64,000 nt of DNA from Bdellovibrionota bacterium (lineage in GTDB: Bacteria; Bdellovibrionota; Bdellovibrionia; Bdellovibrionales; JAEYZS01). The stretch is from assembly GCA_040386775.1 (NCBI GenBank), contig JAZKEU010000017.1, positions 1 through 64,000 on the forward strand, given 5' to 3'. Both the position numbers and the translations under genes were made by a program. Below the pieces are notes generated by a model that saw only the letters and a list, made by a program, of their open reading frames with translations, did no database searches and was not told where the DNA came from. Of this stretch, positions 1 through 64,000 are shown one piece after another; position 1 is the first letter of the stretch; each line of letters opens with the position of its first letter.

Positions 1-3
1 CCA

Positions 4-366
4 GTGAGCGATGATTCAGTGTTGAATGAATTTGAAGAAGCTGTAAAACAAAAAGAGGCATTAGAAAAAAACATTCCTGTAAAAGAAGCTCCCGCACCGA
101 TTGCAATGAAGAGTGAAGATGATCTTTTAAAAGAATTTGAAAGTGCTGTAGATAAGGAAATGGGGACTACACCAAAGGCAAATGCAAAGCCTGCTCCGCC
201 CGAACCAGCCTCTGAGACGGAAAAAGCAGAGGATGTTAATTCGGATAAGTTGGTCCAAGAAATGGAAGCTCTTGCTCAAGCAAAGCCTCCAGTAGCGCTA
301 GATGATGGTAAAGACAGCAATCAAAAATTAATCGAAGAATTTGAAAACTTTGTAAATAAAAATTAA
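4..366 (+). CDS. Acidic four-repeat hypothetical protein (5' end uncertain)
   Basis: I do not recognise this protein. It is Glu/Lys-rich with a Pro/Ala-rich middle and has no signal peptide or membrane segment. A short motif of the form Asp/Asn-x-Leu-x-x-Glu-Phe/Met-Glu occurs four times, near residues 7, 41, 83 and 109, separated by flexible linkers. This looks like a string of short amphipathic helices that could bind a partner protein repeatedly. The GTG at base 4 is the first in-frame start, but only three bases precede it, so the gene may begin outside the window. The next gene follows after 13 bases on the same strand and may be co-transcribed. Confidence 0.7.
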   Translation: MSDDSVLNEFEEAVKQKEALEKNIPVKEAPAPIAMKSEDDLLKEFESAVDKEMGTTPKANAKPAPPEPASETEKAEDVNSDKLVQEMEALAQAKPPVALDDGKDSNQKLIEEFENFVNKN

Positions 367-379
367 TGAAAGAAGTGAA

Positions 380-958
380 ATGAAAATAATAAAAATAGTT
401 TTACTAAATCTCTGTTTAAATTTTGGTGTAGTAGGAATGTTCCAAATTTCAGAAGCCAGCATTCCAACAAAGGCTATAAAACCAAATCCAAGATCTATTG
501 TTTTCAACAATCAGTATCCTCTCGAAGCAAGATGGGATGCTTACCACCAGATCGTTACTAAGAATAAAAAAGAATCTCTTCCGATGGCTCATAAAGCGGT
601 GAAGAGTAAAGATTGGTTTTTAAGAGAAGCCGGACTAAAAACCTTTGTGGCCCTTAAGCCCGAGCAAGCAAAAGTAATCGCCAGAGATATGCTAGAAAAA
701 GATCCATCCATGCTGGTGAGAGCTCAGGCACTGAGCGCAATTAAAATCTTAGACGATAAGACGAGCGAAAAATTACTTTGGAAGACATTGAAAGATCCTA
801 AAAACTTCAGAGGCGATCAGAGCTTATGGATTAGACCAAAAGTTGTGGCGACTCTGATGGAATTTAAAATGGGAAATAAGGAACAGTTCAAAGGCCTACT
901 TGATGATAAAGATCCACAGGTGCAAAGACTTGCGCAAGAGGCACTAAAGAAGTTTTAA
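380..958 (+). CDS. Exported HEAT-repeat-like protein
   Basis: The N-terminus (about residues 1-27) is a hydrophobic Sec-type signal sequence starting MKIIKIVLLNLCLN. The rest is a chain of amphipathic helix pairs of the HEAT/PBS-lyase type, for example around LREAGLKTFVALKPEQA and VRAQALSAIKILDD, ending in VQRLAQEALKKF. Such solenoids usually act as protein-binding scaffolds, here in the periplasm. The gene sits 13 bases after the acidic repeat protein. No catalytic residues are apparent, so a binding role is only inferred. Confidence 0.75.
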   Translation: MKIIKIVLLNLCLNFGVVGMFQISEASIPTKAIKPNPRSIVFNNQYPLEARWDAYHQIVTKNKKESLPMAHKAVKSKDWFLREAGLKTFVALKPEQAKVIARDMLEKDPSMLVRAQALSAIKILDDKTSEKLLWKTLKDPKNFRGDQSLWIRPKVVATLMEFKMGNKEQFKGLLDDKDPQVQRLAQEALKKF

Positions 959-962
959 GTTT

Positions 963-989
963 CGCCACTTTGTAATATAAAAAGTGGCG
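963..989. terminator. Hairpin between convergent genes
   Basis: A 9-bp stem (CGCCACTTT with AAAGTGGCG) and a 9-nt AT-rich loop lie in the 40-bp gap between convergent genes. It has no clean U-tract on either side, so it is a weak or bidirectional terminator candidate. Confidence 0.4.
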
Positions 990-998
990 GAGTTGCAA

Positions 999-2618
999 TT
1001 ACTCTGGTTTTCCGTAACAGACTTTATTTTTTTCGATATGGGTTACGTTTTCATTTTGATCAAAGTGTATGGCCGTATTTCTATCTTTCTTTTTACGATA
1101 ATCCAAAAATGACCAACACTCAATCTTTCCGTTTTCATCCAACAAGACTAAGCCACGGAAGTTTTTTCCATCTAAAAAGTATTCAGTATAAGATGATAGC
1201 GCTTTAGAATTTTTATCCAATAAATACCTAATAAAGCTATCTGGCTTTACGACTTCAGTGTTTGAATATACTAATAACTTCCGGTGAAGCAAATATTTTA
1301 TTTGGGTGCCGTATCTGTCTCCATAACTTTTTCCAGAGATGATCAGTCCGTTCTGTGGTTTCACTGTAAATTCACCATTTTTAGCTAAGTGTAATTTGGC
1401 GGAGGTGTATGTCATCGGACCAACTTTAATGCTGTCGACATAATACTCAAAGCTATTTCTACTATTTTTTTCGTAACCACTTATGGAGCAAGAGTCAGGA
1501 GAGCATTGCAAACCCATGGGGCTTGAGTTTGTCATTTCAATAGGATAACCCGCGGAACTGAATTTGCTTGGTTCAACATTGGATATGCTTTCAATATAAG
1601 ACCCATCTTCACTGAATGATACGCGTGACTCTTTAAGGTTGAGGGTTAAATTCGTATTTTCAAAATTAGGAAGCCTATACGTAAAATTTTGATCTACAAA
1701 ATAATCTCTGAGCTTACCGTTTTTACTGAATCTATAAACAAAATAATCCTGAACACCTTCTAATAAAAGATTTGTTCCATTTATGGACACCGGAATTTTT
1801 TCATTCAAATCGAGTCCTAGTGCTTCTTCTAGAGAACCGTCTTGTCTTTTGCGGAACTCAAGATTGTTTAGATAGATATTGGTTTGGGTTTGAAATTTTA
1901 TACCTTGTACCAAAATATTAATTCCGAAAATATTAATTTTTTTGTATTCTTCCTCAAGTTCGGCTGCCGGTATCTGTTCAAAGTCGGCTCGCGCCACCAG
2001 TGCTACTAGGGCTCTTGCTTTTTCAGAAGTTCCATCCTTTCTACCACTAAGATAAAAATATTCGTGCATAACGATTGCGGCTTTAGATTCTTCATCAAGT
2101 AAAGCAAATTGCCTTGGGTTAATAAAAATATTTTGTTTTAATTTGAAAATCAATGAATCGCAACCACGTATATTTTTAGCAATAGGTACGAGCTCACAAG
2201 CGTGGGGAATCACGGTGCTGCCAATGTCAACTTCTTGATAAACATCTTCGCCAGCAACTTTGGTATTTCCACAATAAACTTTATCTTTAGTAAAACTAAT
2301 ATATCCAGTGGGATTTTGAGCTATGTTCTTAAGCTCACGAGCCACATGGGAATTGAGTTTCTCCATTCTTTGTGCAGCAATCATAATTTTTTGTTGCCAT
2401 GGCAAATTTTTTGCACCTAATTCCCAGGTGTATCCAAAGGCATTATTTGCATCCCAATAATCGAGAGCATGCAAACCTGCGGGTATGATTACTCCATTAC
2501 TGGCTTTAACTGCCTGACTGCATTGAATGCCAAAGCCCCCGTTACCATCATGTCCTGCAATGGCCACAGAACCTGCAGTTGAAACGGCGATAAATAGCGC
2601 GTAGATTAATTTTTTCAT
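999..2618 (-). CDS. Large secreted protein encoded with a TIGR02147 regulator
   Basis: The product of 539 residues starts with a Sec signal peptide ending near AGSVAIAG. Around residues 180-200 it has a MHEYFYLSG segment inside AAIVMHEYF, which resembles a metalloprotease-like helix but lacks the second His of HExxH. The second half is beta-rich, with repeated short units around aromatic and Gly residues (for example FSKNGKLRDYF) reminiscent of MORN-like repeats. Its start ATG overlaps the stop of the upstream regulator gene by four bases (ATGA), and an AAGGAGACT ribosome site lies inside that gene, so the two are translationally coupled. I cannot assign a function. Confidence 0.8.
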   Translation of the reverse strand: MKKLIYALFIAVSTAGSVAIAGHDGNGGFGIQCSQAVKASNGVIIPAGLHALDYWDANNAFGYTWELGAKNLPWQQKIMIAAQRMEKLNSHVARELKNIAQNPTGYISFTKDKVYCGNTKVAGEDVYQEVDIGSTVIPHACELVPIAKNIRGCDSLIFKLKQNIFINPRQFALLDEESKAAIVMHEYFYLSGRKDGTSEKARALVALVARADFEQIPAAELEEEYKKINIFGINILVQGIKFQTQTNIYLNNLEFRKRQDGSLEEALGLDLNEKIPVSINGTNLLLEGVQDYFVYRFSKNGKLRDYFVDQNFTYRLPNFENTNLTLNLKESRVSFSEDGSYIESISNVEPSKFSSAGYPIEMTNSSPMGLQCSPDSCSISGYEKNSRNSFEYYVDSIKVGPMTYTSAKLHLAKNGEFTVKPQNGLIISGKSYGDRYGTQIKYLLHRKLLVYSNTEVVKPDSFIRYLLDKNSKALSSYTEYFLDGKNFRGLVLLDENGKIECWSFLDYRKKKDRNTAIHFDQNENVTHIEKNKVCYGKPE

Positions 2619-3445
2619 GAAGTCTCCTTTTTTTTATTTTTTTTATTTTTTAAATTTGTTTCGGAAATAGGGAATAGGGCTACCGACAAATTGTACACTT
2701 GGTCGTAATCCTTTGAGTTTTCAATTATAAATTTATCTAATCCTCTTCTGAAGGCCGTTATTTTTTCCTTTATTTCCGGCATTAGTTTTGAGTCTAAGGC
2801 AAACAGTAAAGAAGAATTGTCTCTTGCAGCGAAATCAACATCTTCAATGCTTTGAATGGCTTCTTCTAAAAGCTCTTTTTGATATTTTTTTCTAGCGGCA
2901 GAAGTTTTATCTTTAGAAAGCCACTGCGTTGATGATCGAGTAATTTGATATTTCTTTTTTTCTTTTTTTATGTACCCTTGTCTTTCAAGTCTTTCTAGAG
3001 TGAAATTGACTTGTGTGAGCGGTAGGTTCAATTTCGAAGCTATAAAGTCTGCCGTGTGTTTTGCTCCTTTAAGTTTTAAAGTTTCAATCACAGCAAAATT
3101 TGACCAATGAGATAAAGTCTGGAACTCATCTTCTTCGATAAAAGAATATTGATGAGCGGAATAAGAAATTTGATTTTCTTTTAAGATTTGATGAGTGGTA
3201 ATTCCTAAAAAATCACAAATCTTTTCGGTTAAAGTGAAAGAAAACCCTCTTTTACCATTGAGGAGTTTAGAGAGCAGGTCTTGTTGAATATGAAGCTTTC
3301 TCGCAAAAGCTCTCAAAGAAAATGCAGGATTCACATTCAATCTTTTTTCGTATTCTAGCTTTAACAAAGTTCTTAAAGCTAAATCGACTTCTCTTTTTTG
3401 ATCTTTCGAAATTTTTATTATTTCCACTGCGGGTAGGTTTAACAA
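2615..3445 (-). CDS. TIGR02147-family transcriptional regulator
   Basis: The protein matches the TIGR02147/DUF4423 family, which is common in Bdellovibrio and Fibrobacter. Residues of roughly 45-90 form an Xre-like helix-turn-helix (SLRAFARKLHIQQDLLSKLL, then KRGFSFTLTEKICDFLGI). The C-terminal part begins with a winged-helix-like segment (LTQVNFTLERLERQGYI) and a helical domain follows. It is the first gene of a two-gene unit with the secreted 539-residue protein. The start is uncertain: TTG at 3445, or GTG at 3427; neither has a good ribosome site. A three-part operator lies 27-58 bases upstream of the TTG and is shared with the next gene cluster, which suggests autoregulation. Confidence 0.85.
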   Translation of the reverse strand: MLNLPAVEIIKISKDQKREVDLALRTLLKLEYEKRLNVNPAFSLRAFARKLHIQQDLLSKLLNGKRGFSFTLTEKICDFLGITTHQILKENQISYSAHQYSFIEEDEFQTLSHWSNFAVIETLKLKGAKHTADFIASKLNLPLTQVNFTLERLERQGYIKKEKKKYQITRSSTQWLSKDKTSAARKKYQKELLEEAIQSIEDVDFAARDNSSLLFALDSKLMPEIKEKITAFRRGLDKFIIENSKDYDQVYNLSVALFPISETNLKNKKNKKKETS

Positions 3446-3471
3446 AAATGAATCAGAGATAGAAGTAATTT

Positions 3472-3503
3472 GTACTCATTTTGAGTACGAATACATGTAC
3501 TCG
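3472..3503. promoter_or_regulatory. Three-part operator, copy 1
   Basis: On the + strand the sequence reads GTACTCA-TTT-TGAGTAC (3472-3488), then 8 bases, then the half-site GTACTCG (3497-3503). The same architecture with the same 3- and 8-base spacings occurs at 4035-4066. It is just upstream of the TIGR02147 regulator gene. The regulator is the obvious candidate binder, but that is inference. Confidence 0.7.
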
Positions 3504-3536
3504 AGCAATTTTTACAAATGAAATCTTGAAAAAAGA

Positions 3537-3564
3537 AAAGCCCATAGAGGGAACTATGGGCTTT
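3537..3564 (-). terminator. Intrinsic terminator of the small exported-protein gene
   Basis: The stem AAAGCCCATAG / CTATGGGCTTT (11 bp, 6-nt loop) is followed on the minus strand by CTTTTCTTTTTT. It lies 30 bases beyond the stop of the gene ending at 3594. A CCCCCC run (3566-3571 on the minus strand) sits between the stop codon and the hairpin. Confidence 0.85.
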
Positions 3565-3593
3565 AGGGGGGAAGATAGCTTGAGAGACGATGC

Positions 3594-3956
3594 TTATTTA
3601 TCCAATGAGCATTCCAAAGAGTAATGTCCAAGTCCTCTAGTGCCCAATATTTTTACTCCAGGATTTTTTTCAGATAAACTGAGCGCTTGCATTTGGTCGT
3701 CATCTTGCAATAGCAACACGCTAACTACATCTGGAGACGCCGTCTCTGTAGAAATTGCAGAGATACTTCCGTGCGTAACTACATTTCCACTGCCGTTTAG
3801 CGCATTGATCTTTAGTTCTTTCATCGGCTCACCTGTCTTTATAACTGCGGTAAAGTCCGTTGACCTGTAATTGCACGTCACAGATAGACTGGCAGCGTTG
3901 GCTAAGTTGGACAGCATCGTAGCTGAGATCAAACTTAATGTTAAAAGTAATTTCAT
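3594..3956 (-). CDS. Small exported protein under the shared operator
   Basis: The product of 120 residues has a clear Sec signal peptide (MKLLLTLSLISATMLSNLANA) and a mature part of about 99 residues with two Cys (in VTCNYRS and LECSLDK) that could form a disulfide. A strong ribosome site (GAGGAGG) precedes the ATG. The three-part operator at 4035-4066 lies about 80-110 bases upstream, overlapping a plausible -35 region. The family is not recognised. Similar small exported proteins occur several times in this window (8856, 12561, 44569). Confidence 0.8.
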   Translation of the reverse strand: MKLLLTLSLISATMLSNLANAASLSVTCNYRSTDFTAVIKTGEPMKELKINALNGSGNVVTHGSISAISTETASPDVVSVLLLQDDDQMQALSLSEKNPGVKILGTRGLGHYSLECSLDK

Positions 3957-4034
3957 ATAAACCTCCTCGTGGTTTTGATTTACATGTTTATTACTTTAAG
4001 TTTTTAAAAGCTGTATATGGATTTTATTGAACAC

Positions 4035-4066
4035 GTACTCAAAGTGAGTACGTGTTTGCGTACTCG
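4035..4066. promoter_or_regulatory. Three-part operator, copy 2
   Basis: GTACTCA-AAG-TGAGTAC is embedded in a perfect 12-bp inverted repeat (AACACGTACTCA ... TGAGTACGTGTT, 4030-4056). After 8 bases it is followed by GTACTCG (4060-4066). The site lies upstream of the exported-protein gene that starts at 3956 and matches copy 1 in motif, order and spacing. Confidence 0.75.
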
Positions 4067-4123
4067 GGAAAAAATTTACCTAAAATTTTGAAAAGAGCAC
4101 TGCGCAAGTAGCATTATTTTCAA

Positions 4124-4969
4124 TTAGGGTTTTATCTTTAGATAAACTACCGGAATAGTTGTGAGTGCCCCATTTGAATCGGTATAAAATTGATCATCGG
4201 GCTCTTTAATGATTAAAAAGGCAGTGTTTGCACCATTGTCTGGCAACATAAATTGTAGAGGAACTATACCATCCTCTGGTAGGCGCTCGGGATATTCTAT
4301 TTTTACACCCTTAAGTTGGAACTGATTGGCACCATCCCAATTCAATTCTAGATTCATTAAATTTTGTCCAGGCAACATCACCGCAGGCAAAATATTTTTA
4401 CTCAGCCCGGAAATGGCATCGCTAGCTGAAAAAGAAACATTAAAAGTTTCGTCTACAAATATTTCACTCTTTGAAACGCTGAATTGAGTGATGACGGGAG
4501 GTGCAATATCGCTTTTAGAATTAGGCAGCACCTTGAATTTGATCACGGGAATTTCTGTCTGGTCGCCATCGTCATCGTAATAATAATTGCCCGCTCCTTT
4601 ATATAAGGAGTGCATCTCAAAAGTATCTTTTTCATAAAAAATAATCTGTTGAATGGTGTAAAGTTCTAAGCGCGGATAAGCCCAAGGATTTACAGTAAGG
4701 TTTGTTATTCTATAAGAATTTTCCCCGGTGGGTTCACTCATGCGAGTCAATTCACCGCTATTGATAAAAATATTTTGTTCAATAAAGCCTAGGTAAATAG
4801 ACATGCTGCTGTTAGGCTCGACAGAAAAGTTTTCTTTGGTTTCAAAGTGAAGATCTAGCGCTTCTCCGGCGGAAACCACGGGGTTTTTTAATGTTACACT
4901 TTCAATGGGGGAGAACGCTAAAGCGGAAAAAGAAAATAAAAATGCAAAAATAAAAATCCGGTATGACAT
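4124..4969 (-). CDS. Exported beta-rich protein
   Basis: A Sec signal peptide (MSYRIFIFAFLFSFSALAF) precedes about 260 residues rich in beta-strand patterns. Two segments (near residues 25-150 and 155-281) look like consecutive immunoglobulin-like or adhesin-type domains; both end in similar phrases (TEIPVIKFKVLP and TTIPVVYLKIKP), which suggests an internal duplication. An AGGAG ribosome site precedes the ATG. The lipoprotein gene lies 34 bases upstream on the same strand, so the two may share a transcript. The function is unknown; a surface or periplasmic binding role is inferred. Confidence 0.75.
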   Translation of the reverse strand: MSYRIFIFAFLFSFSALAFSPIESVTLKNPVVSAGEALDLHFETKENFSVEPNSSMSIYLGFIEQNIFINSGELTRMSEPTGENSYRITNLTVNPWAYPRLELYTIQQIIFYEKDTFEMHSLYKGAGNYYYDDDGDQTEIPVIKFKVLPNSKSDIAPPVITQFSVSKSEIFVDETFNVSFSASDAISGLSKNILPAVMLPGQNLMNLELNWDGANQFQLKGVKIEYPERLPEDGIVPLQFMLPDNGANTAFLIIKEPDDQFYTDSNGALTTIPVVYLKIKP

Positions 4970-5003
4970 ATGAACTCCTGTTTTAAAACTAAATAACTTT
5001 AAA

Positions 5004-5543
5004 TTAATTTGTACGTTTAACCTTAGCGAGCGCTTCTTCTAAAGCTAGCTCTCTTTCAATTCTGTAAAGCAAGGACAGTTCTTCTAAGCCGTCCGTTTGA
5101 ATTTTTTCTGAATCAGCAAAAAAATCTTTTTGAAGCTCTGGCTGCTTAAGCACAATCACCTTCGTAACCGGCTTTGCGCCCTGCTTGCCTTTGATCACGC
5201 GCAAGTTGAGCTTGTACTTGAATCCGCCTTGAATATATTTTTTTCGGTGCGGTGCTACCCAAACATCTTCGCCCCGGATAAAATCTGTTTCGATAACACC
5301 AGATTCTTCGTCATAAGATTTCAAAGGGTATTTTCCCAAGACTATAAGACAAGCTTTCCAAGTGTTGAGAAATGACGTAGAGAAGGTTTTTGTTTTTGGA
5401 CCGGGATCTTTGATGTCAATGTGTTCGGGTTCCACGCTCGCAGAAGAACACCCGCTGAGTGCTCCCACCGAAATTGCTAGGGCAAGAAGAGGAGCCTTAT
5501 AGTTGAACTGCACCTTAAAATTGAACTGCGTTATGAACTGCAT
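5004..5543 (-). CDS. Lipoprotein
   Basis: From the ATG at 5543 the protein begins with a basic and hydrophobic signal sequence ending in the lipobox LSGC, with Cys near residue 32, so it should be a lipid-anchored envelope protein. The mature part (about 145 residues) has conserved-looking aromatic and basic stretches such as NTWKACLIVLGKYPLKSYDEE and GGFKYKLNLRVI. This resembles the DUF3576-like or NlpC-type lipoproteins that read TW.a...L..Yp; the family assignment is tentative. The gene start overlaps the end of the upstream lipoprotein gene by 29 bases; a longer frame starting at 5573 would add 10 residues with no clear benefit. Confidence 0.7.
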   Translation of the reverse strand: MQFITQFNFKVQFNYKAPLLALAISVGALSGCSSASVEPEHIDIKDPGPKTKTFSTSFLNTWKACLIVLGKYPLKSYDEESGVIETDFIRGEDVWVAPHRKKYIQGGFKYKLNLRVIKGKQGAKPVTKVIVLKQPELQKDFFADSEKIQTDGLEELSLLYRIERELALEEALAKVKRTN

Positions 5544-6951
5544 GTGTCGCCTGGTTGAGAGTCTTTGGACCATTAAATTGTTTATTCTCTACAGAGTCAA
5601 TTCCATAAAATACCACTTGCCAGCGTTGATTTGCACGAACTTCATTCACATCTGGAAGATCAATTTCCTCAATCCATCCTGGAGAATAAATCTCCCAAGA
5701 AACATCTGCACGTTCTGCCTTAATATCTGAAAGAGCAGCGTAAGTGGCAAAGCCTTTTATATTTCCTTTGAGCGTGGGCTTAGAGAGTTTCATTCCAGAA
5801 GCGGTCATTGTTGGGGCGGCAACTCTTTCAAGCAAATGCCCTTGATCCAATTTTTGCGAATCCACAAGAGCGGTGGCCATGCTGCTTGATAATTTCGCTT
5901 CTTCTTTATTTGTTTGTTCTTTATCGGCATTGACCAAGAGGACCGTCCCTCTCGCCGCAGCTTCGGGTAGAGCAAGTTTTTGGTTTTTTGATTCTCTCAA
6001 TTTAATATCGCTTGGCAGATATTTTCCGTCTTCTTCAAATAGTGAAACCCCAAAGAGCATTCCTTTCGCCGGAATAGGACTAGTAAAGTTAATTTTTGGA
6101 GTTAGCTTCTTTTGGTTCGCATCGATGTCGAGAGCCACATTTGGTGAGTTGATGTTTACAGTTTTTGAACCTAGAGCGAGGAATTCAAAATCATTTACTA
6201 CTTCAAAATAGCTTTGGCCGGCTTTTAATTTATCGGCTACTTTTTTGAAATCAAATTTTCCGCGATTGGCTTGAACTTTGAAGGCTCCTTGGAAATCAAA
6301 GAATAAACGATAGAATGCTTTCTCTACTGTCACCGGAATAAAAGAGTAGCTTTCTTTTTGCTTGGGCAGAAAAATATTGGTAGGGATGTCTAGCTCTTGT
6401 CCCATGACACTGATGGTGTCAAATTTTTCGCTGATCAGTTGGGTGATATCAAAATTCAAAGCTTCTGAAGCCGTGAGGGTAGAAATCGCAAGGCCAAAAT
6501 CAATAAAGCCATCACTTGGCATTTGGCCAAATCCACTAATAGATCCTTTGGCTTCGTATCTTTCAGTTTTCTTTCTGTGACGAACATCAAAGATTTGCGC
6601 AGTGGGAGTTTGTTTTAAATAAGTTGTGCGAATAAAACCTTGTTTAGAGATTGTTACGGGCAATTCCTGAGTCCAACCGGAAGGAATGGCGAATTCACCG
6701 TTTGTATTTGTTGTTAATGTGTTATTTGGAAAAGGTGTGTTCGCACTCTGTCCAATAAGGACTTCAGCGTTAGCTAAGGGAGCGCCAGTTTCATCTCTAA
6801 CAAGAACCGCTTTTCTTAATTCGAGGTCAGCTCTTATCAATTGATCATTTTGATCATTGAGAATGTCGCTATGGCTTAGTTGTTTGTTATTTGAGCAGCC
6901 TGCTGCCAAGATAAGTACTAAGATCCATTTGGCTTGATTTTTAAGTTTCAT
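5515..6951 (-). CDS. Lipoprotein with carboxypeptidase-regulatory-like domain
   Basis: The start at 6951 follows a TTGGGGGAAATA ribosome site and gives a short signal peptide with lipobox LAAGC (Cys near 19). Residues of about 45-110 (VLVRDETGAPLANAEVLIG ... TNTNGEFAIP ... VTISKQGFIRTTY) form a carboxypeptidase-regulatory-like beta-sandwich. The remaining 360 residues are not recognised. Such domains usually serve as adhesion or scaffold modules on the outer surface. Together with the next lipoprotein and the exported protein it forms a three-gene minus-strand envelope unit. Confidence 0.75.
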   Translation of the reverse strand: MKLKNQAKWILVLILAAGCSNNKQLSHSDILNDQNDQLIRADLELRKAVLVRDETGAPLANAEVLIGQSANTPFPNNTLTTNTNGEFAIPSGWTQELPVTISKQGFIRTTYLKQTPTAQIFDVRHRKKTERYEAKGSISGFGQMPSDGFIDFGLAISTLTASEALNFDITQLISEKFDTISVMGQELDIPTNIFLPKQKESYSFIPVTVEKAFYRLFFDFQGAFKVQANRGKFDFKKVADKLKAGQSYFEVVNDFEFLALGSKTVNINSPNVALDIDANQKKLTPKINFTSPIPAKGMLFGVSLFEEDGKYLPSDIKLRESKNQKLALPEAAARGTVLLVNADKEQTNKEEAKLSSSMATALVDSQKLDQGHLLERVAAPTMTASGMKLSKPTLKGNIKGFATYAALSDIKAERADVSWEIYSPGWIEEIDLPDVNEVRANQRWQVVFYGIDSVENKQFNGPKTLNQATHAVHNAVQF

Positions 6952-7067
6952 TATTTCCCCCAATAGTTTTAGACAGAACAATTCCATTAGTAGAGGGATT
7001 TAGAGTCAAGAAGCATTGCAGAAAATTTTACTTCCCAGAGGTGTAAACCGCCGTGTAGGCTTTAAGC

Positions 7068-7475
7068 ATGGGATTTATTAGAGTTCTCATTCCAACTTGG
7101 AGATTTTTTGATCGCTTAGGGCGGGTACCAGAGCTCTTTTACCGACTCAAAGTTAGCGGAAAGTTTGGTCCATGGTTACCAGCTTTGGAAAAGCCAACTC
7201 GCAAATTCTATCATTTATTTTTAAATCCTGAAGGCAACTTGCATCTAGCTTACAATACGTTGGTAGATCGCTTGCTTGATGATTCCCAAAATAAGTCCAT
7301 AAATTTTGAAAACCAAATATCCTTTCTGCAGATAAAGAATCTTGTCCACCAAAAAGCCTTAACAAGTGCCACAAAAGAAACAACTCATTTTGAATTTAAA
7401 GTGAGCGTCACTCAATATGAAAAATCCACGCCTTATGTGATCGAAGTCTTTAAAACTCCGGAGTACAAAGTATGA
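7068..7475 (+). CDS. Hypothetical protein coupled to an HTTM-like gene
   Basis: The 135-residue protein has no signal peptide or clear transmembrane helix. It begins with an amphipathic, Arg/Trp-rich segment (MGFIRVLIPTWRFFDRLGRVPE) that could bind the membrane surface. Its stop overlaps the start of the next gene by four bases (ATGA), so translation is coupled and the two products probably work together. I do not recognise the family. Confidence 0.7.
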   Translation: MGFIRVLIPTWRFFDRLGRVPELFYRLKVSGKFGPWLPALEKPTRKFYHLFLNPEGNLHLAYNTLVDRLLDDSQNKSINFENQISFLQIKNLVHQKALTSATKETTHFEFKVSVTQYEKSTPYVIEVFKTPEYKV

Positions 7476-8248
7476 AAACTCTAGAGCTCATTACAAGATT
7501 GATTTCGTTTGCGGTATTTCTTCAGGGTTTAGAAATTATTTTGATTCGTCATGCTTGGGCTAAAAACGGTCCTTGGGATTGGGAAATTCTAAGAAAAGAA
7601 TATTCTCCTAAATTTCAAAAATATCTTTCGGTATTTTTTGATGAAAAATATTTTCTTATTCTTATCTGCATTCAAATTTCAGTAGCTGCGATCAATGTAT
7701 TTACGGCTCAACTTTTAGGAAATGGAGTTTTGTTGTTTACGACGGTTTTAATAGCTGTAAGATTTCGCGGAACTTTCAATGGTGGTAGCGATTACATGAC
7801 CACCCTGATTCTTCTGGCGGTATTTATAGCGGGGTTTTGCCCGGATGACTCCATTGGGCAGTTGGCCTGTTTCGCCTATATTGGAATTCAGACGATTCTC
7901 TCCTATTTTATTGCCGGATTAACAAAGCTCAAAGAAAAGTCATGGCGCAACGGTCGCGCTATAAAACAATTTTTACTTTATTCAAATTATCCAGTCGATA
8001 CCAATACCAAAGCTCTCGTTAAAAAACCTTTATTTGCTCTGATGGCGAGTGTGATCATCTTACTTTTCGAGTGCACCTTTCCTTTGGTGCTCTTGGATAA
8101 AAGAATTTGTCTTATCTATCTTTGTATTGGATTTTTATTTCACCTAGAAAATTTTTTCGTTCTAGGTCTGAATAGATTTGTTTTTGCTTGGCTTGCAGCT
8201 TACCCGGCACTTTATTATCTTAGTGACTACATAAGATGGGAAAAGTAA
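7472..8248 (+). CDS. HTTM-like integral membrane protein
   Basis: The 258-residue protein has about six to seven hydrophobic segments. Diagnostic phrases resemble the HTTM family (related to vitamin K-dependent gamma-carboxylase): FRGTFNGGSDYMTTLIL, YFIAGLTKLKEKSWRNG, a loop with NYP, and a C-terminal FH...GLNRFVFAWLAAYPAL segment. The biochemical activity of bacterial HTTM proteins is mostly unknown. The upstream 135-residue gene is translationally coupled. Confidence 0.7.
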   Translation: MKTLELITRLISFAVFLQGLEIILIRHAWAKNGPWDWEILRKEYSPKFQKYLSVFFDEKYFLILICIQISVAAINVFTAQLLGNGVLLFTTVLIAVRFRGTFNGGSDYMTTLILLAVFIAGFCPDDSIGQLACFAYIGIQTILSYFIAGLTKLKEKSWRNGRAIKQFLLYSNYPVDTNTKALVKKPLFALMASVIILLFECTFPLVLLDKRICLIYLCIGFLFHLENFFVLGLNRFVFAWLAAYPALYYLSDYIRWEK

Positions 8249-8269
8249 TCAAGGTCTTTGCTAATTGCA

Positions 8270-8650
8270 CTAGTTGCAACTTACGGCGCCACTGTCGATG
8301 AGCGAAGGATTGGGTTGAGAGAAATCGATCCAGTATTCATAGGTGCAAGACGAGTGCGTGATAAAGCAATCATCTCTGCCGGTAAATGACGAATCGGCTC
8401 TCGTGTAAGTGATTTGGTCAAAGCCTGCGGAGATGGTACAGGTTCCATGCGCGCCATTAGCCCAAACCACTGCATCTGATGGCATCGGAGAATTCAATAC
8501 CAGAGTAAAATCATTGGAAATAACACCACTGCCAGAATCTTTACTTGGATTGCTATCGCTGTCACTGCAAGATACTAAAAGAGAAGTGGCAATAAGAGCG
8601 ACCAATCCCAAGGATAGGTGCTTTGCGATAGATATGGTGCTGAGTTTCAT
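8270..8650 (-). CDS. Small lipoprotein
   Basis: The product of 126 residues has a signal sequence with lipobox LVSC (Cys near 28), then a Ser/Asp/Asn-rich linker (SDSDSNPSKDSGSG), then about 80 residues with four Cys (in GTCTI, RDDCFI, SSCTY, VSCN) that could form two disulfides. A strong AAGGAG ribosome site supports this start. It is an envelope protein of unknown role. Confidence 0.75.
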   Translation of the reverse strand: MKLSTISIAKHLSLGLVALIATSLLVSCSDSDSNPSKDSGSGVISNDFTLVLNSPMPSDAVVWANGAHGTCTISAGFDQITYTRADSSFTGRDDCFITHSSCTYEYWIDFSQPNPSLIDSGAVSCN

Positions 8651-8855
8651 TTTAATTCTCCTTATCTTTTGGTTCGGTTACAGCCATGGGCTTAACTCTA
8701 TACCCTAAATTCTAACACATGATGAGACAATAATCCAAAGTAAGTGGGTTAAACATAGCTCTAAAAGCTATATGATGAGTTATAGAGTAAAAATGATAAT
8801 ATATTAATATTTTGTTGGCACAAAGTACGGCTTCTTTATCAATATCTTTCTTGGC

Positions 8856-9290
8856 TTATAAATCTTTTTTAGTTCCTAGATACCAGAGTCCGGTTCCATC
8901 CACCTTAAGGTGAAAGCGATCTTCTATTGGACTTTCAAAAGTCATTTCATAATCGGACTGAAGATTCAGTTCTGTGCGAGGTACAAAGGCTTCCACTTTT
9001 TGTTGGTCAAATTTTCCGAGGTGACTTTCTTTTGCAAGAGTAAATGCGCAAGCGGCATTCACGGAATTTCTTCCGCATGTCATCCCCAAGCTTTTATCGG
9101 CGCTTTCATAGATGAAAGTGTCTTTAGCACTTACAGCGTCCATAAATCCATTGAGTCTTGGAGCTCCGTTGATTTCATTGATTAGTACAATGACTTTTTC
9201 AGGGGTGAAAAACACGGTAACGACATCCTCCGCTGCGTGCGCAGCGGGAGATGATAAAATAAAGGTGAGTAAAGAAAGAAATAATCTCAT
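8856..9290 (-). CDS. Small exported protein
   Basis: A Sec signal peptide (MRLFLSLLTFILSSPAAHA) is followed by a mature domain of about 125 residues with two Cys (GMTCGRN, NAACAFT). The sequence is beta-rich and ends with TGLWYLGTKKDL. The family is not recognised. The gene stands alone, downstream of the alpha/beta hydrolase gene on the same strand, with a 33-base gap. Confidence 0.7.
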   Translation of the reverse strand: MRLFLSLLTFILSSPAAHAAEDVVTVFFTPEKVIVLINEINGAPRLNGFMDAVSAKDTFIYESADKSLGMTCGRNSVNAACAFTLAKESHLGKFDQQKVEAFVPRTELNLQSDYEMTFESPIEDRFHLKVDGTGLWYLGTKKDL

Positions 9291-9323
9291 TATTAAGGAT
9301 GTAGCACACGTGGATCCATTTGT

Positions 9324-10403
9324 CTAAATGGTAATCAGTAGATTCATAAAATCATCAATCGAATCCCAAATCTCCTTATATTTTCCGTAATCTGCATTAG
9401 TGTAGATGTCTTCATGGGTTGAGTCGAAAGCATGGGAATAGAATGGAAAATTTTGGTTACTTTTTTTAAGCTGGGCCGCTTTATGTGTTAGCAAATTAAA
9501 ATGTCGGAAGCTGACGCTGGCATCATTGCGTCCGTGAAGGAGCAATACGGGCACATTATTTTTTGACAAAAGTTCAAGATTTTCACCATTGTCCCAATTT
9601 TCTCTAGCGGCCGTCAGCTTGGTCAACAGTGGTGCAATCCAATTGCTGAAAAGGAATTTGGCTGAATCTTTGGAGGCCTCATATAGATTGTAAAAAGAGG
9701 AATGAGAAACCACTCCTGCAATAAGTTTTGGTTGATGAGCGGCTGTTTCCATAGCCACCGGTGCGCCGATGGAATGACCAATCAGAAATATTTTTCGTTG
9801 GGGGAATCTATTTTTCACAAAGAGAACTAGGCCTTCGCTAGCTTTCTGCCAGCTGGCTTTGGTCGGTGTCCCCATTGAACCTCCGTAACCGGGGTACTCC
9901 ATCATCACGACTGTATTTCCAGCAAGAGTTAGGTCGCGAACCAAGTCTAAAGTAACGGCCGATAAAAGGTTGTGACTGGTCGACGAAAACAGCACCACAA
10001 ATGGTGATTCAGGGAGATCTAAATTTGTTGTTTCAAATGCGGCGATGCTATGGAACTTTTGTACTTGATTGGTGAACTTTGTGGGATTTAGTTGCGCCCA
10101 ATCCAGGACCTCAGCACCTAGCATATCAATGAAAAGAATTTTTCCGTCTGTCATTTTCGAAATATTATTCAAGTTAATGCGGTACTGTGCAGTTTCCGAA
10201 CGGTTATTCACCATAAAGATATTGTGCAAAACTGGATTCGCCCAATTTTTTGTGTTGTAGGTTTTTCCATTCAGCTCTGAATAGTTCATTGACTCTTTTG
10301 AAACCAATGATCGATTTGCAAACTCTTCTGTAAAAGAAGAGGCTTGTGCTGTTGCCAACTGTACCGTTATGAGTCCACCAATTAATAATCTTAAGTATTT
10401 CAT
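9324..10403 (-). CDS. Exported alpha/beta hydrolase
   Basis: From the ATG at 10403, preceded by GGAGGAATTTT, the protein has a signal peptide (MKYLRLLIGGLITVQLATAQA) and an alpha/beta-hydrolase fold. The nucleophile elbow GHSIG puts the catalytic Ser near residue 211. An oxyanion region is suggested by MMEYPGYGGSMG, the likely acid lies in LLLHGRNDASV, and the likely His in FDSTHEDIY. The fold resembles serine aminopeptidase/BEM46-type esterases; the substrate is unknown. The gene is divergent from the first Crp/Fnr gene, with a 70-base intergenic region that contains a degenerate copy of the palindrome found at 11057. Confidence 0.85.
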   Translation of the reverse strand: MKYLRLLIGGLITVQLATAQASSFTEEFANRSLVSKESMNYSELNGKTYNTKNWANPVLHNIFMVNNRSETAQYRINLNNISKMTDGKILFIDMLGAEVLDWAQLNPTKFTNQVQKFHSIAAFETTNLDLPESPFVVLFSSTSHNLLSAVTLDLVRDLTLAGNTVVMMEYPGYGGSMGTPTKASWQKASEGLVLFVKNRFPQRKIFLIGHSIGAPVAMETAAHQPKLIAGVVSHSSFYNLYEASKDSAKFLFSNWIAPLLTKLTAARENWDNGENLELLSKNNVPVLLLHGRNDASVSFRHFNLLTHKAAQLKKSNQNFPFYSHAFDSTHEDIYTNADYGKYKEIWDSIDDFMNLLITI

Positions 10404-10454
10404 AAAATTCCTCCATTGCTTAGATCTTATAATTGCCAAAGCCTGTGCGTTTCA

Positions 10455-10468
10455 TTTACATATGATAA
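10455..10468. promoter_or_regulatory. Degenerate PrfA-box-like site
   Basis: TTTACA-TA-TGATAA differs from TTAACA-NN-TGTTAA at two arm positions. It lies between the divergent hydrolase gene (start 10403) and Crp/Fnr gene (start 10474). Its distance to the hydrolase start is almost the same as that of the perfect site to the phospholipase-like gene start. This is a weak, inferred site. Confidence 0.3.
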
Positions 10469-10473
10469 GAAAT

Positions 10474-11049
10474 ATGGAAACTTTTGAAATTATCAAAAAA
10501 TACTTATCACCTATGATTACCATTCCTCCTTTGGAATGGGTGGCTTTAGTCCGTTGTTTAAAGGTCAAGCATATCAAGAAGGATAGCTTTTTTTTCAGGC
10601 AAGGAGAGAATGTCTTTGAAATTGGTTATGTGCAAAAAGGACTGCTCTATAATTTCTATACCGATGAGGATGGTAATGAGTTGGTAAAGTACTTTATTTC
10701 GTCTGGAAAGTTGGTGGCGGCCTATTCCAGTCTGATTTTGAGTCGGCCGGCCATCGCGAGTTGTAAAGCCTTAGAAGACACTACGATAATTACGATTCAA
10801 TATGAGGATCTACTGAATCTATATAAGCGTCATGCCTGTTGGGAAAGAATGGGGCGCCTAGGTGCCGAAGAACAATTTGTGGAAAAAGAAATTCGTGAGT
10901 ATCAGTTTCTGGCGAACACGGCCAGTGAAAGATATAACTTCTTTGTGCGGGAAAACCCAGATCTGATCAATCGCATTCCGCAATATTTGATCGCATCTTT
11001 TCTGGGCATTTCACCAGTTTCACTCAGTCGACTGCGTAATCCGAATTAA
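10474..11049 (+). CDS. Crp/Fnr-family regulator, paralogue 1
   Basis: Start 10474 is chosen by alignment with the neighbouring paralogue; the open frame extends upstream to 10369 without similarity, and ATG 10462 is an alternative. The 191-residue protein has an N-terminal cyclic-nucleotide-binding-like cupin (FFFRQGENVFEIGYVQKGLLY ... ELVKYFISSGKLVAAYSS) and a short C-terminal helix-turn-helix (RIPQYLIASFLGISPVSLSRL). This type is widespread among Bacteroidetes-like Crp/Fnr regulators. The phosphate-binding RxxS signature of cAMP-binding CRP is not evident, so the ligand is unknown. The paralogue follows 61 bases later. Confidence 0.85.
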   Translation: METFEIIKKYLSPMITIPPLEWVALVRCLKVKHIKKDSFFFRQGENVFEIGYVQKGLLYNFYTDEDGNELVKYFISSGKLVAAYSSLILSRPAIASCKALEDTTIITIQYEDLLNLYKRHACWERMGRLGAEEQFVEKEIREYQFLANTASERYNFFVRENPDLINRIPQYLIASFLGISPVSLSRLRNPN

Positions 11050-11056
11050 AGATTTT

Positions 11057-11072
11057 ATTAACATTTGTTAAT
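11057..11072. promoter_or_regulatory. PrfA-box-like palindrome upstream of Crp/Fnr paralogue 2
   Basis: ATTAACATTTGTTAAT is a perfect 16-bp palindrome centred 46 bases before the ATG at 11111. An identical copy lies at 12333-12348. The inner 14 bases equal the Listeria PrfA box, the site of a Crp/Fnr-family activator. GTTAATGAGCA (11067-11077) also pairs with TGCTCGTTAAC (11099-11109) with one mismatch. Confidence 0.65.
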
Positions 11073-11110
11073 GAGCAGGTAGACATTTAATGTTCTGATG
11101 CTCGTTAACG

Positions 11111-11692
11111 ATGGAATCTTTTGATAAAATAAAAATTTTTATTTCACAGATGATACAAATTCCTCCTCCAGAATGGTTACATTTAGTTCCTCTTTTAAAA
11201 ATAAAACATATTCTTAAAGATACTTATTATTTTAAGCAAGGTGATAGCGTTTATGAAATTGGTTTTGTCGTAAAAGGGCTGCTTTACAATTTTTATACCA
11301 AGGCCGACGGTGAAGAGCTAGTAAAGTATTTTATCCCGGAAGGAAAATTAGTTGCAGCCTATTCAAGTTTAATTTTGAATCAGCCTGCGTTTTATTCTTG
11401 TAAAACTTTAGAAGATACGACTCTCGTTACAATACAGTATAGTGATTTATTAAATCTTTACAAACGCAATGCTTGCTGGGAAAAAATGGGAAGAATTAAC
11501 GCAGAAAAACAATATATTGAAAAGGAGCTTCGCGAATATCAATTTTTAGCCCATAGCGCTCTTGAGAGATATGAATTTTTCGTAAAAGAAAATAAACATA
11601 TCTTAAATCGGATTCCACAGTATTTAATAGCATCTTATCTTGGTATGTCTCCAGTATCGTTGAGTCGAATTCGCAATCCGAATAATAAATAA
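11111..11692 (+). CDS. Crp/Fnr-family regulator, paralogue 2
   Basis: The 193-residue protein has the same layout as the preceding gene: cupin (YYFKQGDSVYEIGFVVKGLLY ... ELVKYFIPEGKLVAAYSS), a linker helix (KELREYQFLAHSALERYEFF) and a C-terminal helix-turn-helix (RIPQYLIASYLGMSPVSLSRI). The two proteins are alike along their whole length, so this is a tandem duplication; yet codon use differs, this copy being more AT-rich, so the duplication is not recent or one copy was acquired separately. It is preceded by the perfect palindrome at 11057-11072. The phospholipase-like gene is convergent. Confidence 0.85.
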   Translation: MESFDKIKIFISQMIQIPPPEWLHLVPLLKIKHILKDTYYFKQGDSVYEIGFVVKGLLYNFYTKADGEELVKYFIPEGKLVAAYSSLILNQPAFYSCKTLEDTTLVTIQYSDLLNLYKRNACWEKMGRINAEKQYIEKELREYQFLAHSALERYEFFVKENKHILNRIPQYLIASYLGMSPVSLSRIRNPNNK

Positions 11693-11704
11693 AAGTTTAA
11701 ACTT

Positions 11705-12280
11705 CTAAAAATGATGATATTTTAATGTTATTGGTTTTTCACCTGTGGCTTGTTCGTAATCTTTTACAAATTTTTTATATTCTTGTGATTGAGCATATAC
11801 GGTCAAACTATCATTAATCAATTTTCTTTGAGCAAGGGTAAGGGACTCGAACATAATACTTTCTTGCACCACAAATTCAAAATCAAGAGGGGAGCCTAGG
11901 CTCCTATACAGTCTTAGTTCGTTTTGAATGTCTGTCAATTCCTGTTGAGATAAAGTATTTACATCTCTTGCAGGCCATGCTTTTGCCCAAAAGTGTGTGC
12001 CAAATATTCGAACGGTATTATAATAAACTTGAGATTCGCTTTCACCGCCTGAATTATTCATGCATTTAAGAAGTCTTTGATCGGCAGCTGTCCTCTCTGC
12101 AAATGTTCCACCAATCCAATAGGAAATATCATGCTCTATACAACAATGACCCCAACTCCCATCAGACGAAGCGGTGCAGCCGTCTACAATCAGTGGATTT
12201 ATTATTTTATTAGTTATTGCATATGATGAAGCAGACGCTAGAAAAATTAAAGCAGAAGTTAAGAATGTATATTGGCTCAT
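11705..12280 (-). CDS. Secreted phospholipase A2-like protein
   Basis: The chosen ATG at 12280 follows GGGGAGAAACCACT and gives a signal peptide (MSQYTFLTSALIFLASASSYA). The mature N-terminus contains DGCTASSDGSWGHCCIEHD followed by YWIGGT and RTAADQRLLKCM. This is the arrangement of the bacterial PLA2-like superfamily: paired Cys near 46-47 and a His50-Asp51 dyad, with further Cys that can form disulfides. A membrane-lipid hydrolase or a lipid-binding derivative is likely; activity is inferred. The palindromic site at 12333-12348 lies 53-68 bases upstream. A longer frame starting at 12340 would overlap that palindrome and is rejected. Confidence 0.65.
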   Translation of the reverse strand: MSQYTFLTSALIFLASASSYAITNKIINPLIVDGCTASSDGSWGHCCIEHDISYWIGGTFAERTAADQRLLKCMNNSGGESESQVYYNTVRIFGTHFWAKAWPARDVNTLSQQELTDIQNELRLYRSLGSPLDFEFVVQESIMFESLTLAQRKLINDSLTVYAQSQEYKKFVKDYEQATGEKPITLKYHHF

Positions 12281-12332
12281 AGTGGTTTCTCCCCAAGCTG
12301 GGATCACACTAGGGAAGAAAGCATTCATGCTC

Positions 12333-12348
12333 ATTAACATTTGTTAAT
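12333..12348. promoter_or_regulatory. PrfA-box-like palindrome upstream of the phospholipase-like gene
   Basis: ATTAACATTTGTTAAT is identical to the site at 11057-11072 and shares the adjacent GAGCA/TGCTC extension in the matching orientation relative to its gene. The 212-base gap from here to 12560 otherwise holds only AT-rich DNA. Confidence 0.65.
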
Positions 12349-12560
12349 AAATTATTTTTCTTTTTTCTGCAAAAAATATTAGTTCACTTCATTAAAAAGA
12401 TTCGATCTAGATGTTGGCGTTCCTACGTTGGACAGTTATATCAAAGATTCATCAATAGGTAATTATGTATATAAGATATAATTTTAATAATATTTTACTT
12501 GTATTCAAAGTTTGTATATCAGTGAGGAGTAATTTTTTGTATATTTTAAGAAGGGGAAAT

Positions 12561-12896
12561 ATGAAATTAATTTTAATCACTTTTGTATCTATTGCGATGG
12601 GTTCTTCTGAGCTCTGGCAAGAAGTATATTCTTGCAGAAAGGATAGAGTTTCTGTCACCTTAATGAAGAAATTCGATGAATATCAAGTGACCGGAGTTCT
12701 TTGTTTGGACCCCGAGTGCTACTTGGTTGAGAAGGATTTTGATTCGTATTTTTTAAGACTTGTAGAGTCGGGTATTTATGCTGGAAATACAATAGAGCTC
12801 ATAGAAAAAGAGAATAATAAAATTGAGTTATTGGTAGGAGCTGGTGATTTGCCATCCGGAACATATTTTTATTGCGCCAAAGAGAATAATTTTTAA
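12561..12896 (+). CDS. Small exported protein
   Basis: The ATG at 12561 follows AAGGGGAAAT. The 111-residue product has a short signal peptide (MKLILITFVSIAMGSS) and four Cys (YSCRKD, VLCLD, PECYL, YFYCAK), which could form two disulfides. The family is not recognised. It is encoded just before two tRNA genes on the opposite strand, with no clear terminator in the 46-base gap. Confidence 0.65.
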   Translation: MKLILITFVSIAMGSSELWQEVYSCRKDRVSVTLMKKFDEYQVTGVLCLDPECYLVEKDFDSYFLRLVESGIYAGNTIELIEKENNKIELLVGAGDLPSGTYFYCAKENNF

Positions 12897-12942
12897 TCCC
12901 TCCCAGATTAATATCCTTTCCCAATTGACATCGGAAAAAAAT

Positions 12943-13018
12943 TGGTGGACCTGGCCGGGATCGAACCGGCGACCTTCAACATGCCATGCTGACGCGCTAC
13001 CAACTGCGCTACAGGCCC
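12943..13018 (-). tRNA. tRNA-Ala (anticodon GGC)
   Basis: The minus strand folds into a complete cloverleaf of 76 nt: acceptor GGGCCTG/CAGGTCC, D-stem GCGC/GCGC, anticodon stem TCAGC/GTTGA with loop ATGGCAT, and T-arm GCCGG-TTCGATC-CCGGC. The 3' CCA is encoded. The anticodon GGC reads Ala codons GCC and GCU. The transcript runs toward lower coordinates, after tRNA-Met, and the two may be co-transcribed. Confidence 0.95.
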
Positions 13019-13022
13019 ACTT

Positions 13023-13045
13023 AAATTAGACGTATTGTCTAATTT
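13023..13045. other. Hairpin between two tRNA genes
   Basis: AAATTAGAC / GTCTAATTT is a 9-bp stem with a 5-nt loop between tRNA-Met and tRNA-Ala. The T-tract follows it on the + strand, opposite to the tRNAs, so it may be a processing signal or a + strand terminator for the gene ending at 12896. Confidence 0.4.
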
Positions 13046-13087
13046 TTTTAATCATCGTTGTAAATAAATTTTCTAATTAGTTTAAAA

Positions 13088-13164
13088 TGGTAGCGAGGAG
13101 AGGACTTGAACCTCCGACACGCGGATTATGATTCCGCTGCTCTAACCAACTGAGCTACCCCGCC
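13088..13164 (-). tRNA. tRNA-Met (elongator, anticodon CAT)
   Basis: The minus strand folds into a 77-nt cloverleaf: acceptor GGCGGGG/CCTCGCT, D-arm GCTC-AGTTGGTTA-GAGC, anticodon stem GCGGA/TCCGC with loop ATCATAA, T-arm GGAGG-TTCAAGT-CCTCT, and an encoded CCA. The paired first position and the anticodon-arm sequence match elongator tRNA-Met rather than initiator tRNA, which would have an unpaired 1-72 position and three G-C pairs in the anticodon stem. An Ile2 identity (lysidine-modified CAT) cannot be excluded by sequence alone. Confidence 0.93.
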
Positions 13165-13312
13165 ACAGGGTGAATTTGAATAAGCAAATTAGGGGATGGC
13201 TTAAATATTGTCAATCCCTAAAAAAGCCCACCAATACATATATTTAAGCCCCATAGGCCTTGAGTATATTCCTGATGATGTATATCTTTATTTAAATCTA
13301 TTAGGAGAATCT

Positions 13313-15139
13313 ATGTCCGTCGAAGCCAGCGTAGGAGATTTAGTAAAAGTGGTCGCTCTTTTGGGAGCGGCAGTAGTCGCGGTCCCAATTTTTAGAAAGA
13401 TTGGTTTGGGTTCGGTGTTGGGTTATTTGGCAGCGGGCCTAGCGATTGGTCCTTTTGGTCTTGCATGGTTTACAGATTCTGCGGCCATTCTGCATGTGGC
13501 AGAACTTGGCGTGGTGATGTTTCTTTTTGTGATTGGCCTCGAGATGCGTCCTTCACATCTTTGGAGTTTGCGAAACGAAATTTTTGGTTTGGGCTCTTTT
13601 CAAATTGCGGTGTGCACGTTGGCCTTAACTCTGGTGGGAGTGGCCTTTGGATTTCCTTTGAATGTTTCCTTTATCTGCGGGATGGGATTTGTTCTCACAT
13701 CTACTGCGATCGTGATGCAACTCATGAGCGAGCGTGGTGAAACGAATCTTCCGCACGGTCAAAAAATTGTTTCTGTTTTATTATTTGAAGATCTATTGAT
13801 CGTTCCACTTTTGGCCATTGTGGCATTCATGTCGCCCAATGTAGTGTCTCATGAGGGATTGCAGTGGATGCCGTTTCTCATTGCCATTGGTGCTGTGGCC
13901 GGATTGATTGTAGCGGGAATTTGGTTGCTCAATCCTTTATTCAGATTGTTGGCCTTAGCAAAAGCACGCGAAGTTTTAACAGCGGCGGCTTTGCTGGTGG
14001 TGTTGGGTTCCGCCCTCATCATGCAGATCAGTGGTCTTTCGATGGCAATGGGAGCATTCCTTGCTGGAGTTCTTCTCGCTGAATCCACATTCCGTCACCA
14101 GATTGAAGCGGACATCGAGCCTTTCCGTGGAATTTTATTGGGATTATTTTTTATCGGCGTAGGGATGTCTTTGAATTTAAGTGTAGTGATTGTAAACTGG
14201 TCGCTCATATTGTCAGGTGTTCTGGCTATGATGCTAGCTAAAGCAATTTGCATTTATATGGTGGCAAGAATTTCAAAGAGTTCTCACAAAGAAGCTCTTG
14301 ATCGAGCGATCATCATGGCCCAAGGCGGGGAGTTTGCCTTTGTACTTTACGCCGCTGCAACGGCAGCGGGAGTGATCGATGCTACGGTGAACGCCAACAT
14401 CACGGCAATTGTTGTATTGTCTATGGTGCTCACACCACTCTTTATGATTCTTTATAAAAAGCTTTCTACGAAACCTAAAGAATCTATGGATGGAATTGAA
14501 GAAGCGAATGGCTTAACTGGAAATGTTCTGATTATTGGCTTCGGAAGATTTGGTCAAGTGATGAGTCAGCTACTGCTTGCAAGAAACACTGACGTTACAA
14601 TCATTGATAATGACATTGAGATGATTCGAAGTGCGAGTAATTTTGGATTTAAGATTTATTACGGAGATGCAAGAAGGCTTGATGTTTTAAGAGCCTCAGG
14701 TGCTCACACGGCTGCGGTGATAGCAGTTTGTGTCGATGACAAAGATGCTGCGAACAAAGTTGTAGAGCTTGCGAAGGCAGAATTTTCTCAAGCAAAAATT
14801 TTAGTTCGCGCTTACGACAGAACTCATGCAAGGGAATTGATGGTAGCCAAAGTGGATTTTCAAATGCGTGAGACTTTTGAATCTGCAATTAAATTTGGAA
14901 TGGCGGCTCTTTGCAAAATCGGTGTTGAAAAAGAAGAAGCCAATGAAATTGCAGAAGAAATCAGACGTCGTGATACTGAAAGATTTGAATTGGAATTGGT
15001 CGGTGGTGCGGAAGCTGGAAGAAAACTTTTATTGGGAAATGCTTCAACGCCAGTTCCATTTACAAAGCCTCAGCGTGAAAGTAAACCTCTCACTCAAGAA
15101 ACTGCTGTCGAGGTGCAAAGTCAGGTCACTTCGAATTAG
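13313..15139 (+). CDS. Kef-type monovalent cation:proton antiporter with TrkA-N domain
   Basis: The ATG at 13313 follows AGGAGAATCT. The 608-residue protein has an N-terminal CPA2-family membrane domain of about 380 residues with roughly 12 hydrophobic segments, including the motif FVIGLEM and the segment AQGGEFAFVL. A linker is followed at about residue 403 by a Rossmann-type TrkA-N/RCK domain (NVLIIGFGRFGQVMSQ). A C-terminal tail of about 60 residues is acidic and flexible. Family members exchange K+ or Na+ for H+ and are gated by nucleotides; KefC-type glutathione gating is not demonstrated. The gene stands alone. Confidence 0.92.
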   Translation: MSVEASVGDLVKVVALLGAAVVAVPIFRKIGLGSVLGYLAAGLAIGPFGLAWFTDSAAILHVAELGVVMFLFVIGLEMRPSHLWSLRNEIFGLGSFQIAVCTLALTLVGVAFGFPLNVSFICGMGFVLTSTAIVMQLMSERGETNLPHGQKIVSVLLFEDLLIVPLLAIVAFMSPNVVSHEGLQWMPFLIAIGAVAGLIVAGIWLLNPLFRLLALAKAREVLTAAALLVVLGSALIMQISGLSMAMGAFLAGVLLAESTFRHQIEADIEPFRGILLGLFFIGVGMSLNLSVVIVNWSLILSGVLAMMLAKAICIYMVARISKSSHKEALDRAIIMAQGGEFAFVLYAAATAAGVIDATVNANITAIVVLSMVLTPLFMILYKKLSTKPKESMDGIEEANGLTGNVLIIGFGRFGQVMSQLLLARNTDVTIIDNDIEMIRSASNFGFKIYYGDARRLDVLRASGAHTAAVIAVCVDDKDAANKVVELAKAEFSQAKILVRAYDRTHARELMVAKVDFQMRETFESAIKFGMAALCKIGVEKEEANEIAEEIRRRDTERFELELVGGAEAGRKLLLGNASTPVPFTKPQRESKPLTQETAVEVQSQVTSN

Positions 15140-15214
15140 TGTGAAGTTGCTGGATAATAAATAGGCAAAAATGTTTATCTATACTTTACTCTTAAATTAA
15201 TTTATCTATTAATA

Positions 15215-15841
15215 ATGAGTTTACTGGCACTTTCACTGATTCATCTTGTAGCTGTTGCTTCTCCGGGACCAGGTTTTGCGGTTTTATTTCATCACACGAT
15301 CACCTATTCATTTAAGAGCGGAGTTTTCACAGCCATTGGGATTGCTTGCGGAGATCTTGCTTTAATTTTAATCAGTGTATTTGGTGCGGGTTATCTTGTT
15401 CATACAAATCCGGAGTATTTAAGATGGATTCAATTAGGTGGGGCCGCATACCTAACCTATTTGGGCTTTCAAGGTTTAAAAACATTCTTTAGATTTTTAA
15501 TTGGTGGTCGTGAAGAAGAAAAAGCAGACACTCATATGGATTTTGCAAATCATCGCAAATCTTTTATGGATGGATTTGTTACGACTTTAGGAAACCCTAA
15601 AGCCATTGTCTACTTTATCAGCATTTCTTCTCAGGTGATGAGACCTGGGCAAACTTATACTGATCTTACAGTTTTAATCCTAACTTTGGTGTTCATTACG
15701 GGAGTTTGGTTTTCCGTGGTGGCTTTTGTGATTGGAAATAAAAAAGTGCGTCCGCAATTTATGAAATATCGTTATTATATTGATGGACTGATGGGTTTAG
15801 TTTTAGTTCTTTACGGTGTTTACTTCTTGATGAATAAATAA
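15215..15841 (+). CDS. LysE/RhtB-family amino-acid exporter
   Basis: The 208-residue membrane protein has about six hydrophobic helices. The family hallmark near the N-terminus is SPGPGFAVLFHHTI, and GNPKAIVYF in the middle is also typical. RhtB-type members export homoserine, threonine or other amino acids. The substrate is not determinable here. No strong ribosome site precedes the ATG. Confidence 0.88.
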   Translation: MSLLALSLIHLVAVASPGPGFAVLFHHTITYSFKSGVFTAIGIACGDLALILISVFGAGYLVHTNPEYLRWIQLGGAAYLTYLGFQGLKTFFRFLIGGREEEKADTHMDFANHRKSFMDGFVTTLGNPKAIVYFISISSQVMRPGQTYTDLTVLILTLVFITGVWFSVVAFVIGNKKVRPQFMKYRYYIDGLMGLVLVLYGVYFLMNK

Positions 15842-15865
15842 TCCGATATTTAACTTTTTGTTCAG

Positions 15866-15880
15866 GAATCGAACCGATTC
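15866..15880. repeat. Short perfect inverted repeat before the transposase gene
   Basis: GAATCG-AAC-CGATTC lies in the gap between lysE and the transposase gene, nested in a wider AATCCGA/TCGGATT pairing. It could be a REP-like hairpin that the transposase uses or used, or a chance structure. Confidence 0.3.
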
Positions 15881-15940
15881 GGATTTAAAACAAAATAAAC
15901 CAATTTAACTTGAGTTTGTCTTTTGCACTCATCCTATGTC

Positions 15941-16480
15941 ATGAGTGTACAGTTTGATAGAAATAATTATTTTCATGTGATTGGAAAATGTGACTTTAGC
16001 GAATGGCCAACACTGCCCATAGATATGATGTGGAAGTACATGTGTGACCATCTCGAGGATCTTAAGCATTATGGGTTTAATACTCATGCATTTGTTTTGA
16101 TGAATAATCACTTCCATATACTGTGTTCAACGGAGCAAGATGATTTAAAAGCAGATCTTGATTGGTTGAATGAACTTATAAATATCTCAATGATTGCCGT
16201 AGCTGCCGAGTATGGTAATATTATAACCGAATACACCGTTGTTCCTATCCGTTGTTTTAAACAATACAAAGAAGTTTATAAATATCTCTACCGAAATCCG
16301 GTTGAAGCCGGACTGGTTCATCGAGCAGAAGATTATGAATACAGTTCACTGGACACTATTCTAAATGCAAAAGATGAGAAGCTGAGCTTCGAAGACAACC
16401 TCAATCTAATTTTCAATCCTTTTCAAACCCTCAAGTGGATCAATCACGAATACCAATTCGAAAACTATTTATTCCATTAA
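15941..16480 (+). CDS. REP-associated tyrosine transposase (RAYT)-like protein
   Basis: The protein of 179 residues belongs to the Y1/IS200-like HUH transposase superfamily. The HUH-type motif lies in FVLMNNHFHIL (His57 and His59), and the family C-terminal segment is KQYKEVYKYLYRNPVEAGL ... YEYSSL, which contains the candidate nucleophilic Tyr. The ATG at 15941 is chosen; a TTG at 15923 would add six residues. No insertion-sequence ends are seen, so it fits a domesticated RAYT-type enzyme rather than an intact IS. Confidence 0.8.
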   Translation: MSVQFDRNNYFHVIGKCDFSEWPTLPIDMMWKYMCDHLEDLKHYGFNTHAFVLMNNHFHILCSTEQDDLKADLDWLNELINISMIAVAAEYGNIITEYTVVPIRCFKQYKEVYKYLYRNPVEAGLVHRAEDYEYSSLDTILNAKDEKLSFEDNLNLIFNPFQTLKWINHEYQFENYLFH

Positions 16481-16516
16481 ATGTTAAGAGAGGTTTAAAA
16501 AGGATTGGCAGCATAG

Positions 16517-17347
16517 TTAATCAGCAATAAGTTTTTCTATGAAAGTTTTAACGATTGGATCATTGGCCTTTGCGGTGGATACCATGGCTTTGATTTCATA
16601 GGGCCAAACTTTATCTAAAACTACGGATATATTTTTTTTGCTCTCTCTGGTTTCAAAAAGAAAATCGGGAAGAAGCCCTCCGCAAATTCCTTTTTGCACC
16701 CAAGATAAAATGGCGTCCCAACTAGAGATTTCTGCAAATAGAGGCAGCGAATTTCCAAATTTCATTTCAAAAATTGTTTTTAGGTTCTGAACTTCCGGAC
16801 GAGGTTGAGTTACAGCGTATTGGATATTTTTTTTACCCTTGGGCTTCACTAAACAAAAGTGTCCTTTTTTCAGAATGGTATATTTATAACCCGGTAAAAG
16901 ATCTTCTCCCAAGAAAAGTGCGATATCGATTTCTCTATTTATAAGTTTTTGTACGGTCTCTTCGGCTCTGCGCACCTGAATTTTAATTTCTACGTTTTCG
17001 TGCTCTTCTCTAAAACTACGAATTGCTCCATGCAGTTTAAATGCAGCAAGTGTTCTTACGGAGCCAATTCTTAAAGTGCCGTAGAGCTTGCCTTTGCTAT
17101 TGTCTTTTAACATTGAGTAGGTGGTCTCAAGTTTTTCAAAGATGGATTCCGCTTCTTTAATAAGCAAAAGGCCAGAGGATGTCGGCTCTATCTCACGGCG
17201 CTTATGATTTAAAAGAGAGATATTCAAATCCTCTTCCAGCTTCTTAATTGCTTGGCTGATCGCCGGACGGCTAACGTGGTTGAGCTCGGCGGCTTTGGTC
17301 ATGCTCTTTAAGCGACAAGAATCATAGAAATATTTGAGAGAATACAT
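16517..17347 (-). CDS. LysR-family transcriptional regulator
   Basis: The N-terminal winged helix (MYSLKYFYDSCRLKSMTKAA ... SRPAISQAIKKLEEDLNISL) is followed by a periplasmic-binding-type effector domain with LRIGSVRTLAAFKLHGAI. The length (276 residues from 17347) is normal. Two in-frame ATGs (17356 and 17347) are possible; MYSLKYF fits the family start better. The target is unknown, since the nearest upstream gene pair is divergent and codes for a small toxin-antitoxin-like unit. Confidence 0.88.
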   Translation of the reverse strand: MYSLKYFYDSCRLKSMTKAAELNHVSRPAISQAIKKLEEDLNISLLNHKRREIEPTSSGLLLIKEAESIFEKLETTYSMLKDNSKGKLYGTLRIGSVRTLAAFKLHGAIRSFREEHENVEIKIQVRRAEETVQKLINREIDIALFLGEDLLPGYKYTILKKGHFCLVKPKGKKNIQYAVTQPRPEVQNLKTIFEMKFGNSLPLFAEISSWDAILSWVQKGICGGLLPDFLFETRESKKNISVVLDKVWPYEIKAMVSTAKANDPIVKTFIEKLIAD

Positions 17348-17573
17348 GTTAATCATAAGTTACTTTATTAGTTAATTTATTTCATTTTTAATTACAATAA
17401 AAATTTACTAGATTGACCATTACAAATTAATGGGGGAACTAATCTCAATTAAGTCCGAAAAGCGTACCTCTCTGCTGAAATTCGAATAATTCAAGATTTT
17501 AATTGTTTTAAAAGAGTTTGAGGTAAGTCCTGGGATTGCATTCTTTTGGCTCACGAATATGATTTTTCATATA

Positions 17574-17602
17574 TTGACAATATACATATATATACATATA
17601 AT
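17574..17602 (+). promoter_or_regulatory. Consensus sigma-70 promoter of the DUF4160/RHH pair
   Basis: TTGACA at 17574-17579 and TATAAT at 17597-17602 are separated by exactly 17 bases, a perfect consensus, within tandem TATACATA repeats. The expected start site falls near 17609, very close to the GTG at 17615, so the mRNA would be almost leaderless. Confidence 0.6.
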
Positions 17603-17614
17603 GAGGAGAGCGCT

Positions 17615-17863
17615 GTGCCAACAGTATTGAGAATTTTAGAATGTATTTGGATTATTCACACGCGAGATCATGGGTTTCCACATGTAACTATTTATAAAGG
17701 AACTCCAGATAATTTTGAAGCTTGTGCTAAAATCAGGTTAGATAAAATTATAATGATCGAAAATAATGGGTTTTCTGAAAAATCTATTAATACTTTATTA
17801 AAGGCTACAGAACTCTATCAACAAATTTTAATTGAAAAATGGAGAGAATATCATGAAAAATAA
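17615..17863 (+). CDS. DUF4160-family protein, probable toxin-antitoxin component
   Basis: The GTG at 17615, preceded by GAGGAG, gives an 82-residue protein that begins VPTVLRI, the usual start of DUF4160 proteins. An upstream frame to 17546 has no similarity to the family. Typical features are the HVTIYKG segment and the end LIEKWREYHEK. DUF4160 genes often occur in toxin-antitoxin-like pairs. The stop overlaps the next gene start by 11 bases. Which partner is the toxin is not known. Confidence 0.7.
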   Translation: MPTVLRILECIWIIHTRDHGFPHVTIYKGTPDNFEACAKIRLDKIIMIENNGFSEKSINTLLKATELYQQILIEKWREYHEK

Positions 17864-18128
17864 AAAACTAACCAATAGAAAAGTTGAGTTGGAAGGTGAT
17901 TATTTAGAATCTAAAAATGCGAAAATAAAAGTTACGACCTGGGTAGACGGAGATATTGTAATCGAATTAAAAAAAAGGGCTGATGAATCTAAAGGCAAAT
18001 ACCAAACACTTATGAATGAAATATTAAGAGAGTATCTTTTTAATGAGAAATCATCTCATAAGTTAGAAATTGAAAACATTGTTGAGCGAAAGTTAAAAGA
18101 TTTAGGTTTATTGAAGAAAAGAGCATAA
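17853..18128 (+). CDS. Ribbon-helix-helix (BrnA/CopG-like) protein
   Basis: The ATG at 17853 follows GGAGAGAATATC. The protein (91 residues) has a short N-terminal basic stretch, then the RHH-type sequence VTTWVDGDIVIELKKRADE and KYQTLMNEILREYL typical of BrnA-like antitoxins. The C-terminal helix is charged. It likely dimerises, represses the shared promoter and neutralises its partner; this is inferred from family and position. Confidence 0.75.
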   Translation: MKNKKLTNRKVELEGDYLESKNAKIKVTTWVDGDIVIELKKRADESKGKYQTLMNEILREYLFNEKSSHKLEIENIVERKLKDLGLLKKRA

Positions 18129-18136
18129 CATATTTA

Positions 18137-18772
18137 TTACCATTGAATTTGGGACTTCAAATGACTTCCCCATTCTAAGCTTCCGAGATCGCCTCTTTGA
18201 ACAGCGCCGACTCCTTCGGGAGTTCCGGTAAATAGAATGTCGCCTTTTTTGATTTCGAAATATTCGGAAGCATAAGAGAGGCATTCATAAGGATTAAGAG
18301 TCATCTTTTTACCGAAGCTCTTTTGTTTTACTTCTCCGTTTATCGAAAATGAAAATTCCGTGTTTAAAAAGTCTTTAAAATCATTGAGCTCAATCCAAGG
18401 CCCCAGGAGAATAGAGTCTTTAAAGCTTTTCGCCATTTCCCAAGGATGCCCACTTTTTTTGAGGTGGGCTTGTAAGTCCCTCAAGGTCATATCTAGGCCT
18501 AAGGTTACGGCATCAAAATAGCTTTCCGCCTCCTTTGGAGAAATTCTGTGGCAATCCTTTGTTATCCTTAATGCAATTTCGCATTCATGGTGAGTCTGGC
18601 CGTGGCCTTGCGGTAAAGTGGCTTTGATGATTCCATCGTGAGCAGTTTGCTGAATCACAGAAGGTGGTTTAAAGAATATAACGGGCTTATCCGGTATAGA
18701 ATCACCGATCATTTTATTCAGTTCTTTTGCATGCTCTAAATAGTTCTTGCCTATGCAGATGATCTTATCCAT
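18137..18772 (-). CDS. Fumarylacetoacetate hydrolase-family protein
   Basis: The 211-residue protein matches the FAH/YcgM family. N-terminal CIGKNYLEHAKELN, then PVIFFKPPSVI, the metal-binding segment HHECEIALRI, GLDMTLRDLQ and a WEMAKSFKDS segment occur in the usual order. Members cleave or decarboxylate beta-diketo or oxo acids in aromatic-compound degradation. The substrate is not evident. The gene is convergent with the RHH gene and divergent from marC. Confidence 0.88.
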   Translation of the reverse strand: MDKIICIGKNYLEHAKELNKMIGDSIPDKPVIFFKPPSVIQQTAHDGIIKATLPQGHGQTHHECEIALRITKDCHRISPKEAESYFDAVTLGLDMTLRDLQAHLKKSGHPWEMAKSFKDSILLGPWIELNDFKDFLNTEFSFSINGEVKQKSFGKKMTLNPYECLSYASEYFEIKKGDILFTGTPEGVGAVQRGDLGSLEWGSHLKSQIQW

Positions 18773-18871
18773 TTTGGAACCGCCCTTGAAATTAAGTTAG
18801 ACTTTTGTCATGTCTCAATCATCTCATTGAAGAAAACCAAAGATCAATGTATCTTTAATTATCACTTTAGA

Positions 18872-18910
18872 AAAAATCAGGATCAAAAATCAGGATCAAA
18901 AAGTAGGATC
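18872..18910 (+). repeat. Three 13-bp tandem repeats at the marC start
   Basis: AAAAATCAGGATC occurs at 18872-18884 and 18885-18897, then AAAAAGTAGGATC at 18898-18910. The array ends three bases before the ATG at 18914, and the third copy supplies the AGGA ribosome site. Each unit contains an AGGA. Confidence 0.85.
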
Positions 18911-18913
18911 TCC

Positions 18914-19498
18914 ATGGAAATGTTTTTAAAAGCCTTTATGCCACTCTTCTTCGCGATCGATGCGATTGGTATTTTACCTGCATTCATGTCTGTCACTGGC
19001 GACGTTTCTGTAATGCAAAGACGAAAAGTTGTAAACCAAGCGGCAGTAACGGCATTTGGTATCAGCGTATTTTTTATTTTTTTTGGCCAAGCAATTTTTA
19101 AACTTCTTGGAATCACAGTTTATGATTTTAAAGTTGCAGGCGGGATTCTTCTTTTAATTTTTTCTATTCATGACCTTTTATTTGACCAAGGAAACAGAAG
19201 AAAAGCAGGTTCGGACGACACCATTGGAATTGTTCCAATTGGAACTCCGTTGATCATCGGGCCGGGCGCTTTAACAACTCTACTGCTTTTGGTGGATACG
19301 ACAGGTTACACATGGACAATGATGTCCCTCACGCTCAACGTGGCCATCGTGTGGGTGGTGTTTTTCTTCTCTGATAAAGTCATCAAAATCATCACAAAAC
19401 CTGGCGCCATTGCGATTGGGAAGGTTTTTGCCTTATTCTTAGCAGCAATTGCTGTGATGCTCATCAGATCAGGTATTGAACAAATCTTGAAATCTTAA
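18914..19498 (+). CDS. MarC-family membrane protein
   Basis: Start 18914 is chosen because AGGA lies 5 bases upstream and the homologous region starts there (MEMFLKAFMPLFFAIDAIG); the frame extends upstream through the tandem repeats. The 194-residue protein has about six transmembrane helices with the family segments FFAIDAIGILP and VPIGTPLIIGPGALTTLLLL. Function is unknown in the family, despite the historical name. The next gene starts one base after the stop codon. Confidence 0.85.
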   Translation: MEMFLKAFMPLFFAIDAIGILPAFMSVTGDVSVMQRRKVVNQAAVTAFGISVFFIFFGQAIFKLLGITVYDFKVAGGILLLIFSIHDLLFDQGNRRKAGSDDTIGIVPIGTPLIIGPGALTTLLLLVDTTGYTWTMMSLTLNVAIVWVVFFFSDKVIKIITKPGAIAIGKVFALFLAAIAVMLIRSGIEQILKS

Positions 19499-19499
19499 T

Positions 19500-20735
19500 A
19501 TGCTCTCCCTGTTCCGGGGGGATCATTTGAAGTCTTACAAGCATCTCTATTCTGAATCCTTAAAGCATAATGAAATGCATTTTGCAGCTCATTCCCATCA
19601 TCCGTGGCCCGATTGCACTTTGCAGGCTCATATACAATATTGGAAAGACTCGGCCAAATATTTAGATGGAAAGTGGGATCGCATTTTTAGTGAAACTGTA
19701 CCTCAAACTCAAAAGTACATCGCAGAGGTCCTGAATCTTTCAAACCCAGAAATGATTGCCATTGCGCCAAACACTCACGAATTCGTTACGAGATTGTTTT
19801 CTTGTTTTGAAGGAAAAATAAAGGTCTTAACTACGGATTCAGAATTTCATAGCTTTAGAAGACAGCTCCAAAGATTAATAGAGGCCAAGATAGTAGATGC
19901 CACGGTGATTCCTGTAGAGCCATATGATACTTTTGAAAAAAGATGGCGCATAGAAGCGCAAAATAATTATGATATGATTTTTACGAGCCAAGTTTTTTTT
20001 AATTCTGGACTCGCATGTCCAGATTTAAATGATTGGGTTTTTAGTGTCTCTGAAAGCACAATGATCGTGGTTGATGGGTACCATGCTTTTTGTGCAATTC
20101 CTACGGATCTAAAAAAATTTGAAGATCGCATTTTCTATATTGCTGGGGGATACAAATACGCTCAAAGTGGTGAGGGTGTGTGCTTTATGTCTATACCCAA
20201 AACCTCTGAAGCTCGCCCGATGAATACGGGATGGTTTGCCAGTTTTGAAACTTTAAATCAAACTTCCTCTGAAATTGTACAGTATTCCAATTCAGGGATG
20301 CGTTTTTCTGGATCGACGTTTGATGCGTCAGGATGCTATCGTTTTAACTCGGTGATGGAAAATTTAAAAAAAGAAAAACTAGATACCACAGCGATTCACA
20401 TCAGAGTGAATGAAATAAAAAAATACTTTGTAGAAAAATTAAATGCTTTATCATTAAATGAATTGCACACAAAAAATATTGTCAGGGATGCTGAAGGTTT
20501 ACCCGAATCACATTTTCTAACATTTAAAACTTCTCAAGCAAATCATATCGAAGAAATGTTACGGAAAAATCAAATTACAGTGGATTCTAGAGGGGATAGA
20601 CTTCGATTTGGGTTTGGAATTTATCATGATTTACAAGATATAGATCTTTTAACTAAAGAACTCTCTCAAATTTTTAAGAAGACAGACTCTAGGCTGAGTT
20701 CTGATTACGCAGCCAGAGGAGAGGTTGAGCTCTAA
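19500..20735 (+). CDS. Kynureninase-like class V aminotransferase-fold enzyme
   Basis: The 411-residue protein has the class V PLP-dependent fold. The N-terminal part has HFAAHSHHPWPDC, the cofactor region has APNTHEFVTRLFSC and VVDGYHAFCAIP, and the Schiff-base Lys is the one in GGYKYAQSGEG, near residue 219. Kynureninases have a comparable arrangement, and the window also encodes tryptophan 2,3-dioxygenase, but other class V lyases or aminotransferases are equally possible. The start is immediately after marC and the stop overlaps the next ATG by one base (TAATG), so the three genes may be an operon. Confidence 0.65.
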   Translation: MLSLFRGDHLKSYKHLYSESLKHNEMHFAAHSHHPWPDCTLQAHIQYWKDSAKYLDGKWDRIFSETVPQTQKYIAEVLNLSNPEMIAIAPNTHEFVTRLFSCFEGKIKVLTTDSEFHSFRRQLQRLIEAKIVDATVIPVEPYDTFEKRWRIEAQNNYDMIFTSQVFFNSGLACPDLNDWVFSVSESTMIVVDGYHAFCAIPTDLKKFEDRIFYIAGGYKYAQSGEGVCFMSIPKTSEARPMNTGWFASFETLNQTSSEIVQYSNSGMRFSGSTFDASGCYRFNSVMENLKKEKLDTTAIHIRVNEIKKYFVEKLNALSLNELHTKNIVRDAEGLPESHFLTFKTSQANHIEEMLRKNQITVDSRGDRLRFGFGIYHDLQDIDLLTKELSQIFKKTDSRLSSDYAARGEVEL

Positions 20736-21613
20736 TGAAAATTGCAAAAGACATTATGACAAAAAGTCCTTTCTCATTAAAGTCCTCGATGCTTGTGCCC
20801 ACAGCTGTGCAGATGATGATGTCTCATCATATCTCAAGCGCTCCGATTCTCGATTCGAATGATCAGCTTTTGGGTCAAATCTCTGAAATTGAAATTTTAA
20901 AATGTTATATTCAAGTTTCCAGAAAAGGTTATGAGAAAAAAGTCCTATATGATTTCAAAGGATTCTTTTCGAAAGCCTCAACTGTCGACATCAATGACAC
21001 TATTGCTGTGGTGGTAAAGGGAGTTCTCGAATCTCCTTCTCACCGAATTCTAGTTCTTGAAAATAAGAAGCTTGTTGGAATTATCAGTCCTAAAGACATT
21101 TTAAAGTTTCTCGTAGGTGATGACACTAAGTCTGGATCAATGGTTCAAGAATTAAATATTCTTCAAGATAGAATTGAAATTTTAAAAGACCAATTGAAGG
21201 CCACAAAGAGCGAGCTTTCCAATATTGGCGGCATTGTTGAGAAAAGCCCCTTTATGTTTCACTCTGTGAATACCAATGCAGAGATCGTAATTGCCAATGA
21301 AAAACTACACAGTGAACTTGGATACCAGCCTAAAGAACTTATAGGAAAATCCATTTATGATCTTTATGATCCTAGAGAAAAAATGGCTGTCACTGCATCA
21401 CTAAGAGAATTAATGAGCTCCAATAAGAATATAAAGGCTTACACGACTTATTTAAGAAAAAACGGTGAGCCGCTCAGAGTCGAAGTGATGTCGACGGCCA
21501 TTATGAACTCCAAGAATGAATTTGTGGCAACCTCAAGCATTTCTAGAATTTTAGATTCTGATTCACTTTTACGCGCTCTTCATGGTATCTACGAGCCCGA
21601 AGAAGAAGATTAA
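20735..21613 (+). CDS. CBS-PAS sensory protein
   Basis: The 292-residue protein has two CBS domains (about residues 5-55, DIMTKSPFSLK, and 70-130, where the segment VGIISPKDILKFL is typical). A coiled coil (about 135-165) and a PAS domain (about 165-280; NAEIVIANEKLHSELGYQPK ... GKSIYDLYDP) follow. CBS pairs bind adenosyl ligands and PAS domains sense small molecules or redox state. There is no output domain, so it probably acts by protein contact. It overlaps the preceding gene by one base. Confidence 0.85.
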   Translation: MKIAKDIMTKSPFSLKSSMLVPTAVQMMMSHHISSAPILDSNDQLLGQISEIEILKCYIQVSRKGYEKKVLYDFKGFFSKASTVDINDTIAVVVKGVLESPSHRILVLENKKLVGIISPKDILKFLVGDDTKSGSMVQELNILQDRIEILKDQLKATKSELSNIGGIVEKSPFMFHSVNTNAEIVIANEKLHSELGYQPKELIGKSIYDLYDPREKMAVTASLRELMSSNKNIKAYTTYLRKNGEPLRVEVMSTAIMNSKNEFVATSSISRILDSDSLLRALHGIYEPEEED

Positions 21614-21656
21614 AAAAGCTAAGGGATAAAACTCTTGGCGTTCAATCGGGGGTTTT

Positions 21657-22406
21657 ATGAAGTTTTTTATTTTGGTTACTCTTTTATCATTTCAAGTTTC
21701 GGCACAACAAATATCAGCAGAAGGAAATATCCGTACAGTTCTAAATCCACCACAAGCTGGGGAGGTTTTTGTTCCTCCAGGATTTGATGATCTGGACGAA
21801 GCAGAAATTACTTTTGTGAATCATAGCAGAAATTCTTGCTTTATTAAAACTTACTCTCTTCCTCCGCAAGTAGATGAAGCGACGAAGACTATCCGCATTT
21901 CAAATATGTCTTTGATTCTAAAATCAGATTTTTGTAAATCAAGAAATATTGCAACGCCAACAACTCTAAAAGTAGGCGAGTTAAAAGCAGGTTCTTACAA
22001 GGTAGAATTTCAAACTGCTAAGGGAGAATATCAATCTTACGGAGATATCCACATCAGCAAAAGTAAATCTGAAGAAAAAGATGATTTCGAATATGCAGGG
22101 CTAGATGTGAACGAGTTGACCGTGAAAGTGAATAGAGAAACTAAGAAAATCGAATTGAACCTTCCAGGATCTTTCCCGAACGGCTGTTACGCTTTCAAAG
22201 AAATCAAAGTGATTGATGACCGTTCACCAACGGTGATCGAAGTTCTCCCGATCGTCGAGACGGTGACCGATGTTTGCACTCAAGATATTCAATTTTATAA
22301 TAAGCAAGTATTAATCCCATACGATGTATCGACAACAACAAAGAAACTCATTCACATTAGATCCGCGGACGGCGTAGCAATAAACCGTGTTGTAAATCTC
22401 GAATAA
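21657..22406 (+). CDS. Exported protein of unknown function
   Basis: The ATG follows TCGGGGGTTTT. A Sec signal peptide (MKFFILVTLLSFQVSAQQ) precedes about 230 residues in two similar beta-rich halves. Both halves carry a Cys near an aromatic or phenylalanine-rich stretch (SCFIKTYSLPPQVD and GCYAFKEIKVID), suggesting two beta-sandwich repeats. The function is unknown. Confidence 0.75.
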   Translation: MKFFILVTLLSFQVSAQQISAEGNIRTVLNPPQAGEVFVPPGFDDLDEAEITFVNHSRNSCFIKTYSLPPQVDEATKTIRISNMSLILKSDFCKSRNIATPTTLKVGELKAGSYKVEFQTAKGEYQSYGDIHISKSKSEEKDDFEYAGLDVNELTVKVNRETKKIELNLPGSFPNGCYAFKEIKVIDDRSPTVIEVLPIVETVTDVCTQDIQFYNKQVLIPYDVSTTTKKLIHIRSADGVAINRVVNLE

Positions 22407-22417
22407 ATTTGAAATAA

Positions 22418-22450
22418 AAAAAGAGACTAGATTCAAACTAGTCTCTTTTT
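22418..22450. terminator. Bidirectional terminator between convergent genes
   Basis: AAAAAGAGACTAG / CTAGTCTCTTTTT (13 bp) with a 7-nt loop lies between two convergent genes. The A-run and T-run on both sides serve both strands. Confidence 0.9.
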
Positions 22451-22486
22451 CCAATGTTATTCAATTAATATGTATTCAGTAGATTT

Positions 22487-22942
22487 TTAATCCCGGCGAA
22501 CAACGTACACAATGTTGCCTTCAATTGTTTTTTCAGAATTTGGAACCACAACCTGGTTGGTCTTGAAGGTAAAAACTGTAGATCTCACTTCTGTTGGACC
22601 GGCCAATCCAGCTTCTGTTGTTTTGTATCCACTATCTTTTATAGTGAGAGAGCAATCCATAGCACTGCTTCCTAGGACATCTTTTGGCGTAGAATCAGTG
22701 CATTTGCTAGAAATATCTATCAGTACTTTGTTTTCACTATCGCCCAATGTTGTTGAGGCTAAAGTCTTTGACAGAATAGCAGAGAGGTTTTTTTCATCCG
22801 TGTTGAAGTCTTGATCTACAACTGTAACTGAAGCTGAGTTATCCAATAGAAGTTTAAGAAGCTCTGATGTGAGTTTGAGTTTTTCGTTAGCGAATGCAGA
22901 AGTTGAGAGTGTGAAGGTAAGAAGGAAAGTTACTAATTTCAT
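22487..22942 (-). CDS. Exported protein of unknown function
   Basis: The ATG at 22942 follows a good GGAGG ribosome site; a longer frame from 22990 is less likely. The 151-residue product has a signal peptide (MKLVTFLLTFTLSTSAFA) and a mature part with two Cys (SSKCTDS, AMDCSL). It lacks recognisable motifs. It converges with the preceding exported-protein gene and shares its terminator. Confidence 0.75.
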   Translation of the reverse strand: MKLVTFLLTFTLSTSAFANEKLKLTSELLKLLLDNSASVTVVDQDFNTDEKNLSAILSKTLASTTLGDSENKVLIDISSKCTDSTPKDVLGSSAMDCSLTIKDSGYKTTEAGLAGPTEVRSTVFTFKTNQVVVPNSEKTIEGNIVYVVRRD

Positions 22943-23112
22943 GGCGCCTCCGGTTTGTCTATAATTGATATAGATTTGTTCGTGGCTCATTATTTACTGC
23001 ATTTCCCTTAAACTGTACATTGGAGAATTAGGAAAAAACTCCCACTTATGCCTTTATGATTGAAATAGGCCAAAAAAAGACGTATTTATGTACCTCTTAC
23101 AAAAGGTGATCT

Positions 23113-23733
23113 ATGAAAGTTGAAATTATTGATATTGGCCAGCCTGAATTTCGCAAATTTACGTTTGATCAAACGATCTCAAAGACAGAAGTCGAATATC
23201 CTTCATCGACCCAAGCTGAAAGATCACCCTTGGCCAATAAGATCTTTGGTTTCCCATGGACAGAGCAAGTTACGGTGGGAACTGACCATGTGGTCGTAAA
23301 GAAACAAGATTGGGTAGATTGGGAAATGCTCGCAGAACCTCTTGCCGGTCTCATCAAAGAACATTTCGATATGCTTAAAAGCGATGGAGTTCAAGATTTC
23401 GAAGAAAATCCTCCATTAAAGACGGTAGATCCAACTAAAACTGCTGAAGAACTAAGCTCTAGTTTGGCTCAAAATCCCTTTGCAGCCCAAGTGCAGAAGG
23501 TTCTTGATAGCGACATCAATCCTATGGTTGCAAGTCATGGCGGTAAAGTGAGCCTGGTTGACCTTACTCAAGATACAGTTTACGTGAAATTAGAAGGCGG
23601 TTGCCAAGGCTGTTCTTCGTCTCAAGCGACTCTGAAGCAAGGTGTGGAAATCGCGATCAAACGCGCATTGCCATCGATTCAAAATGTTATTGATGTCACT
23701 GATCACGCATCAGGCCACAATCCCTACATGTGA
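23113..23733 (+). CDS. Nfu-type Fe-S cluster scaffold protein
   Basis: The protein (206 residues) has the two-domain layout of Nfu/NifU-like proteins. The N-terminal Nfu_N domain contains FKFTFDQ-type strands and SPLANKIFGFPWTEQVTVG. The C-terminal NifU domain has the cluster-binding CxxC (GGCQGCSSS, Cys164 and Cys167). It carries Fe-S clusters to apo-enzymes such as aconitase, which is encoded 8 kb away. No isc genes are adjacent. Confidence 0.9.
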   Translation: MKVEIIDIGQPEFRKFTFDQTISKTEVEYPSSTQAERSPLANKIFGFPWTEQVTVGTDHVVVKKQDWVDWEMLAEPLAGLIKEHFDMLKSDGVQDFEENPPLKTVDPTKTAEELSSSLAQNPFAAQVQKVLDSDINPMVASHGGKVSLVDLTQDTVYVKLEGGCQGCSSSQATLKQGVEIAIKRALPSIQNVIDVTDHASGHNPYM

Positions 23734-23911
23734 TGGTCTCTCTGCTTCAATACTAAAGTCTCACCCAATCTGATTCCAATTTGGGTCTAAAATATTTTTA
23801 GTTTTAGTCTAAGGTCGTCATGCCCACATTTACAATTGTTGGCAGTTCAGTTATGCCTTAAGATCTTAATAGTATTGATCTTTACTCACAATCAAACAGG
23901 ATATCGACGCT

Positions 23912-26611
23912 TTGGAAAAAAATAAATTAAGTTACATGAATCAATCGAACGCCGAATATATCGACGGACTTTATCAACAGTATTTAAAATCTCCCGACAC
24001 TGTCGAAAATGAATGGAAAAGATTTTTCGAGGGAATGGAATTTTCTAAAGACGGCGGTCTTTCAGAAAAAGATTTAAACGTATATAGATTAATTCGCGCG
24101 TATCGTGATTATGGACATTTCGAAGCGCAATTGAATCCACTTCAAAACTCCAATTCAAAATCAGAAGAATTGTCTTTAACAAAATACGGACTAACGGATG
24201 CTGACCTTGGACAGCACTTTGAAATTGGTGCGTACAAAGGGACGCTAAAGGAAATCGTAGAGTCTCTCAAAAGAACTTACTGCGGAACTTTATCGGTGCA
24301 AGTGGCCGAGACAAAGCCGCGCATTCGTGAATGGTTTATCAACGAGATGGAAAAAAATCTTGAGAACCATAAAATTTCTAAAGAAGAAAAATTAAATATC
24401 TTAAGACAAGTGATCATCACCGATTCCTTCGAAAATTTTTTACACACACGCTATGTGGGAGCAAAAAGATTCTCTGTAGAAGGTGGAGATTCATTGATTC
24501 CAATTTTAGAAAAGATCGCAGGTAGCGGAACTAAAATCGGTGTCGAAGAAATCACGATTGGTATGGCTCATAGAGGAAGACTGAACGTTCTTGCAAATTT
24601 TATGGGTAAAGGTTACGGAGATATTTTCTCTGAGTTCGACGGAAAAGCTTTTGATGGAATTCCTGGTTTGGATGGCGACGTAAAATATCATTTGGGTTAC
24701 CAATCGGTAAAAGAAACAGCGAATGGCCCATGCGCGGTATCGTTAGCATTTAATCCGTCACACTTAGAAGCGGTCAACCCGGTTGTTCAAGGTATCGTAA
24801 GAGCAAAACAAAGAATTAGAAAAGACACAGAAAAAAGAAAAAAAGTTGTTCCGGTGTTAATTCACGGTGAGGCGGCATTTGCTGGCCAAGGCGTTGTGAG
24901 TGAAGGTTTTCAGATGTCACAACTCAAAGGTTATACTGTGGGTGGAACAGTTCATATCATTATCGATAACCAAGTGGGTTTCACGGCGGACGTAGTGGAC
25001 ACAAGAAGTTCTCCGTATTCATCTGACGTTGCAAAAACATTATTGTGTCCAGTGATTCATGTGAATGGTGACGATGTTGAGGCGTGCGTAAGAGCTGCCG
25101 ATATTGCAATTCGATTCAGACAAGAATTCGGTCACGACGTTGTGATCAATATGACTTGCTATCGAAGATTTGGACACAACGAAGGTGATGAGCCTGCATT
25201 CACGCAACCGGTGATGTACGCCATCATTAAGAATCATCCAACATTAGCAGAAATCTATGGTGCAAAATTAATCGCAGAAAAACATATCGATGAAAAGGGT
25301 TTGACTGCGCTCACTCAAGAGAAAATGGACAATCTCCAAAAGATCTTGGATGAAGTGAGAAAAAAACCTTTAACCCTTAAGCTCATGTCTTTTGAAGGTT
25401 TGTGGAAAGGCTTCAGACGTGGAGAGCTTAAAGACTTCGACGTTCCAACGAATACAAAAACAGATTTAAAAAATTTAAAGAAAGTGGGGGAAGTTTTAAC
25501 GACTTTCCCTAAGGGTTTTACTCCACATTCAAAAATTGAAAAATTAGTTGAACAAAGAAAGCAAATGGCAACTGGGGAGAAACCAGTGGACTGGGGCATG
25601 GCAGAGCTTCTTTGTTATGGAAGTTTGATTCACGAGGGAACTTCGGTAAGGCTTTCTGGTCAAGATTGCGGAAGAGGAACATTCACTCACAGACATTCCG
25701 TATTCTATGATGTTAAAACTGGAGAGCCATACACTCCGTTAAAAACTGTGAATTTAGAAAAAGAATTCTGTGTATACGATTCATTGTTATCTGAATATGG
25801 TGTTCTTGGATTTGAATACGGAAATTCGATTTCAGATCCAACATTTCTAACAATTTGGGAAGCGCAATTTGGTGACTTTATGAACGGTGCTCAAATCATC
25901 ATCGACCAATTCTTGGTTGCAGGCGAGAGCAAATGGTATCAAATGAGTGGCCTTGTGCTTTTACTTCCTCACGGATACGAAGGACAAGGACCTGAGCACT
26001 CAAGCGCAAGGCTCGAAAGATTCTTACAATCCTGTGCACAAGCGAACATCCAAGTCTGTAACTTTACAACTCCAGCGCAACTTTTCCACGCCTTAAGACG
26101 CCAAGTGAAGAGAGATTTCAGGAAACCGTTAGTTGTAATGTCTCCCAAATCATTACTCAGACATCCAAAAGTCGTTTCAACATTGGAAGAACTATCGACA
26201 GGAACGTTCCAAGAAATTCTATTGGATCCAACAGTGAAGGATTACAAAAATGTTGAACAATTCGTATTCTGTTCTGGAAAAGTTTATTACGACTTAGATG
26301 ATGCTAGAGAAAAGGCAAAAGTTGTAGGCACCGATAAGGTTGCTGTGATCAGAGTAGAGCAGCTGTACCCATTCCCAGAAAAGAAAATTCATGAATTAAT
26401 TAAATCTTCAAAGAAGTTAAAGGCCATCACATGGTTGCAGGAAGAACCGAAGAACATGGGCGCATACAATGTAGTCGCTCCATGGTTTGATCATAAAGTT
26501 CATTACATAGGACGTGATATGAGAGCATCTCCGGCGACGGGATCTCCATACAAACACGCAGAAGAGCAAAAAGAAATCGCAACTCAATTTTTAGAATTAT
26601 ACAAGAAGTAG
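23912..26611 (+). CDS. sucA: 2-oxoglutarate dehydrogenase E1 component
   Basis: The 899-residue protein begins with the E1o N-terminal helix (SYMNQSNAEYIDGLYQQY) and continues with thiamine-pyrophosphate-binding and transketolase domains. It decarboxylates 2-oxoglutarate in the TCA cycle and passes the succinyl group to the E2 lipoyl arm. The proposed start is a TTG with a weak AGGA 10-14 bases upstream; an ATG at 23936 would shorten it by 8 residues. sucB follows after 9 bases and lpdA completes the set, an organised operon of the whole complex. Confidence 0.95.
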   Translation: MEKNKLSYMNQSNAEYIDGLYQQYLKSPDTVENEWKRFFEGMEFSKDGGLSEKDLNVYRLIRAYRDYGHFEAQLNPLQNSNSKSEELSLTKYGLTDADLGQHFEIGAYKGTLKEIVESLKRTYCGTLSVQVAETKPRIREWFINEMEKNLENHKISKEEKLNILRQVIITDSFENFLHTRYVGAKRFSVEGGDSLIPILEKIAGSGTKIGVEEITIGMAHRGRLNVLANFMGKGYGDIFSEFDGKAFDGIPGLDGDVKYHLGYQSVKETANGPCAVSLAFNPSHLEAVNPVVQGIVRAKQRIRKDTEKRKKVVPVLIHGEAAFAGQGVVSEGFQMSQLKGYTVGGTVHIIIDNQVGFTADVVDTRSSPYSSDVAKTLLCPVIHVNGDDVEACVRAADIAIRFRQEFGHDVVINMTCYRRFGHNEGDEPAFTQPVMYAIIKNHPTLAEIYGAKLIAEKHIDEKGLTALTQEKMDNLQKILDEVRKKPLTLKLMSFEGLWKGFRRGELKDFDVPTNTKTDLKNLKKVGEVLTTFPKGFTPHSKIEKLVEQRKQMATGEKPVDWGMAELLCYGSLIHEGTSVRLSGQDCGRGTFTHRHSVFYDVKTGEPYTPLKTVNLEKEFCVYDSLLSEYGVLGFEYGNSISDPTFLTIWEAQFGDFMNGAQIIIDQFLVAGESKWYQMSGLVLLLPHGYEGQGPEHSSARLERFLQSCAQANIQVCNFTTPAQLFHALRRQVKRDFRKPLVVMSPKSLLRHPKVVSTLEELSTGTFQEILLDPTVKDYKNVEQFVFCSGKVYYDLDDAREKAKVVGTDKVAVIRVEQLYPFPEKKIHELIKSSKKLKAITWLQEEPKNMGAYNVVAPWFDHKVHYIGRDMRASPATGSPYKHAEEQKEIATQFLELYKK

Positions 26612-26620
26612 GAGTCAGAA

Positions 26621-27853
26621 ATGAAAGACGTAAAGATACCAACAGTAGGCGAATCTATCACGGAAGCCACAATTGCTCGTTGGATTAAGAAAACTGGTGA
26701 GTTTGTAAAAAAAGGTGAAGCGATTCTAGAAGTAGAAACCGACAAGGCCAACGTGGAAGTTGTTGCAGATGATAGTGGTGTTTTAAAAACATCAGCGAAC
26801 GAAGGCGATGTGGTTCTGATTGGGTCGACAGTTGCGCAGATTGATGAATCAAAGGCAGCCCCAAATGCGGCTGCTCCAGCGGAAGAAAAAGCATCGCCTG
26901 CAGCTCCAGCTCCTAAATCTGCTCCAGCAGCAGCGGGAACAGAGATGCACGCGAGCAGCGAACATTCTCCTGCGGTGAGAAAGATCGTTGCCGAAAAGCA
27001 AATCGATGTCACAACAATTCAAGGAACTGGAAAAGATGGAAGATTAACTAAGGCTGACGTCACCAATCCTCAGGCGAAAGCTCCTGCGGCTCCCTCTGCT
27101 CCAGCAAAAGCGCCAAGCGCTCCAATGCCAACAAGAGCTCCCTCTTCGCAACAAGGCCAACAAGAGCGCGTAAAGATGACTAATATCCGTAAGAAGATTG
27201 CTGAAAGATTATTAATGTCTCAGCAAACGACAGCAACTCTAACAACATTTAACGATGTGGATATGACAAATCTTTTAGCTTTAAGAGCTAAATACAAAGA
27301 TACTTTTAAAGAAAAGTATAATGTGTCTTTAGGTTTCATGGGCTTCTTCGTAAAAGCTTCTATCGAGGCTCTAAAAGAAATTCGTGCGGTGAATGGTTTG
27401 ATCGATGGAACGGATATGATCTACAACAATTTCTACAACATTGGTGTAGCGGTGGGCACAGAGAAAGGGTTGATCGTTCCAGTATTAAAAGATGCAGATC
27501 ACTTATCATTAGCTGGAATTGAACAAGAAATTAAAAATTATGCATTGAAGGCACGCGACGGAAAAATTTCTCCAGATGATTTATCAGGAGGAACATTCAC
27601 GATCTCTAACGGTGGTGTGTATGGATCGCTGATGTCTACGCCAATTTTAAATCCACCACAGAGTGGTATCTTGGGTATGCATAGAATCGAAGAAAGACCT
27701 GTTGCAATCAATGGCAAAGTTGAAATCAGACCCATGATGTATCTTGCATTATCTTACGACCATAGAGTGATCGATGGCAAAGAAGCAGTGACATTCTTAG
27801 TGAAGATTAAACAATGTATCGAAGACCCGACTCGTATTCTTTTAGAAGTATAA
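26621..27853 (+). CDS. sucB: 2-oxoglutarate dehydrogenase E2 (dihydrolipoyl succinyltransferase)
   Basis: The 410-residue protein has an N-terminal lipoyl domain whose lipoylated Lys lies in [11 protein letters not shown] Pro/Ala-rich linker, an E3/E1-binding domain ([14 protein letters not shown]), a second Ala/Pro linker and the acyltransferase domain follow; the active-site His is in [12 protein letters not shown]. It transfers the succinyl group to CoA. An AGGAG site precedes the ATG and the gene lies 9 bases after sucA. Confidence 0.95.
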
Positions 27854-27877
27854 TTCTCTTTAGTAAAGGCAAAAAAA

Positions 27878-29299
27878 ATGGCAGAAAATAATTTTGATGT
27901 GGTTTTTATCGGCGCTGGTCCTGGTGGTTACACGGGAGCAATACGTGCAGCTCAACTAGGAATGAAGGTTGCGATCGTAGAAAAATATAAAACTCTTGGT
28001 GGGACTTGTCTCAATGTAGGTTGTATTCCTTCAAAAGCTCTTCTGGATTCTTCCGAGCATTTCGAAGCGGCAAATCATGAGTTAGAAGCTCATGGTGTAA
28101 AAGTAAGCGGTGTAAGTCTAGATCTTAATCGTATGATGGAAAGAAAATCTAAAATCGTAAAAGATCTCACCAGTGGTGTAGATTTCCTTATGAAAAAAAA
28201 CAAAATCGAAAGATTTTTAGGCTACGGAAAAATCACAACACCCAATGAAGTAGAAATCAAAGCGGAAGACGGCGCAACGATGAAGCTTGCTGCCAAAAAC
28301 ATAGTCATCGCCACAGGGAGTGTGGTTGCTGAACTGCCATTTATGAAAGTGGATAAAATCAATGTGATTTCATCCACCCAAGCTCTATCACTTGAGACTG
28401 TTCCAAAGCACTTGGTGGTTGTGGGTGGCGGTGTGATCGGACTAGAACTGGGTTCAGTGTGGAAGAGACTTGGCGCAAAAGTCACAGTAATTGAATTTGC
28501 TGATCGCATTGCCAGTATGATGGATTCTCAAATGACAACCGTCCTTACTCGTTCTTTGAAAAAACAAGGAATGGAGTTTGTTTTGAAGGCCAAAGTGACA
28601 GGTTATAAAGCTGAGAAAAAAGGCAAAGAAACTGAAATCACCGTTACATATGAGGACATGACAAAAAATACAACAGTGGATATTAAGTGCGATAAAATTT
28701 TATTGGCCGTTGGTAGAAAACCTTTTTCCGAAGGCTTAGGCTTAGAAGAATTAGGAATTGAAAAAGACAAGCGCGGATTTATCCAAGTGAATGATCACTA
28801 CCAAACGAAGCACCCAAATATTTTTGCAATTGGTGATGTGATTCCTGGTCCAATGCTTGCCCACAAATCAGAAGAAGAAGGTGTTGCCGTTGCGGAGATC
28901 CTTGCGGGTCAGGCGGGACATGTGAATTACAATACGGTTCCTTCCGTGATCTATACTTGGCCAGAGCTTGCTAGTGTCGGTTTATCAGAAGAGCAAGTAA
29001 AAGAAAAAGGCACAGAATATAAAGTTGGAACATTTCCATTCACAGCAAATGCGAGAGCAAAAGCTATCGGTATGACAGATGGACTTGTAAAAGTGATCGC
29101 AGACAAAGCAACGGACAAAGTTTTAGGAGTTCACATCGTTGGTCCAAGAGCTTCTGACGTTCTTGCAGAAGCGGTGATAGCAATGGAATTCAGCGCATCG
29201 GCTGAAGACATAGCAAGAACATTCCACGGTCATCCTACGCTCTCAGAAGTGATGAGAGAAGCTGCGCTCAACGTTGATAAAATGGCCCGCCAAGGTTAA
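27878..29299 (+). CDS. lpdA: Dihydrolipoyl dehydrogenase (E3)
   Basis: The 473-residue FAD-dependent pyridine-nucleotide disulfide oxidoreductase has an N-terminal FAD-binding GAGPGGY, the redox-active disulfide in GGTCLNVGCIPSKALL, a NAD-binding motif (VVGGGVIGLELGSVW) and a C-terminal dimerisation domain with the His-Glu relay (HGHPTLSE). It reoxidises the lipoyl groups of SucB, reducing NAD+. It lies 24 bases after sucB and completes the complex. Confidence 0.96.
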   Translation: MAENNFDVVFIGAGPGGYTGAIRAAQLGMKVAIVEKYKTLGGTCLNVGCIPSKALLDSSEHFEAANHELEAHGVKVSGVSLDLNRMMERKSKIVKDLTSGVDFLMKKNKIERFLGYGKITTPNEVEIKAEDGATMKLAAKNIVIATGSVVAELPFMKVDKINVISSTQALSLETVPKHLVVVGGGVIGLELGSVWKRLGAKVTVIEFADRIASMMDSQMTTVLTRSLKKQGMEFVLKAKVTGYKAEKKGKETEITVTYEDMTKNTTVDIKCDKILLAVGRKPFSEGLGLEELGIEKDKRGFIQVNDHYQTKHPNIFAIGDVIPGPMLAHKSEEEGVAVAEILAGQAGHVNYNTVPSVIYTWPELASVGLSEEQVKEKGTEYKVGTFPFTANARAKAIGMTDGLVKVIADKATDKVLGVHIVGPRASDVLAEAVIAMEFSASAEDIARTFHGHPTLSEVMREAALNVDKMARQG

Positions 29300-29328
29300 G
29301 AAGTCTTTATGATTTTTAGAGGTAATTT

Positions 29329-30321
29329 GTGAAGGCAATGTTTTGTACGGGTTATAGGTCATTAGACTATCTTAGGCTCGTAGACGTAGATAAGCCTGTG
29401 CTGGGCGAGAGTGATTTGCTTATCGAAGTGAAATTCAGTTCTGTTCAAACCGCAGATTGGCGCATTCAAAGTTTCGAAATGCCTAAAGGTATGGGGACAC
29501 TTGCGAGACTTATTTTTGGTTTTTCCAAACCCAGGCAGCCTATTTTGGGAACCGAAATTTCGGGTGTGATCAAGGCTACGGGTCCAAATGTAAAAACATT
29601 TAAAGTTGGAGACGAAGTAGTTGCAGTTCTTGGTGCAAAATTTGGAGGTCATGCCGAATTTATAAAAGTAAAAGAAGATAGTCTTATTCTTAAAAAGCCT
29701 TCGAATATGAAATTTCAAGAGGCCGCGTGCTTATCTTTTGGAGGATTAACTGCTCTTGATTTTTTGAAATATAAAGCAAACGTTAAGAGTCGAGAACATG
29801 TGTTGATTCACGGAGCATCAGGTGCAGTGGGACTTGCGGCAATTCAGATTGCAAAGCACCTGGGAGCGGTCGTTACAGCTGTCTGCAGCCAGGAAAACTT
29901 TCCACTAGTTAGATCCATCGGTGCTGATTTTGTGTTGGATTACAGCAAGGAAGCATTTTGGAAATCAGAGACCAAGTATGACGTTATTTTTGATATTATT
30001 GGAAACTTCAAAATTTCAGAAGGCCTTGATTCGCTTAAAGACTTCGGTCGATTGGTTTTAATAGCGGCTGGGCTTGAGCAAATGTTATTTGGTAGTGTAC
30101 AAACTATATCCACAAAAAAGAAAGTCATTACAGGAGTAGGAGCAGAGTCGAAAGATCTTTTATTGGAATTAATTCAGCTTTATGAAAGAGGCCAATACAA
30201 GTCCATTATTGATAGAGAGTATTCATTGGAACAGATTCCTGAAGCTTACAAATACACTAGTGGACGTCACAAGCGAGGCAATGTAGTCATCAACATTGGC
30301 GGAGTGCGCTCTAGAGATTAA
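29329..30321 (+). CDS. Zinc-type alcohol dehydrogenase / quinone oxidoreductase-like protein
   Basis: The GTG at 29329 follows GAGGTAATTT. The 330-residue MDR-family protein has the substrate-domain segment GTEISGVIKATGPNVKTFKVGDEV and a Rossmann fold (LIHGASGAVGLAAIQIAKHLGA). The catalytic zinc ligands of classical alcohol dehydrogenases are not evident, which points to the quinone-oxidoreductase branch using NADPH. The substrate is unknown. It lies 29 bases downstream of lpdA and may be read through from it. Confidence 0.85.
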   Translation: MKAMFCTGYRSLDYLRLVDVDKPVLGESDLLIEVKFSSVQTADWRIQSFEMPKGMGTLARLIFGFSKPRQPILGTEISGVIKATGPNVKTFKVGDEVVAVLGAKFGGHAEFIKVKEDSLILKKPSNMKFQEAACLSFGGLTALDFLKYKANVKSREHVLIHGASGAVGLAAIQIAKHLGAVVTAVCSQENFPLVRSIGADFVLDYSKEAFWKSETKYDVIFDIIGNFKISEGLDSLKDFGRLVLIAAGLEQMLFGSVQTISTKKKVITGVGAESKDLLLELIQLYERGQYKSIIDREYSLEQIPEAYKYTSGRHKRGNVVINIGGVRSRD

Positions 30322-30325
30322 CTGA

Positions 30326-31465
30326 TTAAATTTTACAAGAGCCGCTGCGATCAAAGATTGAATTTGTGCTATTTTCTACGGCCTTCACGTAACCATAAAA
30401 ATTACTTCTTTTAACTAACTTCATCACGATATTGAAGGCCTCGGCCTCAGTTTTTTTTCTTAGAGCACTTTTACCTATGGAACCTTTAATTGTATTGAGA
30501 ACAGCTCCTGGGCCCTTATTATACATTCCTAGAGTGATGTAAGATCTTACTTGTCTATATTGATCCGTATTTGTTTTAGCGTAGCCCCAGTAAGCCAACA
30601 ATTTTTCTGCATTGTAAGGGTTTCCTTCATCGCTGCGATAATGAAGGTAAAGTCCGATTCCACCCAATAAACTCCTGCCAATTCCGTCACCCATGGAAAT
30701 GAATTCGCAAGATTTTAAATTTTTTATTTGCGTGGTTCTGGCTAAGAGTTTTTTGAAATTTTCGCAGGACCTGGGATTGTTCGTAACATGTTTTTTAAGA
30801 AATCGAAATCCTGCGTTTCCCGGATGGAATAAATTCTTTTGAGTTCCTCGAATCAACTGTGCGATTCCAGTTCCTCCATCATATTGAAAGAAAAATCCAA
30901 AAGCTGATTCATGATTTAGTTTTTTAAAAATTATTTTTCTCTCAAAACTATCAATAGAGTCACCATAACATCTCAAAGCTTCGTTTAAGCCCCAATAAAT
31001 ATAATCCACCACGCCATCTGTTACACAGGGAGTTTGTTTTACGTAAGTTCCATTCTCTGCTGAAGAAGCGCAAGTTTTTTTACTTTGGGTAACATAAGGG
31101 ATTCTCTTCATGGCGCATGAAATTTGCTCCCTATTTATAAAACTTTGGAAGCTTGTTTCTCGAAAATAACTAGGAATTAATTGTTTTTCTTGCTCTCTCT
31201 TGTATGCGGCTAAGAACGAATCTTGTTCGGTGAGGATGGATTTTTCTAATTGATCAGCATAAGTTCTAATGTTTGTGTTGCCAATAATGCAGGTGTTGTT
31301 TGTTGGATAAGTTGGAAAGAGTGGAGCCGCATTCTGCTGTGTGGGGATGAGAGGCTGTCTCGGTACCGGAGAGCTTGGTGCGAGAGTTGGAAATAAAGAT
31401 GTTTGGGCAAAAGCCACAGCTTTCAACACCATTAAGATGAAGAACACTGCTATTGTTTTTTTCAT
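30326..31465 (-). CDS. Exported lytic-transglycosylase-like protein
   Basis: The signal peptide MKKTIAVFFILMVLKAVAFAQ is followed by a Pro-rich stretch and about 330 residues. HESAFGFFFQYDGGTGIAQLI and, later, GMYNKGPGAVLNTIK resemble the two core motifs of SLT-type lytic transglycosylases (ES...G..G..Q and AYNAGPG). The catalytic Glu would be the one in HES. Nine or more Cys residues suggest disulfides. Distance and insertions between the motifs are larger than usual, so this is a divergent member at best. No strong ribosome site is seen before the ATG. Confidence 0.6.
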   Translation of the reverse strand: MKKTIAVFFILMVLKAVAFAQTSLFPTLAPSSPVPRQPLIPTQQNAAPLFPTYPTNNTCIIGNTNIRTYADQLEKSILTEQDSFLAAYKREQEKQLIPSYFRETSFQSFINREQISCAMKRIPYVTQSKKTCASSAENGTYVKQTPCVTDGVVDYIYWGLNEALRCYGDSIDSFERKIIFKKLNHESAFGFFFQYDGGTGIAQLIRGTQKNLFHPGNAGFRFLKKHVTNNPRSCENFKKLLARTTQIKNLKSCEFISMGDGIGRSLLGGIGLYLHYRSDEGNPYNAEKLLAYWGYAKTNTDQYRQVRSYITLGMYNKGPGAVLNTIKGSIGKSALRKKTEAEAFNIVMKLVKRSNFYGYVKAVENSTNSIFDRSGSCKI

Positions 31466-31634
31466 TTGAAAGTGGGTGATAGCGCGTATTGTGTTATTTT
31501 TTAAACAAAAAGTTATGTTTTTTGATTTCGCATTACGTTTTTATACACGTAAACCCACTCTGAAACTAAGGTGCCCGCCGAAATTTCAGCGAGCACTCTG
31601 TAGATTGATTCTGAGTTGTAAATTATTTATGAGA

Positions 31635-34331
31635 CTACGATGTGAGTTTGCGCAGCACGTAATGCAGGATTCCACCATTTTTAAAATATTCAACTTCAAC
31701 GGCAGTGTCTAATCTTGATTTCACTTTGATTTTTTCTTTCACACCATTGACTCGAGTAATTGTCACATCCAATTCTTGTTGTGCTTTCAATCCTGTTTCA
31801 ATTCCTTGAATATCAAAGATCTCAGTTCCATCCAGTTTCAAAGTTTTTCTGTCTGTGCCTGGCATAAATTGTAATGGAATAACTCCCATACCAATCAAAT
31901 TGGATCTATGAATTCTCTCGAAACTTTCTGTGATCACAGCTTTTACTCCAAGAAGTAATGTTCCTTTTGCAGCCCAGTCACGTGATGATCCCGTTCCATA
32001 TTCTTTACCACCAATAATTACAAGTGGAGTTTTAGAATCTTGATACTTCATTGAAGCATCATAGATCGACATAGTCTCTCCACTCGGAATGTATTTGGTG
32101 ATTCCACCTTCAGTGCCTGGAAGCATTTCGTTTTTCAGCCTGATGTTTGCAAAAGTTCCCCTTACCATGACGTCATCATTTCCGCGACGTGCACCATAAG
32201 AGTTAAAGTCATTGGGAGGAATGCCTTTTGAACCCAAGAACTTTCCAGCAGGAGAATCTTTTTTGATATTTCCAGCAGGAGAAATGTGATCTGTGGTGAT
32301 GGAGTCACCTAAGATCGCAAGTGGTCTTGCGCCATGAATATCCTTAAGAGCTTCTGGAGCTTTCTTCATTGTTGCAAAGTACGGAGGATTTTTGATGTAA
32401 GTGCTTTCTGTCCAATTGTAGTTTTCAGAAGTTGTAGTTTGAATTTTTTGCCAGTCAGCTGTGCCTGCAAAAACATTATTGTAACGACCGTTGAACATTT
32501 GCGTAGTTAAAACACCATGAACAGTGTCGTTCACTTCTTTCGTTGTTGGCCAGATGTCTTTTAAGAAAACTGGTTTTCCATCTTTACCATTTCCAATCGG
32601 ATCTTTTGCAAAATCAATGGTCATGGTGCCAGCGAGAGCATAAGCCACCACAAGTGGTGGAGAGGCAAGATAGTTTGCTTTTGAATGCGGGTTAATTCTT
32701 CCTTCGAAGTTTCTATTTCCAGAAAGTACCGAAGCCACCACTAGATTTCCCTTTTCCACTGCATTTGAAATGGGAAGTGGAAGAGGTCCAGAGTTACCAA
32801 TGCAAGTCGTGCAACCATAACCAACAAGGTTAAAGCCCACTTTATCAAGATAAGTTTGTAATCCTGCTTTTTCTAGATAGTCAGTTACAACTTGAGATCC
32901 TGGAGCGAGAGAGGTCTTTACCCAAGGTTTCATTGTTAAGCCTTTTTCAACCGCTTTCTTGGCAACGATCCCAGCGCCCACCATAACGTAAGGATTTGAA
33001 GTGTTGGTGCAGCTAGTGATGGCAGCGATAACTACGTCACCATTTCCAAGTTTATAATCAGCGCCTTCCACCGTTGTTGCACTTTGCTCTTTTGATGTTT
33101 TTTCTGCTGGAACACTAAAGCCAAGAGCCAATTGATTTTTGAAATCAGAGTGAGCTACTGATAGTGAAACTCTGTCTTGTGGTCTTTTCGGTCCTGCAAG
33201 AGAAGATTCAACAGTCGAGATATCCAAACTCAAAGTGTCATTGAATTGAATTCCTTCGCCAGAACCATCTCTCCAGAAGCCAGTTTGTTTTGCATAGGCT
33301 TCAACGAGCGCGCAAGTTTGATCATCACGACCAGAAAGTTTTAAGTACTTCATTGTTTCTTCATCGATCGGAAAGAATCCACAGGTTGCGCCATATTCAG
33401 GAGCCATGTTCGCAATTGTCGCTCTATCAGCAAGAGGAAGATTTTTTAAACCTGGTCCATAGAATTCTACGAACTTACCAACAACGCCTTTTTTTCTCAG
33501 CATGTTTGTAACTGTTAGAACTAGATCCGTCGCCGTGACGCCTTCCTTGAGTTGTCCTTCGATTTTAAAACCAATCACTTCTGGAATCAGCATACTGATC
33601 GCTTGACCAAGCATTGCGGCTTCTGCCTCGATACCGCCCACGCCCCAGCCAAGAACTGCAAGACCATTCACCATAGTTGTATGACTATCAGTTCCTACGA
33701 GTGTATCTGGATAAGCATATTCTTCGTTCGGAGTTTTTGTCGTCCAAACAGTTTTCGCAAGATACTCTAAATTCACTTGATGGCAAATTCCGGTCCCAGG
33801 AGGTACCACTCTAAAATTATTGAATGCGCCTTGGCCCCATTTTAGGAATACATATCTTTCTTGGTTTTTTTCAAATTCTACTTTTACATTCTCATCAAAG
33901 GACTTGCTTGTTCCGTAATGATCCACAGTCACAGAGTGATCGATCACGAGATCCACGGGTGTGAGTGGGTTGATCTTTGTTACGTCACCACCTAATTTTT
34001 TTACAGCATCTCTCATCGCAGCGAGATCTACAACCGCAGGAACGCCTGTGAAATCTTGCATAAGAACTCTTGCAGGGAAGAATGATATTTCTCTTTCTAG
34101 AGATTTTTTATCCATACCGAGTAAGCTCTCAATATCTTCGCTAGTTACATTCAATCCATCTTCGTGCCTCAAAAGATTTTCAAGTAAAACCTTGATAGAA
34201 TTGGGAAGTTTCTTCAGATTTGGATGATTGATTTTTTGAATATCAAAAATCGTATACTCCTTAGAGCCGACTTTGAGTTTTGATTTTGTTTTAAAACTGT
34301 CTTTAGACTGAACTAATAATTGAGCTGACAT
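31635..34331 (-). CDS. acnA: Aconitate hydratase A
   Basis: The ATG at 34331 follows AAAGGATCTACCT. The protein (about 898 residues) has the four AcnA/IRP-type domains. The 4Fe-4S Cys ligands lie in [12 protein letters not shown] and [14 protein letters not shown]. It isomerises citrate to isocitrate in the TCA cycle. The position near tryptophan dioxygenase and glyoxalase genes on the same strand does not imply a joint pathway. The long 5' frame to 34352 is not needed. Confidence 0.96.
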
Positions 34332-34425
34332 AGGTAGATCCTTTCGAAGCATGACTGACTAAATGTATTTCTCAATTGGTATTCAATCATTTTCCAGCGG
34401 ATCTGCCAATGAAAATTCGGTCTGG

Positions 34426-35205
34426 CTAGAACTGTGAACGGATGCTCCATAAGTCTGGAAAAATCGGTTGAAAGAGTGTCTTTCTAAGGTACTCTGCGCC
34501 AGGAGATCCACCGGTTCCCATTTTTACTCCGATGGTTCTTTCTACCATCTTGACGTGGCGATATCGCCATTCTTGGAGCCCTTCATCAAGATCCACTAGC
34601 CTTTCGCACAGCTGAGAGAGAAGAGGATCGGTCTTGTATATTTCCATTAGTATTTTTTGCAAATCCAAGTTTTCTTCGATGGGCTGAGTGACGTTTCTTT
34701 TTAGGAGCCCATCCGGAACTGCATGCTTTTTAATCTTTAAATGGTTTAAAAATGCATCATAGACAGTAGGATTTTCATATACCGCTTTAAGTTCACCAAA
34801 ATGAGCACCTTCGGACTTAAAGTGCTCAAGCATTTTTTCCCTTTTGTGGCCGAGCATAAATTCAATTTTTCTAAATTGAAGCGATTGGAAGCCACTAGAG
34901 GTTTCTAGTAATCCTCTAAAGGAAGCAAATTGAAGAGGGGTCATGGTTTCTAAAATATCAACCTGTCCAACGATAGTTTTCAATATTGTCAAAATACGTT
35001 TTAAGTTTGAAAGACACAGATAGGTTTCACCAGCGTTTAAATTTTTATTCAGCAATGTCATTTCATGGAGGATTTGTTTAAACCAAAGTTCATAAACTTG
35101 GTGGATAACGATAAAGAGCATTTCATCGTGTTCGGTTTTGCTCTTAGGGTCTTGAAGTTTAAGAATTTCATCAACTTTCAAATATTGACTGTATGTTAAA
35201 GCCAT
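34426..35205 (-). CDS. kynA: Tryptophan 2,3-dioxygenase
   Basis: The ATG at 35205 follows AAAAGG; an upstream GTG adds two residues. The 259-residue helical protein has the family hallmarks: EMLFIVIHQVYELWFKQILHE near the N-terminus, FRGLLETSSGFQS, and the heme-ligand His in WRYRHVKMVERTIG, followed by GTGGSPGAEYL. It opens the tryptophan indole ring with oxygen to give N-formylkynurenine. gloB lies just upstream. Confidence 0.95.
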   Translation of the reverse strand: MALTYSQYLKVDEILKLQDPKSKTEHDEMLFIVIHQVYELWFKQILHEMTLLNKNLNAGETYLCLSNLKRILTILKTIVGQVDILETMTPLQFASFRGLLETSSGFQSLQFRKIEFMLGHKREKMLEHFKSEGAHFGELKAVYENPTVYDAFLNHLKIKKHAVPDGLLKRNVTQPIEENLDLQKILMEIYKTDPLLSQLCERLVDLDEGLQEWRYRHVKMVERTIGVKMGTGGSPGAEYLRKTLFQPIFPDLWSIRSQF

Positions 35206-35238
35206 GGCCACCTTTTAATTAATCTAAAAAATATAAAT

Positions 35239-35967
35239 CTAAAAATTATCTCTAAGTTGTCTTAACTTTTTAAATTCGTCAACAGAGGATGCTCTTAGAA
35301 AAGGGTTTATTTCTTTCTCGAGAGCAAGAGTGGTGGGGACAGTTGGTCGATTCTCAGATCTAAGCTTTAAAACCTCTTGGTATCGTTTTTTAAGAGGGGC
35401 GTTGTCGCCATCATCCACGCTCAGAGCAAACTGGGCATTTTTCTCAGAATACTCATGGCCACAATAAATTTTGGTTTCATTGGGTAGGGCTTTGATTTTT
35501 TGTAAGCTCTTATACATTTCCGCATATGTGCCTTCGAAAAGTTTCCCACATCCCATAGAAAAAAGTGTATCACCAGAGAAGAGCGCAAGGCCTTCGTGTA
35601 TATAATAAACAATATGATGATGGGTATGGCCTGGAACATAATGAGTTTCGATCATGGTGTTGCCAATTTTAAAAGTTTCTTCTGGTTTTAGTTTAAAATC
35701 TATACCGGGAATGCGATCTGCATCTTCGTAGGAGCCATAGATCTTGCAGTTGTATTTGTTTTTAAGTTCTAAATTTCCATCGACATGATCGCCGTGGTGG
35801 TGAGTGCTAAGAATGAAATCCAGTTGCAGATTGTTTTGAGTGAAGTAATCATCGATAGCGTGAAAGTCTGGCGCATCTACAAGAATATTAAGGACACTTT
35901 TCCCCGCATTTATTTGTGCAACATAACAGTAGTTGTCTTTTAGACACGGTATCAAAATGACCTTCAT
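35239..35967 (-). CDS. gloB: Hydroxyacylglutathione hydrolase (glyoxalase II)
   Basis: The 242-residue metallo-beta-lactamase-fold protein has the metal motif THHHGDHVDG, a second His in HYVPGHTHHHIVYY, the Asp-bearing FSGDTLFSMGCGKLFEG segment, and a CGHEY motif. It hydrolyses S-lactoylglutathione, the product of glyoxalase I, in methylglyoxal detoxification. The length is slightly below the usual 250-260 residues. It is 33 bases upstream of kynA on the same strand. Confidence 0.93.
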   Translation of the reverse strand: MKVILIPCLKDNYCYVAQINAGKSVLNILVDAPDFHAIDDYFTQNNLQLDFILSTHHHGDHVDGNLELKNKYNCKIYGSYEDADRIPGIDFKLKPEETFKIGNTMIETHYVPGHTHHHIVYYIHEGLALFSGDTLFSMGCGKLFEGTYAEMYKSLQKIKALPNETKIYCGHEYSEKNAQFALSVDDGDNAPLKKRYQEVLKLRSENRPTVPTTLALEKEINPFLRASSVDEFKKLRQLRDNF

Positions 35968-36105
35968 TCCATAGTGATAGTTGCTCCTCAGAATTTAGTC
36001 TAGAATTAAATTACCTCAGTCGAGGCTAGTGTTCTTTAACCACAAATAAAATTTTTAATCCCTATAATGTTATTAAATCTACAACTTTTCCAGGAGGGGG
36101 AAGCT

Positions 36106-36957
36106 TTGAAAAAATATTTAATACTAACGTTATTGTCATTTACCGTTGCAGCTCATGCTGATGAAAGAGTTATTTACGGAGACGACGATAGAGTCGAGGT
36201 TTATCAATCGAGTGCTTATTGGCAGAAGAAAGCCGATTCAACAGTTGCTCTATTCAATAGTTCAGACCTTACAGAAGGTGGAAATGGAACTTTGAAAGTT
36301 GGTGGGGACAATTACGGTCAGTCGTACAATCTCTGTGCCGACGAACCATTTAGGGAACAAAAGAGTGCAGGATTCTGCTCGGGTTCATTAGTAGGACATA
36401 ACCTTATCATGACGGCTGGTCATTGTGTGAGATCACAAACTGCTTGTGGTAATACGAAATTTGTATTTGGATTTGGTTATTCTTATGCAGGCAAGGACTT
36501 ATCTACAGTGCAAGCTCTAGATGTTTATTCATGCAAAAAAATCGTTGCGAGAAAAGAATTATCAAGCGGCGGTGACTACGCGGTGATAGAGCTAGATAGA
36601 TCCGTCATTGGTCACGATGTACTTTCTGTCAATAGAGGTGCGCCGGTATCAGCGAAAGATCCACTCGTTGTGATTGGCCACCCAGCAGGAATTCCAACTA
36701 AAGTTTCAGCAGGTGCAAACGTTCGTGAAGTTAAGAGCGAACACTTTGTTGCAAACCTAGATACCTACGGTGGCAATTCAGGCTCCGCGGTATTCAACGA
36801 AAAAACTGGTGAGATTGAAGGTATCCTTGTGCGTGGGGCGCAAGATTTTGTTTATTCAAATGGCTGCCGAAAATCAAATGTTTGTTCAAATGATGGTTGT
36901 CATGGCGAAGACGTAACAAGAGTCGACCAAGCAACACCATACATTCCAGCTTTTTAA
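36106..36957 (+). CDS. Secreted trypsin-like serine protease
   Basis: The TTG at 36106 lies 8 bases after a strong AGGAGGGGG ribosome site and gives a clean signal peptide (LKKYLILTLLSFTVAAHA); the longer frame to 36067 is less likely. The S1 catalytic triad is complete: His106 in TAGHC, Asp157 in GGDYAVIELD, and Ser225 in GGNSGSAVF. The fold resembles V8/glutamyl endopeptidase-type S1B proteases. Cys residues at SNGCRKSNVCSNDGC suggest extra disulfides. The 283-residue enzyme is likely exported to the periplasm or outside; in a predatory organism it could degrade prey proteins, which is inference. Confidence 0.9.
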   Translation: MKKYLILTLLSFTVAAHADERVIYGDDDRVEVYQSSAYWQKKADSTVALFNSSDLTEGGNGTLKVGGDNYGQSYNLCADEPFREQKSAGFCSGSLVGHNLIMTAGHCVRSQTACGNTKFVFGFGYSYAGKDLSTVQALDVYSCKKIVARKELSSGGDYAVIELDRSVIGHDVLSVNRGAPVSAKDPLVVIGHPAGIPTKVSAGANVREVKSEHFVANLDTYGGNSGSAVFNEKTGEIEGILVRGAQDFVYSNGCRKSNVCSNDGCHGEDVTRVDQATPYIPAF

Positions 36958-36975
36958 TTAACTCGTATACTCATT

Positions 36976-37006
36976 AAAAGGCTCAATGATTGCATTGAGC
37001 CTTTTT
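36976..37006 (+). terminator. Terminator of the serine protease gene
   Basis: AAAAGGCTCAATG / CATTGAGCCTTTTT with a 4-nt loop and a T-tract lies 19 bases after the protease stop codon. Confidence 0.93.
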
Positions 37007-37050
37007 CTTTTGTAACATAATACTTCACTGAATATCTCTGAAGGAAATTT

Positions 37051-37533
37051 ATGATCAAAGTATTATTTGTTTGTACAGGAAACATCTGTAGATCGCCCAC
37101 CGCTGAAGGAATTTTTCGAAAGTACGTTGATGACGAAGGACTCTCAGAAAAGATTTATATCGAGTCTGCGGGCTTATTGGACTATCACGAAGGTGACAAC
37201 GCGGATCACAGAACACAATTGCACGCAAAGAAGCGTGGCTTCGATCTTTCACAAATATTATCTCGACCAATAGTAAGAGACGATTTTAAAAATTTCGATT
37301 ATTTAATCGCAATGGACGGCAGCCACTTACAAGCCATGATCGAGCTCTGCCCAGAAAGCCACAAGCCAGGCAAAGTCATAAAGCTCATGCTCGACTACTC
37401 CAACCAATGGAAGGGCAAAGGTGTCCCTGACCCCTATCACACCGGCGAAGATGGCTTCGAGTTGGTACTCGACATGCTAGAAGAATCTTGCCGAGAACTC
37501 TTGATTCATATTAAAGCTAATCACAAACTCTAA
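37051..37533 (+). CDS. Low-molecular-weight protein-tyrosine phosphatase
   Basis: The 160-residue protein has the P-loop VCTGNICRSPTAEG (nucleophile Cys8, Arg14) and the general-acid Asp in PDPYHTG. It dephosphorylates phosphotyrosine or arginine phosphate. The substrate is unknown; no tyrosine kinase is adjacent. AAGGAAATTT precedes the ATG. Confidence 0.93.
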   Translation: MIKVLFVCTGNICRSPTAEGIFRKYVDDEGLSEKIYIESAGLLDYHEGDNADHRTQLHAKKRGFDLSQILSRPIVRDDFKNFDYLIAMDGSHLQAMIELCPESHKPGKVIKLMLDYSNQWKGKGVPDPYHTGEDGFELVLDMLEESCRELLIHIKANHKL

Positions 37534-37716
37534 AAGATAGTGTCACCGTTAAAAAACACCAAAAACTGAGTGATTTGTGCATTTTCTCTTTTTTTTCAAA
37601 AACTTCATCTCGTACTGAAGGTAAATCCTTCATAGGTAATATAAATTTTTGAAGGTTCGAAGAGAACTCGTTATCTTTCTTATCTCTATAAAGAATATCA
37701 AAAGGGGGAGATATTT

Positions 37717-38223
37717 ATGAAAATATTGTTTGTTATTTTACTTAGTGTTTTTTGTTTGAACACTTACGCAGAAAGTAAATTGCCTGCTGAAGTTTTGATA
37801 GAGCTTGAAAAATCTGGTGGGTTGCCTCCTCCTCCGCCTAGAGAAGGTGAACCGATACCGGATAAATCAGATACATCTTTTAAAGAATATGGGGATTACA
37901 AGCTGCAAATTCTCAAAGACGGAACGGTCCAGAAATTATACAGTGAAGATGCGATTATTCCTATTGGTGTTCTTGCTAAAGATGTCATAATCAAAATGTC
38001 TTCTCTAATTGATTCTATAGAAAAGGAGAAGCTTGCTAAATTATATCCTGATCAAGAGTCGTGTCATGATATGCCATCAAGATTTGTCAGAGTGCAAAAG
38101 TCTGATTCCACAAACATTCTTATATGGAAAGAAGTGAGCTGTATTGCATACGGAGGCCACGGTCGTGAAATTTCGTATTTAATAAATTCTCTGGCAGAGT
38201 CTGTATGGTTTTTAAAAATCTAA
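37717..38223 (+). CDS. Exported protein of unknown function
   Basis: The ATG follows AAGGGGGAGATATTT. The 168-residue product has a signal peptide (MKILFVILLSVFCLNTYA) and a mature part with a Pro-rich segment (GGLPPPPPREGEP). Two Cys (QESCHDM and EVSCIAYGG) may form a disulfide. The family is not recognised. The 183-base gap before it contains no gene. Confidence 0.75.
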   Translation: MKILFVILLSVFCLNTYAESKLPAEVLIELEKSGGLPPPPPREGEPIPDKSDTSFKEYGDYKLQILKDGTVQKLYSEDAIIPIGVLAKDVIIKMSSLIDSIEKEKLAKLYPDQESCHDMPSRFVRVQKSDSTNILIWKEVSCIAYGGHGREISYLINSLAESVWFLKI

Positions 38224-38240
38224 AATGACATTCAACTGTT

Positions 38241-38260
38241 TGCCCTATGTTAATAGGGCA
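38241..38260. terminator. Hairpin between convergent genes
   Basis: TGCCCTAT-GTTA-ATAGGGCA is an 8-bp stem with a 4-nt loop between the exported-protein and BFD-like genes; the flanking tracts are A/T-rich but without a clean T-run. Confidence 0.55.
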
Positions 38261-38276
38261 TTAAAAATAAATTTCT

Positions 38277-38507
38277 TTATTTCTTCTTCCCAATAAGCTT
38301 TTCTGGAAACTTACCGTCTTTTTGATAGCCTTCGAGCATTTGGTGGAGCTTCACCCGGCAAGAGCCGCCGCAGGCACCGATGCCAGCACAGGTAGAATCA
38401 AAAATTTTATTGAGTGTATCGGCTCCATTAACAATAGCATCTTCGATCACTTTTTTTTCAATGTTATTACAAAAGCAGACGATTTCTTTTTTAGGCTTTT
38501 GTGCCAT
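38277..38507 (-). CDS. BFD-like [2Fe-2S] protein
   Basis: The 76-residue protein has the bacterioferritin-associated ferredoxin pattern: CFC near the N-terminus (Cys11, Cys13), then STCAGIGACGGSC with Cys46 and Cys50 as likely remaining ligands (Cys40 is an alternative). BFD-like modules pass electrons or Fe-S clusters. It overlaps the end of the upstream nrnA gene by 17 bases. Confidence 0.85.
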   Translation of the reverse strand: MAQKPKKEIVCFCNNIEKKVIEDAIVNGADTLNKIFDSTCAGIGACGGSCRVKLHQMLEGYQKDGKFPEKLIGKKK

Positions 38508-39531
38508 TACCGGAACCTTTGTGCTCGGGATCTTTTTTGACTATGTTCTTTAGTTGCTGCATGAGGTGAGTGATGGATTTGATTTTGATATCATCGAGAT
38601 CTCCATGTGCATAAGAGCCAGCAGCATACAAGTGACCGCCACCGCCAAACTCTTCCGCCACACGCAGAACTTCGACTTTACCTTTGCTTCTAAAGCTCAA
38701 TTTGAATTCATTGGGAGTAATTTCGCGCACCACAAGCGCCGCTTCAATCGTATCAATGTTCATGATTGTATCGATAATATCTTTAGTGTGATCTTTATTG
38801 AGTCCTAAGGCTTCGAGATCTTTTTCAAAGAATCTCAAGAAAGCCACTTGGTCGTTGCAGTGAAACTCAACACTGTTTAGGGCCTTTGCATTAAACATCA
38901 ATTTATTTTTAGTGAAATCACCAAAAAGAGATCTGTGAATTTTTTCAGGATTGATATTGTGTTGTAAAAGTTCTGCAGCGATCAAATGTGTATTTGGAGA
39001 ATTTCTAATGAATCTAAAAAGCTGAGTATCAAAAACAAGAGAAGTATAAATTGCCTCTGCAATATTTGTATCCAACTCAACACCTAAAAGTTTAATCAGA
39101 TTGAATGCAATTTCGCCCGTGCTTGCCGCCTTAACATCAATCACTGAAAGATCTGGAGGTTTGGGCCCATTCACCAAAATGGGGTGATGATCAATAAACG
39201 CAATGTGTTTGCAATTTACTTCGAGTTTTACAAATAAAGTATCCAAAAGTCTTTTGTCATTTGTATCTAAGATCAAAGCGATATCTGTCTTTTCAACCTT
39301 ATCGTGAGGGCCTTGAAAAACTTGGAGGAGATTTTTTGTAAGCAAAAAATCGTATTTTGTAGCAGAAGCATCTACATTCAAAATGCGAACTGTCTTTCCC
39401 ATTTTTTTGAGAGCGTGATAAAGGCCAATTTGCGCGCCAAGGCCGTCACCATCAGGTTCTCTATGAGTAGACAAAAGTATGGATTGAGAAGATTGAATAA
39501 CCTTGGCAATCTCTTGTAAATTTCCAGACAT
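38491..39531 (-). CDS. nrnA: DHH-family phosphoesterase (NrnA-like)
   Basis: The 346-residue protein has an N-terminal DHH domain (STHREPDGDGLGAQ with DxD, and IDHHP) and a C-terminal DHHA1 domain with the substrate-binding GGGHLYAAGSYAHG motif. NrnA degrades short oligoribonucleotides and 3'-phosphoadenosine 5'-phosphate. The gene is between mgtE and the BFD-like gene on the same strand. The gap to mgtE is 12 bases, so the three may be co-transcribed. Confidence 0.88.
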   Translation of the reverse strand: MSGNLQEIAKVIQSSQSILLSTHREPDGDGLGAQIGLYHALKKMGKTVRILNVDASATKYDFLLTKNLLQVFQGPHDKVEKTDIALILDTNDKRLLDTLFVKLEVNCKHIAFIDHHPILVNGPKPPDLSVIDVKAASTGEIAFNLIKLLGVELDTNIAEAIYTSLVFDTQLFRFIRNSPNTHLIAAELLQHNINPEKIHRSLFGDFTKNKLMFNAKALNSVEFHCNDQVAFLRFFEKDLEALGLNKDHTKDIIDTIMNIDTIEAALVVREITPNEFKLSFRSKGKVEVLRVAEEFGGGGHLYAAGSYAHGDLDDIKIKSITHLMQQLKNIVKKDPEHKGSGNGTKA

Positions 39532-39543
39532 CCCTAAAGTGTA

Positions 39544-40893
39544 TTATGCGAAATATTTAAGTGCAAGAGTAGCAATACCAAGGAATGTGAAAAATCCGAA
39601 AGAGTCTGTAATGAAAGTTAATAATACACCGCTCCCGGACGCTGGATCTACTTTCAATCTTTTTAATGCGAGTGGAATCACACAGCCAAGTAGAGTCGCC
39701 ATGATGGAGTTCAAAATCATCGTGATGCAGATAATAACGGCAACGATCAAATTGTCCTTCCAAAAATAAACCAAGAGGCCTGAACAAATCCCCACAATGA
39801 TGCCCATGAGCGCTCCAACAGAAACCTCTTTAAGAATAGCTCTCATGTAGGTTGTGAAATTAAAATCTCCAATGGCTAGACCTCGGGTCACTACTGTCAG
39901 AGATTGAGTTCCCGTATTTCCACTTACGCCTGAAACAATGGTGCTGAGTGCTGCTAAAATAATCAAATGGTTCATTGTCTCTTCGAAAGCAGACATCACG
40001 CTACCGGCGATACTTGCAGTTAAAAGATTGAGTAATATCCAAGGAACTCTATTTTTGAGTGAGAAAGCCACTGAGCTATAGATCTTGTCATCTTCTTGGA
40101 GACCCGCACTTGCGTAAATGTCCGCTGTAGCTTGCTCTTGAATAATATCAACTACGTCATCGACAGTGATGATTCCCTTGAGAGATCGATGCTCATCGAC
40201 TACAGGGACTGCAATAAAATCATAGTGGCTTACAAGTTGTGCAACTTCTTTTTCTGTACTTTGAGTAGAAACAGTGACGACTTCTTTCTTGATTAAATTC
40301 TGAAGGGGCGTGTGTGCCGGAGCACCGACAAGTTCCCGAAGGGAGAGTACGCCCATGAGATGTTTATTTTCATCCACGCAATAAATATAATAAATGGAAT
40401 CCTCTTGCGATCTTGTTCTGATTTTTTCGATCGCTTCTTGTGCAGACAGATGAATCGGCAGTGTAAACACCTGCGTTGTCATCATACGTCCCGCAGATTC
40501 TTCCGGATAGTTGAGAAGTTGTCTTAACCTTCCCCTTTTTTGCTCTGGAATTTTTGTCAGAATACTTTCACGCTGTTCTTCCTCCAGTAAATTGAGGAAG
40601 TGAGTCGCGTCATCTTCTTGTGATTTTAAAATAATATTTAGAATTTTTTGTTGGTCGGTTTTGCTAAAAACATCCTTCAGCTGTTGATCAGGCAATTCAA
40701 TAAGGGTATCGGAGGCTTTATCTACCGCGATCAAAGCATCAATGAGGTGTCTTTCTTCGTGGTCATTGAGAATATTGAAGAGTTGAGTGAGATCGGCAGC
40801 TTCAATTTTAAGCAATATACTATGTAAAGATTTGCTGTTCTTGCCACCCAGAAGTCTTTTGATAATTGAGATATTCATTGAATTGAGAGTCAT
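39544..40893 (-). CDS. mgtE: MgtE-family magnesium transporter
   Basis: The 449-residue protein has the canonical order: N-terminal superhelical domain (about 1-130), two CBS domains (about 130-255), plug helix and a five-helix membrane domain (from about residue 275). The membrane domain has the family segments SGNTGTQSLTVVTRGLA and VLLTFITDSFGFFTFLG. It imports Mg2+ and is closed by Mg2+ binding to the cytosolic domains. MTLN at the N-terminus leaves an alternative ATG at the sixth codon. Confidence 0.93.
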   Translation of the reverse strand: MTLNSMNISIIKRLLGGKNSKSLHSILLKIEAADLTQLFNILNDHEERHLIDALIAVDKASDTLIELPDQQLKDVFSKTDQQKILNIILKSQEDDATHFLNLLEEEQRESILTKIPEQKRGRLRQLLNYPEESAGRMMTTQVFTLPIHLSAQEAIEKIRTRSQEDSIYYIYCVDENKHLMGVLSLRELVGAPAHTPLQNLIKKEVVTVSTQSTEKEVAQLVSHYDFIAVPVVDEHRSLKGIITVDDVVDIIQEQATADIYASAGLQEDDKIYSSVAFSLKNRVPWILLNLLTASIAGSVMSAFEETMNHLIILAALSTIVSGVSGNTGTQSLTVVTRGLAIGDFNFTTYMRAILKEVSVGALMGIIVGICSGLLVYFWKDNLIVAVIICITMILNSIMATLLGCVIPLALKRLKVDPASGSGVLLTFITDSFGFFTFLGIATLALKYFA

Positions 40894-41025
40894 AATCCAT
40901 CTCAGATTTCCGGTTTTTTATTGTATTTTCCTAAATACTAACTATTTAGGCGTCAAATTAATAGGTTGAAGTTACTCGTGAAATTGACTATAAACGATCC
41001 CTTCGACAATGTGTAGGAGTTTATA

Positions 41026-41505
41026 ATGAAAGATACGAATATTCCAATTACCCTCAGAGGCAAACAAAAGCTTGAAGAAGAGCTCAAGCGCTTGCTTCAT
41101 GAAGAGCGTCCAGCAATTATTAAAGCTATCGAGGCTGCTCGTGAAAACGGAGATCTTTCTGAGAATGCAGATTATGATGCTGCTAAAGAACGTCAAGGTT
41201 GGACAGAAGCTAGAATTTTAGAAATCCAAAGCCGAATTGCGGGCGCCGAAGTTATTGATACTGCAAAACTAAAATCAAACACTGTGATCTTCGGTGCAAC
41301 TGTAGAACTTAAAGATGTTGAGGAAGATAGAGACGTAAAATATCAAATCGTTGGTCCAGAAGAGGCAGATATTCAGCAAGGTCGTTTATCCTTGATGGCG
41401 CCACTTGCAAGATCTTTGATTGGTAAAAAAGCGGGCGACGTTTGCGAAGTTAAGGCGCCAAATTCGATCAAGGAATATGAGATTAAGAAGATTTATTTTC
41501 TGTAG
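41026..41505 (+). CDS. greA: Transcription elongation factor GreA
   Basis: The 159-residue protein has the N-terminal coiled coil with the acidic tip (GDLSENADYDAAKE) and a C-terminal FKBP-like domain (PLARSLIGKKAGDVCEVKAP). GreA restarts backtracked RNA polymerase by promoting transcript cleavage. GTAGGAGTTTATA precedes the ATG. Confidence 0.96.
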   Translation: MKDTNIPITLRGKQKLEEELKRLLHEERPAIIKAIEAARENGDLSENADYDAAKERQGWTEARILEIQSRIAGAEVIDTAKLKSNTVIFGATVELKDVEEDRDVKYQIVGPEEADIQQGRLSLMAPLARSLIGKKAGDVCEVKAPNSIKEYEIKKIYFL

Positions 41506-41531
41506 AGACTGTCGCCCATCGTGGTTGACGA

Positions 41532-41583
41532 TTTCTGAAACCTCAGCCTTCCTGGCTGAGCCCTACGGGTAAAGTTTCAGAAA
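41532..41583 (+). ncRNA. Three-way-junction leader before the YkvA-family gene
   Basis: A 10-bp outer stem (TTTCTGAAAC 41532-41541 with GTTTCAGAAA 41574-41583) encloses a 7-bp hairpin (CTCAGCC-TTCCT-GGCTGAG) and a 3-bp hairpin (CCC-TAC-GGG). The ribosome site AGGGGGGG follows after 5 bases. No U-tract follows, so it is not an intrinsic terminator. It resembles a structured regulatory leader; the class is unknown. Confidence 0.5.
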
Positions 41584-41598
41584 TTTCAGGGGGGGATT

Positions 41599-41997
41599 AT
41601 GGATTCTGAAGATTTAAAAAACGATAAAAAGCTTAAAGATAAACTCTATGAGGCGGGTTCGAAGCCCGGTGCTGAAGAGAAAGTTAAAAAGCATTTCTTC
41701 CAATACTTTAAAAAAAATAAGCACACCATAGGATTTGGTCAGCAAATCGAAAAGATCTACGACCTTCTGACTTCCGGGAAATTGAACAATAAAGACAAGG
41801 CCATCATCATTGGAGCCTTATTGTATTTCATCAACCCTTTTGACTTACTACCTGATATTACTCCGCTTTTAGGATTTATCGACGATATGGGTGTGATCGG
41901 CTTGGTTTATCGTTATTTAACTAACAGATCCTTTGACGTGACAGGTGAGCCAACGCCTGAAGATGACACGAAAAAAGACGATAAAAAAGACTCTTAA
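41599..41997 (+). CDS. YkvA/DUF1232-family protein
   Basis: The ATG follows CAGGGGGGGATT. The 132-residue protein carries the DUF1232 motif (INPFDLLPDITPLLGFIDDMGVIGL) between two basic and acidic tails, with one or two membrane-associated helices. The function of this family is unknown. It is preceded by the three-way-junction element. Confidence 0.85.
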   Translation: MDSEDLKNDKKLKDKLYEAGSKPGAEEKVKKHFFQYFKKNKHTIGFGQQIEKIYDLLTSGKLNNKDKAIIIGALLYFINPFDLLPDITPLLGFIDDMGVIGLVYRYLTNRSFDVTGEPTPEDDTKKDDKKDS

Positions 41998-42011
41998 TCG
42001 TATCAAAGCCT

Positions 42012-42040
42012 TTGACATAATCACGGCCTCCCATTAAAAA
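42012..42040 (+). promoter_or_regulatory. Possible rpsD promoter
   Basis: TTGACA at 42012 and TAAAAA at 42035, with a 17-base spacer, lie about 155 bases before rpsD. The -35 is perfect, the -10 differs at two positions. Confidence 0.5.
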
Positions 42041-42098
42041 CTTCTTTCGGCAATTAAATGCTAAGAAGTAGGAGAAGTTAAGCTCCGGTGTAATAAAT

Positions 42099-42135
42099 CG
42101 GTAGGCTTTCTGGCTGCTGGCCTAAATTAACTACC
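42099..42135 (+). promoter_or_regulatory. Alternative stems in the rpsD leader
   Basis: GGTAG (42100-42104) can pair with CTACC (42131-42135), or TAGGC (42102-42106) with GCCTA (42120-42124). The two pairings exclude each other, which is expected for a leader switched by free S4 protein. The autoregulatory role is inferred. Confidence 0.35.
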
Positions 42136-42196
42136 AACTTTTTAACAAATTATTAGCGATCTCTATGGAGAGAACTGTAATAAAAGGATTATACGA

Positions 42197-42808
42197 ATGA
42201 AAAGAATTACTGCACGTTTTAAACTGCAAAGACGTTTAGGTGTTGAGCTTCCAGGACTTGGAAAACCAGGTGCATTAGCAAGAAAACCATATCCACCAGG
42301 ACAACATGGTAACAAAAGAAAAAAATATTCTGACTACGCTTTACGTTTAGAAGAAAAACAAAAAGTAAGAGCGCATTACATTGTTACTGAAAAACAACTT
42401 CAAAGATTCATTGGCCAAGCGAAACAAGGTCAAAGCTCTAACTGGACTGCAAAGCTAGTAGGCATGCTTGAAAGAAGATTAGATAATTTGGTTTTCAGAT
42501 TGGGTTTTGCTCCAAGCATCCTAGCTGCGAGACAAATGTGTTCACACGGACACGTAGTGGTTAACGGCAAGAAAGCAAGAACGGCATCCATGGTTTTAAA
42601 CGAAGGTGATACCGTAACTCTTTCTACAAAAGGTTTAAACTCACAGAACTATCTTCAAGTGAAAGACAAGCCAAGATTAGAGCTTGCTGATTACTTAAGA
42701 AAAGAAGGTGATTCAGGAACTGTGATCAATACTCCAGGCCTAGAACACATTCCGTTTCCATTCGATGCTGGTCTCTTTACCGAGTACTATGCTGCGAAGT
42801 CTGTATAA
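42197..42808 (+). CDS. rpsD: 30S ribosomal protein S4
   Basis: The 203-residue protein matches bacterial S4: N-terminal RNA-binding domain with RFKLQRRLG and the S4 domain with RLDNLVFRLGFAPS and ARQMCSHGHVVVNGKKA. It nucleates 16S rRNA folding. The zinc-binding Cys of some S4 proteins is absent. The gene stands alone, away from the alpha operon. AAAGGATTATACGA precedes the ATG. Confidence 0.97.
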   Translation: MKRITARFKLQRRLGVELPGLGKPGALARKPYPPGQHGNKRKKYSDYALRLEEKQKVRAHYIVTEKQLQRFIGQAKQGQSSNWTAKLVGMLERRLDNLVFRLGFAPSILAARQMCSHGHVVVNGKKARTASMVLNEGDTVTLSTKGLNSQNYLQVKDKPRLELADYLRKEGDSGTVINTPGLEHIPFPFDAGLFTEYYAAKSV

Positions 42809-42853
42809 TAAAGCAAAAAATAATATTCAAAGGCCTTTTAAAGGTCTTAAACG

Positions 42854-42882
42854 AAAAAGCCGACTTGATTGTCGGCTTTTTT
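42854..42882 (+). terminator. rpsD terminator
   Basis: The stem AAAAAGCCGAC / GTCGGCTTTTTT with a 6-nt loop and a T-tract lies about 45 bases after the rpsD stop. Confidence 0.93.
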
Positions 42883-42898
42883 ATTTTATACTTATCTC

Positions 42899-43507
42899 AT
42901 GAGTACTACATTCCCAGCAGATTACATTCCAAGTCCTGATCCATTTATTGAATTTGATTTATGGATGAAGAAAGCCATACAAGCTCAGGAGATTGAGCCC
43001 ACAGCCATGAGCTTGGCCACTGTGACGAGAGATCAGCGACCGAGTAATCGTATCGTACTTTTCAAGGGCATATCTCAGGGCGGGCTTATGTTCTTTACCA
43101 ACTATGAGAGTAACAAAGCTCAAGAACTAGAAAGTTATCCTTCGGCGGCAGTTGTTTTCCATTGGAAAAAACTAGAATTGCAACTTCGTATAGAGGGAAA
43201 AGTTCAGAAAGTCTCACGCCAAGAATCCGAAAAATACTTTGCAACTCGCGCGCGCGAAAGCCAAATTGGCGCCTGGACTTCTCAGCAGAGTCGTATTCTG
43301 CCAAGCAGAAAAGATCTTGAATTAAAAAGAAAAGAAATCGAAGCAAAGTTTGAAGGAAAAGACGTGATATGCCCACCATTCTGGGGTGGATACAGAATCA
43401 TTCCTGATCATTTTGAGTTTTGGATGAGTGAGCCAGGGAGGCTTCATAATAGATTTCTGTACACATTTGATAAAAAAGGCTGGACACAAAATCGACTGTT
43501 TCCTTAA
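42899..43507 (+). CDS. pdxH: Pyridoxamine 5'-phosphate oxidase
   Basis: The 202-residue protein matches PdxH: NRIVLFKGISQGGLMFFTNYESNKA, FHWKKLELQLRIEG, and the C-terminal WGGYRIIPDHFEFW ... PGRLHNR ... W. It uses FMN and oxygen to make pyridoxal 5'-phosphate, cofactor for PLP enzymes including the kynureninase-like protein. A TTG-started longer frame would overlap the rpsD terminator and is rejected. Confidence 0.94.
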   Translation: MSTTFPADYIPSPDPFIEFDLWMKKAIQAQEIEPTAMSLATVTRDQRPSNRIVLFKGISQGGLMFFTNYESNKAQELESYPSAAVVFHWKKLELQLRIEGKVQKVSRQESEKYFATRARESQIGAWTSQQSRILPSRKDLELKRKEIEAKFEGKDVICPPFWGGYRIIPDHFEFWMSEPGRLHNRFLYTFDKKGWTQNRLFP

Positions 43508-43516
43508 AGGAGCAAG

Positions 43517-44413
43517 ATGGCTACAGACCAAGAATTTAAACCTACCATACTCGTCACGGGTTGTGCTTCCGGCATAGGTTTAGCTCTGGGAAAACTTCTT
43601 TACAAAGAAACTCAATATCGCATCGTTGTAACGGCAAGAGCAAAATCTTTAGAAAAACTCAGGGCAGAATTTGTAGAAACAGATCGATTTATCATTCGTG
43701 CACTCAATGTGACGGATGATTTTCAAAGAAAAGATCTTATTCAAGAAATCAACAACAAGTGGGGCGGAGTTTGCGTTCTCATAAACAACGCTGGGATTTC
43801 TTACCGTGCGGTAATTGAGCATATGACTGAAGGAGACGAGATTAAGCAAATGGCAACGAACTATTTGGGGCCCATGGGTTTGATTCGATTGGTTCTTCCA
43901 AATATGAGAATTCGAGGACGTGGAAAAATCATCAACGTATCATCGGTGAGTGGAATGTTGTCGATGCCTACGATGGGATCCTATAGTGCTTCAAAGCACG
44001 CGCTTGAGGGTGCGTGTGAATCTCTCTGGTATGAGGCAAAACCTTATGGAATTGATATCTGTTTGATTCAACCAGGATTTATACACTCAAAGTCTTTCAA
44101 GAATGTTTACTATACAGAACTTTCAAAACCTGAAGCGGCGTCTGAAAGTGTTTATAAAGAGTATTACAAGAACATGACTCCTTTTGTAGAAAGGATGATG
44201 GATCTCTCTCCAACCACAGCCAGGAAAGTGGCTACAAGAATATTAAAGACGATCAAAAGATCGAACCCGCCTTTATGGATTCCGGCCACTTGGGATGCAT
44301 GGATATTCCATTATGTTAGAAAGATCATGCCGCGCAGATTGCTTCTACCATTCCTGTTCCTATGTTTACCAAATGCTCGCCATTGGGCAAAATCCTATAC
44401 GAATAAGCGATAA
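43517..44413 (+). CDS. Short-chain dehydrogenase/reductase
   Basis: The 298-residue SDR has the cofactor motif TGCASGIGLALG, the NNAGIS segment and the active-site YSASKHA (Tyr-x-x-x-Lys) with an upstream Ser in VSSVSGML. The C-terminal 60 residues are basic and hydrophobic and may contact membranes. Substrate unknown; it likely uses NADPH. It lies 9 bases after pdxH. Confidence 0.88.
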   Translation: MATDQEFKPTILVTGCASGIGLALGKLLYKETQYRIVVTARAKSLEKLRAEFVETDRFIIRALNVTDDFQRKDLIQEINNKWGGVCVLINNAGISYRAVIEHMTEGDEIKQMATNYLGPMGLIRLVLPNMRIRGRGKIINVSSVSGMLSMPTMGSYSASKHALEGACESLWYEAKPYGIDICLIQPGFIHSKSFKNVYYTELSKPEAASESVYKEYYKNMTPFVERMMDLSPTTARKVATRILKTIKRSNPPLWIPATWDAWIFHYVRKIMPRRLLLPFLFLCLPNARHWAKSYTNKR

Positions 44414-44568
44414 ATAAGCTTTTCTCCTCTCAAGAGTGACAAAAAGCGCTCTACAACAATCCAAATATTACAAATAACACAGATCTAACACGCAAAATTC
44501 CAATGGTTCGGGTATAAGTTTGAAACTTAGTAAATTTGAGCAATCAAGCTCCCAAGGTAAGGAACATT

Positions 44569-44970
44569 ATGAAAACGTTTTTAGTATTAGTTTTGTTATC
44601 AGTATCTTCTTATGCAAACGCATCGGTGGACCTTAGTTGTACAGCTGAAGGTTTTTCTTCTCACTCAATGACTACAATGAAGCAAGAGAATGGAAATTTC
44701 ACGGTAATTAAAGTTACACATAGCGGACAAAATCACAATAGAGAGACTACGAGATTATACGTTACTAAAAAGAATCCAAATATGATTGGTGAAATAGTTT
44801 ATGAAGGGGATGCTGAACAACAAGTTCAGGTTGATGTATTTGACAAATTTAAATTTGTTTTAAGAGTGCCTAAAATTATTGAAAACAAAACTGTATTGGC
44901 TTACTTAAACGATAAAAATGAAGAATTTGAGAGAATTGAATTTAGATGCGTTCGACCAGACAATAGATAA
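44569..44970 (+). CDS. Small exported protein
   Basis: The ATG at 44569 follows AAGGAACATT. The 133-residue product has a signal peptide (MKTFLVLVLLSVSSYANA) and two Cys (LSCTAEG and EFRCVRP) at the ends of the mature domain, a likely disulfide. It is beta-rich and not recognised. The size and Cys placement resemble the exported proteins at 3594 and 8856. Confidence 0.75.
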   Translation: MKTFLVLVLLSVSSYANASVDLSCTAEGFSSHSMTTMKQENGNFTVIKVTHSGQNHNRETTRLYVTKKNPNMIGEIVYEGDAEQQVQVDVFDKFKFVLRVPKIIENKTVLAYLNDKNEEFERIEFRCVRPDNR

Positions 44971-45002
44971 TTTTCCAAAAGTAAATTTTTTTTGAAATTC
45001 TT

Positions 45003-45029
45003 AAAAAGCGCTGATTTCAGCGCTTTTTT
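45003..45029 (+). terminator. Terminator of the exported-protein gene
   Basis: The stem AAAAAGCGCTGA / TCAGCGCTTTTTT with a 2-nt centre and T-tract; its right end overlaps the stop codon of the convergent M23 gene. Confidence 0.9.
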
Positions 45030-46410
45030 ATTGCTTCTCAACTTCGTTTTCTGGTTCAACTTTTTGTATAGCTTCAGCCGTTGAAATTTCTCGTCTGTCC
45101 CACTTAGGTAGAGCGCTCAATAAAATAGATGACTCCGCTTTGAATTGCTCGAGATGAACTGTAGGCACAGGATCAGCGGATGGGAATTTCTTCTTTAGAG
45201 GATCAACATATCTTCCGGCATTGTAAAATTCAAAGTGCAAGTGAGGACCTGTCGATAGACCCGTGTTACCCACATATCCAATGACTTGACCCTGTTTTAC
45301 TCTTGCTCCAGAGCGAACTCCCTTAGCAAAACCATTTAAATGTTTATAGGCCGTTTGATATTGGGAGTTGTGACGAAGTTTAATGACTTTGCCCCCGCCC
45401 CCGGACCATCCTGCGGATACGATGGTGCCATCACCCACAGCACGAATTGGAGTGCCAACTGGTGCTCCATAATCCACGCCAAGATGTGGTCTGCGAGTTT
45501 TTAAAATAGGGTGAAATCTACGCATGTTAAACTTAGAAGTTATTCTGCCATAACGAATCGGGCTTTTTAAAAACATTTTTCTCAAAGAAGCACCTTCTGG
45601 AGAAAAATATCCCATCTCTTCGCCGTTTAAGCGGAACAGAGTTGCTCGATAAGGTGTTTCGCCGTTCACATACTCAGCCGCCAAGATTGCTCCCCAACCG
45701 ATGGCTTCACCTTTAACAAGTTTTTGTTCAACCGTCAGTCTCCAGCGATCATTCACTCTAACTTCTCGAGAAAAATCCACTTCCCATGCAAAAATATCTG
45801 CAAGTTCAGCAATCAGGTTTGGATCCATCTTAGCTCTTTGAGCCGATTCCCAAAGGCTACTTGTCACAGTTCCTGCGTAAGTCATAATTTTTATATCTAC
45901 AGGTTCGGTGATTTTTTCAGCGGTCCATGTATCATTAATATTTTTAACGACGAGAGATTCAATTGCAGAAAATCTAAAATGAATACTGGTAAGTTCAAGA
46001 GATTCATTTTTTGGAGGTACGTGCTCTGTAATAATCTCTGAGTCGGTTTGGTCACCAGAAATAATCTCCGCATCTGGTGCGGCATCTTTGACTTGATCAT
46101 TTTTAAAATGAACTTGAAAGCGAATGCCTGGTCTCAATTGAGAAAGATTGGATACGGGTTTTGCGGCCTCAACAATTTGATGAATTGTAATCGCAGGAAT
46201 ATCGAGTTCTCTCAACGTAGTAAACAGCGAAGTGTTGCGTTCTAAAACATGAGGATAGGCTTCTTCCAATGGAATAACGGGAATTGTCTCTGCCTGAATT
46301 TTTTCGGGAGAAAGTAGTTGTCCACGCGGGTAAAAGAAAACCCCAAGTGTGAGAAGGGATAAAGCCATGGTGAACCAAAACAAACGATGCATATTTTTTT
46401 GTGTTTTCAT
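45028..46410 (-). CDS. M23-family metallopeptidase (murein hydrolase/activator-like)
   Basis: A single membrane-spanning or signal helix (FTMALSLLTLGVFFYP) precedes an N-terminal LysM/OapA-like region (about 40-110) and a long linker. The M23 domain has His309 and Asp313 in HLGVDYG and His390/His392 in GPHLHFEF, so the zinc site is complete. It cleaves peptidoglycan peptide bridges. C-terminal 50 residues are charged and flexible. Envelope remodelling during growth or division is likely. Confidence 0.9.
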   Translation of the reverse strand: MKTQKNMHRLFWFTMALSLLTLGVFFYPRGQLLSPEKIQAETIPVIPLEEAYPHVLERNTSLFTTLRELDIPAITIHQIVEAAKPVSNLSQLRPGIRFQVHFKNDQVKDAAPDAEIISGDQTDSEIITEHVPPKNESLELTSIHFRFSAIESLVVKNINDTWTAEKITEPVDIKIMTYAGTVTSSLWESAQRAKMDPNLIAELADIFAWEVDFSREVRVNDRWRLTVEQKLVKGEAIGWGAILAAEYVNGETPYRATLFRLNGEEMGYFSPEGASLRKMFLKSPIRYGRITSKFNMRRFHPILKTRRPHLGVDYGAPVGTPIRAVGDGTIVSAGWSGGGGKVIKLRHNSQYQTAYKHLNGFAKGVRSGARVKQGQVIGYVGNTGLSTGPHLHFEFYNAGRYVDPLKKKFPSADPVPTVHLEQFKAESSILLSALPKWDRREISTAEAIQKVEPENEVEKQ

Positions 46411-46479
46411 TGACTAAATTGTAAAGCGAAAGGGACTTGATTGGAAGAATATTGAGCTTTTTTGAGTTGTGATGCGTTA

Positions 46480-46504
46480 TTAGTGCTCCTCGAAGGAGCA
46501 CTAA
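46480..46504. terminator. Strong hairpin after icd
   Basis: TTAGTGCTCCT-CGA-AGGAGCACTAA is an 11-bp perfect stem. The T-tract follows on the + strand, not the icd strand, so for icd it may act as a 3'-end stabiliser. Confidence 0.5.
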
Positions 46505-46522
46505 TTTTTTGAATTTATTTTA

Positions 46523-47749
46523 TTAAATAAGAGCTTTTTTCAGATTTTGATCTAGCTTTTCTAAGAACGGTTCTGTGTTGAGATATTTATCTGCGGGAAT
46601 TTTGTCTCCATAAATACAAACTGCTAAATCTTTTGTCATGAAACCAGCTTCAACTGTATCAACACAAACTTTTTCAAGAGTTCGCGCAAATTTTACAAGA
46701 GCTTCGTTCTTATCTAAATTTCCACGATGTTCTAATCCGCGCGTCCATGCAAAAATCGAAGCGATGGGATTTGTAGAAGTAGGTTTACCTTGTTGGTGTT
46801 GTCGATAGTGACGAGTCACTGTTCCGTGAGCAGCTTCTGCTTCCATCGTTTTTCCATCTGGAGTCACAAGCACAGAAGTCATTAATCCGAGAGAACCAAA
46901 GCCTTGCGCTACTGTATCCGATTGCACATCACCATCGTAGTTCTTGCAAGCCCAAACAAAGTTTCCATTCCATTTCAATGCCGATGCCACCATGTCATCG
47001 ATCAAGCGATGTTCATAAGTGATATCTGCCGCTTCGAATTTTGTTTTGAATTCTTTTTGGAAAATGTCTTCGAAGATATCTTTAAATCTACCATCATATT
47101 TTTTTAAAATCGTATTTTTAGTTGAAAGATATAAAGGCCATTTTTTTGATAGGGCTTGGTTAAAGCAAGATCTTGCAAAGCCTGAAATTGATTCGTCCGT
47201 GTTATACATGGCTAATGCGATACCATCACTTTTAAAGTTGTAAACTTCATGAGAAATTGTTTCGCCGCCATTTTCTGGTTGAAAAGTGATAGTGAGTTTA
47301 CCTTTGCCCTTAGTTACGAAATCTGTTGCGCGGTATTGATCACCAAAAGCATGACGACCAATGCAAATTGGCGCAGTCCAGTTCGGAACTAATCTAGGAA
47401 CATTCTTACAGATGATGGGTTCACGGAAAACTGTACCATCAAGAATGTTTCTGATCGTACCGTTTGGTGATTTCCACATTTGCTTTAAGTTGAATTCTTT
47501 TACGCGTGCTTCATCCGGAGTGATTGTCGCGCATTTGATACCCACGTTGTATTTTTTGATGGCTTCTGCCGCGTCTACAGTTACTTTATCGCCAGTAGCA
47601 TCACGATTTTCCATGCCGAGATCATAATATTTAATTTCAATATCAAGATATGGAAGGATTAATTTTTCTTTGATGAATTTCCAGATAATTCTAGTCATTT
47701 CATCGCCGTCGAGTTCAACAACGGGATTCGTAACTTTGATTTTAGTCAT
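46523..47749 (-). CDS. icd: NADP-dependent isocitrate dehydrogenase
   Basis: The 408-residue protein is of the homodimeric eukaryotic-type (subfamily II) [23 protein letters not shown], the substrate-binding [19 protein letters not shown], and [22 protein letters not shown] followed by [10 protein letters not shown]. It converts isocitrate to 2-oxoglutarate with NADP+ and feeds the sucA-sucB-lpdA complex. A LysR gene lies 78 bases upstream on the same strand. Confidence 0.96.
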
Positions 47750-47827
47750 GATGGGTCCTTTGGTGTTATGTAATTAGATTGCAAATCATAAAATGAACAA
47801 AGGATTATGACAAACGAAAATTGTATC

Positions 47828-48694
47828 CTACACCAATTGTCTAACTGCTTTTGCAAGTTCTCGCATGGATTTTGTTTCTTCATAGCCTCGGCGATGAATC
47901 AAGAAAACATCTCTGAAAACACGCTTTATGTTGGTAGGTTGGGGAATTTCCTCTAAATGCAAATGAGATGCTGAATTTTTATTTACTTCTTGTGCAATAA
48001 ACTCAGGCAAGAAGCACACAGCTGCCCCGCGCTGCGATAATTGAATAGCTGTTTCCATCATTTCAACTCGATATTGAATAGTTCTTTCGAAAAGATGCTC
48101 CGGCCACCCATCAAGTCCTTGCATTCCTGAGGGCATTCCTTCCAGAGGAGCAATGGGCGTAATGAACGGTAATTTTTTAACAGAGGTCTCTTTCCAAGAA
48201 CCTTTAAGTCCAAATATTCCCATACGTATTTTTCCTACTTTTAGAAACTCAATACCAGCTCTAGGAATGGGGATGTAAGTTATTCCAACGTCACTGTGTC
48301 CATCAGCAATTAAAGATTCCATTTGGCCCGGTATTGCCTCGCGTATTTCAACATTGTGATTATGAAAATATTTTGAAACGACATCGGCTAAAAAATAAGT
48401 CGTAAAAACTTCGAAGCTTACAATCTTGAGCGTGTTTTTTAAAGGTTCTCTGGTTTCCATCAAAGCTTCAATGGCCTTTAAAGTTTCAGGTACTCTTTCA
48501 TAGAAGCGTCGCCCTCTTTCAGTCAGTTCTAAACCTCGCCCTTTTGGAAGAAATAACTTATATCCAACTTCCTTTTCAAGAACGGCCATGGATTTAGAAA
48601 GGCCTCCACCAGAAATACCTAATATTTCGCTCGCCTTAAGAAGGCCGCCGGCTTCAACGATGGTTTTAAATTGGGTCAGTCTCAGTGTTTCCAT
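47828..48694 (-). CDS. LysR-family transcriptional regulator
   Basis: The 288-residue protein has the N-terminal winged helix (METLRLTQFKTIVEAGGLLKASE ... GGGLSKSMAVLEKEVGYKLF) and a C-terminal effector domain (KNTLKIVSFEVFTTYFLADVV). It is co-directional with icd, whose expression it may affect, and divergent from a small exported-protein gene. Confidence 0.88.
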   Translation of the reverse strand: METLRLTQFKTIVEAGGLLKASEILGISGGGLSKSMAVLEKEVGYKLFLPKGRGLELTERGRRFYERVPETLKAIEALMETREPLKNTLKIVSFEVFTTYFLADVVSKYFHNHNVEIREAIPGQMESLIADGHSDVGITYIPIPRAGIEFLKVGKIRMGIFGLKGSWKETSVKKLPFITPIAPLEGMPSGMQGLDGWPEHLFERTIQYRVEMMETAIQLSQRGAAVCFLPEFIAQEVNKNSASHLHLEEIPQPTNIKRVFRDVFLIHRRGYEETKSMRELAKAVRQLV

Positions 48695-48782
48695 ATTAGA
48701 AATATTCTTTTACATCATTTCCATAGAAGAAATCAATAATTTGGATATATTTTATTTTAACAAAACCACTAAGGGGGAAAAA

Positions 48783-49028
48783 ATGAATCTAAAAATATTA
48801 ATTGTAGGACTGCTACTGGCATCAAGTTCGTATGCCCAACAAAATGATCATCGAGCCATTTACATGGCCCTGAATGTGGAAGAGATAAACACCTCTGAGA
48901 TTCCATTCGATGGCGTTGTCAAAACAGAGAAGTCTGTTGGAGGATTAACGTGTTATAGAACTCAAGCCGTAGCGCCAACCAACAAAGCTAGATATGCATG
49001 TGCTTTCGATAAAATCAGTTTGATGTAA
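48783..49028 (+). CDS. Small exported peptide
   Basis: The ATG at 48783 follows AAGGGGGAAAAA. The 81-residue product has a signal peptide (MNLKILIVGLLLASSSYAQ) and about 60 mature residues with two Cys (LTCYRTQ, YACAFDK), consistent with one disulfide. The longer frame from 48588 runs over the LysR gene on the other strand and is rejected. Function unknown; no homologue recognised. Confidence 0.7.
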   Translation: MNLKILIVGLLLASSSYAQQNDHRAIYMALNVEEINTSEIPFDGVVKTEKSVGGLTCYRTQAVAPTNKARYACAFDKISLM

Positions 49029-49043
49029 AAAGAGACTGACAAA

Positions 49044-49130
49044 TGGTGGCCTCGGTCAGACTCGAACTGACACGTACTTGCGTACACAGGATTTTGAGTC
49101 CAGCGCGTCTACCAATTCCACCACGAGGCC
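49044..49130 (-). tRNA. tRNA-Leu (anticodon CAA)
   Basis: The 87-nt minus-strand sequence has acceptor GGCCTCG/CGAGGCC, anticodon stem CTGGA/TCCTG with loop CTCAAAA (anticodon CAA), the long class II variable arm and an encoded CCA. It decodes UUG. No clear terminator follows. Confidence 0.95.
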
Positions 49131-49322
49131 ACGAATAGATGAGTCTCTATTGATAATAGAAGCTCTTTTTTGATTCAAGCTTAAAACGAAATTTAGTTAT
49201 AGTTTTGGACGTATTCTGCCGTTTTTTGAGGCTTTCTAAGAACTCTTTTGCTGGAACTAAGATTTTTGTGCGCAACCGCATAATATTCGGTCTGAGCTCT
49301 CTTGATTTTGCGGCTACACATT

Positions 49323-49988
49323 CTAAAAAAGTTTAAACTTTGTTGAGATGTCGAAGGTTTGAATCATTGCTTTTTTCTTACCCGAAATAGACTTCAGATC
49401 GAAGACAAAGTTTTCCTCTGTTAATTCGATTCCTTTGAATCGACCTAAAGGGTGTTGCTCATCACCAATACTTTTTATTACTTTAGCCATGTATGGTCTT
49501 AATTGAGATTGTGAAGTTCGTTTAGAGTCTAAACTTAATATAATATTGACGTCCTTATCCGCGAGTAAATCAGTCCAAGTTCCCTTCGCAAACTTTCCTG
49601 TAATTTGATAATGTAAATCTATACGGAGATTTTTTTCAGGGTATTCTCTTCTATTAATTTCGATAGTGACATTTTTATCATCAATTTTTTTCATAATTAA
49701 CTCAGAAAAACCGCTTGCATCCTTTCCTGGAACTTTATTGGCAGTTATTTTTTTTCCAGACCTCTTATTCGTTTCATTAACCTTCTGCTGTAAGAAAGTA
49801 ACGTTTGCAGAATTTTGTTCAAATACGATTTCCTCTTTATGGTCCAATATAGCGTTATAAACAAATTTTCCTTCTGGAGAAGTAATGAGTTTTGCTTCTC
49901 TAGTTATTGCTGAAGATGTAGAGCTAATTAAAGCTACGGCCATTGTTATAGATAAGTATTTAATAAGTTCATTCATGTTAAAAGCCAT
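49323..49988 (-). CDS. Exported protein of unknown function
   Basis: From the ATG at 49988 (preceded by GAGGAGACACTT) the 221-residue product has a signal peptide (MNELIKYLSITMAVALISSTSSA after the first four residues) and a beta-rich mature domain without Cys. No known motif is visible. The reading frame from 50042 would add 18 residues of poor signal quality. Confidence 0.72.
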   Translation of the reverse strand: MAFNMNELIKYLSITMAVALISSTSSAITREAKLITSPEGKFVYNAILDHKEEIVFEQNSANVTFLQQKVNETNKRSGKKITANKVPGKDASGFSELIMKKIDDKNVTIEINRREYPEKNLRIDLHYQITGKFAKGTWTDLLADKDVNIILSLDSKRTSQSQLRPYMAKVIKSIGDEQHPLGRFKGIELTEENFVFDLKSISGKKKAMIQTFDISTKFKLF

Positions 49989-50175
49989 AAGTGTCTCCTC
50001 TTCATAGCTTTGACCTACTAGTACAAGAGTTGTTCCATTCAAAATAACAATAATTGGATCTGAAATCTAAATTTTGATTTGGGTTGTTTTTTTTACAGGA
50101 GATATTGGGACCATGGCCAAAGTGACTCTTACAAAATGAGGTATATCTTTGATAGAGATATTCGGCGCAAAAAAA

Positions 50176-50195
50176 AAGCCCCGGTTAGGGGGCTT
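50176..50195 (-). terminator. Orphan minus-strand terminator
   Basis: AAGCCCC / GGGGCTT with a 6-nt loop and a T-run on the minus strand (A-run at 50169-50177 on +). No minus-strand protein gene precedes it. Confidence 0.75.
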
Positions 50196-50370
50196 ATGAG
50201 GTCATGCTTGCTAATCTGAAAACAGAACTAAGGGGGGAGGGATGTCCGAATTCAATTTAGCAAGCAGGTTATCCTTAAGCAATCACTGTGCCATCTCTAC
50301 GTGGCTTAAAATGTCTAAGACATTCATTTTTATGTAAGAGATTCATGATGAGTGAAGAAAAGTCATAATA

Positions 50371-50437
50371 GTGAGCCGCACCTTTACCAAAGACTCGCGT
50401 TAATACGACGCAAACCTTTGGAAAAGGTGCGGCTCAC
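50371..50437. repeat. 22-bp inverted repeat
   Basis: GTGAGCCGCACCTTT-a-CCAAAG pairs with CTTTGG-a-AAAGGTGCGGCTCAC with one mismatch, with a 23-nt loop that itself contains GCGT/ACGC. No second copy is seen in the window. Confidence 0.85.
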
Positions 50438-50640
50438 CTTTTACCCAAAAATGCGCGGGTGGCGGCCCTCAACGTCACTCGTGGGTAAAAATTACATCTT
50501 TATAGGTGTCTAAAATATAAACAATACTAGTGATATTAATAACTTATGCAATTTTAAATTATATACAACGCGAGGCATAACAATTGCTCATATAGGCTGA
50601 GTTAGGATTGGAATTAAAAATATTAAACGAGGACTTATTT

Positions 50641-51813
50641 ATGAAAATGAAGTTTGTAGTTGGGTTAGCAGTTAGTGCTTTAAGCCTATCAGCCTTTGCC
50701 CAAGGTTCAGTAGAGAACCAAGCCATTATCGAAGTTGTGAATGATCCAGCTCCGGCTGCGTCGGCGAAAGATTTATCTCAAGCCAACTCACAGTCACAAA
50801 CCGTGACTACGACAACAACGTTACAGCCGATTGTTCAAAATCAACCGGTTATCACGCAACAACAACCTACTATATATGTACAAAAGCAGGAGTCGGCAGT
50901 TGTTGAAGCCTCACCACTCAGTGAATCTGCTGCTGATAAGTTAAGAAAGCAGAGAATCGAGATGGAACAACAAACTGAATCTAAGATTGTTGAAAAACTC
51001 GAAGAAGCTAGAATGAAGGCTGAGCAAGAGAGAGCTAATAAGCTTTTAACTGGCTTAGAAGAAAAGAAAGAAGAGAAAAAAGAAGAAGTTATGGCTCCTG
51101 TAGTAGCGCCAGTGGTTGTTGCTCCACAAGCTATTCAAGTGGTTGAGCCAGTGATCGTTCAAGAAGTTAAGCCTGAACCAGCTGTAGAAGTTAAAACGGA
51201 ACTGGCTAAATTGGACGAAGAAGAAAAGAAATCCTCACACCGTTTATTCGTTGGGGCTGATGCAGGTTTTGTATCTTACCCGGCTGACAATATCAAGACA
51301 ACAGGAGCTGCAGGTTTTACTGTAGGTTCAGTGATCGATGAGAAGTATATCGTTGAAGGTGGCTTCCTTTACTCAAAAGGTGATATTGAAAGCGTTGTTA
51401 GAGACTATATTTATGGTATGTTCCCAACAATCATCGAGATGGAACAATACAACTTCTCGGGTGCATTTAAATATAGAATTTTAAAAACAAGACTCTCTCC
51501 ATATGTGGGCGGATCTTTATCTTATACATATAGAAATTATGAAGACAGACAGTCTAATGAAATCACTTACGGTTACCCAGCTCTTGAGAGCAGCTCATGG
51601 GCGATTGATTTAGGTTTAATCGTTGGTGCGGATATCAGATTGACGGATTCATTCACAATCGGTGCAGACTTGAAGTATGTAATGAACGTTGCATACGACA
51701 CAAATTCAAATGGTCGTTACGAGACATCGCAAATGTATGATGATTTCTACACTGATCCAGTTGAAGAATTAGGATACTATAACTTCCTAATCAACGCGAA
51801 ATTTACTTTCTAA
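50641..51813 (+). CDS. Outer-membrane beta-barrel protein
   Basis: The ATG at 50641 follows CGAGGACTTATTT. After a signal peptide (MKMKFVVGLAVSALSLSAFA) come a Thr/Gln/Val-rich region, a charged helical stretch (about residues 95-155, likely coiled coil, EQERANKLLTGLEEKKEEKK), a Val/Pro-rich linker and a C-terminal beta-barrel of about 190 residues. The barrel has alternating aromatic strands (for example KYIVEGGFLYSKGD, AFKYRILKTRLSPYVGGSL) and ends in a terminal Phe (INAKFTF), the BAM recognition signal. The coiled coil may reach the peptidoglycan or another protein. Confidence 0.85.
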   Translation: MKMKFVVGLAVSALSLSAFAQGSVENQAIIEVVNDPAPAASAKDLSQANSQSQTVTTTTTLQPIVQNQPVITQQQPTIYVQKQESAVVEASPLSESAADKLRKQRIEMEQQTESKIVEKLEEARMKAEQERANKLLTGLEEKKEEKKEEVMAPVVAPVVVAPQAIQVVEPVIVQEVKPEPAVEVKTELAKLDEEEKKSSHRLFVGADAGFVSYPADNIKTTGAAGFTVGSVIDEKYIVEGGFLYSKGDIESVVRDYIYGMFPTIIEMEQYNFSGAFKYRILKTRLSPYVGGSLSYTYRNYEDRQSNEITYGYPALESSSWAIDLGLIVGADIRLTDSFTIGADLKYVMNVAYDTNSNGRYETSQMYDDFYTDPVEELGYYNFLINAKFTF

Positions 51814-51885
51814 GAGAGTTTTCGTGTGACCCGGTGCCCTTGGATCGACTGAAGGCGCCTAATATATTAAATAGTGAAACTTTGG

Positions 51886-51940
51886 GACATATATAAATCT
51901 TCCGGTACGTTAGCTCTTGATTTATATATGTCTTTTTTTT
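51886..51940 (+). terminator. Terminator or attenuator between omp and SurA-like genes
   Basis: A 14-bp perfect stem (GACATATATAAATC / GATTTATATATGTC, 19-nt loop) is followed by eight T. It ends 26 bases before the ATG at 51967, leaving little room for an independent promoter. Confidence 0.88.
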
Positions 51941-51966
51941 ATTGTAAATATATGAACCATAGAATT

Positions 51967-52611
51967 ATGAAACTTCTAATCTTCGTTTTTACAATCTTTT
52001 CTATCTCTGCTCATTCCAAATCATTCTCTTCTGAAGTTGTTGCAAAGATCGGCAGAGATGTCGTTACCAGCAGAAAGGTCATCGCTGATACAATCTTAGA
52101 AGGTCAGTGGATCAAATCCGCAACCGGCGCAAAGAATACATCTACGCAAAGCGATGAATTCAACAGCGATCTCAATCGGTATCTTATGGAGAGAGTAGTA
52201 TACTTAGAATCCAAATCTTTTTCTCTGATAAATGTGACGCCATCAGAAGTAGAGAAATCAAAAAAGTCTGTTCTCAATAGAATCAAAAACTCAAGCTCTG
52301 CCTCCATATGGGCAGAATTAGCGCTTACTCAAGAAGAGATAGGAGAGCTTATGAAGCAAAAAATTTCTTCACAAAAATTTATTGAATTCAAATCCAAGGC
52401 CTCCTATGTCCCTGTGACAGAGGCTGAAGCTTTCAATTACTACAATAACAATAAAGACAAATATGACGGTAAGGAATACAAATCCATAAAGGAAGGTCTT
52501 AAAAAGAGCCTTGCAAAACTTCAAGCGGAGCAACGTTTAGAAGCTTGGTATGATATCTTAAAGAAAAAGTATGATGTTACAAAAACCATCAGTTATATTG
52601 CGCCAGAATGA
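51967..52611 (+). CDS. SurA-N-like periplasmic chaperone, no PPIase domain
   Basis: Start 51967 is chosen because the longer frame begins inside the terminator stem. A signal peptide (MKLLIFVFTIFSISAHS) precedes about 195 residues that match the SurA N-terminal layout: VVAKIGRDVVTSRKVIADTI, helices, and a C-terminal helix (LAKLQAEQRLEAWYDILKKKYDVT). The parvulin PPIase domain is absent. It likely escorts outer-membrane proteins; the neighbouring omp gene fits, but the link is inferred. Its stop overlaps the next gene by four bases (ATGA). Confidence 0.7.
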   Translation: MKLLIFVFTIFSISAHSKSFSSEVVAKIGRDVVTSRKVIADTILEGQWIKSATGAKNTSTQSDEFNSDLNRYLMERVVYLESKSFSLINVTPSEVEKSKKSVLNRIKNSSSASIWAELALTQEEIGELMKQKISSQKFIEFKSKASYVPVTEAEAFNYYNNNKDKYDGKEYKSIKEGLKKSLAKLQAEQRLEAWYDILKKKYDVTKTISYIAPE

Positions 52612-53060
52612 TTTTTAAGCAGCTCAATTCCTCGCACATTTTAGAGGTAGAAAATATTTTAAAGAGTCATGAGTCTATGGACTTTGAACGCTTTGGTTTG
52701 AGATTGAGTGCTGCTCAAATAGAATATTCACTTTCAAAAGATATTTGTTTTGGTTTTTTTGATGGAGATAAGTTGCTGGCATTTATTTTGGGTAGAAAAG
52801 TTGATCAGGAGATTTTTGAAATTGATATGACGATGACAAATAAAGCGGATCTTAAAAAAGGCCACATGGAAAAATTTTTTAAAGAAATGATCATGCATTT
52901 AAAAAATAATGGTGTTTTTTATAAGATTTGGCTAGAAGTTCATGAGGAAAATAACCCGGCCTTGAGTTTTTATAAAAAAATGGGATTTACCCAAAACTCC
53001 GCACGTTCCAAGTATTATCCCGATGGCAAGGCGGCAATTCTTATGACTTTAATCCTCTAA
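52608..53060 (+). CDS. GNAT-family N-acetyltransferase
   Basis: The 150-residue protein has the GNAT fold: the acceptor-side DFERFGLRLSAAQIEYSLSKD, central strand EIDMTMTNKAD, an R/Q-x-x-G-x-G-type region degenerated to KKGHMEKFF, and the C-terminal EENNPALSFYKKMGFTQNSARSKY with the coenzyme-A side motif. The substrate is unknown. The gene is coupled to the SurA-like gene. Confidence 0.82.
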   Translation: MIFKQLNSSHILEVENILKSHESMDFERFGLRLSAAQIEYSLSKDICFGFFDGDKLLAFILGRKVDQEIFEIDMTMTNKADLKKGHMEKFFKEMIMHLKNNGVFYKIWLEVHEENNPALSFYKKMGFTQNSARSKYYPDGKAAILMTLIL

Positions 53061-53110
53061 GTGGATTTAATTCGTTTTGAGGGTGTTATGACCGTTTGTT
53101 CACTTTAAGA

Positions 53111-53144
53111 AATAGCGATCAAAAGGTTGATTTTAAAAGCTATT
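53111..53144 (+). terminator. Possible terminator of the GNAT operon
   Basis: AATAGC / GCTATT flanks an inner ATCAA-AAGG-TTGAT hairpin and is followed by TTTTGCTATTT. It lies 50 bases after the GNAT stop. Confidence 0.4.
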
Positions 53145-53212
53145 TTTGCTATTTAATACCTCAATTAGACATTTTCTTATGATTGGCGTTGATTCAACAG
53201 CTAAACATTAGC

Positions 53213-53246
53213 AAAAAATGGGCTTCGTAAGGGCCCATTTTTTTTT
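53213..53246 (+). terminator. Strong terminator upstream of rimP
   Basis: The stem AAAAAATGGGC / GCCCATTTTTTTTT with a loop near TTCGTAAGG has a long T-tract. It lies 170 bases after the GNAT gene and 63 bases before rimP, after an upstream hairpin, so an independent short transcript between 53145 and 53246 is possible. Confidence 0.8.
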
Positions 53247-53308
53247 GGTCAAAGCGATCATTTAAATGAAATGTGCATTAAGAGTGGAGTCTTTAGGGAG
53301 ATCCAGAG

Positions 53309-53827
53309 ATGTTACAGAATTTGCCCAAAATGAAAGAGCTAGCAAAAGAAATTTGCAAGGAGCAAGGTTGCGAACTTTATGATTTAGATTTTTCTCCGGG
53401 TTCCAAAGGCGAAGGCCGTAGACTTTTAGTTTACGTTGAAAAAAGCGGCGGAGTGAATTTGGAAGACTGCGAACGTGTTTCAAAAGGTTTGAGCGAAATT
53501 CTTGATGCCAATGATTTAATTCCAGACGGCGAATACGCATTAGAAGTTTCAAGTCCGGGATTAGAAAGACCACTTAAGGACAAGTGGCACTTTGAAGCTG
53601 TAGTTGGCCAAAAGATTTTTGTTCATAGCACAGAATCAATGGATCCATCTGCCAGTGTTCCTAGATATAAGGTCACGGGCACTTTAGAAAAGGTCAGCGA
53701 AAGTGTAGAAGACAGCGAAATCACAGTGAAAGCCGATGGCAAAGATTTTGTGATTTCAATTATTAATGTAAAAAAATCTAACGTGATCTTTGATTACGAT
53801 AGTATTAAAAAGCAGAAAAAGAATTAA
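53309..53827 (+). CDS. rimP: Ribosome maturation factor RimP
   Basis: The 172-residue protein has the RimP N-terminal domain (EQGCELYDLDFSPG and NLEDCERVSKGLSEILDA) and the conserved YALEVSSPGLERPL, then a C-terminal SH3-like domain. RimP helps 30S subunit maturation. It is the first gene of the conserved cluster through dut. Confidence 0.94.
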   Translation: MLQNLPKMKELAKEICKEQGCELYDLDFSPGSKGEGRRLLVYVEKSGGVNLEDCERVSKGLSEILDANDLIPDGEYALEVSSPGLERPLKDKWHFEAVVGQKIFVHSTESMDPSASVPRYKVTGTLEKVSESVEDSEITVKADGKDFVISIINVKKSNVIFDYDSIKKQKKN

Positions 53828-53846
53828 TACGAACGGGAGTGCTAGA

Positions 53847-55256
53847 ATGGCAACAGACAGTTTTTCAGGTTTAGGCCGCATGATCGAACAAATTGGTAAA
53901 GAAAAAGGAATCGGTAAACAAGTAGTTATCGATGCAATCATTCAAGGTATGCTTACAGCTGCTAAGAAGAAGTACGGAACTTACAGAGAAATCGAAGCTC
54001 AGTACAACGAAGAAGCTGGTGAAGTAGAACTTTTCCAATTTAAAGAAGTTGTCGAAAAAGAAAAATTCGTAGATGAAGAAGTAGAAATCACAGAAGAAGA
54101 CGCTCACGAAATGGATCCAGATGCCGTGATTGGTGACTTCATCGGGTTAAAATTAGAAACAAAAGATTTAGGTCGTATCGCTGCTCAAACAGCTAGACAG
54201 ATCATCACACAACAAGTTCGTGATGCAGAAAGAGAAATCATCTTCGCTGAATTCGAAAACAGAAAAGGTGAAATCGCTTCTGGTATCGTAAGACGTGTTG
54301 AGAGATCGGCAATCGTTGTGGATCTCGGTAGAACAGAAGCTTACATTCCAATCAGAGAACAATTGCCGGGAGAAAACTACAAGCCGGGTGATAGAGTTCA
54401 AGGTTACATCGCAGATGTGCGCCAAACTACAAAAGGCCCTCAGATCATCATGTCACGTGCCGATGAGAGATACCTTGTTAAATTATTTGAACTTGAAGTT
54501 CCAGAAATCGCAGACGGTGTTATCGAAATTAAATCTGCGGCTCGTGAACCAGGTTCAAGAGCTAAGATCGCGGTATTCACGAACGACGCATCTATCGATC
54601 CAGTTGGATCTTGCGTTGGTATGAAAGGTTCGCGCGTTCAGAACATCGTTCAAGAATTACAAGGTGAGAAAATCGATATCGTTCTTTGGGACGAAGATGT
54701 TACAAGATTCGTATCGAACGCTTTAGCTCCGGCTGAAGTTTCAAGAATCATTGTTCACGATTCAAATAAGAAAATGGAAGTTGTAGTTCCTGACAACCAA
54801 TTGAGCTTAGCAATTGGTAAAAAAGGTCAGAACGTACGTTTAGCTGCAAAACTTTCTGGATGGAAAATTGATATCGTTTCTGAAAATGCTCTGGCTCAAA
54901 AAACAGCAGCTGCAATCTTCAACTTGATGTTGATTCCTGGACTTACAGATACTCAAGCGCAAAACATTTACCAAGCTGGTTTCGTTTCATTCCAAGATAT
55001 CGCTGATGCTGCTGTCGCAGAACTTCAAGTGATTCCTGGCTTTGATAAGGACACAGTTGCTGAAAAATTATTGAAAGATTCTCAAGGCTTATTGAAAAAA
55101 TACGAAGATTCTGGCGAGGCAATTCCTGCGGCACCAGTTTCAACGGAAGGTTCAAAGGAAGTTGTATCTCAAATGGCAAAATCTTCTGCAGACCAACGTT
55201 TGAAAGAAGAATTGGCAGCATTAGAAAAAAATGGATCGACGAAAGAAAAGAATTAA
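53847..55256 (+). CDS. nusA: Transcription termination/antitermination factor NusA
   Basis: The ATG at 53847 follows CGGGAGTGCTAGA. The 469-residue protein has the N-terminal polymerase-binding domain, S1 domain (GEIASGIVRRVERSAIVVDLGR), KH1 and KH2 (VGSCVGMKGSRVQNIVQELQGEKIDIV and LSLAIGKKGQNVRLAAKLSGW), and a short C-terminal helix-hairpin region (IPGLTDTQAQNIYQAGF). NusA modulates pausing and termination. The gap after rimP is 19 bases. Confidence 0.96.
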   Translation: MATDSFSGLGRMIEQIGKEKGIGKQVVIDAIIQGMLTAAKKKYGTYREIEAQYNEEAGEVELFQFKEVVEKEKFVDEEVEITEEDAHEMDPDAVIGDFIGLKLETKDLGRIAAQTARQIITQQVRDAEREIIFAEFENRKGEIASGIVRRVERSAIVVDLGRTEAYIPIREQLPGENYKPGDRVQGYIADVRQTTKGPQIIMSRADERYLVKLFELEVPEIADGVIEIKSAAREPGSRAKIAVFTNDASIDPVGSCVGMKGSRVQNIVQELQGEKIDIVLWDEDVTRFVSNALAPAEVSRIIVHDSNKKMEVVVPDNQLSLAIGKKGQNVRLAAKLSGWKIDIVSENALAQKTAAAIFNLMLIPGLTDTQAQNIYQAGFVSFQDIADAAVAELQVIPGFDKDTVAEKLLKDSQGLLKKYEDSGEAIPAAPVSTEGSKEVVSQMAKSSADQRLKEELAALEKNGSTKEKN

Positions 55257-55314
55257 TTAAGAAAAATCGGTTATCGTTTGCATTCAGCAAGCGATGCATC
55301 CGGAGGAGCAATAC

Positions 55315-57942
55315 TTGTCGCAACTTAGATTATACGAATTCGCAAAAGAAATTGGCGTAGAAACGCTAATGCTTATGGATAAACTCAAGACTTGGAAAAT
55401 TCCAGTGAAGAGTCATATGGCTACATTGGACGATGACACAATTGAGCTTATTAAGGCCAAGCTCGATGAAGAGAGTAGGCCGAAAGCGGGAGCAACAAAA
55501 AAAGTTGCGAAGAAGAAAGTTGCCAAAAAAGCGACCACAGCAAAAGAAGCCGCCCCAGCGGTAAAAAAGAAAGTCACAGCAACAAAATCAACTGGTGGAA
55601 TTGTTAAAAAAGTTGCAGAGAAGAAAACAGTTCTTAGACGTAAAGTTGATGAACAAGCTCTCGCAGAAGAAAGAGCGGCGGCGGAAGCGGCAAAAGCGGA
55701 AGAGAAAGCTGCTCAAAGCACGGCAGAAGATCAGGTTGTTGAGGGCGCAGTAGAAGCGGCATCTTCTCAAGCTGAGCCAGTAAAAGCTAGAGATCGCGGA
55801 AATATCATTGGTAGAATGGATCTTGCTAAGCTTAAACCTCAGCAGAGACCTTCTTACAATCAAGGTGATCGCGGTAGCAGTCAAGGCAGCGGAATGAATT
55901 CGCCAACTTCGATCAGTGGCGGAAATACTAGAAATTTAAGAACCGGTTTTATTTCGGCTCCTATGGATCCTTACATGGAAGCGGACTTCGAAGCTCGTAA
56001 GAAGAAATTAGAAGAAGAAGAGCTCGAAAAAGAACGTAAGAAAAAAGCTAAAGCGGAAGAAGCTGTCGCGACTACATTTACGGCTACAGAATACCGTAAG
56101 CGTGAAGTGATCTTCCAACCAAAAAAGAAAAAAGCTCCAACTAAAGAAGCAAAGAAAACTCAAATTACAACACCAGCGGCTCATAAAAGAGTTTTAAAAA
56201 TTGAAAACAAAATTAGACTGACTGATTTTGCGCAAGAATTGGGTATTAAGACTGCACCATTGGTTTCTCGCCTTATGAAAGAAGGTATGATGGTCACTCC
56301 AAATTCAGAATTGGATTTTGATACAGTGGCTATCATTGCACCAGAATATGGTTTTGAGGTGCAAAACATATACAAGTCTGCTGAAGACATCTTAAAAGAT
56401 GTTGCCGAAACATCGGCACCTGCTGACATGATTGTGAGAATCCCAGTCGTGACAGTTATGGGTCACGTAGATCATGGTAAAACAAGCTTATTAGATGCAA
56501 TTAGAAAAGCAGATGTAGCTGCCGGTGAAGCGGGTGGTATCACTCAGCATATTGGTGCTTACAAAGTAACTCTAGAAGACGGAAAACAAATCACGTTCAT
56601 CGATACTCCAGGTCACGCGGCCTTCACTGCAATGAGAGCCCGTGGCGCTAACGTTACGGATATCGTTGTGTTGGTTGTTTCAGCTGATGATGGTGTAATG
56701 CCTCAAACAGTAGAAGCATTGAACCACGCGAAGAGCGCAGGCGTTCCGATCATCGTTGCAATGAACAAGATCGACAAACCTTCGGCAAATCCAGAAAAAA
56801 TTAAACAACAATTATCAGAATACGAATTACTTCCTGAAGAATGGGGTGGAACAACAATTTTCCAAGCCGTATCCGCTCTTAAAAAAGATGGTATCAAGGA
56901 ATTGTTAGAGCACATCCTTCTCGTCGCCGAAGTTCAAGAATTAAAAGGCGATCCAAATCGCGCAGCCAGTGGAGTAGTGATTGAGTCTCGTATGGATAAA
57001 GGACGTGGCGTAGTTGCGACTGTTCTTGTGAAGAATGGAACTTTGAAAGCTACTCAATATATGGTTGCTGGGGGATCATTTGGCCGTGTTCGTATGATGA
57101 CGAATGAAAAAGGTCAAAAATTAGAATCTGCAGGACCAGGCGAACCAGTTGAAGTTCTTGGTTTAGATAAAGTTCCTTTGGCAGGAGATTTATTCGACGT
57201 AGTTGCTTCAGAAAAAATGGCTGAAGAAGTTGCGAAGAAACGTCAAGAGCAAGGAAATGAATTAAAAGAAACTCCAAATTCAAAAATGACTTTGGAAAGC
57301 ATCTTCTCAAAGATTCAAACAGGTAACGTAAAAGAACTTCCCATCATTCTTAAGGCAGACGTTGCGGGTAGTGCCGAGGCTGTAAAAGCAATGTTAGAAA
57401 AGACATCAACCGATGAAGTGAAAGTAAGAATTCTTCACACGGGAGTGGGTGGAATTACGGAATCTGACGTTCTTTTAGCTCAGACTTCTACAGGATTAGT
57501 AATTGGATTTAACGTTAGACCAGACGGCGGCGCTCAAAGCCTCGCAAAACAAAGAGGAATTGAGATTAAAACCTACTCGATCATCTATGAATTGGTAGAT
57601 GACATTAAGAAAGCTCTTTCTGGATTGTTAGAACCTGAATATAAAGAAGTTATTCTTGGTTCAGCAGAAGTTCGTCAAACTATCACTGTTCCTAAGATCG
57701 GTATGATTGCTGGTAGCCATGTGAAAGACGGAAAAATCACTAGAAACTCAAGTGTTCGTCTCATTAGAGAAGGTCGCGTGATCTACGAAGGAAAATTATC
57801 TTCATTGAAACGTTTCAAAGACGATGCGAGAGAAGTTGCTGCGGGTTATGAGTGTGGTATTGGAATCGAAAACTACAACGACCTTAAAGTGGGCGACGTT
57901 ATCGAAGCGTTTGAGAAACAAACAATCGCAAGATCGATTTAG
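55315..57942 (+). CDS. infB: Translation initiation factor IF-2
   Basis: The TTG at 55315 lies 6 bases after GGAGGAG and starts LSQLRLYEFAKE, the usual N-terminal domain opening; an ATG at 55294 has its ribosome site inside the coding part. The 875-residue protein has an IF2-N domain, a long Lys/Ala-rich linker, a second IF2-N-type domain (about 300-360), the G domain (from about residue 383, GHVDHGKTSLLDAI, DTPGHAAF, NKID), and C-terminal domains with SAEVRQ. It positions initiator tRNA on the 30S subunit. ylxR and ylxQ genes found in many nusA-infB gaps are absent. Confidence 0.96.
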   Translation: MSQLRLYEFAKEIGVETLMLMDKLKTWKIPVKSHMATLDDDTIELIKAKLDEESRPKAGATKKVAKKKVAKKATTAKEAAPAVKKKVTATKSTGGIVKKVAEKKTVLRRKVDEQALAEERAAAEAAKAEEKAAQSTAEDQVVEGAVEAASSQAEPVKARDRGNIIGRMDLAKLKPQQRPSYNQGDRGSSQGSGMNSPTSISGGNTRNLRTGFISAPMDPYMEADFEARKKKLEEEELEKERKKKAKAEEAVATTFTATEYRKREVIFQPKKKKAPTKEAKKTQITTPAAHKRVLKIENKIRLTDFAQELGIKTAPLVSRLMKEGMMVTPNSELDFDTVAIIAPEYGFEVQNIYKSAEDILKDVAETSAPADMIVRIPVVTVMGHVDHGKTSLLDAIRKADVAAGEAGGITQHIGAYKVTLEDGKQITFIDTPGHAAFTAMRARGANVTDIVVLVVSADDGVMPQTVEALNHAKSAGVPIIVAMNKIDKPSANPEKIKQQLSEYELLPEEWGGTTIFQAVSALKKDGIKELLEHILLVAEVQELKGDPNRAASGVVIESRMDKGRGVVATVLVKNGTLKATQYMVAGGSFGRVRMMTNEKGQKLESAGPGEPVEVLGLDKVPLAGDLFDVVASEKMAEEVAKKRQEQGNELKETPNSKMTLESIFSKIQTGNVKELPIILKADVAGSAEAVKAMLEKTSTDEVKVRILHTGVGGITESDVLLAQTSTGLVIGFNVRPDGGAQSLAKQRGIEIKTYSIIYELVDDIKKALSGLLEPEYKEVILGSAEVRQTITVPKIGMIAGSHVKDGKITRNSSVRLIREGRVIYEGKLSSLKRFKDDAREVAAGYECGIGIENYNDLKVGDVIEAFEKQTIARSI

Positions 57943-57970
57943 CCGAATTTATTCTAAAGATAGGACAAGA

Positions 57971-58387
57971 GTGGAAGAGAAAAAGCCAGACATCAACAAG
58001 CGAGTTCAAAGGGTGGAGAGAGAACTTAGAGATATTATCTCTAATTATATGATCACCCAAATTGGCTCGGAGATTGAGGGCCTGGCTTCTATTACGCGTG
58101 TGATTGTGACGAGAGATCTAAGATCTGCACGCGTTCTTGTTTACAATCAAGCGGGTGAGAAAATAGCCAAGCAGAACGCCGACGTTTTGCAATCGCATGC
58201 TCACCAAATCAATCAGCAAGTTAACGATCAAATCAGAATGAAATACACTCCGAAAATCACTTTCTTAGTCGATACAAAGTTTGATGAAGCCATGAAAGTG
58301 GAAGAAAAACTTAGACTCTTAGAGCTCGAGCGTAGAGACCTAAAACGCTTAGAAGATGAAAAGAAATCTACAACTGATGACGAATAA
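57971..58387 (+). CDS. rbfA: Ribosome-binding factor A
   Basis: The GTG at 57971, after AAAGATAGGACAAGA, starts the recognisable homology (VEEKKPDINKRVQRVEREL); the frame extends upstream into infB. The 138-residue KH-fold protein has the RbfA segments ITRVIVTRDLRSARVLVY and TFLVDTKFDEAMKVEEKL. RbfA matures the 16S 5' helix. The gene overlaps truB slightly. Confidence 0.93.
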   Translation: MEEKKPDINKRVQRVERELRDIISNYMITQIGSEIEGLASITRVIVTRDLRSARVLVYNQAGEKIAKQNADVLQSHAHQINQQVNDQIRMKYTPKITFLVDTKFDEAMKVEEKLRLLELERRDLKRLEDEKKSTTDDE

Positions 58388-59330
58388 CCCTATCAACGGT
58401 ATCTGCTTAGTGAACAAACCTTCAGGGATCACTAGCCATGATGTCGTTTACAAAGCGAGAAAGATATTTAAGACTAAAGCCATTGGTCACACAGGAACCC
58501 TTGATCCTTTGGCGTCTGGACTTTTAATTCTGACTATCGAAAATGCCAACAAACTTTCGAACTACCTTATGGATGGCGAAAAAGGTTATGAAGCGCAAAT
58601 TAAAATTGGAATCGAAACCGACACTTTCGACCGCACCGGAAAAACCATTTCAGAAAAAGATTTTTCAAAAATCACTGAAGACAAATTAAAATCAGAAATT
58701 TTAAATCTCCAGGGAAAATTAACTCTCAAAGTTCCTTCATTTTCCGCAGTGAAAGTGGATGGAAAAAAACTTTATGAGTTAGCAAGAAACAATGAAGAAG
58801 TTCCTGTCGTAATACGTGAAATGGATTTTCATGGAGTTGAAATTATAAAAATGGATCTTCCATTTGTTACAGTAAATTTTAAATGTTCTAAGGGTGCCTA
58901 TGTCAGATCTTGGATCCAGGAATTGGGTCAAAAATTAGGGACCGGCGCTACGATGTGGGAGCTCAAAAGGGACTTCAATGCGCCCTATGAAATCTCTCAA
59001 AGTATAGAGCTAGAAGGGAATACTTTAGAGGAGATTTTAGCCTCGGATGCCTTTATTCCCTTTGAAAAAACTTTAAGCAATTGGCCAAGATTAACGGTCA
59101 ACGAGAAGGAGCTTGGTCTCTTAAAAAACGGCTGTTTAGCCCGAAGTTTAGAGAACACGGCTTTAAAAGCAATTAAAGCGACAGAGACCTTACCGAAGGG
59201 CATTTTTATCGTCGATCCTGAGACTGAAAAAGTGATCTCATTTCTTGAAGTTTTGGGTCCTTTTCAGATCAAAATCAAAAAGGTTTTTGTCGTGGACTCA
59301 AACCTTGACTCATCCCAGAAACAAGAATAG
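58377..59330 (+). CDS. truB: tRNA pseudouridine55 synthase
   Basis: The ATG at 58377 overlaps the rbfA stop region; an ATG at 58356 is an alternative. The 317-residue protein has GICLVNKPSGITSHDVV, the catalytic Asp43 in GHTGTLDPLASGLL, VPSFSAVKVDGKKLYELAR and the PUA-like C-terminal region. It makes pseudouridine 55 in the T-arm of tRNAs. Confidence 0.95.
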   Translation: MTNNPINGICLVNKPSGITSHDVVYKARKIFKTKAIGHTGTLDPLASGLLILTIENANKLSNYLMDGEKGYEAQIKIGIETDTFDRTGKTISEKDFSKITEDKLKSEILNLQGKLTLKVPSFSAVKVDGKKLYELARNNEEVPVVIREMDFHGVEIIKMDLPFVTVNFKCSKGAYVRSWIQELGQKLGTGATMWELKRDFNAPYEISQSIELEGNTLEEILASDAFIPFEKTLSNWPRLTVNEKELGLLKNGCLARSLENTALKAIKATETLPKGIFIVDPETEKVISFLEVLGPFQIKIKKVFVVDSNLDSSQKQE

Positions 59331-59411
59331 TTTTGACGACTTAAACCGCTCTATGGACCGATTTTGCCGTCGACCAAACAGGGCCCCCGGAAGCAATTTC
59401 GCTTACGGCGA

Positions 59412-59428
59412 CCTAATGAAAAATTAGG
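59412..59428 (+). promoter_or_regulatory. Hairpin at the rpsO ribosome site
   Basis: CCTAAT-GAAAA-ATTAGG lies just upstream of AAAGGAG and could shelter the ribosome site. S15 autoregulation is known in several bacteria; here it is inferred from position only. Confidence 0.4.
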
Positions 59429-59442
59429 ATAAAGGAGATCAC

Positions 59443-59712
59443 ATGGCATTAACTACAGAAGCTAAAAAGAAAATCGTAAAGACTCATCAAAGAGGCGATC
59501 TTGATACTGGTTCATCAGAAGTTCAAGTTGCTTTGATCACGACAAGAATCTTAGAACTAACTGAGCATTTCAAAATTCACAAAAAAGACGTTCACGGAAA
59601 ACGTGGTCTTATCAAGTTAGTTAACCAAAGAAGAAAACTTCTAGATTATTTAAAAAGAACAGATCTTAAAAAATACGCTTCTCTCATTAAAGTTCTTGAG
59701 ATCAGAAAATAA
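59443..59712 (+). CDS. rpsO: 30S ribosomal protein S15
   Basis: The 89-residue protein has the four-helix S15 pattern, including GDTGSSEVQVALITTRILELTEH-type sequence, HKKDVHGKRGLIKLV and RRKLLDYLKRTD. It binds the central domain of 16S rRNA. AAAGGAGATCAC precedes the ATG. Confidence 0.97.
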   Translation: MALTTEAKKKIVKTHQRGDLDTGSSEVQVALITTRILELTEHFKIHKKDVHGKRGLIKLVNQRRKLLDYLKRTDLKKYASLIKVLEIRK

Positions 59713-59736
59713 TTATTTTCTTTCGCAATCGTTCTT

Positions 59737-59891
59737 AGCGCTCTCTCCAGAGAGCGCTGTAAGTGACCTCTCCACAGAGAGCACTGCGACTAACCGAAAA
59801 ATGTCGGCCTAAAATTTTTTAGGCCAAAAAAGAATCTAGTGCTCCCAAAATTAGCGGGCGCTGAATAAAATAGGACTCTCCAAGAGAGAGT
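59737..59891 (+). repeat. Three related hairpins between rpsO and pnp
   Basis: Three hairpins share a CTCTC/GAGAG core: AGCGCTCTC-TCCA-GAGAGCGCT (59737-59758), AGTG(AC)CTCTC-CACA-GAGAG-CACT (59762-59785) and ACTCTC-CAAGA-GAGAGT (59875-59891). The second and third follow the pnp leader. Between them, GGCCTAAAA-TT-TTTTAGGCC (59806-59825) is a further near-perfect palindrome. Confidence 0.7.
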
Positions 59892-59912
59892 GCTGAAAAC
59901 AGGGAAAAACTA

Positions 59913-62015
59913 ATGACTAAAATTATATCAACAGCAAAAGTTGGCGATAACACAATCACTCTAGAAACAGGAAGATTAGCAAAACAAGCAGACGCTTCAG
60001 TTCTTGCAACATGTGGTAATAACATGGTTCTTGTAACCGTTTGTTCTTCAAGAAAAGAAACGGACTTTGATTTTTTTCCATTAACAATCGAATTCCAAGA
60101 AAAATTCTATGCAACTGGTAAAATCCCAGGTGGTTACTTCAAAAGAGAAGCAAGACCTACGGAACTCGCAATTTTATCTGCAAGATTAATGGATAGACCT
60201 TTGCGTCCGATGTTCCCAGAAGGTTACAACTTTGAAACACAAGTTGTAACAACTGTACTTAGCTCGGATGGTTTATTCCCAGTTGACGTATTGGCAGGAG
60301 CGGCGGCTTCAGCAGCTATTCATATCAGTAACATTCCATTCAACGGTCCAACTGCTTGTGTAAAAGTAGGTCGTATCGATGGACAGTTTGTTGCCAACCC
60401 TTCGCCTAAACAATTATTAACTTCAGACATGGAAATCACAGTTGCAGGATCTAAAAATGGTCTTTTGATGGTTGAAGGCGAAAGCAAATTCGTTTCTGAA
60501 AAAGATGTATTGGCTGCTTTAAAATTCGGTCACGAAGCTTTAACTCCAATTTTCAATGCACAAAATGAATTGAGAGAAAAAACTGGTTCAGTTGCAAAAA
60601 GAGATTTCACTCCTAAAGCAATGGATGCAGATTTAAAAACACAATTAGAAACTTTCTTAAAACCAAAAATCGAAGCTGCTTTAAACATCAAAGACAAAGG
60701 CGACAGATACGCTGCTGGCGATGCTGCTGCAAAAGAAGCAAAAGAAAAATTCGCTGCAGGTCTTGATAAAGCAGATGCTGAAGCAAGAAAGAAAGACATT
60801 GGTAAAACAATTGAAGATTTAAAATACCGTGTAGCTAGATCAATGATCTTGGATAAAGGTGTGAGAATCGATGGTCGTAACACGACAACGGTTCGTCCAA
60901 TCGCTTGTGAAGTAGGATTACTTCCAAGAGCCCATGGTTCAGGATTATTCACTCGTGGCGAGACGCAAGTTTTAGGCACAGTGACTCTTGGAACTGGAAC
61001 TGATGAACAAACTATCGATGCATTAAACGGAAATATCACTAAGAGATTCATGCTTCACTACAACTTCCCTCCATATAGCGTTGGTGAAGTAGGTCGTATG
61101 ACAGGAACTAGCAGACGTGAAATTGGTCACGGATACTTGGCTGAAAGATCTCTTGCTGCGATCATTCCTGCACAAGATAAATTCCCATACACAATTAGAG
61201 TTGTGAGTGAAGTTTTAGAATCTAATGGTTCAAGCTCAATGGGTACAGTGTGTTCAGGTTTACTTGCTCTTTTAGATGCTGGTGTTCCTGTAACTGGTAA
61301 CGTTGCAGGTGTTGCAATGGGACTTATTAAAGAAGGCGAGAAATTCGCAGTTCTTACAGACATCCTTGGCGATGAAGATCACCTTGGTGATATGGACTTC
61401 AAAGTTGCTGGTACTAAAGAAGGTATCACAGCTCTTCAAATGGATATTAAAATTGACTCAGTAAGTTTCGCAGTTATGGAGCAAGCTCTTTCGCAAGCGA
61501 GAGACGGCAGAAATCATATTCTAGCTGAAATGGAAAAAGTAATGAATACATCTCGCGGAGAGCTTTCTGAATTCGCACCACGTATCGAGACGATCGTAGT
61601 TCGTCCAGAGAAAGTTCGTGAAGTTATCGGGCCCGGAGGAAAAGTTATTAAAGACATCATCGCTAAGACTGGCGCTAAGGTGGACATCGGTGAAGACGGA
61701 ACTGTTCAAGTTTCATCGACATCGCCTGAAGCTAGAAAAGCAGCCGTAGCGATGATTAAGGCTATCTGTGACGGACCGGAAATTGGAAAGACATACTCTG
61801 GAACTGTGAAAAAGATCGTAGACTTCGGGGCGTTCGTAGAGGTTCTTCCGAACACTGAAGGCTTGTTACATATCTCTGAAATTTCTCACGATAGACTTCG
61901 CCATGCTTCTGAAGTGTTAAAAGAAGGCGATAAAATTGATGTTAAAGTTTTAGATGTGGACAGAGCTGGAAGAATTAAACTTTCTAAAAAAGCTCTAGTC
62001 GAAAAGCTCAATTAA
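59913..62015 (+). CDS. pnp: Polynucleotide phosphorylase
   Basis: The 700-residue protein has two RNase PH domains (for example GGYFKREARPTELAIL, and later RAHGSGLFTRGETQVLGTV and GDEDHLGDMDFKVAGT), a KH domain (VREVIGPGGKVIKDIIAKTGAKVDIGEDG) and a C-terminal S1 domain (YSGTVKKIVDFGAFVEVLPNTEGLLH). It degrades RNA phosphorolytically and forms the degradosome core. The leader hairpins may control it. Confidence 0.97.
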   Translation: MTKIISTAKVGDNTITLETGRLAKQADASVLATCGNNMVLVTVCSSRKETDFDFFPLTIEFQEKFYATGKIPGGYFKREARPTELAILSARLMDRPLRPMFPEGYNFETQVVTTVLSSDGLFPVDVLAGAAASAAIHISNIPFNGPTACVKVGRIDGQFVANPSPKQLLTSDMEITVAGSKNGLLMVEGESKFVSEKDVLAALKFGHEALTPIFNAQNELREKTGSVAKRDFTPKAMDADLKTQLETFLKPKIEAALNIKDKGDRYAAGDAAAKEAKEKFAAGLDKADAEARKKDIGKTIEDLKYRVARSMILDKGVRIDGRNTTTVRPIACEVGLLPRAHGSGLFTRGETQVLGTVTLGTGTDEQTIDALNGNITKRFMLHYNFPPYSVGEVGRMTGTSRREIGHGYLAERSLAAIIPAQDKFPYTIRVVSEVLESNGSSSMGTVCSGLLALLDAGVPVTGNVAGVAMGLIKEGEKFAVLTDILGDEDHLGDMDFKVAGTKEGITALQMDIKIDSVSFAVMEQALSQARDGRNHILAEMEKVMNTSRGELSEFAPRIETIVVRPEKVREVIGPGGKVIKDIIAKTGAKVDIGEDGTVQVSSTSPEARKAAVAMIKAICDGPEIGKTYSGTVKKIVDFGAFVEVLPNTEGLLHISEISHDRLRHASEVLKEGDKIDVKVLDVDRAGRIKLSKKALVEKLN

Positions 62016-62018
62016 AGA

Positions 62019-63251
62019 ATGACAACAGCTCAGTTTAAGAAGACGACTCTTGCGAATGGAATAAGAGTCGTCACCGAAAAACATCCTACGACTTCGGCCA
62101 TCTCTGCTGGTATATGGATCTGCGCTGGCTCTCGAGACGAAAAAAAAGAATTCATGGGTATGTCGCATCTTCTTGAACATTTGGTGTTTAAAGGTACGAA
62201 GAAAAGATCGGCATATCAATTGGCGCAAATTATGGAATCCAGGGGCGGGGACTTGAATGCGTTCACCACTCGGGAATCCATTTGTTTTTACGCTACAACT
62301 CTCAAAAAAGACTTAAAATTAAATTTAGATGTGTTGATGGATCTCACTTGCAACGCAACTTTTCCAATTAAGGAATTCGATAAAGAAAAGAGCGTTATTC
62401 AGCAAGAGATCTCGATGTATTTTGATAGCCATGAAGAATATGTTTTTGATTTATTTTCAGAGCAAGCTTACCGCGGTCATCCGATGGGTTGGTCAATTCT
62501 GGGGACAACAGAAACTGTGGGTGGAATCTCTAGAAAAAACGTACAAGATTTCTATAAAAAAATGTTTCGGGGTGAAAATATCATCGTGAGCGTTTGCGGC
62601 GCCGTTGAACATGAAGATGTTTTAAAAATTATCGCACCAATTCTAGGAAAAATTGAAAAAAGACCTCCAACATTAAAAAGAAAAAAACCAAAGTTCTATC
62701 CATTCAAACAAAATTTTTACCGAGAGATCGAACAAGCCCATATCCTTATGGGATTCGAAGCGCCAGGCCTAAGGCACAATTTAAGATTTGCATCTTTTAT
62801 CGTGAATACTGCTTTGGGTGGAGGCATGACTTCGATTCTTTTTCAAAAGATCAGAGAGAAGAAAGGCCTTGCCTACACTGTATACAGCACTGTTTCTAAT
62901 GCGACAGATTCTGGTTTGACTTTGATTTATGCGGGAACTGATCCAGAGAATAAAGATCAAGTTACAGACATTATATATTCAGAAATCCAAAAACTTAAAC
63001 GCGATGGGTTCAACAAAAGATTATTGGAGCGTTATAAGACTCAAATTAAAGGATTTTTAATCCTCAATGATGACGATCTTGAATCTCGAATGAATTCTCT
63101 TTGCTTAAATGAGATGGTTTTTGGTAAATATCGTACAACGGATGATATCTTGAAAGCGATCGATGACGTTCAAGTGAAAGACATCGATCAATTTATGAAT
63201 GAATTCGTAACGCCTTCAAAAATGGCGACTCTTACAATGAGTCCTAAGTAG
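62019..63251 (+). CDS. M16-family zinc peptidase
   Basis: The 410-residue protein has the inverted zinc motif HLLEH (His50, Glu53, His54) with the third ligand Glu in the EFDKEKSVIQQEI region, and the family segment AYTVYSTVSNATDSGLTLIYAGT. Members process signal peptides or degrade peptides; the pnp-adjacent position is conserved in many Proteobacteria-like genomes. It starts 4 bases after pnp. Confidence 0.92.
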   Translation: MTTAQFKKTTLANGIRVVTEKHPTTSAISAGIWICAGSRDEKKEFMGMSHLLEHLVFKGTKKRSAYQLAQIMESRGGDLNAFTTRESICFYATTLKKDLKLNLDVLMDLTCNATFPIKEFDKEKSVIQQEISMYFDSHEEYVFDLFSEQAYRGHPMGWSILGTTETVGGISRKNVQDFYKKMFRGENIIVSVCGAVEHEDVLKIIAPILGKIEKRPPTLKRKKPKFYPFKQNFYREIEQAHILMGFEAPGLRHNLRFASFIVNTALGGGMTSILFQKIREKKGLAYTVYSTVSNATDSGLTLIYAGTDPENKDQVTDIIYSEIQKLKRDGFNKRLLERYKTQIKGFLILNDDDLESRMNSLCLNEMVFGKYRTTDDILKAIDDVQVKDIDQFMNEFVTPSKMATLTMSPK

Positions 63252-63278
63252 GTTGTAGAAATAAACCAAGGGGAAAAT

Positions 63279-63725
63279 ATGCAACAAATACCACTTCAAA
63301 TTATGAAACTTGCACACTTCAGAGGTGACCTTCCTAAATACGAAACCGGTTTAGCAAGTGGCTTTGATGTGAGAGCACAGCTTGATAAAAGTGTAGTTCT
63401 AAAAAGCGGTGAGAGGGCGTTGATCCCAACAGGGTTATCATTCGCTATCCCAGATGGTTTTGAAATTCAAGCGCGTCCAAGAAGCGGTCTCGCAATCAAA
63501 AAAGGCATTTCACTCGTCAACACACCAGGCACTATCGATGCTGATTACCGTGGTGAAGTAAAAATCATCGTGATCAATCTTGGCCAAGAAGATGTGGAGA
63601 TTGCCGATCAAGAAAGAATCGCTCAATTGGTTCTTTGCCCCGTGGTACAAGCCAAGTTTCAAGTCGTAGAATCATTGGATTCAACTACTCGCGGAGCTGG
63701 TGGATTTGGTTCTACTGGGGTTTAG
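63279..63725 (+). CDS. dut: dUTP diphosphatase
   Basis: The 148-residue trimeric dUTPase has the five motifs: SGFDVRA, RPRSGLAIKKG, NTPGTIDADYRGE, QERIAQLVLCPV and the C-terminal STTRGAGGFGSTG. It hydrolyses dUTP to dUMP and keeps uracil out of DNA. AAGGGGAAAAT precedes the ATG. It lies 27 bases after the M16 gene. Confidence 0.97.
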   Translation: MQQIPLQIMKLAHFRGDLPKYETGLASGFDVRAQLDKSVVLKSGERALIPTGLSFAIPDGFEIQARPRSGLAIKKGISLVNTPGTIDADYRGEVKIIVINLGQEDVEIADQERIAQLVLCPVVQAKFQVVESLDSTTRGAGGFGSTGV

Positions 63726-63782
63726 TTCTTTAGACTTACTAAAATATCTTGCCAAGGTAACTTCTCTCATCTAGAAACAACA

Positions 63783-63804
63783 AGTGTATGGAAAATCATA
63801 CACT
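63783..63804. terminator. Hairpin between dut and a convergent gene
   Basis: AGTGTATG-GAAAAT-CATACACT is an 8-bp perfect stem followed by CTGTGTTTTATC; it could end dut transcription and perhaps the convergent gene. Confidence 0.55.
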
Positions 63805-63835
63805 CTGTGTTTTATCATAAAATAAAACTGTAATT

Positions 63836-64000
63836 TTAATTGGAATCTCCCTCGCTCAATTTTTGAAGGAGAAGAATTCTTGCGTTAAGTTCATTTATCA
63901 ATTTATGCTCTGATTGCATATTCATCTCAATAGGATTTACTTTGGCCCAAGCTTTAAAATTAGTAATTAAATTTTTTAGTATACTTGGGATTTCAGTATT
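63836..64000 (-). CDS. C-terminal end of an unknown protein (truncated at window edge)
   Basis: An open frame on the minus strand has 54 residues and a TAA at 63838-63836, and continues past the window edge. The visible part (KAWAKVNPIEMNMQSE ... LNELNARILLLQKLSEGDSN-like) is helical and charged. I do not recognise a family. Confidence 0.5.
   Translation of the reverse strand, partial: NTEIPSILKNLITNFKAWAKVNPIEMNMQSEHKLINELNARILLLQKLSEGDSN

Follow-up and report, generated by a model that had tools for sequence, protein, structure and literature searches.

A predicted sigma-54-controlled small RNA with an exposed C-run, and its C-rich siblings, in the Bdellovibrionia

Background

The Qrr sRNAs and GlmY are intergenic, sigma-54-dependent RNAs with sibling RNAs; they work through Hfq or RapZ and are not C-run RNAs. 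C-runs are found in other sRNAs. Actinobacterial 6C / B11 carries them in hairpin loops, has a G-tract leader as target and acts with no known Hfq (PMC10470900 and its reference Mai 2019). The rhizobial RNAs SmelA075 and SmelA099 share a conserved anti-Shine-Dalgarno (anti-SD) loop motif, CCUCCUCCC, on variable stems (PMC3927594). CJnc230 (FlmE) of Campylobacter jejuni is an RpoN-linked RNA of ~90-98 nt; it has a single-stranded anti-SD region and represses at ribosome sites (PMC11187230). In Bdellovibrio bacteriovorus HD100, eight attack-phase RNAs have been listed, with no target, together with merRNA (PMC3627812). These are noncoding RNAs from the same bacterial class as the RNA described here.

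The candidate sRNA lies in a window of 64,000 nt (the whole stretch of DNA analysed) from a member of the Bdellovibrionota. Like 6C / B11, it displays a C-run in a hairpin loop, and a search of five genomes gave no Hfq. In contrast to 6C / B11, which has two C-rich loops and a different structure and belongs to another phylum, it has a single C-rich loop; neither the two loops nor a match to the Rfam 6C model is present. We know of no sigma-54 promoter for 6C / B11. SmelA075 and SmelA099 are alphaproteobacterial and each carry three or four repeats of a hairpin with the loop CCUCCUCCC, whereas the loop of the window RNA reads AUCCCUCCCCCCUUAG. CJnc230 is processed from the flgE mRNA and uses a CCUU motif; the window RNA has its own sigma-54 promoter. 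It resembles Qrr and GlmY in being intergenic, sigma-54-linked and accompanied by siblings, with no sequence relation to them. C-rich anti-SD sRNAs and sigma-54 sRNAs are thus known kinds; their combination, the sibling set and its near-universal core are, as far as we found, undescribed in the open literature.

Extent, promoter and terminator of the sRNA gene

The sRNA gene (50169..50267, minus strand, ~98 nt) consists of a C-run stem-loop followed by a terminator, and was delimited by alignments and a model, R1. It is intergenic, between an unassigned gene on the same strand (49323-50042) and a divergent outer-membrane beta-barrel protein (OMP) gene (50644..51813, plus strand; PF13505). An earlier note on this DNA proposed an RNA of 384 nt. 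Only the 3' third of that stretch is conserved, beginning at a sigma-54 promoter, and the sequence upstream of it is not. Judged by its conservation, the small-RNA gene in the window is real, but it is smaller, and under other control, than was supposed.

The promoter, TGGCACAGTGATTGCT, is of the -24/-12 type and is located at 50278..50293 on the minus strand; read from 50293 to 50278 it is TGGCAC-N5-TTGCT and agrees with the consensus at 11 of 12 positions. It is the best sigma-54 site of the window, where one other site reaches 10. Aligned across three genera of the family (TGGCACAGTGATTGCT, TGGCACAGCGATTGCT and TGGCACCTGTGTTGCT), it keeps the -24/-12 signature with correct spacing. The three genomes contain 11, 11 and 12 copies of the pattern TGGCAC-N5-TTGCW (34 in total), as against 1, 0 and 0 copies of the reversed control. 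Each of these genomes contains one rpoN gene and about ten or more strong matches to the sigma-54 activator domain. The window gene therefore has what is found with sigma-54-dependent sRNA genes: a rightly placed -24/-12 promoter, and the sigma factor and activators in the genome. From the geometry of the promoter, transcription is predicted to start at 50267 (+/-2), 12 nt past the GC of the -12 element, which gives the length of ~98 nt.

The intrinsic terminator, AAGCCCCCUAACCGGGGCUU followed by a T-run (50169..50195, minus strand), was located by a scan and is kept in the relatives with one compensatory pair. The earlier note had also recognised this terminator and had seen no protein gene directly upstream on the minus strand; both observations are borne out.

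A strong 22-bp hairpin, which the same note had included in the RNA, is present at 50365..50441 but lies outside the sRNA. It belongs to an interspersed repeat of ~75 bp that is nearly palindromic, each end reading AAAGGTGAGCCGCACCTTTTCC or close to it. At least 11 copies are found in the same genome, the others being 85-89% identical; none was matched at the orthologous loci of the two other genera. Because it is multicopy and unmatched at those loci, the hairpin is excluded from the sRNA. The repeat has the appearance of two inverted GTGAGCCGCAC units, similar to REP/BIME elements.

Conservation and synteny

When 60 related genomes are searched at the DNA level, there is one match to the 3' part of the region (~50294-50167) in each of two other genomes of the family, at 88% and 82% identity. 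These genomes, G001 and G002, represent two other genera; G000 is the genome of the window itself. With R1, the three family genomes score 121, 122 and 104 bits; scores elsewhere stay below 30 bits. Weak R1 matches beyond the family (24-29 bits) were not accepted, and the window RNA is counted as present in three genomes only. All three genera share an arrangement of tRNA-Leu(CAA), sRNA and OMP gene, with the tRNA on the strand of the sRNA. The OMP orthologues adjoining the sRNA in G001 and G002 are 41-44% identical.

No Rfam 15 family matches the window RNA at gathering score; the window yields tRNAs only. Relaxed-threshold matches in the region (miRNA-like, Phe_leader, ar14) are all far below cut-off, at chance level, and were rejected. 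A viral collection gives no match to the region.

A sigma-54-like promoter, AGGCATAACAATTGCT (50573..50588, plus strand), likewise precedes the divergent OMP gene, and its GG/GC elements and spacing are kept in the three leaders. The three sites match 9, 11 and 9 of 12 positions and lie 58-71 nt upstream of the ATG; sites as weak as these are common, and they are persuasive through their shared position only.

A conserved stem-loop with an exposed C-run

The stem-loop occupies 50205..50266 on the minus strand. Its arms (50266-50257 and 50214-50205) form a main stem of 10 bp, supported by covariation together with the inner pairs CGGA/UCUG, and enclose a 42-nt loop that carries CCCTCCCCCC at 50241-50232, as described in the earlier note. 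CCCTCCCCCC has a single occurrence in the window, where 0.01 would be expected. Each base of the C-run is unpaired with a probability of at least 0.97. The unpaired putative seed, CCCUCCCCCC (50232..50241, minus strand), lies inside GGACAUCCCUCCCCCCUUAGUUCUGUU, which is identical in the three genera while the surrounding stem varies with compensation; at least 23 nt of the loop are strictly invariant.

In the three-sequence alignment 94% of cells are paired. Both-sided changes occur in 5 of 24 pairs, four of them in the main stem and the fifth in the terminator; the compensatory changes that the earlier note asked for in relatives do exist. When the 3' letters are shuffled, five such pairs are reached in 6 of 500 trials; a slid partner gives 0-1. 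The whole 384-nt stretch folds with a z-score of -7.8, much of which is owed to the 22-bp hairpin. A conserved stem whose C-rich loop is left unpaired is the arrangement seen in C-rich anti-SD sRNAs of the 6C or rhizobial type.

G-rich ribosome sites

Partners for such a loop are available. Among 398 genes (464 kb of the genome), GGGG occurs 37 times at -20..-6 and CCCC is absent from the same positions. GGGG there reaches a frequency of 6.6 per nt per 1000 genes, whereas the other bins have 0.7-1.7; it is about 4-5 fold commoner at ribosome sites than in neighbouring bins. A weaker trend of the same kind is seen in the HD100-like genome. Runs of G4-G7 next to the start codon, reported earlier for nine leaders of the window, are present in all nine. 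The reported tilt of G-rich sites towards exported proteins did not hold up: 9 of 18 genes with G5 sites have a signal-peptide-like start, compared with 43 of 151 (p = 0.10).

The choice of particular leaders is less clear. Neither the duplex energy of the loop with ribosome-site windows nor its exact complementarity to them is better than that of the reversed loop; flank shuffles around the C-run give duplex energies that are no poorer, and they do not lower the count of matching leaders. Complementarity to leaders is therefore not above controls, and the repression of particular leaders suggested in the earlier note is putative. Since control loops do equally well, the window RNA can be said to work like a C-rich anti-SD sRNA rather than to be one. 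The earlier proposal of a trans-acting C-rich RNA, capable of pairing with ribosome sites rich in G, is supported by the conserved structure with its compensatory changes, the invariant unpaired loop, the RNA's own promoter and terminator, the C-rich single-stranded parts of its siblings and the G-run enrichment. The particular leaders are putative partners; support for pairing is at the level of C-run and G-run. Given the 4-5 fold excess of G-runs at ribosome sites, anti-SD pairing is the likeliest mode of action.

Within the window, the best individual site is that at 48783 (plus strand), where ACUAAGGGGG stands just before the start codon and 10 nt are complementary to the loop. This leader, ACTAAGGGGGAAAAAATG (48768-48785, plus strand), belongs to a small exported protein and lies 1.5 kb from the sRNA; the single perfect 10-nt match is not surprising by count.

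A search for Hfq (PF17209) that is positive in controls known to bear the protein gave no match in five genomes. Of five genomes searched for the 16S tail GGAUCACCUCCUU, three contain it; the remaining two may have incomplete rRNA.

Sibling C-rich sRNAs

Siblings were found by reading the sequence that follows other sigma-54 sites. sRNA-B is a second sigma-54-led C-rich sRNA (G000:C17:94657-94556, minus strand, stretch L180), also present in G001 and G002; its loci include L062 and L057, and a neighbouring family contains a relative (L127). CCCCUC, CGCCCCACG and GAUCCCCUCC are invariant in it, the last sitting in the terminator loop; the terminator stem is wholly different in the three genomes yet compatible. 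An M16 peptidase gene is located near sRNA-B in G000 and G002. Loops of the type GGAUC(C)CCCUCC in sRNA-B and in the core sRNA of G001 resemble the 16S tail GGAUCACCUCCUU.

The pattern of a promoter followed by a C-rich stretch occurs in 49 of 141 genomes of the order, while the reversed control gives a handful. A model, R2, was built from 19 of the 49 pattern matches, with 98.4% of cells paired. Its layout is a 5' run of C5-C9 and then a terminator hairpin with a C-rich loop. This core sRNA (~60 nt) is found in 113 of the 144 class genomes, and each of these except one has a single match. At E<=1e-4, R2 matches 106 of the 369 phylum genomes; every one of the 106 belongs to the class. Each of the 30 best core loci has a sigma-54 site whose end lies 13-15 nt upstream of the C-run, and about nine of these loci had not been picked by the promoter pattern.

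The core sRNA of the window's own genome (G000:C22:4122-4174, minus strand, L167) has 10 Ns at the C-run and scores just 34 bits. That of an HD100-like genome is located at G031:C1:2620002-2620060 (minus strand, L170). This genome is taken to be B. bacteriovorus HD100 because it has a c-di-GMP-I riboswitch that falls exactly within the coordinates published for the merRNA of that strain. The core sRNA at 2,620,002-2,620,060 is not overlapped by any of the eight attack-phase RNAs on record (PMC3627812). No Rfam family matches the sibling loci. The window RNA gives no match to R2, which describes a 5' C-run and a GCGGCC-type terminator with a C-rich loop; by its promoter and C-run it is a sibling of the core sRNA, not a member.

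Several other features were observed. Firstly, conserved blocks, such as TTGTCG...CTCGACA, occur upstream of the core promoter in a Bdellovibrio-like genus; a block CAATTGTCGTTTTCTGTCAAAAACCTCGACA lies ~45-95 nt before the -24 element of core promoters (L137-L157) and is a possible activator binding site. A shared activator-binding site was rejected: no inverted repeat is common to many loci, and none is tied to the window promoter. Secondly, Bdellovibrio-like genomes have two tandem terminator-type hairpins after a protein gene, with loops CCCAUCCCCUCC and GGAUCCCCCUCC (G031:C1 ~67650-67790, minus strand; L071-L079, L081, L086), possibly a C-rich sRNA derived from a 3'UTR. Thirdly, other sigma-54 sites precede a different recurring hairpin, CCGC-AAUC-GCGG-AGA(C/U)C, with G-rich inverted repeats behind it (L041, L048, L061 at G000:C17:112689-, and L101); in L048 and L061 it stands before membrane protein genes.

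Proposed mode of action and alternatives

From these sequence comparisons, the window RNA is probably a stand-alone, trans-acting sigma-54 sRNA whose C-run blocks G-rich Shine-Dalgarno sites, and one of a class-wide set. Enhancer-activated sigma-54 polymerase would start near 50267 on the minus strand, in response to the signal of an activator, and stop at the terminator near 50169. The CCCUCCCCCC left unpaired in the loop of the main stem would then pair with Shine-Dalgarno sites of the GGGGGA type and so block translation without Hfq. The set of sigma-54-controlled C-rich sRNAs would comprise the window RNA and sRNA-B, both confined to the family except for the relative of sRNA-B in a neighbouring one, and the nearly universal core of ~60 nt. 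As the OMP gene too has a sigma-54-like promoter, the sRNA and this divergent gene are probably switched on together by an activator. A wider reading is more tentative and may or may not apply: throughout this class of predatory bacteria, sigma-54 activators might switch on several Hfq-independent C-rich sRNAs, one nearly universal and others restricted to a family, that mimic the anti-SD tail of 16S rRNA and together act on translation, damping or re-ranking translation of mRNAs with G-rich sites, many of them for the envelope.

A less likely explanation, though one with points in its favour, is that the RNA is real and sigma-54-driven but titrates an RNA-binding protein, as a decoy or sponge, or else mimics the anti-SD sequence in general and damps translation broadly instead of repressing a defined set of mRNAs. 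The length of the invariant loop exceeds the needs of a simple C-run seed, the loop controls show no target specificity beyond G-richness, and there is a likeness between the sibling loops and the 16S tail. Protein is an equally conceivable partner for a C-run, but we know of no poly-C-RNA-binding protein in this bacterial group, which counts against a sponge. The described systems also speak against this explanation: B11 uses its C-rich loops on a leader with a G tract (PMC10470900), and the rhizobial CCUCCUCCC loops are read as anti-SD (PMC3927594).

It is very improbable that the locus is an untranscribed DNA repeat or a functionless fossil. A true repeat element does adjoin the sRNA gene, but the gene itself is single copy and has compensatory changes, and its promoter and terminator are kept across genera while the flanks have diverged.

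No more credible is a cis-acting leader, or attenuator. It would serve the gene at 49323-50042, which is on the same strand and whose start codon follows the terminator by ~130-160 nt. In G001 and G002 the sRNA is followed by a different small lipoprotein-like ORF or directly by tRNA-Leu; because the downstream gene is not conserved, the sRNA is not regarded as its leader, and the centroid contains no alternative antiterminator fold.

The 384-nt RNA of the earlier note, starting from a TATAAT at 50560 and including the 22-bp hairpin, can be set aside almost entirely: the box exists (50563-50558, minus strand) but has no -35 partner in a sigma-70 scan of the region, the hairpin is a repeat unmatched at the orthologous loci, and the upstream sequence is unconserved.

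Significance

Regulation by sRNAs is almost unknown in Bdellovibrio, and the sRNA genes described here, whose promoter type is defined, form a concrete and tractable set. The core sRNA is single-copy, near-universal in the class and present in HD100. A set of this kind, acting as anti-SD sRNAs, would provide another Hfq-free C-run system to compare with those of mycobacteria, rhizobia and Campylobacter, and would tie sigma-54 signalling in these predators to the control of translation.
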